From: a virus | Virus record (IMG/VR): IMGVR_UViG_3300013093_000236 | Coordinates: 1-26,218 of that record | Length of the DNA: 26,218 nt | Reading direction: 5' to 3' (one strand) | Shown: positions 1 to 26,218 of the stretch, in pieces | Position numbering within the stretch: position 1 is the stretch's first letter | Layout: every line of letters starts with the position of its first letter | The notes under the pieces: model-generated | Databases searched by the model: none | Seen by the model: the letters and a program-made list of their open reading frames with translations, nothing else | Told to the model about the DNA's origin: nothing | Position numbers and translations under genes: made by a program

Positions 1-1043
1 CCGCTATGCTTTACAACGACACTATCTGTGCCTGCTGTGCCTGTCGGGGTATTGGATTGAAGCGAGCCATATATTTGTAATGTCTTAGCCGAGAAATCAC
101 CATAAATTAGAGGCGTTGAAGTGCTGCTATTTGCTATGTATAATTTATTGCTTCCCGTTTCATTATAACCAGCCTGATACCCTATAAATACATCACCTGA
201 AAAAGTTCCGCCGCCGTTTGCGCCTGCACCCGATCCGATAACAGTATTTTGACCGCCTGTACCGCCTAATAACAAAGCATTATAGCCTATCGCTGTATTA
301 TCGCTCACTGATGCACCAACTCCTGCACTGCCCGAACCAACCGCCGTATTTCTGCTGCCTGTTGTTAAGTTTGCGCCGAGAGAATTATAACCAACACCTG
401 TATTATCAGAGCCGCTCGATACTATCGTCATCACCTGACCGCCGACTGCCGTATTTCTTACGCCCGTAACCGAAAGCTGAAAAACGCCGTTACCGAGTGC
501 TGTATTTGTTCCAACGTTGCCACCACCATGACCTATTGTAAGGCTGTTTATTACTGCATCACTTGAAAATGTTTTAGTTCCAGCCCATGTTTGCGAGCCA
601 GTAGAAACCATACCGGGAACAGTAGCCGAAGCCGGGCCGAAAGTGATAGTACTTCCCGAGATAGTTGCGCCGTTTGTCTGTGCCGAACCGGAAAATGTGG
701 AAACCGTAGTCACCCCACTTCCACCCGTTCCCCATGCTGGAATACCTCCGCTTATAGTAAGAACATTTCCAGTGCTACCGATACCAATACGCACCCATGA
801 TGTGCCATTATAATACATCAAATCGCCATTGGTTGTACCTGTTGAAACGGGGATATAGTTGCGATAAACCAACTGCAACTGCTGTGAATCCCAGATATAT
901 TTTGTTCCTGACATTCCAGGAATCCTAAAGCCAATACTATCCTTAGTAATGTCCATATTGAATTGTGGGAATACCAAAGATTGCCCGGATGCCTTTGCCC
1001 CGGCGAAGAGTAGTATTATGAATATTATTCGCCTTAATCTCAT
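1..1043 (-). CDS. Secreted YadA-head-repeat fibre/adhesin-like protein, cut by left edge
   Basis: The minus frame from ATG 1043 stays open for 347 codons and leaves the window without a stop. The first 21 residues look like a Sec signal peptide: basic MRLRR, a hydrophobic IIFIILLFAG core, and a small-residue end at KASGQ. From about residue 180 to 300 there are six NT(A/G/V)(L/V/I)G motifs, at 180, 197, 214, 232, 249 and 266. This near-constant 17-residue period is that of the left-handed beta-roll in trimeric YadA-type adhesin heads. A LYIANS motif follows, as seen before S74-type chaperone tails, but that part would lie outside the window. The start overlaps the stop of the upstream fibre gene (ATGA). 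It may be a receptor-binding fibre or an exported lysogenic-conversion adhesin. A signal peptide is unusual for a virion protein. Confidence 0.8.
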   Translation of the reverse strand, partial: MRLRRIIFIILLFAGAKASGQSLVFPQFNMDITKDSIGFRIPGMSGTKYIWDSQQLQLVYRNYIPVSTGTTNGDLMYYNGTSWVRIGIGSTGNVLTISGGIPAWGTGGSGVTTVSTFSGSAQTNGATISGSTITFGPASATVPGMVSTGSQTWAGTKTFSSDAVINSLTIGHGGGNVGTNTALGNGVFQLSVTGVRNTAVGGQVMTIVSSGSDNTGVGYNSLGANLTTGSRNTAVGSGSAGVGASVSDNTAIGYNALLLGGTGGQNTVIGSGAGANGGGTFSGDVFIGYQAGYNETGSNKLYIANSSTSTPLIYGDFSAKTLQIYGSLQSNTPTGTAGTDSVVVKHS

Positions 1044-2341
1044 ATTGAAATAATGATTTGAAGATTATCCTGTAAATGCGCTGTGCCATCGTCATCAACT
1101 TGAATTGATACGCTATCAGGCACGAGGTCATTTACTTCGCCGATTGTAATTGTAGCAGCAGCAGTTAAATCCTGATAGTAGATTTCTGTATTGGATGCAA
1201 CCGTAAATATTGCGCCGGGTATCGATGCAATCGTGAAAGTATCACCAACATAATATCCGCTTCCACCCGCGATAATTGTGATGCCGGTTACCTTAATGGA
1301 TCCCGATACGTTTGCGACGGTTATAGTAGCAGTTGCACTTGCGCCAATTCCTGAACTATTGTAGATGCCGGTATTATTTACAACTGCCTGAGCAGAATAA
1401 GTGCCTACCGATGCAGTCGTTGCTGCTGTTGTAATTGTCGCCGTAACCAATGCCCCGCCTGTAATCTTGCGAGCCCTGAATTTCGGCGATGAGCCATAAG
1501 CTGAATATGCCGTGCTGAAGCTGGAGAATACTATCGGAAGTGCCGTGCCTACCGGAAAATTTACCCGTGCGGGGCTTTGGATGCTACCAAATAAGCTAAC
1601 ACCTGCGGGCCATGCGCCTGCTGCTTTTGGGCCATATAGATAATATGTGTTGGTGTTTAGATAGAAGTCGCCATTGTTACCCACTCCGCTCGATGGTGCA
1701 GTTATACCATTCAGTATAGTATTCGGTGTTGCAGGTGACAATGATAAACCGGTACCGGGCCAAACGCCTGCCGCTTTAGGGCCGTACAGCGTATTGGTAG
1801 TTGTGTTCAGCCAAAAGTCGCCATTTGTGCCATCGCTGCTGGTTGGATTAGCGGCGCTGTTCAAAATACTATTACCACGCGGCCCTGCTGGCCCTGATGA
1901 TTGCGTATATTGTAGCGTCCATGTTGTGCCACTACCGCCTGTGCTGGTATTCTTATAGAATCCGCCTGTTGCGGTATTTAGGTAAATATCGCCTGTATTA
2001 CCCGATGCCGTTGGTGCTACTGCGCCAAACGTAAACACGCTGCCAACTACGCCAGATGCGACGGTGTATATAGTTACCCATGTGCCGCTTTGCTTTTGCA
2101 GGAATTGATTAGTGGTAGTATTGATGAATACATCACCGTTTACACCTGTGCCGCTTGTAGGATTGCTTGTGCCGACTGATACATGCGCACCGAGCGAAGC
2201 ATTGGCGGAAATGAAGCTAAGTAGCTGGGCAAAGGTAAACTGATAGGTAATGTTTCCCGATGGGTCAACCATTGCCATAATATCAGCCGTAGCCAGCGAT
2301 GATGCAACGGGGAGATCAGTAAACCTTTTATCAACTGCCAT
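1040..2341 (-). CDS. Tail fibre-like protein with NGDxYLNTxT repeats
   Basis: This 433-residue protein begins with a segment (FTDLPVASSLATADIMAMVD) that I associate with the virion-attachment end of Bacteroidota phage fibres. Residues about 55-245 hold four imperfect repeats with the core NGDxY/FLNTxTxxxY, at about 68, 116, 173 and 223. A short collagen-like GPAGPRG lies at 150-156. The last two repeats share YGPKAAGxWP. Residues about 305-385 form a Gly/Thr-rich beta domain ending GSGYYVGDTFTIASIPGAIF, which is also present in the neighbouring connector gene. The role is inferred to be an adsorption fibre. Its ATG overlaps the upstream stop (TAATG), and its stop overlaps the next start (ATGA). 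Confidence 0.7.
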   Translation of the reverse strand: MAVDKRFTDLPVASSLATADIMAMVDPSGNITYQFTFAQLLSFISANASLGAHVSVGTSNPTSGTGVNGDVFINTTTNQFLQKQSGTWVTIYTVASGVVGSVFTFGAVAPTASGNTGDIYLNTATGGFYKNTSTGGSGTTWTLQYTQSSGPAGPRGNSILNSAANPTSSDGTNGDFWLNTTTNTLYGPKAAGVWPGTGLSLSPATPNTILNGITAPSSGVGNNGDFYLNTNTYYLYGPKAAGAWPAGVSLFGSIQSPARVNFPVGTALPIVFSSFSTAYSAYGSSPKFRARKITGGALVTATITTAATTASVGTYSAQAVVNNTGIYNSSGIGASATATITVANVSGSIKVTGITIIAGGSGYYVGDTFTIASIPGAIFTVASNTEIYYQDLTAAATITIGEVNDLVPDSVSIQVDDDGTAHLQDNLQIIISI

Positions 2342-3198
2342 TAGTATATTCCTCCGTTATAAGGCCAAAGCAAATTACCATCGCCATTATTCCACGCCCT
2401 ATTATTGTTAGTTCTGTCAACTTCGCTAATGCGAGGCCCTGGCTGCCGAGATACTTTTGTTTTATCGTTCGGTCTCCATAGCGGATAAGTGCTTAGGTTG
2501 TTCCAAATGAACTGCTCGATGTCGTTTGCTTTCGCATTAGCTTTAGTCCTGTTGCGATTGGCAATCATTACGATATCCTTTTGAGATAGCGCCTGTGCAT
2601 CGTCATGATTTAACTGAACTGCGCCGGTGCTGGTGTATTGAAATCCAAATCCTTCTACCCACCGAGCGAGAGTCCAGTATGCGAGTGCCGGTATAATTCC
2701 CGGATATATTATTGAATGTCCTGATTTATCGGTATATGTTACCCCGTTCCAAAGTTGGCTATATGCGGTGCTGATAGTCCCCGAAATAACCAATACTTGC
2801 GAAACTGTGCCAACGGTAAATATTGCATTAGGTAATGCCGCTACTGTGAGAATATCGCCAACTTGATATCCGCTACCGGGTGCCACGATTGAAACCGCCA
2901 TCACATATCCAGCAACTACCTGAAATGTCGCTGTTGCGCCTGTACCACTACCTCCAACTAATGCCTGAGATGCGTATTTACCCGCATTCGCTGTTGTAGC
3001 TTTGCTGGTAAGTATCAGCGAACCAATGCCGGGGGTGTTGCTAAAATTGCTTATGAAATCATCATAGAAAGCCTTACCCATAAATACCCGAAGGTCGAGT
3101 TCTTGAGCTTCACGTATCGCAATATTTATTTTGTCGGGATCAACATTAGCCGATAATTTCTCAAAATTATTCAGCGTATTTTGGTTGATTAATATCAT
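2341..3198 (-). CDS. Head-tail connector-like protein (DUF6712-like) with inserted beta domain
   Basis: The protein has 285 residues. The N-terminal part (about 1-55: AIREAQELDLRVFMGKAFYD) and the part from about 143 on (YSQLW, PGIIPALAYWTLARWVEGF, then a Lys/Asn-rich helix) match what I recall of the Bacteroidota phage connector family DUF6712, which sits between portal and tail. Residues about 60-140 interrupt this helical fold with a beta-rich segment, APGSGYQVGDILTVAALPNA. It closely resembles residues 305-385 of the adjacent fibre protein. The gene starts within the portal stop codon (ATGA), so the two are probably translated together. Position beside the portal supports the connector role. 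The family call is from memory. Confidence 0.6.
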   Translation of the reverse strand: MILINQNTLNNFEKLSANVDPDKINIAIREAQELDLRVFMGKAFYDDFISNFSNTPGIGSLILTSKATTANAGKYASQALVGGSGTGATATFQVVAGYVMAVSIVAPGSGYQVGDILTVAALPNAIFTVGTVSQVLVISGTISTAYSQLWNGVTYTDKSGHSIIYPGIIPALAYWTLARWVEGFGFQYTSTGAVQLNHDDAQALSQKDIVMIANRNRTKANAKANDIEQFIWNNLSTYPLWRPNDKTKVSRQPGPRISEVDRTNNNRAWNNGDGNLLWPYNGGIY

Positions 3199-4538
3199 TG
3201 CATTGCCCCTTTCTCCTGCGGTGTTATTGCAGGTGCAGTCCAGTTACCACCATCAGGCGGGCACATTGCCTCAGCCTGTTCGGGGTCAAATCCGTAAACA
3301 AATGTTAATGCCGCTATTTTATTGTCACGTGGGAAACTCGAGAGTAGTAATTGGTTCACAGATACGCCAGCTTTGGTGCCCATTACGTCCTCAGCAATTT
3401 CTGCCGGGATTTCTGTTATCTCCCAATTATTCGAAGGCACAGGCGTATGGAAATGGCTAAATATTTCCGCCAATACTTCTCCGAGTTCAGTCCGTTCAGG
3501 TGCTGTATTATCGTTGAATTCCTTAATAGCTTCTTTCTTTTCGCCCCCATTGCTTAGTCCCGATGACTTTTCAGCATTTACCAATTCTTTGGGAATACTG
3601 AATCCCTTTATGATACGTGCCTCCACCGATTTCTCGGTGATCTCGAATAGTTTATCGTTATTTTGAATAGGGAACGGCAACAACGATGGCTTTTCGTCAT
3701 CATTCTCATACTCGATTTTAAGTATCTTTTGCGCATTCTTAGCCCCTTGGAATCTGCCTAATTCAATTTCATCCCGGCTGGGTCTTGCCTGCATGTAATT
3801 AGCGCCATCCTGAATTGGATCCTGATTGTCCGCTTCTTCCCTTCTGCCTTTCATAGCAAGGATTGCGGACGGCATGAATCCGGTGTTTACTTCCCGGTTT
3901 GCGAAAATCTTAATGCCTGCTTCTGTTTCAAAATCCTCCCAAACGCTATCTGCAACAATTAGCGGATAGTCATCGATTTGCGGATTGAAATAATAAAGCT
4001 GGCCTTTGTATTTATCCCATCCACCTTCAGCAATTACTTGCGCCTCAATAACGGCAGGATCGGGATTGTATCGGTATAAGTTATCAATATTGGAAGAGCT
4101 GATATTTTTCCATGTCTTACGGCCCCAATCGAAATATATCGCGTATTTATCGCGCATATCCTTATTATCGGGGTCGCCCTGCCTTATATCCTCGAACTTT
4201 ACATAGTGAACGTCCGATATTTCGTAATTTGCGTTGTAATTAACATGAATGCCAAACCCAGTAAATAATGCTTTATCAATGGCTATGCGTTTAAGCAATT
4301 TGCCCATTGTAAGCCCTTGTTCGTTTACCAAAAAGCCCGCAAGATTCTTATCAGTGAATCCATTACCAGCAATAAATTTAGCGCGTTTTTCCCAGCAGTC
4401 TTTTGCTGTGGGTGACTGTGCAACCAACTCAAGCATTCGTTGAGGGTATGCATTGTCGAGGTCATAACCAATAATCCCCCAGGACTGGAATTGTCTGACA
4501 ATAATCCTGCGTTCTATTTGGGTTATGTAGTTTTTCAT
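3195..4538 (-). CDS. Portal protein
   Basis: This is a 447-residue protein with portal-like organisation. An N-terminal wing has RMLELVAQSPTAKDCWEKRA and KFIAGNGF. A segment follows with GDPDNKDMRDKYAIYFDWGR and YRYNPDP. The stem/clip region ends in IIKGFSIPKELVNAEKSSGL, then GEKKEAIKEFNDNTAPER, which is typical of portals of Bacteroidota phages. The portal forms the dodecameric ring at the capsid vertex through which DNA is packaged and which docks terminase. Here it is encoded after the capsid genes and about 17 kb from the large terminase gene, although in most tailed phages the two are adjacent. The start is ATG 4538, with no SD-like sequence nearby. Confidence 0.75.
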   Translation of the reverse strand: MKNYITQIERRIIVRQFQSWGIIGYDLDNAYPQRMLELVAQSPTAKDCWEKRAKFIAGNGFTDKNLAGFLVNEQGLTMGKLLKRIAIDKALFTGFGIHVNYNANYEISDVHYVKFEDIRQGDPDNKDMRDKYAIYFDWGRKTWKNISSSNIDNLYRYNPDPAVIEAQVIAEGGWDKYKGQLYYFNPQIDDYPLIVADSVWEDFETEAGIKIFANREVNTGFMPSAILAMKGRREEADNQDPIQDGANYMQARPSRDEIELGRFQGAKNAQKILKIEYENDDEKPSLLPFPIQNNDKLFEITEKSVEARIIKGFSIPKELVNAEKSSGLSNGGEKKEAIKEFNDNTAPERTELGEVLAEIFSHFHTPVPSNNWEITEIPAEIAEDVMGTKAGVSVNQLLLSSFPRDNKIAALTFVYGFDPEQAEAMCPPDGGNWTAPAITPQEKGAMQ

Positions 4539-4572
4539 ACGGCCCAGCCGTTATAGTTTGGAGTTATCAATG

Positions 4573-4600
4573 AAGGCGGGGAATATTTCAGCCCCGCCTT
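4573..4600 (-). terminator. GC-rich stem-loop after the FN3-repeat virion gene
   Basis: A perfect 9-base-pair inverted repeat (AAGGCGGGG / CCCCGCCTT) with a 10-base loop lies 7 bases past the stop of the 414-residue gene and upstream of the portal gene. No T-run follows on the minus strand, so it may be a leaky terminator, an RNA-processing site or a 3'-end stabiliser, not a classical intrinsic terminator. Such a structure would let the capsid genes be expressed above the portal. Confidence 0.55.
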
Positions 4601-4606
4601 TAAAAA

Positions 4607-5851
4607 TTATGGATTACCAACTAATCCTTCGATGATAGCCAGAGTATTGGCATAAGTTGCAGGCAAATTTGCGCCTGAATCATTGAAAGATAAAGAGGTA
4701 GTATTGAAGAAGATCGATTCTTGTCCGGCAGAAGTACCGCGATAAACGTTATAGCTTACTGCGCCAGTCACTGAGGTCCATGATACGGTTACAGAATTGT
4801 TAGCGCCGCTTGTAGTGGCATTCACTTCCGAGCTTCCTACGGTTTCACCAACAGCATCAACTGCGGTAACTTTGTAGTAGTAAGTACCATTTGAAAGGCT
4901 GCCACCTGATGCTGCGCTTGCTGCCACGCCTGATGGAGTTGCAGTTGCTGCATAAGCAGTGCTTGAGCCTGGTACAGTTCCAGCAGTACCTGCGGCACCG
5001 GTATCGGTATAGTTCAAGTTGGTAGTATTGAAGTAAGAGCTTTCAGCGCCTGCTGCTGTGCCTTTGTAAACACGATACGAAACTGCGCCTGCTGCTGCCG
5101 TCCATGCGATTGTTACCGAGCTGGTTGAGCCAGTAGTAGTTGCTGTTACTTCCGAGCTACCGATAGTTGTACCTTGTCCGTCAACGCTCACCACTTTGTA
5201 ATAGTAAGTATTTGCAGCCATTGTACCGCCAGTAGTAGATGGAGTAGCAGATACACCGGTAGGAACGGCAGTCGCTGTACGTGCTGTGCCTACTGTTGGA
5301 ACAGTTGCAGCAGTACCGATTGGTGATACCGGAATAAACAATGCGCGCGGTGGATATGGCTCACGTAGTTTTGATGGTGGGCCTAATTTCAACTTCCAGC
5401 CACCTTCGATGGTTTCGTCAGTTGGGTTACGCTCGCCATCAATAATGATCATCCCGTTATTTGCACCGAATACCTCAATCGCGCTGTCTCCTGATTTGTA
5501 GTTATTCACTACAATGGCCTTAACACGACCGAAACCGGCAGCCTGAATCATATTTTTGATTGCAGTTGAGTTACCGGCGATATTCCAGTCAATTTCCTCA
5601 ACATAGCGCGGCCCAACCTGCGTTGATACCAATTTTGAAGAGCTTCCAAAGCTGTTATTTGTGCCGGTAAACTTCCACAGTTTAGCGCCATTTACAGGCG
5701 TTATCCCGTTTACCAGAAGCGGGTTAGTTGGATCGTAGCTCAGGACAAAGTCATTCTCGTTGAAGAGATATAACCAATCCTCCAGCCCCGATACAATAGG
5801 CGCGTCTTGCCCTATTTTGTAACCGCTTGCTATTTTATTGTAAACACTCAT
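4607..5851 (-). CDS. Virion protein (tail tube or capsid decoration) with two FN3-like repeats
   Basis: The protein has 414 residues. Residues 1-175 form a unique domain (VSGLEDWLYLFNENDF, then GGWKLKLGPPS) that I do not recognise with certainty. Two tandem FN3/Ig-like repeats follow, at about 197-285 and 303-393. Each has the pattern NxTYYYKV, GSSEV, SVT(I/V)xWT, GAVSYxVY(K/R)GT and FFNTT or YFNTT, which shows an internal duplication. It lies directly after the major capsid gene and is bracketed by two strong stem-loops, which suggests an abundant virion component. Many phages carry Ig-like domains on the tail tube or on decoration proteins, where they give weak binding to glycans. The position fits either role. 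The short C-terminal tail (ANTLAIIEGLVGNP) lies outside the repeats. Confidence 0.6.
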   Translation of the reverse strand: MSVYNKIASGYKIGQDAPIVSGLEDWLYLFNENDFVLSYDPTNPLLVNGITPVNGAKLWKFTGTNNSFGSSSKLVSTQVGPRYVEEIDWNIAGNSTAIKNMIQAAGFGRVKAIVVNNYKSGDSAIEVFGANNGMIIIDGERNPTDETIEGGWKLKLGPPSKLREPYPPRALFIPVSPIGTAATVPTVGTARTATAVPTGVSATPSTTGGTMAANTYYYKVVSVDGQGTTIGSSEVTATTTGSTSSVTIAWTAAAGAVSYRVYKGTAAGAESSYFNTTNLNYTDTGAAGTAGTVPGSSTAYAATATPSGVAASAASGGSLSNGTYYYKVTAVDAVGETVGSSEVNATTSGANNSVTVSWTSVTGAVSYNVYRGTSAGQESIFFNTTSLSFNDSGANLPATYANTLAIIEGLVGNP

Positions 5852-5868
5852 TTGATTTTAAATTTGCA

Positions 5869-5894
5869 ATAACCCCGGCGCAATCCGGGGTTAT
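5869..5894 (-). terminator. Strong stem-loop after the major capsid gene
   Basis: A perfect 10-base-pair inverted repeat (ATAACCCCGG / CCGGGGTTAT) with a 6-base loop begins 11 bases past the capsid stop codon. Like the hairpin at 4573-4600 it lacks a following T-run on the minus strand. It probably caps and stabilises the capsid mRNA or partly terminates transcription, which would set the capsid protein level above that of downstream genes. Confidence 0.6.
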
Positions 5895-5905
5895 CAGGTG
5901 AATGA

Positions 5906-7102
5906 TTAAGCAGCTACGTAAAGGATCTCGTTAAAGAACTTAGCGTTAACGCATGATTTCATACGTGCTTTAGTTCTTACTACGTTATCGTTAGTGTAAG
6001 GCTTCAGATAAACCATGTTCAATTCTGCCTCGTCAGATAACAAGTCAACACCCAGGAACAAGTTCGAAGAACGGGCACCCATGATAGTGTTAGCATTAAA
6101 GTGGTTCATGATTTGAAGCTGGATACCTAAGTATTCCATTTGTTTTGGCAGCACGAATGCATTCAGAACGTTGGTAGCTTTGTTAGCCTGTGCGATAGCA
6201 TAAGCATAAGCTACGTGCTTAGGCAGTTGCAAGTTAAAGTCAGATTGGCTACGATCAGCATAATCAAGCTGGGCATATACTGCCTGCAGAACGTTCAAAA
6301 CGTTACTTACGTTGATGTAGTTGATGGTTGCAGCAGTTGCAGTACCGGTAAAGGCAGCAACACGGCGCCCGTTGATTTCGTTGTAGTTTTTGGTCAGCGT
6401 GAAAGTGGTTGCGCTGTTTACAACGATAAAGTAAGATTGGCCAGAGATAGCACCATAAAGGTTATCTACGATTGAACCAGTTACACCGTTGATTGTCACA
6501 ACATCACCGCTGGTTAAGTTAGCAGTAGAAGATACAGTAACAACACCTAATGCAGAAATAGCTGTTGCTGCTATCGATGCGCCCAAGCTGGCAAGTGATA
6601 TTTTGTAAGTCGAACCGTTGGCGTTAACAGCAGAAAGCAAGCCAGGGTAAGAAGCGGTAAAGGTTGCTTCAAGCGTGTTGCCTTTACCTAAGTAATACAG
6701 GCGTTCGTTTGCGATTGCCAGTTTCTCTTTGTAACGCTCCATTAAGAAGTCACGCAGGTCAACTGTACCTTCGTAATCGTTGAATGAACCCGCTTTGATT
6801 TGAGAGTTTTCCCATGATTGAATCAATTTATCAAACTGATCCTGCTTCATGAACTCATACACTACCGGGTCAAGGTAGCTTTCAGTTTGTGTTGCGGTTG
6901 TGCCCTGGTCATTGAACGTACCTGATGGGTTTTGAAGAACAACGGAATCATCCACATCCAGGATAACTTTACGAGCCTTCACATCGGGAATTACTGTCCA
7001 TAAGCCACGCTCTACCGAGTCAGCCTCGAGCAATGTGCTGGCCATAAACCCAGCCAGTTCAGAACCGGCGTAGGTGTTATTGGAAAAAGTGAATTGTGCC
7101 AT
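5906..7102 (-). CDS. Major capsid protein with inserted beta domain
   Basis: This 398-residue protein directly follows the protease-scaffold gene, the canonical place of the major capsid protein. The N-terminal region (SELAGFMASTLLEADSVERG, then a VILDVDD strand) and the C-terminal region (ANTIMGARSSNLFLGVDLLS, then VRTKARMKSCVNAKFFNEI) read as the capsid core. Residues about 178-262 are different. They form a Val/Thr/Gly-rich segment (VTVSSTANLTSGDVVTINGV, then SYFIVVNSATTFTLTKNY) with a pattern common in accessory domains of phage structural proteins. It interrupts the core between the ERLYYLGKGN region and a helical VLNVLQAVYAQLDY segment. I infer a surface-exposed insertion in an HK97-type fold. 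An A-rich leader precedes the ATG. Confidence 0.8.
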   Translation of the reverse strand: MAQFTFSNNTYAGSELAGFMASTLLEADSVERGLWTVIPDVKARKVILDVDDSVVLQNPSGTFNDQGTTATQTESYLDPVVYEFMKQDQFDKLIQSWENSQIKAGSFNDYEGTVDLRDFLMERYKEKLAIANERLYYLGKGNTLEATFTASYPGLLSAVNANGSTYKISLASLGASIAATAISALGVVTVSSTANLTSGDVVTINGVTGSIVDNLYGAISGQSYFIVVNSATTFTLTKNYNEINGRRVAAFTGTATAATINYINVSNVLNVLQAVYAQLDYADRSQSDFNLQLPKHVAYAYAIAQANKATNVLNAFVLPKQMEYLGIQLQIMNHFNANTIMGARSSNLFLGVDLLSDEAELNMVYLKPYTNDNVVRTKARMKSCVNAKFFNEILYVAA

Positions 7103-7135
7103 TTTTTAATTATTTTTTAGGGGTATGTTTTTTTG
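7103..7135 (-). promoter_or_regulatory. A-rich leader of the capsid gene
   Basis: The 33 bases before the capsid ATG read, on the minus strand, as a very A/T-rich leader with several A-runs (for example CCTAAAAAATAATTAAAAA just before ATG) and no Shine-Dalgarno sequence. Highly expressed Bacteroidota genes characteristically use A-rich, SD-independent leaders. This supports ATG 7102 as the true start and strong translation. Confidence 0.5.
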
Positions 7136-7762
7136 TTATTTTTTGCGTGATGCTGCTTTAGCGATGCTGTTGCGAAATACCGACTCAGCAATCGAGCCTT
7201 CTTTTGGTGCTAATTTCTTAGCAGCAACTTTATCCAATTCGGTTTCCTGAACGCCCATGCGATCTGCGCGGCTGCTTTGCTTTGGAACGAAAGTCGATTT
7301 GATTTCCTTCTTAACTTCCTCGGCGGTTTTAGCGATTTGTTCGTTCTTGGCTTGTAGTTCCGCATTCAGGATTGCCAGTTGCTTCTCGTGCGCTTCTTTC
7401 ATTGCAGCGATTTCAGCTTTGATTGCAGCTAAGTCGCTACCTGACACCGATTTACCATTGATTTCGATGTCGTCTTTAGCGTCATCTTTCTCAGGATCGT
7501 CAATATCGTTAGGGTCGTTTTCGTCGATTTCGTCGTTTTCGTCCTCATTACCTCCGCCATCCATTTCAGGAGATTCTTCTTGCGGCTTTTTCATTTCCTC
7601 ATCATCATCGGCAACCGGGGCTGCTGCTGGTACTTCTTCGGCTGCTGATTGCTCTGCAATCTCTTCTGCCTTCATTCCCGATAGGAAGTTGATAAGTTTG
7701 TCCCATTTTGACAGCTTTGGCTGTTCTTGGGCTGCCTCCTGGGCGTTTTTATTGTTGCTCAT
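7136..7762 (-). CDS. Candidate separate scaffold protein from an internal start
   Basis: Met314 of the protease-scaffold gene (ATG at 7762) opens a 208-residue in-frame product that begins MSNNKNAQEAAQEQ. It starts exactly where the peptidase domain ends and contains the whole acidic/coiled-coil scaffold region. The bases before it (AACGCAAAATACA) are A-rich, as in Bacteroidota start regions. An AAGGA lies about 21 bases upstream, too far for a standard SD. Lambda Nu3 is made by such an internal start inside gene C, and a similar product is inferred here. The full-length protein alone could also suffice. Confidence 0.4.
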   Translation of the reverse strand: MSNNKNAQEAAQEQPKLSKWDKLINFLSGMKAEEIAEQSAAEEVPAAAPVADDDEEMKKPQEESPEMDGGGNEDENDEIDENDPNDIDDPEKDDAKDDIEINGKSVSGSDLAAIKAEIAAMKEAHEKQLAILNAELQAKNEQIAKTAEEVKKEIKSTFVPKQSSRADRMGVQETELDKVAAKKLAPKEGSIAESVFRNSIAKAASRKK

Positions 7763-8701
7763 TGTATTTTGCGTTTGGTTTGTATCCTTGTTTTCTGATA
7801 GTTCAATAGCGCGGGCAATTACTGCTTCCAGATTGCCGATATTGTCAATTAATCCGTTTTCAATTGCTGCTTCTGCGAGGTAAACTTTGCCTGTCAATGG
7901 CTCCTGATATACTTTTTCGCCAATCGTTACATCGGTGAGTTTCAATCTGCCCGCTCTGCGTTCTTTTACGCTCGACATAAATATGTCATCGGTCGGATTT
8001 AGTACGCTGGCCCTGATTGCTGAAAAATCTCCGGCTATTGCCTGGAAATAATCCATGTTTTTGTCTGGGCTGGTATCGGCATTGATGTAGATATCCTGAT
8101 ATCCTGCCTGATCCATTGCCTTTGAATCGTCAAAGAATGTTACAGCAACACCAATCGAGCCTATTTCAACGGTTTTATGCGTTGCCCATAACTCATTGGC
8201 TGAACACCCTATCCAATATGCTGCGCTTGCAATCATGCCTTCTGAAAGGGCTACAATTGGCTTTTGCTGACTAAGGGATGCAATCAAATCGGCAAATTCG
8301 CCTGTTCCTTCAACACTCCCCCCGCCTGAATTGATAAGTAATACTACCGCTTCAATCTGTGGGCTGTCGATTGCTGCCTTTACCCATTCGCTGAGAGTAT
8401 CAGTACCGGGACTACCGCAATAATCATATTTCATGATAGTGCCACAAATAGGAATAATTGCGACCGATCCCGAATCTGCTGCTGCGAAAATATCCGCGCC
8501 TGTATCGTCAGCGTCCCAATATCCGCCTGCCATTGTCATAGCAAACGGCATATCCATTTTAGGCTCTTCCATATCGGAAATTGCTCCCGACATATCCCCT
8601 GAAAGGAATTTAACCGCCCTTTGGCGTTCTACCATTGCAGTACGGGGTTCAATCAACCACTTCCCACGACTGATAGCCGAAGCGAGTTTATTTAGTTTCA
8701 T
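7136..8701 (-). CDS. S49-type prohead protease fused to scaffold
   Basis: The protein has 521 residues. Residues about 78-295 form an SppA/S49 serine peptidase domain. VAIIPICGTI starts the fold, NSGGGSVEG (124-132) forms the oxyanion region, the nucleophile is probably Ser159 in MIASAAYW, and the general base is probably Lys214, placed 55 residues later as in bacterial SppA (52). From about residue 310 on the protein is low-complexity. It has an acidic stretch (about 360-410, many D/E) and then a coiled coil (AEIAAMKEAHEKQLAILNAE and beyond), ending basic. This is the lambda C/Nu3 arrangement of protease and scaffold in one gene. The enzyme would act inside the prohead to digest the scaffold. 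The gene precedes the capsid gene directly. Confidence 0.85.
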   Translation of the reverse strand: MKLNKLASAISRGKWLIEPRTAMVERQRAVKFLSGDMSGAISDMEEPKMDMPFAMTMAGGYWDADDTGADIFAAADSGSVAIIPICGTIMKYDYCGSPGTDTLSEWVKAAIDSPQIEAVVLLINSGGGSVEGTGEFADLIASLSQQKPIVALSEGMIASAAYWIGCSANELWATHKTVEIGSIGVAVTFFDDSKAMDQAGYQDIYINADTSPDKNMDYFQAIAGDFSAIRASVLNPTDDIFMSSVKERRAGRLKLTDVTIGEKVYQEPLTGKVYLAEAAIENGLIDNIGNLEAVIARAIELSENKDTNQTQNTMSNNKNAQEAAQEQPKLSKWDKLINFLSGMKAEEIAEQSAAEEVPAAAPVADDDEEMKKPQEESPEMDGGGNEDENDEIDENDPNDIDDPEKDDAKDDIEINGKSVSGSDLAAIKAEIAAMKEAHEKQLAILNAELQAKNEQIAKTAEEVKKEIKSTFVPKQSSRADRMGVQETELDKVAAKKLAPKEGSIAESVFRNSIAKAASRKK

Positions 8702-8773
8702 TAGGGGTATTAAAATGCTTTCTGTAAAAATCGGGAATATTTACGCGGGCGGAGGTGTCACTGTTTTGACAGT

Positions 8774-8808
8774 AAAAAGCCCGGAGTTGGGAGCTGCCGG
8801 GACTTTTT
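8774..8808 (-). terminator. Intrinsic terminator between tRNA and head genes
   Basis: On the minus strand, AAAAAG plus CCCGG pairs with CCGGG plus CTTTTT around a 12-base loop, with one bulged T. The stem ends in TTTTT, so this is a good rho-independent terminator for transcripts coming from the tRNA. The A-run/T-run symmetry makes it work in both directions. A small perfect inverted repeat, ACTGT-tttg-ACAGT (8760-8773), follows at once on the side of the head genes and could be an operator. Confidence 0.7.
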
Positions 8809-8843
8809 AATTAACCAATTATAAAACCTGATGAAGAAGAGAG

Positions 8844-8916
8844 TTGCGGGAACATGACTCGAACATGCGACCTTCTGGTTATGAGCCAGACGAGCTACCA
8901 ACTGCTCCATCCCACA
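8844..8916 (-). tRNA. tRNA-Met (anticodon CAT)
   Basis: A complete 73-base cloverleaf can be drawn. The acceptor stem is TGTGGGA/TCCCGCA (one G-T pair). The D stem is GAGC/GCTC. The anticodon stem is TCTGG/CCAGA with loop CTCATAA and anticodon CAT at 8883-8881. The T stem is GCATG/CATGT with loop TTCGAGT, and the discriminator base is A. CCA is not encoded, since CTC follows. The anticodon CAT also fits tRNA-Ile2 after lysidine modification, but the overall sequence looks like an elongator tRNA-Met. It stands alone between tail and head genes, with a promoter candidate upstream and a terminator downstream. Confidence 0.93.
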
Positions 8917-8994
8917 ATTTAATTAAGCCCTGCCAAACGCTGGGCTAATTACCTATCCTTTGCAGATCGAAAATCTACTGATCCGGTGTGAACC

Positions 8995-9025
8995 CAAAGC
9001 TAAAAATAATTTATGCCTTATGCAA
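8995..9025 (-). promoter_or_regulatory. Bacteroidota-type promoter upstream of the tRNA
   Basis: On the minus strand a TTG (9025-9023) is followed by 20 bases and then TAGCTTTG (9002-8995). This fits the published Bacteroidota consensus of a -33 TTG and a -7 TAnnTTTG at 19-21 bases spacing. Transcription would start near 8988, about 70 bases before the tRNA. With the terminator at 8774-8808 this makes a self-contained tRNA transcription unit. Confidence 0.5.
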
Positions 9026-9040
9026 CATTTAAGCATAATT

Positions 9041-9289
9041 TTATTTAACACAAGCCCCGCTAAAACTCCTAACCGCCCGCCAAATAGTACTTTCGTCTTT
9101 CCTGAATTTTATTTCTGCCTCGAGTATTGCTTGATTTTTGCTTATTCCCCGGCTTTTCATTTGAGCATCAATCCAAAGGTAAATCTCACGGTAAACAAAA
9201 ACTTTTGTGGTGATGAATCCAGCCTTATACATTTCTGTAAAAGTGCCATCGTCAAATAAAGCATTCGCAACTCTTATATCCATTGGCAT
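9041..9289 (-). CDS. Small helix-turn-helix protein
   Basis: This 82-residue protein has a C-terminal half (about 46-77: RGISKNQAILEAEIKFRKDE, then STIWRAVRSF) with the spacing of a helix-turn-helix. The second helix contains STIWRAVR, as in resolvase-type or transposase-type DNA-binding domains. The N-terminal half (VANALFDDGTFTEMYKAGFI) is unassigned. It starts 3 bases after the stop of the large tail gene and is followed by the tRNA promoter candidate. It could regulate late or head transcription, but no target is visible. The ATG at 9289 is chosen because it gives the tight spacing. A second ATG lies two codons inside. Confidence 0.6.
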   Translation of the reverse strand: MPMDIRVANALFDDGTFTEMYKAGFITTKVFVYREIYLWIDAQMKSRGISKNQAILEAEIKFRKDESTIWRAVRSFSGACVK

Positions 9290-9292
9290 TGG

Positions 9293-11359
9293 TTAGTATA
9301 TCTTTATCAATTCAACTTTACACGGTACACCTTTTACCCAGCTATCAATTTTATTTATGTAGTAGTAGCTATTATCCTGCTGCACGTAAACCGGCACGAA
9401 TAGATCCAGTTCGTAAATATCGCGCGGGGTCAGCATGAAATATCTGGTTACTTTCTTTGCACGCGACAGAACCCCTTGTAATTCTGTCCAGTATTTTGTC
9501 TTGAATCCTGGCAATATCCCTGTTACCCCCGGCTTATCTGAATAGCACAAATTACAAGCGCCATCTGGTTTATAGAAATAGGGGATGCTGATAGTAGTAT
9601 TTTGCAATACGATTGTATTTGCCGGGTCTGAATATCCGGCATCATTATCGGCCAGCGTTACTATTTCAGTCGGTGCCAATGTGTATTTCTGATCTACCAA
9701 TATTCTCGGTGCGCTGCCAACACTAAATGCATCAGTGCTATTGGGATCGCTCATGCGGGCAGTTGTACCACCATAAAATGGCCTTTGTAAACTTGGTCCG
9801 AACTGCGATTGAAACAATACCCCGACAGGATTGCCGGGATTCAATGTTTTATCGTCAACGGTAATCACATCATCAGCAAAATATCTCGGCATAAAAGTAA
9901 TCGGAATGGCGCTATCCTGCTGATATTGCATTTTGTTTACCTGATTGTAACTGCCGAGCTGGAACGTTGTCTGCTTGCCCATATTCACGCATTTATTCGT
10001 CCAATCCTTAGCATTGGGGATATTCGCCACAATATCCTTAAATGAGGCAAATGCAATCTGCTTAGTAACCAAATTGGCTTGGCATATTGTTCCAAATCGC
10101 TGCAAAGTATCCTTTAGTAAATCGGTCATGCCAATATCCGGGAATATTCTTTCGCATTGTACCGTTTGCCCCCATAATACATCCTGCTGGCTGGTAATAA
10201 ATTGAAATTGCGCCCCGGCTAATACTTGAAAGTAAGTATATGTGCTACCTTGCACCCCATAAGTAACAGTAATCTTTGTTTCCGGCGCTAACTGTGCATC
10301 ATAGCTGATATTTATAGGGAATGTTTTCTGATACCTTCCACCACCGAGAGAAATTTGCGATGGATCGTTATTTACAATCTCGAACCTTTGCGATGTAACC
10401 GTTCCTAATGGATAACCAGGTACCGCAACACCGATATCAATATGCACCATCGAAGGATATTTACCCGTTGGGATACCTTGCAATATTAATGTTCCGAATA
10501 CGTGAATCGTTCCTTCGAGGTTTTCAGTAAATGGCCCCAATACTTGCTGATTGAATGGTATTGTACCTGCATAAGCACTGCCAGGATATGATATAAATTG
10601 CTGACTAAGCGGGTTGTTTGTTACTGACAGCGTCCCCGTGCTATTTTGAAAATCAGAACCATGTTCAAAGCTACTGCTTGACATCGGTATAAGTAACTTT
10701 TGATACAATGGATCCCGCATCAAAGAACTGCGCGAAGTGTCAACAGAATATCCCGCGCTTGCAATAATCAAATCAATAGCCGTATGTAAAAAGAATGAAG
10801 GCCGCATGTTACGGCAGTTGATTTGTCCTGTAAATGGTGTAAGTGGTAATGAAGATGCGCCGTAATCAATAAGCGGATATATCCAGCCATCTGTTTTATT
10901 TTGGCTGCCTGCAACTGCTGGCACTCCCCATGTATGGTCATAAGGCTTCCACAATAGCCGGGAACCATACCCGCTTGCAATTGATGTGCTATCACCCATT
11001 TCGTGAATGGAATAACCAATTGCATCAAAGAAATCTGTATTGCCCGATATTACCTGAATATCAATTGTATCATCATTTACTTGCCGTATTTCAGCAAATC
11101 CAGATGGAATAACTTCAATGCCTGATATGGTAAGTTTTGCGGGGAATGGCCGATATGGTGCAATCGTAGTAAACTGCACCCCACTTGGCAATCCGAATAT
11201 TACCCGATTCCTATTTGTAAGCGGTATTTTAAACTGATTGCTGGTATTGCCATTTGCTGTACTTACATCAGCAAGATCGTTTATCTGATAAGTAAGCGCC
11301 GGTAAATATTCTCCCAAATCAACCAATTGGCTATTGATATATAGTTGTATCTCTTGCAT
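9293..11359 (-). CDS. Large distal tail/baseplate-like protein
   Basis: The protein has 688 residues and lies directly after the tape measure gene, where distal tail and baseplate hub genes normally sit. The N-terminus (IQLYINSQLVDLGEYLPALT, then YQINDLADVSTANGNTSNQF and KIPLTNRNRVIFG) resembles a family of large Bacteroidota phage tail proteins that begin with a tail-tube-like ring domain. The middle is beta-rich (ITVTYGVQGSTYTYFQVLAG), and the end (TPRDIYELDLFVPVYVQQDN, SYYYINKIDSW, VELIKIY) looks like a beta-sandwich. I see no enzymatic motif. The exact role (distal tail protein or hub) is inferred from position. Confidence 0.6.
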   Translation of the reverse strand: MQEIQLYINSQLVDLGEYLPALTYQINDLADVSTANGNTSNQFKIPLTNRNRVIFGLPSGVQFTTIAPYRPFPAKLTISGIEVIPSGFAEIRQVNDDTIDIQVISGNTDFFDAIGYSIHEMGDSTSIASGYGSRLLWKPYDHTWGVPAVAGSQNKTDGWIYPLIDYGASSLPLTPFTGQINCRNMRPSFFLHTAIDLIIASAGYSVDTSRSSLMRDPLYQKLLIPMSSSSFEHGSDFQNSTGTLSVTNNPLSQQFISYPGSAYAGTIPFNQQVLGPFTENLEGTIHVFGTLILQGIPTGKYPSMVHIDIGVAVPGYPLGTVTSQRFEIVNNDPSQISLGGGRYQKTFPINISYDAQLAPETKITVTYGVQGSTYTYFQVLAGAQFQFITSQQDVLWGQTVQCERIFPDIGMTDLLKDTLQRFGTICQANLVTKQIAFASFKDIVANIPNAKDWTNKCVNMGKQTTFQLGSYNQVNKMQYQQDSAIPITFMPRYFADDVITVDDKTLNPGNPVGVLFQSQFGPSLQRPFYGGTTARMSDPNSTDAFSVGSAPRILVDQKYTLAPTEIVTLADNDAGYSDPANTIVLQNTTISIPYFYKPDGACNLCYSDKPGVTGILPGFKTKYWTELQGVLSRAKKVTRYFMLTPRDIYELDLFVPVYVQQDNSYYYINKIDSWVKGVPCKVELIKIY

Positions 11360-11373
11360 TTCGATTCCGGGAA

Positions 11374-14300
11374 TTAGTGGGTTACGCGGTCGAGTACTGT
11401 GGCCTTCACTTGTTGCTGATAGTTGATATCCTTCACATCAACTACCGGATTTGGCATGTTCATTACCGCATTAGAAATAACAGCACCCAGCGCGTTTAAA
11501 TCTTCGGAGTGCATCCTTGCTGCAACAGGTAATGCCTGGCGCAATCCATTATCAGGAGTTGGCAGATAACTACCAATTACACCACCCGATGCAAATGCCT
11601 GCTTGCCCCTTGTTGATGCAAACGCAACACCACCACCATATTCATTGATTGCCGATAGTAGCGGCCCGAATATCGCCGTTGATTTAGCATTGATAACGCT
11701 TTCGCCATTGGATAGCCGCGCATTCACACTATCACTTGTTCCCGTTCCGGGTCCTGATACTGGCCCATTACCAACATGAACGCCACCTGTTGCGTATGCT
11801 GGAGGTTTTTGAGCAGCGATAGCAGCAAGTTCAAGGGCGCCTTCAGCAATAATGAATGGCTCTGCTGCCGCGCCTGCAATTGGGCCTAATTCAGCAAATG
11901 TTTTCATAACAGCCTCGGCAGTATTGATAATTGTTTTGGTAATTGCCAATGCTTGTTCCTGCTTGAATTGCTTCTGTTTGGCTTTACCTTCCTGAACCCG
12001 ATATTTTTCCTCGATTGCAGCACGCTGGGTATTTGTAAGTGATGCATTATTTAATTCAAATGTCTTTTCGCGATTCATTGCGGCCATTTTGTATTCAAAC
12101 TCGCTTGCCATTGCATTTTTAATAATATCAAATGCGGCATTTTGAATAAGCCCAGCCCATTGCATAGCTTTCTGCATTTCCTTTCGCCTGTATTCATCAT
12201 TCAACGCCTGGCTTGCATCCAAATACTGCTGCTCCAATACTAACTTTTCGGCATTTGTCAATCTTTCATTGCTTACTTCGGCATTGTATTTATCAAGTAA
12301 TGCTTTCTGTTCAGCATCCAATAATGCTTTATCTGCTGAATTGGTGCCCGATTTATCGGCTCGTTTTGCCTGAAATACAGCTACCTGATCATTTAGTTCA
12401 GTCTGCCGGTCATTATATGCCTTTTGTATTTCGGCTTTTTGCTTTTCAAATGCATTAATTTTTCCGAGCCATATATCTTGCGCGTTACTCAGCAAATTAG
12501 TGAGCTGGCTATAATGTTCTTTCAATGCGGATTTTTCGTCACCTTGCGCCTGATTATATTGCGCCTTTACCATTGCGAGCTGTTCGCTAAGATCGTCATG
12601 CTGCTTTTTGTATTCTTGTGCTGCGATAGTTTCCTGCTCATCAACATTTGCCAACTGCTGCTGCAATACATTACGCATTGCTGAAATACGCAACTTTACA
12701 ATCTCATCTTCGCCTTTTTGAACTTGTTCTGCTACTTTTTTGTAGTAATCAGTTACCAATCGTTCACGGTCTGCATCTGCACCTTGCTTGTATGTATCGA
12801 TAAGCCCTTCCGCGCTGCTGATATTAAGAGCATATTGCGCTTTTGCTGCCGGGGATTTGCTTTTCGCGCTCAATTCCTGTTGCTTACGAATAAATTCTTG
12901 CTGTTTAAATATCAATTGGCGATAATGCTCATCGACTGTAGAAAGCTCTTTGCCAAAAGCATCCATTTGATCCTGGGCCATTTTCACCAATGCAGCTTGC
13001 CTTTCGTTTGCAAGTTGTTCGCCTGCACGAATTGCCTCTTCAAGTTCCTGTTTTGCTTTTTCGGCTTCCGCATCAGCTTTCATTTGCCTTGCATCCAGCC
13101 TATTCTGCGCCCGATCTTCGGTAGTTTCTTTAAATCTTTCGGCTGATGTTTGTGCTTCCTGTGCTTTTTGTATTGCAGCCAAACTACTGCCAGCGCCATT
13201 TTGATTTGCAAGGCCATGTATTTTATCCAAATATGCAGCATAAGCAATTCCCTTCTCGCGCAATTGCTGGATTTCGTCTGCGGTAAAATTTCTACCCGCA
13301 ACTGCTGACCTTACTGCCAATTCATATTCCGCATCAGCTATTTTTTTGCGCTGTTCGTATGATTGCGATGCTATTGCTTGTATTTGATTGAAATAGTCTT
13401 GTTCTTGTTCGGGAGTATTGCGCCTGTTACGCATCTTCAATTGCAAATCGGCAATGGCTGCATCAGCTTTGGCATTTGCTACTTCCAATATGCCTGCACT
13501 TCTCGCTAAATCCTGAAACTGTTGCTTTAATGCCGAGCCCTCTTTATAGGCCATACCCAAACTACTAAAGAAATCAGCCCATTTTTGCTTGAATTTATCG
13601 AAATTGTCATCCAAATGCTCATCCTGAAAGTTCGCTACAAATTGAGTCCAAACATTGCTTAACCCCGATGATACACGCTCTAATCTTTCTGCATTCGGCG
13701 TGATTTTAGCTAATGCAGCGCCAAATGCCACAACTACCGTAATAGCTGCAGCAATCCCTGCAACAACGCCCGCTATTGATCCTCCTAATGCTTCCGTTCC
13801 CGATACCGCTGCCGTTTCAGAGGCCGTCATGCCGTTAAAGCTCGATGTTGCCGACTGCAGGATTGTATTGAACTGCGTAAATCCAGGCGCAATCTTACCC
13901 AATACGCCATTTAGTCCGGACAGCACACTCGAATAATTACCTACATTGCGCTGATGGTTCCCGAGCTGAGCGTCAAATTTCTTTAACTGAGCATTGAGGG
14001 TATTGTATTGTGCAATTTGTTGCTGAATAGCAGGGTTACTGCTGGTAAACCCGCCTTCAGCCGATTTGATTGCCCGACCCAACGCTGTAAGCTGCTTTTG
14101 CGCGGCATCATAACTACCAACAGCGGCCTCTGTTGCTTGCTTGCTTTGCTTCAGGGCCTGATTAGCTTCGAGTATTGCTGTGCGCTTCTGCTGATATTCA
14201 GTTCGCGACTTTTGTGTTGCAACCCGTTCCTTTGCATATTCCGCATTTGCCTCGCTGGTAGCCGCTTTAGCTGCCGCAACTGCTGCCTTTAGATTTTTAA

Positions 14301-14412
14301 TTTCTGTCGCGGCGTTCTTTGCATCCTGCTGCAATTGTTGCATTGCGGATTGCGCGTCCTGATTGGCAATATCAATCTGAACGAGAACCTGTTTATTTAA
14401 ATCGTCTGCCAT
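11374..14412 (-). CDS. Tail tape measure protein
   Basis: The protein has 1012 residues and is mostly alpha-helical. Long coiled coils cover about 15-150 and 290-800, rich in A, Q, K and E. A hydrophobic segment at about 211-235 (GSIAGVVAGIAAAITVVVAF) could cross the host inner membrane during DNA entry. The C-terminal part has GTGTSDSVNARLSNGESVIN, a motif common near the end of tape measure proteins. The protein sets tail length. At the usual rule of about 0.15 nm per residue this one would specify a tail near 150 nm, which suggests a siphovirus. No lysozyme or peptidase domain is evident. The gene follows two small genes and precedes the large tail protein. Confidence 0.88.
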   Translation of the reverse strand: MADDLNKQVLVQIDIANQDAQSAMQQLQQDAKNAATEIKNLKAAVAAAKAATSEANAEYAKERVATQKSRTEYQQKRTAILEANQALKQSKQATEAAVGSYDAAQKQLTALGRAIKSAEGGFTSSNPAIQQQIAQYNTLNAQLKKFDAQLGNHQRNVGNYSSVLSGLNGVLGKIAPGFTQFNTILQSATSSFNGMTASETAAVSGTEALGGSIAGVVAGIAAAITVVVAFGAALAKITPNAERLERVSSGLSNVWTQFVANFQDEHLDDNFDKFKQKWADFFSSLGMAYKEGSALKQQFQDLARSAGILEVANAKADAAIADLQLKMRNRRNTPEQEQDYFNQIQAIASQSYEQRKKIADAEYELAVRSAVAGRNFTADEIQQLREKGIAYAAYLDKIHGLANQNGAGSSLAAIQKAQEAQTSAERFKETTEDRAQNRLDARQMKADAEAEKAKQELEEAIRAGEQLANERQAALVKMAQDQMDAFGKELSTVDEHYRQLIFKQQEFIRKQQELSAKSKSPAAKAQYALNISSAEGLIDTYKQGADADRERLVTDYYKKVAEQVQKGEDEIVKLRISAMRNVLQQQLANVDEQETIAAQEYKKQHDDLSEQLAMVKAQYNQAQGDEKSALKEHYSQLTNLLSNAQDIWLGKINAFEKQKAEIQKAYNDRQTELNDQVAVFQAKRADKSGTNSADKALLDAEQKALLDKYNAEVSNERLTNAEKLVLEQQYLDASQALNDEYRRKEMQKAMQWAGLIQNAAFDIIKNAMASEFEYKMAAMNREKTFELNNASLTNTQRAAIEEKYRVQEGKAKQKQFKQEQALAITKTIINTAEAVMKTFAELGPIAGAAAEPFIIAEGALELAAIAAQKPPAYATGGVHVGNGPVSGPGTGTSDSVNARLSNGESVINAKSTAIFGPLLSAINEYGGGVAFASTRGKQAFASGGVIGSYLPTPDNGLRQALPVAARMHSEDLNALGAVISNAVMNMPNPVVDVKDINYQQQVKATVLDRVTH

Positions 14413-14432
14413 TGTGGGTCTGGGGTTACGGG

Positions 14433-14765
14433 TTACAGGGTGTTATTATATGCAAGTGTGGGGTTAAAATCAATATCAAGTTTCGGCATACCCGTGTCTG
14501 AAATGCTAAATGTAGCCGTCATCAAAAATGCTTGCTCATTGCTACCGAATTTATAATAATAGTTCGTTTGGTTTTTACCAGCCGGTGAAGCATGCAAATG
14601 CTCAATCGATTCCTCAATAGGAACACCCCGATGGATGCAGAACCGCCTAAATACATTCATGAGGTTTTCGCGCTCTGTATTCGTTCGCCATGCCATCACT
14701 TCTTCGGTGATTTTATGCATTATCTGCACATGCTCGGGCTGCTGTTGCTCTTCGGGGTGTTCCAT
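14433..14765 (-). CDS. Small protein upstream of the tape measure
   Basis: This 110-residue protein reads from ATG 14765 (MEHPEEQQQPEHVQIMHKIT). A longer version from 14858 would overlap the upstream gene by 89 bases and start with a basic, out-of-frame shadow sequence, so the shorter start is preferred. The N-terminus is charged and helical (MAWRTNTERENLMNVFRRFC), and the C-terminal half appears to be beta-strands (QAFLMTATFSISDTGMPKLD). Its position directly before the tape measure is where tail assembly chaperones usually lie, but I see no homology. Function unknown. Confidence 0.65.
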   Translation of the reverse strand: MEHPEEQQQPEHVQIMHKITEEVMAWRTNTERENLMNVFRRFCIHRGVPIEESIEHLHASPAGKNQTNYYYKFGSNEQAFLMTATFSISDTGMPKLDIDFNPTLAYNNTL

Positions 14766-14769
14766 TGTG

Positions 14770-15171
14770 TTATTCGGTGATTTCAGATTCCGACTTTGCT
14801 TTACGCGAATATTTGCGTTTTGCTTTTTCCTCGGCGGGTTGTTCGCTGTCATCAGCATCTTCGCTGTCCGTCTCAGCCGAAAAACTTACCTCGTCGCCAA
14901 TCGATACGCCTTCATCTACAAGTTCGGGATTGTTATCCAAATCTTCCTGAGTGATGGTGTGTTCGATTTCGGGTTCGGTATCTTCCGGGGCTTCGGTTTC
15001 AGGCCATTCGAAAGTCGAAGGTGCTTCCTCATCATCGATTGGGGTGTAAACTTCCTCCGCGTCATCTGACCCGTGCTGGGCGATTCGCGTGATATGCGCA
15101 TGTAGGGACTGCGCTTCCCATTTGTTTAATTTTAACCCCGACTTTACGAGGTCTGCGTGTGTTAGGTGCAT
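14770..15171 (-). CDS. Acidic protein of unknown function
   Basis: The protein has 133 residues. A short N-terminal segment (about 1-35) with MHLTHADLVKSGLKLNKWEA is followed by a long acidic, low-complexity stretch (about 37-113, dominated by D, E, S, T and P). It then ends in a basic cluster (KAKRKYSRKAK). Such acidic-then-basic tails occur in phage assembly proteins and scaffolds. Lying two genes before the tape measure, it could be a tail assembly factor. That is inference from position only. Confidence 0.6.
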   Translation of the reverse strand: MHLTHADLVKSGLKLNKWEAQSLHAHITRIAQHGSDDAEEVYTPIDDEEAPSTFEWPETEAPEDTEPEIEHTITQEDLDNNPELVDEGVSIGDEVSFSAETDSEDADDSEQPAEEKAKRKYSRKAKSESEITE

Positions 15172-15176
15172 GGTGA

Positions 15177-15473
15177 TTAACCCTCCTTTGTAAACAACGG
15201 CTTTTGGTTTCTCAATGGCCGCGTATGATGAATAACTTTGTTACCTATTACCTGAAATATCCTTTTGCTGCCATTGGTTGGCTTCCGCGCGATTGCAGGT
15301 ATCCCCAATCGTTCGGGTTTAGTTTCGAGCCTGCGCATTATTGGGAAATTCAGCAATGCTGACCCCGCCGGGGTGAATCCCCTCCGATACGCTGGCGTTC
15401 CTTCCGGATACTCAAATGCAACCTGTCGCGTCCTGCGATTAATTGCCGTTATTCTTTCGCCTTTTGGATTCAT
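15177..15473 (-). CDS. Basic protein of unknown function
   Basis: This is a 98-residue, strongly basic protein with many Arg and Lys residues (ITAINRRTRQVAFEYPEGTP, then RRLETKPERLGIPAIARKP). It starts inside the stop codon of the preceding gene (ATGA) and ends 5 bases before the next start. I do not recognise a domain. It sits in the late tail operon between the lysis-like genes and the tape measure. Confidence 0.55.
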   Translation of the reverse strand: MNPKGERITAINRRTRQVAFEYPEGTPAYRRGFTPAGSALLNFPIMRRLETKPERLGIPAIARKPTNGSKRIFQVIGNKVIHHTRPLRNQKPLFTKEG

Positions 15474-15820
15474 ATATTGCGGGATGGATGTGATGCCAAA
15501 CTATCGCTGCCTGATGCCGGTATTGCACGCGCGTATATCGCCGACACCTTGCGATGCGATTCCACCAACTGCTCATTCTGCGCCAATACTTCTTTCTGTA
15601 CTTTCGACACTTCACGCAATTGCGCTGCATGGCTGGCTGCAATATCCCGATCAAATTGGATTTGAGTTTTGTTGTTCTCGTATTGTGCCGATTCCCATGC
15701 CTTTATCTCATGCTCAAGAGTAGCAAGTGTCAGGCTTCCGCCTTCCAGGGAAATCCTAATCCGTTTAGCAAATTCCAATCCGCCATCACGGTAATCAAAT
15801 GTATTCAGTTGCTTGGCCAT
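15470..15820 (-). CDS. Coiled-coil protein of unknown function
   Basis: The protein has 116 residues. Residues about 35-90 (ATLEHEIKAWESAQYENNKT, then AASHAAQLREVSKVQKEVLA) form a heptad-like helix, and the end is polar and serine-rich. There is no signal peptide or membrane segment. The start ATG overlaps the upstream stop (TAATG), and its stop overlaps the next start (ATGA), so it belongs to the tightly coupled run of small genes. Function unknown. Confidence 0.55.
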   Translation of the reverse strand: MAKQLNTFDYRDGGLEFAKRIRISLEGGSLTLATLEHEIKAWESAQYENNKTQIQFDRDIAASHAAQLREVSKVQKEVLAQNEQLVESHRKVSAIYARAIPASGSDSLASHPSRNI

Positions 15821-16146
15821 TATTTGCTTCCCCCTTTCGTTACAGGCGCTGGCACAATCTTTCCGCTGTCCAGCTTTACCCGGTTTGGCAAATCTTTCAA
15901 ATATGCCTCAATGCCTTTAAACAATTGCACCTGCTGCTCCGGCTTTGCATTCGGGTCGTACATTTGCAGGCGCTTGTATTCTTGCAATGAGTTCGCTATC
16001 TGCTGAAAGTCAGCCGCCGGAATCGTTACAAAATAATTATACTTCGGGGCAGGCTTACTGGCCGCTTTCACCGTGTCGGGCTTCTTCTGTGCTACCGTAG
16101 CCAATGCTGCAAAGGCTATCAGTAATGTTAATATGGTTTTTTTCAT
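15820..16146 (-). CDS. Exported protein of the lysis-like cassette
   Basis: Read from ATG 16146 this is a 108-residue protein with a clear signal peptide (MKKTILTLLIAFAALATVAQ) and no lipobox cysteine, followed by a charged region with a helix (FQQIANSLQEYKRLQMY) and a Pro/Lys-rich end. A longer reading from 16353 would add 69 residues without coding character and would overlap two genes, so it is rejected. The start overlaps the stop of the 54-residue membrane protein (ATGA). It may be a periplasmic partner in lysis, such as an outer-membrane-directed spanin-like factor. No Rz1-type lipoprotein signal is present, so this is tentative. Confidence 0.6.
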   Translation of the reverse strand: MKKTILTLLIAFAALATVAQKKPDTVKAASKPAPKYNYFVTIPAADFQQIANSLQEYKRLQMYDPNAKPEQQVQLFKGIEAYLKDLPNRVKLDSGKIVPAPVTKGGSK

Positions 16147-16307
16147 TTTTTGTTGTTTGCTATTATTATCAAAGTCAATATCCATGCGGCAATTAGCAGG
16201 AACCCTGCAACCCGGGTATCGAGTACTCCGGCCTGTGCTGCCATCACCGTTACCACTTGGGATATCAACTGCAACACTATTGCCGCTATGTTTCTTGTTA
16301 CTGTCAT
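16143..16307 (-). CDS. Small two-helix membrane protein, holin-like
   Basis: This is a 54-residue frame with start ATG 16307 and stop 16143. Two hydrophobic segments lie at about 7-26 (AAIVLQLISQVVTVMAAQ) and 34-50 (AGFLLIAAWILTLIIIA), separated by a short polar turn with D and R, and the protein ends NNKK. Size and topology fit a class II holin. Its start overlaps the stop of the anchored coiled-coil gene and its stop overlaps the start of the exported-protein gene, both as ATGA. This double coupling strongly supports it as a real gene although it is short. Confidence 0.65.
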   Translation of the reverse strand: MTVTRNIAAIVLQLISQVVTVMAAQAGVLDTRVAGFLLIAAWILTLIIIANNKK

Positions 16308-16585
16308 TTCCCGGAGTTCTCGAGCTTCTCGTTGTATAGTTTCGCGCTGTCAATCAGGCTCTGTGCTATATGCATCTGCTCGCGGCATTCTACCGTATCA
16401 TGCAATGATGCCAATTCCTCGGCCTGCGTTACTGCATCATTCGCCCGGCTGATATACAAATCCCGTACGAGTGCGTTCTTTTCATTAGCGAGCTGTTGCT
16501 GCTTTCGTTGCTGGTCATGTCTCCAAAACAGGATGACAACTGCAATTGCAACTCCCAGAAGTGCGGCCCGTGTAGTATCCCTCAT
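16304..16585 (-). CDS. Membrane-anchored coiled-coil protein, i-spanin-like
   Basis: The protein has 93 residues. One N-terminal transmembrane segment (about 7-21, AALLGVAIAVVILFW) is followed by a charged helical region (HDQQRKQQQLANEKNALVRD and on) of about 65 residues. This is the layout of Rz-type inner-membrane spanins, which bridge to the outer membrane in lysis. The neighbouring holin-like and exported proteins favour a lysis cassette. No endolysin is present in the window. The start overlaps the previous stop (ATGA). Confidence 0.55.
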   Translation of the reverse strand: MRDTTRAALLGVAIAVVILFWRHDQQRKQQQLANEKNALVRDLYISRANDAVTQAEELASLHDTVECREQMHIAQSLIDSAKLYNEKLENSGK

Positions 16586-16830
16586 GCCAACTCCCCCCTC
16601 ATTAATTCCACATAAAACTCAATATTCCGAAACAGCGTAGATATCCCGCGCCAATCATCCCCCAACCGAATCTGTGACGCAACAATTGCATCACCAATCA
16701 CGCAACCGAATGCATGCCTACCTTCCAATCTCATCATGACAAACAGCCGTTTAGCTGGCTCTATGCCATATTCGTAAATCAGTTGTTCGATACGCAATTG
16801 CTCGCGCTGCCTTGTTTCGTCGTAACTCAT
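16582..16830 (-). CDS. Small protein of unknown function
   Basis: This 82-residue soluble, charged protein is helix-rich at the N-terminus (MSYDETRQREQLRIEQLIYE) and also has YGIEPAKRLFVMMRLEG and DWRGISTLFRNIEFYVELM. No known motif is seen. It is joined by ATGA overlaps both to the large tail gene upstream and to the membrane-anchored gene downstream. It may be a tail or lysis accessory protein. Confidence 0.6.
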   Translation of the reverse strand: MSYDETRQREQLRIEQLIYEYGIEPAKRLFVMMRLEGRHAFGCVIGDAIVASQIRLGDDWRGISTLFRNIEFYVELMRGELA

Positions 16831-18866
16831 TGCACCTGTACATTTTTGCTTGGCAATGCAATAGTCATCTGCACCGCGTATGCGTTAACCATCGTTTCAT
16901 ATTCAGTATAGCTGCCTGTTGCAACTAATACCGTTTGCCATTTTGCAGGCAATGCCGATGTCATAATTTGCACTTTCGGGGAGTACTTTATCGACTGCAG
17001 GCCGCGTATGTCGCTCACCGGTATATTCTCACCAAATAGCTGCCATTTCTCCGCAGCGCCCTTGCCGATGAAATCCTCAATAGTATCAGCATTCTGCCAA
17101 TCGAATATAAATCGCTTAACAGTTTGCCCTGCTGAAACATCTAATCCTACTGCCTGGTTGTATCCGAAAGTATAATAGTTCCAGCTTCCTGTTAAGCCAA
17201 TCCATCGCAGGTAAACCATTCGATCAGGACTATCATTGTAAACCCGTACCATCAATGGTTGCAGTAAGTTGTAAGTTGTCCCCCCGCTTGTGTACTGAAT
17301 TGTTACCCGAAAATATGCCGCATTGCTTGGCAGTCCGAAATTTAGCAAAAGGCGGTTGAGTCCCACATGCTGAACTATCCCACTACCTGCTGCGGCATAA
17401 GTCGCAATAATGAACTTGCTCAAATCCTGATTCAATATATAAGTGCCATCCTCATTCAGTAAGTACTGATTGCTGATCGGCTGATTAGTTAACGGATTTT
17501 GATTAATATCGAGCAGCTGAATATTGTAAAAAGCAGACAGCCCAACCATATATTCGCTGAATATAAAGCCCAAATCAAACGGCATCCCCGGATTGTAAAC
17601 AGGCACCGCGAAATCAGTAAGCCATTTTGCAGGCTGAAATCCATTCTGGAACGATACATATTGCGCTAAATTTCCGCCCCATGTATCGCCTAATTGTTTC
17701 GCGGCATAAACCACATAGAACGGACTCGGCAATGTCACCCAGCTTACAATTCCGCCTGTCCATTGTTCGGCATATTTTACCGTATAACTGGCGGATAGGT
17801 TCATATCTCGGTAGTTCACCGCAGAGTAATTGCTGCCATCGGTCGGGGATAGCAACGTTTGCAGGAAATACGAAAGGTCCGCATTAATACTACCATCCGT
17901 ATTCGGCTGAAATGCGCATTGCAAATTATTCATGTTACCCGAAATCGGATCAACATAAGTAATTATCATTTGTACCGAATATGCTTTTTTAAGTGAATTG
18001 ATATTCACAAAACCCAGCGTATCGTTCGCCGTGTATGGACATGCGAGCACTAACACTCCCACTGATACGCTAACAACCTGATACGTGCCTTTATACAACG
18101 TCGTATTGATATAAACATAATCGCCCGGTGTGCTACCGTTCGCTGCTGTAACACCGCTAAGGTCAGCCTGTACCGCAACGGATATATTTCCAAATACCCC
18201 CAACGTCACCGATGTAACTTCAAAATCCTTTCGCTGAAATTTAAAAAACACCGGATTAAATGCCGCATTCCACCTGCTAATGTTCCCGTTGCCGAGGTTG
18301 ATCGAGGGATCCGTTACAAGTAACTTACCTAAAAAGTCAACGGTATATGGCCCGGAAACATTTCCGCCATTCGTGTCTTTTGCATATCCTGTACCAACAC
18401 CGCCTGCTTGTCCTGTGAACGTTGGGCTGCTCTGCCATGTAACGCCATCGAGGCTATACGATATCGCAGGAAAGCTACTGGTTGCAATTATCTTAACCGT
18501 TCCATCCGATGCACCAATTGCGCTTGCCGGAGTTGTAACGATTGCTACTAATGTCAAATCATCAGCAACAGGAAGCGGAGGTGTACTCGCAGGCGTTACC
18601 GATACTATCGTGAATGTAGTAGTAAAGTAACTACTTGGATTGCTGTCGGAAAGTTTACCCGTGTAAATCGGGTATGACAATCCCGGAATAATAACGCTTC
18701 CATTCGTAATTACCCCGTTAATATTTTGCTGATATGCAACAACGCAGTTATTACCATTTACGGGGAGGTTGGTCGCCGCATCATAAATCGCTATCGACTT
18801 CTGCCCATACGTTTGCGTTCCCGATACCGAGCCGCCTGTGGTTATAAATTCTGCGTAAATTGACAT
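16827..18866 (-). CDS. Large tail protein with SprB-like repeat domain
   Basis: The protein has 679 residues and is nearly all beta. Residues about 107-168 (GASDGTVKIIATSS, YSLDGVTWQSSPTFTG) match the pattern of the SprB repeat found in Bacteroidota surface adhesins. From about 197 a core starts with RWNAAFNPVFFKFQRKDFEV, a segment that recurs in large structural proteins of Bacteroidota phages, and continues to AMLW-type beta-sandwich sequence with no enzymatic motif. The likely place is the distal tail or adsorption apparatus. It lies between the neck/tail-completion genes and the small lysis-like genes. An SprB-like module could bind cell-surface glycans or mimic a host adhesin. Confidence 0.55.
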   Translation of the reverse strand: MSIYAEFITTGGSVSGTQTYGQKSIAIYDAATNLPVNGNNCVVAYQQNINGVITNGSVIIPGLSYPIYTGKLSDSNPSSYFTTTFTIVSVTPASTPPLPVADDLTLVAIVTTPASAIGASDGTVKIIATSSFPAISYSLDGVTWQSSPTFTGQAGGVGTGYAKDTNGGNVSGPYTVDFLGKLLVTDPSINLGNGNISRWNAAFNPVFFKFQRKDFEVTSVTLGVFGNISVAVQADLSGVTAANGSTPGDYVYINTTLYKGTYQVVSVSVGVLVLACPYTANDTLGFVNINSLKKAYSVQMIITYVDPISGNMNNLQCAFQPNTDGSINADLSYFLQTLLSPTDGSNYSAVNYRDMNLSASYTVKYAEQWTGGIVSWVTLPSPFYVVYAAKQLGDTWGGNLAQYVSFQNGFQPAKWLTDFAVPVYNPGMPFDLGFIFSEYMVGLSAFYNIQLLDINQNPLTNQPISNQYLLNEDGTYILNQDLSKFIIATYAAAGSGIVQHVGLNRLLLNFGLPSNAAYFRVTIQYTSGGTTYNLLQPLMVRVYNDSPDRMVYLRWIGLTGSWNYYTFGYNQAVGLDVSAGQTVKRFIFDWQNADTIEDFIGKGAAEKWQLFGENIPVSDIRGLQSIKYSPKVQIMTSALPAKWQTVLVATGSYTEYETMVNAYAVQMTIALPSKNVQVQ

Positions 18867-18867
18867 G

Positions 18868-19074
18868 TTATTTGGCCCAAATCATTTTTAAAATCGTAGT
18901 AATGGCAAATGCAGGCAAAGCAACCAAGCCTAAAAACTCCGAAGTTCGCATTCGTTTATCGATTGATTTATTCAAATCCTCCATCCGCTTCAAATGCCTT
19001 TCATGTTCAGCGATATATTCGCGTGTGTTGTTCAATCGCGCTTGTGCGCTCTCTACTGCTTTCTGATATCCCAT
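18868..19074 (-). CDS. Tail-anchored coiled-coil membrane protein
   Basis: The protein has 68 residues. An amphipathic coiled coil (about 4-43, AVESAQARLNNTREYIAEHE) is followed by a hydrophobic segment at about 47-66 (FLGLVALPAFAITTILKMIW) and a final AK. This topology resembles haemolysin-XhlA-type or holin-associated phage membrane proteins. It could work with the 54-residue holin-like protein further down the operon. Position between neck genes and the large tail gene gives no clearer clue. Confidence 0.55.
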   Translation of the reverse strand: MGYQKAVESAQARLNNTREYIAEHERHLKRMEDLNKSIDKRMRTSEFLGLVALPAFAITTILKMIWAK

Positions 19075-19080
19075 GTTGTC

Positions 19081-19539
19081 TTATATCATTGCAAATTCGT
19101 GTGCCAAAACATCTGTCGCTTGTTGCGCGAATAGTTGCGATAATTTCGCTCCAATTTCACCCAATCTCCTATCCAAATTATCCCCGCCCAAAGGTGTACT
19201 TATCACCCCTGGCGTTCCCACATATCCCTGTTCATGTATTTTCTTTGTAATTGGACATGCAGCTTCCGCAGGAATACCACGCGCCGCACACCAAACTTGT
19301 ATCGCTTGAAACAACGTAGGATCACCCGCAACCGCACCGGGGGATGTTGGCTTTCTGCCTTCCTCGAGTGCAGTTATATATAACGGCCCTGACAAAGTCC
19401 CGACAGTTCCGATTGCTGTAACTTCTAATTCGGATATTGTCTTACCCGATGCAACTCTATTATTTTGAGTCAAAGAACCAATCAAATCGGTTTTCAAATC
19501 CCCCAGGCCTTCTGCCAATATCTGCTCTAAACTTTCCAT
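19081..19539 (-). CDS. HK97 gp10-like neck/tail completion protein
   Basis: The protein has 152 residues. It begins with a helix (EQILAEGLGDLKTDLIGSLT), followed by ASGKTISELEVTAI, then a loop with EEGRKPTSPGAVAGDP and an end KLSQLFAQQATDVLAHEFAM. The combination of a helix, a GxR/P-rich insert and a C-terminal helix recalls the HK97 gp10 family of head-tail joining or tail-completion proteins. It is followed by a possible tail terminator-like gene upstream, which fits a neck cluster. The call is moderate. Confidence 0.5.
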   Translation of the reverse strand: MESLEQILAEGLGDLKTDLIGSLTQNNRVASGKTISELEVTAIGTVGTLSGPLYITALEEGRKPTSPGAVAGDPTLFQAIQVWCAARGIPAEAACPITKKIHEQGYVGTPGVISTPLGGDNLDRRLGEIGAKLSQLFAQQATDVLAHEFAMI

Positions 19540-19568
19540 GTATGCGCGATGTACTATTTAAGCATAAT

Positions 19569-20051
19569 TTATGGTAATGGAATATTAGTATTGTTCATCG
19601 TTTGCAGCGTAATCGATAATGTCACGCCTGTACTATTTGCCGTTGCCCCTTTATTGTAAACCGGCTGCGATTGCGCCAAATCATTCTCATGTACTTTAAA
19701 ATACCTGCTCGCTGTCGGCTGCTCCCGAAAGTTCGCCAGCTTAACTAAAAACTGATCGGCCAAACTATCCATCAAATTTACATAGGCTTCATTATCCCCC
19801 GTAAACTGATCGAATTGAGTCGGCACCATAAATGCCAGCATAATATTGTATTGACTTGATATTGCGTTACTCAGGGTGAATGACTTCTTGCTTGGTTTCT
19901 GTGCGTACAATAGCACGTAGCAATCAGAGGAAGCAATGCTCCCCAATTGCGTATTTATTTCAATTGCTGTACCGTAGAAAAACTTCGGGCTGGAAAATCC
20001 ATCCGGTGCGGTGAGTTGATTTACTACTGCTTCAATTTGATTGCGTATCAT
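19569..20051 (-). CDS. Tail terminator/neck-like protein
   Basis: Read from ATG 20051 the protein has 160 residues (MIRNQIEAVVNQLTAPDGFS). A longer form from a TTG at 20090 would overlap a small upstream gene and is rejected. The ATG overlaps the stop of that small gene as ATGA. The N-terminal helix, central beta strands (SSDCYVLLYAQKPSKKSFTL) and end with strand SITLQTMNN fit tail-terminator-type folds, which cap the tail tube at the neck. No catalytic motif. Family not certain. Confidence 0.55.
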   Translation of the reverse strand: MIRNQIEAVVNQLTAPDGFSSPKFFYGTAIEINTQLGSIASSDCYVLLYAQKPSKKSFTLSNAISSQYNIMLAFMVPTQFDQFTGDNEAYVNLMDSLADQFLVKLANFREQPTASRYFKVHENDLAQSQPVYNKGATANSTGVTLSITLQTMNNTNIPLP

Positions 20052-20140
20052 AATGCCGCGCCACCTCTTGGCGGTTTTATCATCGGCCAAAAGGTCACAA
20101 TGACAAATAAAATAAATCCTATGGTGACTGCGTAGATCAT
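20048..20140 (-). CDS. Tiny membrane peptide
   Basis: A 30-residue frame from ATG 20140 (MIYAVTIGFILFVIVTFWPM, then a basic/Gly tail) encodes one transmembrane helix. Its start overlaps the stop of the upstream gene (ATGA) and its own stop overlaps the start of the tail-terminator-like gene (ATGA). The double overlap is the main evidence that it is real. It could help membrane docking or lysis, but its function is unknown. Confidence 0.5.
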   Translation of the reverse strand: MIYAVTIGFILFVIVTFWPMIKPPRGGAAL

Positions 20141-20337
20141 GCCGCTAACTCGAATTGCAATTCTTTATATTCTTTTTTCTTTTGCCCGTTTGATAATATT
20201 TTACCCGGACTAAAAAATATACATAAACATGGCTTTGCTGTATTTCGCAAAATATAATTATTAGTCCAACCCGGATAATGAACTGCTCTTTGCTTTCGCT
20301 TCAGTTCGCCCTTCTGCCTGCGTTCCTGCTTATTCAT
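20137..20337 (-). CDS. Small basic protein of unknown function
   Basis: This 66-residue protein reads from ATG 20337. A TTG one codon upstream is less likely. The N-terminus is very basic (NKQERRQKGELKRKQRAVHY), and the rest contains a short Cys-containing segment (KPCLCIFFSP) and a Lys-rich end. It overlaps the stop of the previous small gene by one base (TGATG), and its stop overlaps the next gene start (ATGA). It might bind nucleic acid because of its charge, but no domain is recognisable. Confidence 0.5.
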   Translation of the reverse strand: MNKQERRQKGELKRKQRAVHYPGWTNNYILRNTAKPCLCIFFSPGKILSNGQKKKEYKELQFELAA

Positions 20338-20462
20338 CAATTCGCCGATATAAATGTATGCTTGAACGTCATATAATAACCATTGAACCGAGTAAACTGC
20401 GTTACACTAACAATGCCAAATATCTTGCACCTTGTCTTTTTATGTAGTTCGATTGTGGCCAT
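20337..20462 (-). CDS. 41-residue protein of unknown function
   Basis: This short frame (MATIELHKKTRCKIFGIVSV and on) has its ATG inside the stop codon of the upstream gene (TAATG) and a TGA that overlaps the next start (TGATG). The overlaps fill the whole gap between the chaperone-like gene and the basic protein with coding sequence. No motif is seen. It is supported by context only. Confidence 0.4.
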   Translation of the reverse strand: MATIELHKKTRCKIFGIVSVTQFTRFNGYYMTFKHTFISAN

Positions 20463-20632
20463 TAATAACCCGGTATAAATGCCTTCGGTTTGATTATTCC
20501 CATGCCCAATATATTATTCCGCTTTTCGATTACCCATTGTCTGCCAATTTTATAATCATCTAAAGTCAAATAAAAAATAGAACTCGTGCCATCAATATAA
20601 GCAATATAAACAGTCAGCAATTCGGCACTCAT
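20462..20632 (-). CDS. 56-residue protein of unknown function
   Basis: From ATG 20632 this frame reads MSAELLTVYIAYIDGTSSIF and ends KPKAFIPGY. It looks like a small beta-sheet protein (alternating hydrophobics, IFYLTLDDYKIGRQWVIEK). The ATG overlaps the stop of the chaperone-like frameshift product (ATGA), and its stop overlaps the start of the 41-residue gene (TAATG). Tight coupling and protein-like composition support it. Its function is unknown. Confidence 0.55.
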   Translation of the reverse strand: MSAELLTVYIAYIDGTSSIFYLTLDDYKIGRQWVIEKRNNILGMGIIKPKAFIPGY

Positions 20633-21479
20633 CTCGACTTCCCCCCGTTCGCCATTGCCTGCTTCTCCATCAATTCCTGGTATTTCTTTTGATATGCCGC
20701 CTCAACTTTATTCATATACTGTTTTAGAAAGAATTGATCGTAGGGTAGCATCATTACTGAATCCCACCTCAACACATCACCACCGGCTAATGAATTTACC
20801 GCATTATAGAACCCGAACGCTTCAAACGACTCAATGCCCGCGCGTTTCTCCAACTCTGACGGAGCCGATCCCAGAACTTTATTTTCTGTTGCAATAAGTT
20901 CGGATAGTTCAAAAAAAAACTACGTGCCACTGGCAGCGCAACTGAAAGCGGCAATGCATGCACTTGTGTGACAAACGCCTCAGCATCTTGTTCCCTGTAT
21001 GCCTTACCCGTTACCGGATAGTAAAAGTAATGCGCCAGTACTAACGCCATACTTTCAAGCGAGGGATGCCAATTGTCCTTCCAATTTTCGCCATATTCTT
21101 TCTCAGCTTTATTGCACTCTTCCGCTATCACATTGCGTGATGCCAAAAATGCACCGGCTGGCTCCATTGATAAGTTACGGGGAATGCGTATCCTCCTGTT
21201 CCCAAACTCCACATATTCCGGCAGCTTCCCACCATCATATTCGTATTTGATTTGATGGGCAATGCTTTCAACGCGATGGCCTATTTCCTCTAAATCCCGA
21301 ACGTTAATAATATTGTCTGAAACTTCGCGTGTCAGGCTAGGTATAATCGGATTTGCTTCCGCAATCTCTGGATCCATCTTTTGCGCCTCAATCATCTGCC
21401 CAATCGTTATCTCCGATAGGCTGGTAGGAATGCTGATTCGGACTTTCCCCTTAGTAGTTCGTACAGTTTTAGTTAGCAT
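20629..21479 (-). CDS. Tail assembly chaperone-like protein, -1 frameshift candidate
   Basis: The zero frame runs from ATG 21479 to a stop at 20796 (227 residues). At codons 187-190 it reads AGT TTT TTT TTG, a run of nine T (20919-20911). A -1 slip there enters a frame open for 93 more codons, to the stop at 20629, giving a 283-residue fusion. The extension (for example EAFGFYNAVNSLAGGDVLRW, then LPYDQFF) is clearly protein-like, and the -1 frame has no ATG before residue VMM, only a TTG, so it is not an independent gene by normal rules. Phage tail assembly chaperones, lambda gpG/gpGT being the model, use this arrangement. It is not directly before the tape measure, which is unusual. A plain frameshift mutation or homopolymer error is the main alternative. 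Confidence 0.65.
20911..20920 (-). other. Slippery run (nine T) for -1 frameshifting
   Basis: On the minus strand G is followed by nine T and then G. In the zero frame the codons are AGT TTT TTT TTG, which contains the heptamer T TTT TTG of the X XXY YYZ type. Both tRNAs can re-pair after a -1 slip. A homopolymer of this length also permits RNA polymerase slippage. Confidence 0.65.
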
Positions 21480-21559
21480 TGCTTGCGAGCCCCTAAATTA
21501 CTAATTTTTAATCTATTATTTCAAAATTTATTTTTAGATTCCGCGACTGGGGCAGCGGG

Positions 21560-21886
21560 CTACATCATATCATACGTCACCAATTCCTGCACCGAACGAA
21601 ATACAGGAATGCCATTCGCCAGCGCCAATTCAACCTCGGCATCAGCGCCTTTACTCTCGCTATCATCAAACCGTAGCAAATAATCGCAGGCCAAAACCCA
21701 TATATTATCCAGTTTCGTCCAAACTTCATAAGGTTGCGGATGCGCCATGTGCTGAAAATGGCTGTATAGTGGCACAAACGGTGCATAGCCTAAAATAATA
21801 AGCTCATTTGCAATATCCATTTGCCTTTTAACATTGACCGCTACATCTCCCTTAGTGTATGCGCTCGCTATATATACTTTTTTCAT
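21560..21886 (-). CDS. DUF4406/nucleoside deoxyribosyltransferase-like protein
   Basis: The protein has 108 residues. It begins MKKVYIASAYTKGDV, the first strand and glycine-poor loop of a small Rossmann-like fold. It continues with a helix (NVKRQMDIANELIILGYAPF), then VPLYSHF, WVLACDYLLRFDDSESKGAD and AEVELALANGIPVFRS. The ESKGADAEVELA helix with its acidic pair is where the catalytic Glu lies in nucleoside 2-deoxyribosyltransferases. DUF4406 members are common in phages and probably act in nucleotide metabolism or base modification. The gene sits between the large terminase and the chaperone-like gene, which is an odd place for a metabolic enzyme. Confidence 0.75.
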   Translation of the reverse strand: MKKVYIASAYTKGDVAVNVKRQMDIANELIILGYAPFVPLYSHFQHMAHPQPYEVWTKLDNIWVLACDYLLRFDDSESKGADAEVELALANGIPVFRSVQELVTYDMM

Positions 21887-21900
21887 ATCGTGTCGGTGGC

Positions 21901-23112
21901 CTACAACATCCCCCTCATCTCCCTGGGCACGTATGCATCATGCACGTGCGCGAGTTTCATTTTGTGTGCGCCGGTATTCGCTATTTTTAATTTGTTTAGG
22001 GCTACGTAGCGGAGGGGGTCGATTAGGTGATTGAACCGATCTACTGGCTCATTGATTGTTTTACCTGAATTGTCAACGCGCCATTTATATAGCCCGAGTT
22101 CTTTACGCAGAAAAACACTACGCTGGGTTATATTTATGCGGTATCGCTTTAGTATATCAATACCGTTCTTTATCGAATCAGGACCTTTGGATGCGGGCAC
22201 CACGTACCAACCCATGCGCTTCAATTCCTCGATACTTTTTGGCTCTGCGCTATCTGCAATAATTTCGGAAGTTCTCGTAATTCCCAATTCACTGAGCTTT
22301 TTTGAAATATCGTTATTGGTAAGCCCTGTTTCGTAAATCAGTTCATCAACCCACAACTCCCCATCCTGCATATAAACATCAATCAACCCCGTTTCGTCAT
22401 TGGTAAATCCAAAGTCGAGCCCGAGGGCAATATGCTTCGCTCCAGCGGGAACTCTATCAACTACAAACCAATTATTAAACACAAGCCCGGTAATCTTTCC
22501 TGTTGCACCTCGCGCATATACTTTCCAAAGCTCAATGTCGATATCTTTAAGCGCCTCGATTTTATCGCGCATGATTTTTGGCAGAAATGGGTTATGCCGA
22601 TGATCTGAAATAATAAGTTCCACGCCATCGCGGCCCAACAAATTATCATGCACCCAAAATTCACTATTCGGGTTATAGTCTATAAATATTCGCTTTTTAG
22701 TACGCAGCGCAAGTTCTGAATATACTTCAAACTCAAGTCCATTAGCCTCGTTAACAAATAGATAATCTCGCTTGCCTGATTTAGCATCCTGCGCATCATC
22801 ATAACTTTTGAATTCGATAATAGTTCCGTTATTAAATTCGAATATCCTTTCAGATTTATTATAAGATTTAACCTGCCCCCGCAGCTCCTCCGAGTTGCCA
22901 TAAATATTCAATGCATCCCTAAGTGCCCCCGCTTTTAAGTTCGGGATATCCTGGCCAACAACGGTGATAATTTGATTTGAATTTGCGCAGGCAATAAGAA
23001 ACAATACCTGCAGAATAGAATAAGTCTTTCCGCTCGAAGTGCCGCCCTGATTTACAACGACATTGGATTTCGACTCGTAGTTCTTTTTAAATATGATTGA
23101 TGTTTCAAACAT
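21901..23112 (-). CDS. terL: Terminase large subunit
   Basis: The protein has 403 residues. Walker A is at 23-30 (GGTSSGKT), and Walker B ends in the catalytic Glu at 116-122 (DYLFVNE). A coupling region follows (RIFIDYNPNSEFWVHDNLL). The C-terminal RNase H-like nuclease has its acidic residues at D233 (ALGLDFGFTND), D287 (IIADSAEPKS) and D365 (NHLIDPLRY). This is the PBSX/Terminase_3 type. The enzyme packages DNA into the prohead through the portal and cuts the concatemer. Its first codons overlap the end of the small subunit gene by 8 bases. Length and all catalytic residues look intact. Confidence 0.95.
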   Translation of the reverse strand: MFETSIIFKKNYESKSNVVVNQGGTSSGKTYSILQVLFLIACANSNQIITVVGQDIPNLKAGALRDALNIYGNSEELRGQVKSYNKSERIFEFNNGTIIEFKSYDDAQDAKSGKRDYLFVNEANGLEFEVYSELALRTKKRIFIDYNPNSEFWVHDNLLGRDGVELIISDHRHNPFLPKIMRDKIEALKDIDIELWKVYARGATGKITGLVFNNWFVVDRVPAGAKHIALGLDFGFTNDETGLIDVYMQDGELWVDELIYETGLTNNDISKKLSELGITRTSEIIADSAEPKSIEELKRMGWYVVPASKGPDSIKNGIDILKRYRINITQRSVFLRKELGLYKWRVDNSGKTINEPVDRFNHLIDPLRYVALNKLKIANTGAHKMKLAHVHDAYVPREMRGML

Positions 23113-23455
23113 CTATTTCTTTTTCGGTGCTTACCGGATCCGGCCCGGTCGTAACTACATTTATAGTAAGTTCAGTTTTTACCGCATCTCCATCTTTGCC
23201 AGTAAGTTCAAACTTCTCTGAAACCTTTCCATACGCCCTATTAAGCAAAAGCTCCGCAGCCCGAACATCCCCCTTAGCCGCTTTGGCACGTAAGGCCGAT
23301 AATATCGCCTGTGCGGCAGTTTTACCGTCTTTCTCTTCCCCTAATACCTCTGCCATTAACTCGTCCAATTTTGGGAGCTTTTTGGGCCTGCCATTGGGGT
23401 TGCCTGACTGGCCCTTTTTGAAAGGCTTGTTGCCTGGTATTGGGTTCTTTGACAT
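23105..23455 (-). CDS. Terminase small subunit-like protein (DUF5681 type)
   Basis: The protein has 116 residues. The basic, Gly/Asn-rich N-terminus (PFKKGQSGNPNGRPKK) is the DUF5681 signature. It is followed by a helical region (AILSALRAKAAKGDVRAAEL) and LLNRAYGKVSEKFE, and ends in an acidic, Thr-rich tail. Proteins of this kind lie directly before the large terminase gene and are taken as the small subunit that recognises packaging DNA. The 8-base overlap with terL fits that role. The identification is by signature and context. Confidence 0.8.
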   Translation of the reverse strand: MSKNPIPGNKPFKKGQSGNPNGRPKKLPKLDELMAEVLGEEKDGKTAAQAILSALRAKAAKGDVRAAELLLNRAYGKVSEKFELTGKDGDAVKTELTINVVTTGPDPVSTEKEIDV

Positions 23456-23460
23456 GGCTG

Positions 23461-23902
23461 TTATTCGGCTGTTTTTAATTCCAACGGCACATATTTCTTG
23501 CCGTTGCGTTTTATTTCAATATTTGGGTCGAGTTTTAACATACGGTCAATGATAACTTGGCAGTATTTGGGGTCGAACTCAACCAAGTATGCCTTCCTTC
23601 CCATTTGATGGCATGCAACCATCGTCGTACCGCTTCCGCCAAATCCATCGGCAACAATATCGCCCTGCTTTCGGTAACTCCTTTAACGCGCACTCTTTGC
23701 TGGCTTTTAGGCGCATATTACCGCCGAGGACGACATACTTACCATCAACATCTGTAAAGCAAACCAGGGGGCGCTTTTCGAGCATCTGTGGAAATCCTTT
23801 AATAGACTTCACCAGCTTTGCAAATTTATCGTCTTTAATAACCCTCGGATTTTTCGGGTTCGGTTTAATCATTCCTATTGGAACGGAAATAATATCAGCC
23901 AT
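23461..23902 (-). pseudogene. Remnant of ParB-like/DNA methyltransferase fusion with internal deletion
   Basis: From ATG 23902 the frame gives MADIISVPIGMIKPNPKNPR, then YVVLGGNMRLKASKE, the start of a ParB/Srx-type domain. After ALKELPK (about 23668) the reading frame changes. A frame offset by one carries GDIVADGFGGSGTTMVACHQ, FDPKYCQVIIDRM and an end LKTAE, stop at 23461. That is the C-terminal SAM-binding part (FGGSG motif) of beta-class N4/N6 DNA methyltransferases. The middle of the usual protein, including the rest of the ParB domain and the DPPY catalytic motif, is absent, so a deletion and a frameshift are inferred. In phages such fusions modify DNA to avoid restriction. This copy should be inactive. 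A longer start at 23980 reads into non-coding repeat DNA and is not used. Confidence 0.7.
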
Positions 23903-23907
23903 ATCAT

Positions 23908-23938
23908 CAAAATTACAAATTATGCCTGATATAATCAA
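23908..23938 (-). promoter_or_regulatory. Bacteroidota-type promoter candidate before the methyltransferase remnant
   Basis: On the minus strand TTG (23938-23936), 20 bases, then TAATTTTG (23915-23908) match the -33/-7 consensus. Transcription would start about at 23901, almost at the ATG of the remnant. It could drive the packaging genes. The region is AT-rich, so a chance match is possible. Confidence 0.35.
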
Positions 23939-23964
23939 CAAGCATAAAAAACAAATTATAAAGC

Positions 23965-24278
23965 GGTTGCAACGTTGCACCCTTGCGATTTTTTAAAATT
24001 AAGGGTGCAACCAAAGGGTGCAACCTCTAAAAATGGCGTTTCCAGCTTATATTTATACTTTTTTATATAAAATATTAATAAGGTTGCAACGTTGCACCCA
24101 AGTATGCTATTATATTGTGCGCGAGAAACTGCTATATGTAACGACATATGTATTACGTGATATATTATTCAGTAAGGTTTAAAATGTTTATTTTAGGATG
24201 CAACGGTGCAACCTTTTGGCGTAACTATTTGATTTATTGATAGTTAACGGTTGCATCCTTGTTTTTGGTTGCACCCTT
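23965..24278. repeat. Iteron-like repeat array in a ~380-base non-coding region
   Basis: The 9-base half-site GGNTGCAAC recurs about ten times on both strands between the primase stop and the methyltransferase remnant. Two identical 18-mers, GGTTGCAACGTTGCACCC (23965-23982 and 24082-24099), and a variant (24196-24213) are near-palindromes of two half-sites. Single 12-base sites lie at 24001 and 24014 (AAGGGTGCAACC, 13 bases apart) and, in the opposite orientation, at 24249 and 24267 (18 apart). Between them (24026-24195) the DNA is AT-rich with TATATAAAATATTAATA. The layout resembles a replication origin or a repressor/ParB-type binding array. No other gene is seen in 23903-24284. Confidence 0.75.
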
Positions 24279-24284
24279 TACGGG

Positions 24285-26218
24285 TTAAAATGGTGGCTCT
24301 TGCTGTTGTGGCATTTGTGAATAGTCGCCAATCTTCTCGACACAAAATTGAGTAATTACAGTTCCGTTTACTTTTGCCCGGCGCTTTGGAAACTTCTGAC
24401 TTGTTAAAATCATACCAACACGGGTATTACTTAGCGATGTAATTTTGGTATAAAGAATCAGGTATTGAATAATTTGAGTGATGCTTAACCATTCATGGTG
24501 ATGGCTGGTTCCAGGGGCAATCTTATCGGCAATTAACTCTTCTTCGGGCGTTGACATTTTGAAATTCTCCGTGCTTTCATTTAGCGCGGTTATTTCGTCA
24601 TTCAGGATGCTGTAATCATACCCGGATTGATACAGTGCGTTTAATTCATGCAAAAGCATCTCCTTATCGCATTTATTATATTTCTCACGATCAATATTGA
24701 GGATATGAATAGGAATTACCCGGCGATTTCCTGTGGGATCGTTAAGTATCTGCATATCGTTGGATGTACCAGCAAACATAGCAAGCCTCCGAAGGTCGAC
24801 GGTAACACGGCCATAAGGCTCGCGAACGTTTACCCATTCTTTGGCTGTTATTTCCTTCATTTTAGTGTATTCGCGCTTTGACTTTCCTCCGTATTCGTCA
24901 TCCATGATAATCAGCTTCTTAGTCATCAAAATTTCGTCATCTTTTCCAGCATCCATTTTGGATTCTGCATATAGTGACCGGAGGCGTTTCGGTAATAGGT
25001 AGCGAAAAAAGTGCGATTTGCCTGTACCCTGGACTTCACCAGCAAATACCAGGGTTAGGGGGCTGTAATTGCCATTGACACTCGCAATGAGTGAAACCAA
25101 CCATTTGGTTATCCAGCGATCATATAATGGCGTGTCGGTGGTGATGCCGGAGAGGAGGAGCTGCAGGTTTTCCTGGGTGACAGGTCCAGCGGGTTCTTCG
25201 GCAAGGAATGCCCGAACTGGATTATATTGCTCAATACGATTACTAAAAATAACGCTGCAAACAAGGTCCTTAGTAATTTTCTCGTTAATAGCGCGAAGAT
25301 CGATGTATATACTATTCAAGTCAGTGTCATCTATCGGACGCGAGTTGATTTCAACGTTCCTACTGATGGTATTCTTGCGTAATTGGTACGATTGCAGATA
25401 GGATTCTATATCCTCGATAATGTTTTCGGACTGATACTCTACTTGCTTTTCGATTACCTGGTTTATGATGGGTGTTGAATCGGCAACGGTGATACTTTGA
25501 AATTTTTGCAGGTATAGTGCAACGCCTTCAGGTGTGTTTCCAGCTTTGGTTTGGCTTATTGTGGCGCGTATAATTTCCTTCGTGCGTGCTGAATATACAT
25601 TGATGCCAGCTTGCTTCGCAAAGTAGTATATAGAGCCTATATGTGCCTGCTTTGCCTTTGCATCGCTGTGGTTACGTAGGCAGGCTTCATATTGTTTGTC
25701 GGTATCTTCGGAGTTATACTTCCCGCTGATTGAGCTTAGGGTGTGAAAATATGCGGATCCACCTTCTCCGAATTCACTGATAAGCGCGTATGCTGTGCTA
25801 ATCCAGTCCTGATAGGTTTCGCAAAGATTTATATTTCGGTTATAAAGCTGCTGCACTATTTCGTCAAAATCTGATTGAACGAATACCACCCGCGAAACTT
25901 TGGACGCCTTCTTTTTGGCCGGGTATTTTTTGAACATCAGCGCATCCGAGTTATAAACCATATAAGGGTCATAACTTACAAACCGGGCGCGGGATACGTT
26001 CTTGCAGGACTGATCAATAATTATCTGATAATTTTCATATAGATAAGCGCCTATGCCTTCAAAAGACTCGAGATGTTTGGTGCCATCGATTCTAAAAATC
26101 AAACATAGCCCTTTGCCAGATATGGAAATAAAGCTGGCATAGATATATCGATCGTTTGCAAGCAGTTCTTTGACTGCATTTGGATTTTCGATTTTATCAA
26201 TGTCAATGGCAATAAATC
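24285..26218 (-). CDS. Primase/helicase: BT4734-like N-domain plus VirE domain, cut by right edge
   Basis: The frame stays open to the right edge, giving 643 visible residues (the TTG at 26102 is internal, not a start). The visible N-terminus FIAIDIDKIENP, with a DID pair, and SISGKGLCLIF match the BT4734/BF3469 primase-like domain. From about residue 370 on there is a VirE-type P-loop ATPase: Walker A GEVQGTGKS (about 393-401), Walker B KLIIMDDE (about 434-441), and AGTSNDMQILNDPTGNRRVI (about 482-501) with sensor/Arg residues. Together they indicate a primase-helicase that starts and unwinds phage DNA. Downstream lies the repeat array. The C-terminus ends QQQEPPF. The true start lies outside the window. 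Confidence 0.85.
   Translation of the reverse strand, partial: FIAIDIDKIENPNAVKELLANDRYIYASFISISGKGLCLIFRIDGTKHLESFEGIGAYLYENYQIIIDQSCKNVSRARFVSYDPYMVYNSDALMFKKYPAKKKASKVSRVVFVQSDFDEIVQQLYNRNINLCETYQDWISTAYALISEFGEGGSAYFHTLSSISGKYNSEDTDKQYEACLRNHSDAKAKQAHIGSIYYFAKQAGINVYSARTKEIIRATISQTKAGNTPEGVALYLQKFQSITVADSTPIINQVIEKQVEYQSENIIEDIESYLQSYQLRKNTISRNVEINSRPIDDTDLNSIYIDLRAINEKITKDLVCSVIFSNRIEQYNPVRAFLAEEPAGPVTQENLQLLLSGITTDTPLYDRWITKWLVSLIASVNGNYSPLTLVFAGEVQGTGKSHFFRYLLPKRLRSLYAESKMDAGKDDEILMTKKLIIMDDEYGGKSKREYTKMKEITAKEWVNVREPYGRVTVDLRRLAMFAGTSNDMQILNDPTGNRRVIPIHILNIDREKYNKCDKEMLLHELNALYQSGYDYSILNDEITALNESTENFKMSTPEEELIADKIAPGTSHHHEWLSITQIIQYLILYTKITSLSNTRVGMILTSQKFPKRRAKVNGTVITQFCVEKIGDYSQMPQQQEPPF

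Follow-up and report, generated by a model that had tools for sequence, protein, structure and literature searches.

A conserved −1 frame switch at a T-run in a post-terminase gene of Bacteroidota phages, a candidate tail assembly chaperone

In the 26,218-base stretch of an IMG/VR virus record analysed here (the window), the minus-strand gene at 21479–20629 carries a run of nine T (T9), at which a programmed −1 change of reading frame is strongly supported by comparative sequence analysis, the frame switch being shared by considerably more than 100 related phages and prophages. The gene is predicted to make two proteins, i.e. a short one composed of an N domain and a dispensable zero-frame tail, and a longer N–C fusion that, judging from conservation, would result from a net shift of −1 in the reading frame at the T-run.

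The run (A9 at 20911–20919, thus T9 on the minus strand) is the sole A/T homopolymer of eight or more in the window. Its −1 frame, bounded by a TAG immediately 5′ of the run and a stop at 20629, is open for 96 codons counted from the first T, or 93 after FFF, and no ATG occurs among the first 50 of them; the zero frame stops 37 codons past codon 190. The original prediction had described nine T at codons 187–190 with the codons TTT TTT TTG, a −1 frame open for 93 codons and the lack of an own ATG in that frame, all of which was found, the last for the first 50 codons; it also had the zero frame stop soon after the run, at 38 codons. The 25 ORFs of the window hold 26 in-register X_XXY_YYZ sites, two of which overlap in the T9 run; the −1 frame at these two is by far the longest (96 and 95 codons, the next site having 62) and extends 164 nt beyond the zero-frame stop, compared with at most 23 nt at the other sites. 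The predicted junction peptide of the fusion is FFFELSELIATENK.

Table 1. Coordinates of the frameshift gene, its slip site and the neighbouring late genes in the window
Feature	Position	Strand	Remarks
Zero-frame ORF	20796..21479	−	227-aa short product; N domain of ~187 aa and 40-aa zero-frame tail
−1 frame extension	20629..20919	−	96 codons and stop; C domain of the predicted long fusion product
T9 slippery run	20911..20919	−	reads AGT TTT TTT TTG, codons 187–190
In-register heptamer T_TTT_TTT	20913..20919	−	T_TTT_TTY in every homologue with the −1 offset
Terminase large subunit	21901..23112	−	Pfam Terminase_3C/Terminase_3, phrog_2; block directly upstream
Conserved next gene, 173 aa	19569..20090	−	common to 7/10 related loci; read as tail-terminator-like
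Neck/tail-completion-like gene, 152 aa	19081..19539	−	phrog_31246
Tail tape measure protein	11374..14412	−	phrog_18891 and phrog_25241

When either half was searched directly, viral contigs yielded no relative and a single weak phage match was obtained; relatives were instead reached through the upstream terminase, by which 80 viral and 15 genome loci were fetched, mostly Mucilaginibacter where a host was named. Profile searches located both halves in 69 of these loci, and in 68 of the 69 the C half lies in the −1 frame with an in-register T_TTT_TTY at the junction (T_TTT_TTT in 65 and T_TTT_TTC in 3); the exception is an Adhaeribacter locus (L096) with T10 and a single frame. The −1 offset and T_TTT_TTY were then found in 64 of 64 copies from genomes of Sphingobacteriaceae and other Bacteroidota sampled later, which were drawn after the rule had been seen and include a few copies of genomes already seen. 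Of the Sphingobacteriaceae genomes sampled, 61 of 301 carried the C half, as did 8 of 395 genomes sampled across the phylum. The alignment of homologues proposed with the original prediction thus showed both the T-run and the −1 offset to be conserved. Three copies are unusual: with one T fewer the Adhaeribacter T10 copy (L096:7356–8102) would give the usual short form with a tail of ~40 codons; a Mucilaginibacter prophage copy (L097:6822–7394) is without the C half, has its N part truncated before the T-run and looks like a decayed prophage; and a relative of the single-frame form in Bacteroides phage BS-TP3 (PQ571276.1, 44395–44919) is labelled 'TrkA-N domain protein', probably a misannotation.

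Selection around the slip site was analysed on 19 related sequences, across which the divergence of the heptamer was 0.0. The variable codon position moves from the zero-frame third upstream of the site (0.51–0.52) to the −1-frame third downstream (0.54), and this change of frame at the run supports programmed −1 recoding; together with the conservation across the wide family, it bears out what had been predicted from the window. The −1-frame four-fold sites are conserved in the ~20 codons 3′ of the run (0.89 and 0.69) and fall to 0.29–0.49 thereafter, which may reflect an element acting at the RNA level or, alternatively, a start of the zero-frame tail that is itself functional. The remainder of that tail is dispensable, since the tail is only 7 codons long in locus L014 and 22 in L094 versus ~40 in most of the group. 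As for a downstream stimulatory hairpin, single-sequence folds were inconsistent (z from −2.3 to +1.5) and RNAalifold gave no consensus downstream structure; a 5′ hairpin, GGGT/GCCC, in the branch with seven T (T7) showed no compensatory change.

That an indel or a homopolymer sequencing error explains the offset is next to inconceivable: homopolymers are prone to error and the Adhaeribacter T10 copy reads in one frame, but the identical offset recurs in 131 copies from many projects, complete genomes included, and is kept with T6C, T7, T8, T9 and T10 runs, so that this candidate was excluded by the conservation of the offset. Single-frame relatives, which the original prediction had taken as a sign of such an error, do occur, namely in Elizabethkingia phage TCUEAP1, in the gut contig MT836763 and in Adhaeribacter with T10, but these are distant minority lineages and do not make the T9 of the window an error. 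Two genes translated separately, the second from a start within the −1 frame, are very improbable as well. GenBank does start gene 39 of Nonlabens/Persicivirga phage P12024S at an internal ATG, and a TTG start is possible in the window, but the −1 protein is conserved from the T-run onwards (FFxxLSxL), thus from a point upstream of any ATG, for which reason independent translation of the −1 part was rejected; moreover, the T-run would then need no conserving.

Between the frameshift gene and the start of the tape measure gene at 14412 lie 6.2 kb and ~12 ORFs, so the distance of about 6 kb given in the original prediction was real but its count of 16 genes was too high; the distance is family-wide, being ~5–9 kb in nine relatives and TCUEAP1. 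The order common to most relatives is terminase, frameshift gene, terminator-like gene, neck/tail-completion-like gene, large tail gene, (distal tail gene) and tape measure gene. The 173-aa next gene matched no Pfam or PHROG family, and the P12024S gene at a position like that of the 152-aa gene matched phrog_5, 'tail completion or Neck1', at 4e-4. Other features of the region on the minus strand include a nucleoside 2-deoxyribosyltransferase-like gene (21560–21886; phrog_355, 3e-18) between the terminase and the frameshift gene, absent from the ten relatives compared; a tRNA-Met(CAT) gene (8843–8916) in the late region just upstream of a protease gene; and a candidate major tail protein (4607–5851) with Ig-like repeats, a weak match, located between the capsid and portal genes and far from the tape measure gene.

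Sequence and structure comparisons were made for both parts of the gene. The frameshift gene matched no chaperone family in Pfam, PHROG and NCBIfam, so that the HMM check of both parts proposed with the original prediction came out negative, and neither sequence searches of the PDB nor Foldseek/VIA searches supported a chaperone. By hhalign no match was obtained to Mu gp41, P2 gpE, lambda gpG or HK97 gp13, and a match was obtained to P12024S gene 38 (E 7e-12). Structure models were made without templates and with the two halves folded separately; the N model (pLDDT 86.7) had structural matches only among uncharacterised phage proteins, the C model reached pLDDT 75, and neither gave a useful structural match. 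The rows returned by VIA (FERM domains and others, Z up to 3.5) were set aside as background. Both model halves match one and the same viral protein, A0A6J5N3F3, which is a single chain, and this speaks for the fusion being a real protein. The known chaperone families are mutually dissimilar in sequence (PMC5009743).

Taken with its context, the gene probably works like a tail assembly chaperone, i.e. it would most likely act as lambda gpG/gpGT does, in that it would bind the tape measure protein and recruit tail subunits. The chaperone assignment of the original prediction is thus favoured by the long tail of the phage, the layout, the late-gene context with the tape measure gene in the same block, and the tail-completion neighbours, and has no sequence or fold match; since the gene does not adjoin the tape measure gene and no homology was found, we do not file it as a chaperone member. 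The alternative that the recoding is real but the protein is something else, such as a head–tail connector or another morphogenesis factor beside the terminase, seems unlikely. It would agree with the missing sequence and fold matches to chaperones, with the position of the gene beside the terminase and a tail-completion-type gene, 5–9 kb from the tape measure gene, and with the existence of single-frame versions; on the other hand, chaperones of long-tailed phages are classically laid out as a frameshift gene with two products in the late block, and no other conserved gene to fill the role was seen by the tape measure gene in the relatives. A second chaperone candidate there in the window, the ORF at 14858–14433, was not found in 20 related genomes or records by a search that had no positive control; this ORF and that at 15171–14770, both on the minus strand before the tape measure gene, overlap by 89 nt with a +1 offset.

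The slip sites of the 131 copies fall into two classes. Copies without an upstream GGAGG comprise 65 T9, 3 T10 and 3 T6C runs, and those with GGAGG ending 19 nt upstream comprise 55 T7, 4 T8 and 1 T9; the window belongs to the T9 class without GGAGG. Among the copies without GGAGG, 17 of 19 clusters defined at <45% identity have a run of precisely nine T, and the T9 runs occupy three registers relative to the frame, (0,2), (1,1) and (2,0). When 3′ flanks were shuffled among clusters, 0 of 20,000 permutations were as good for a run length of nine, a p-value that overstates independence because the T9 clusters share ancestry and registers (0,2) and (1,1) may each have arisen only a few times. 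In the remainder of these loci, A/T runs of nine are rarer than the Markov expectation (8 versus ~20). A tree with long branches joins the T9 members across very long ones and nests T7 inside T9.

The GGAGG (context GGGTNANGGAGGCRCTGCCC) lies exactly 19 nt 5′ of the run in 60 copies of a Mucilaginibacter-type branch (loci L003–L012, L083–L094 and L212–L278), i.e. in all T7/T8 copies and in one T9 copy. Its synonymous sites are fixed, GAG being used in 17/17 versus 30% elsewhere in those genes, and ACG in 13/13 versus 17%. The 19-nt spacing is outside the 6–17 nt at which −1 stimulators were searched in E. coli (PMC4066793). Bacteroidota rarely use Shine–Dalgarno (SD) sequences, and the prfB frameshift, with its SD-like sequence, is present in all Sphingobacteriales analysed, so that recoding in these hosts can make use of an SD-like signal (PMC8710568).

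Two routes to the fusion have to be weighed. Slippage of bacterial RNA polymerase at nine A or T is established, nine being an efficient length, and U_UUU_UUU is less shifty than A_AAA_AAG in E. coli (PMC5009743). The feature of transcriptional slippage, an A/T homopolymer some nine or more long that is conserved as nucleotide sequence, is found in the window T9 and in the length of nine kept in three registers; that of −1 ribosomal frameshifting, an in-register X_XXY_YYZ, is found as T_TTT_TTY in all −1 members. Because the run length is nine in any register, polymerase slippage would take at least some part in the T9 members, and because in registers (1,1) and (2,0) the extra T's add no slippery heptamer, these point away from a ribosome-only route. 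Hence, the ribosomal −1 frameshift originally predicted is backed by the conserved in-register heptamer, but the apparent selection for T9 length points at least as much to RNA polymerase, and for the window transcriptional slippage has to be taken seriously as an alternative.

An entirely ribosomal −1 shift at T_TTT_TTT in every member, with the nine T produced by protein constraints on neighbouring codons and by descent, is a possible but somewhat doubtful account: it draws on the in-register heptamer in every −1 member, including the T7 and T6C runs below nine, and on the persistence of T9 within deep clades, by which descent may explain much, but it has to face the run of nine in three registers, two of them with extra T's that add no slippery heptamer, and the lower shiftiness of U_UUU_UUU relative to A_AAA_AAG in E. 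coli (PMC5009743). The preferred reading is class-specific. In the T9 members, the window included, the fusion would most likely arise at least in part through one extra U inserted by RNA polymerase as it transcribes the nine-T run, and the ribosome might slip at the in-register T_TTT_TTT as well, while the T7 sister branch and the T_TTT_TTC members would most likely be ribosomal, as their short runs (T7 and T6C) should need the ribosome, with the shift in the T7 branch presumably helped by the conserved GGAGG. The explanation as a whole, namely two products, a chaperone-like role and class-specific slippage or frameshifting, stands in our view at about even chances. That the same fusion was kept with its route switched, from ancestral polymerase slippage at T9 to ribosomal T7 with GGAGG in the Mucilaginibacter-phage branch, is put forward more tentatively.

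Open-licence papers were searched, and none was found that reports this gene, slippage in a gene for a tail chaperone, or a frameshift in phages of Mucilaginibacter. The gene may be a tail assembly chaperone of Bacteroidota phages that has gone unrecognised, and it joins phrog_32199 and phrog_38404, both of unknown function and split at the frameshift, into one gene; annotation would miss the fusion, since the halves are called separate hypothetical genes or one is dropped. In addition, one gene family offers a natural test of polymerase slippage versus ribosomal frameshifting, and its T7 branch adds to prfB another conserved SD-like signal for recoding, in a phylum in which SD sequences are rarely used (PMC8710568).

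The nearest relative in a cultured phage is the pair of genes 38 and 39 of P12024S, which is homologous, has the same post-terminase position, an in-register T_TTT_TTT within T9 and a −1 extension, but is annotated as two hypothetical genes and is only distantly similar to the window protein; the pair (L098:23136–23830) looks like one frameshift gene, which PHROGs splits between the two families above. Like Thermus dnaX (nine) and Shigella mxiE, the gene contains an A/T run leading to an extended or truncated product (PMC5009743); unlike them, it keeps its run of nine in different registers across a phage family, has a sister branch with T7 and GGAGG, and slips only putatively. With lambda gpG/gpGT, HK97 gp13/14, P2 gpE/E+E′ and Mu gp41/56 it shares the layout of a short protein with a frameshifted extension, by a programmed shift near the 3′ end, in the late block of a tailed phage (PMC5009743), but it differs from them in following the terminase at 5–9 kb from the tape measure gene instead of adjoining the latter, in its T-run slip site with two T-run classes, and in having no detectable sequence similarity.
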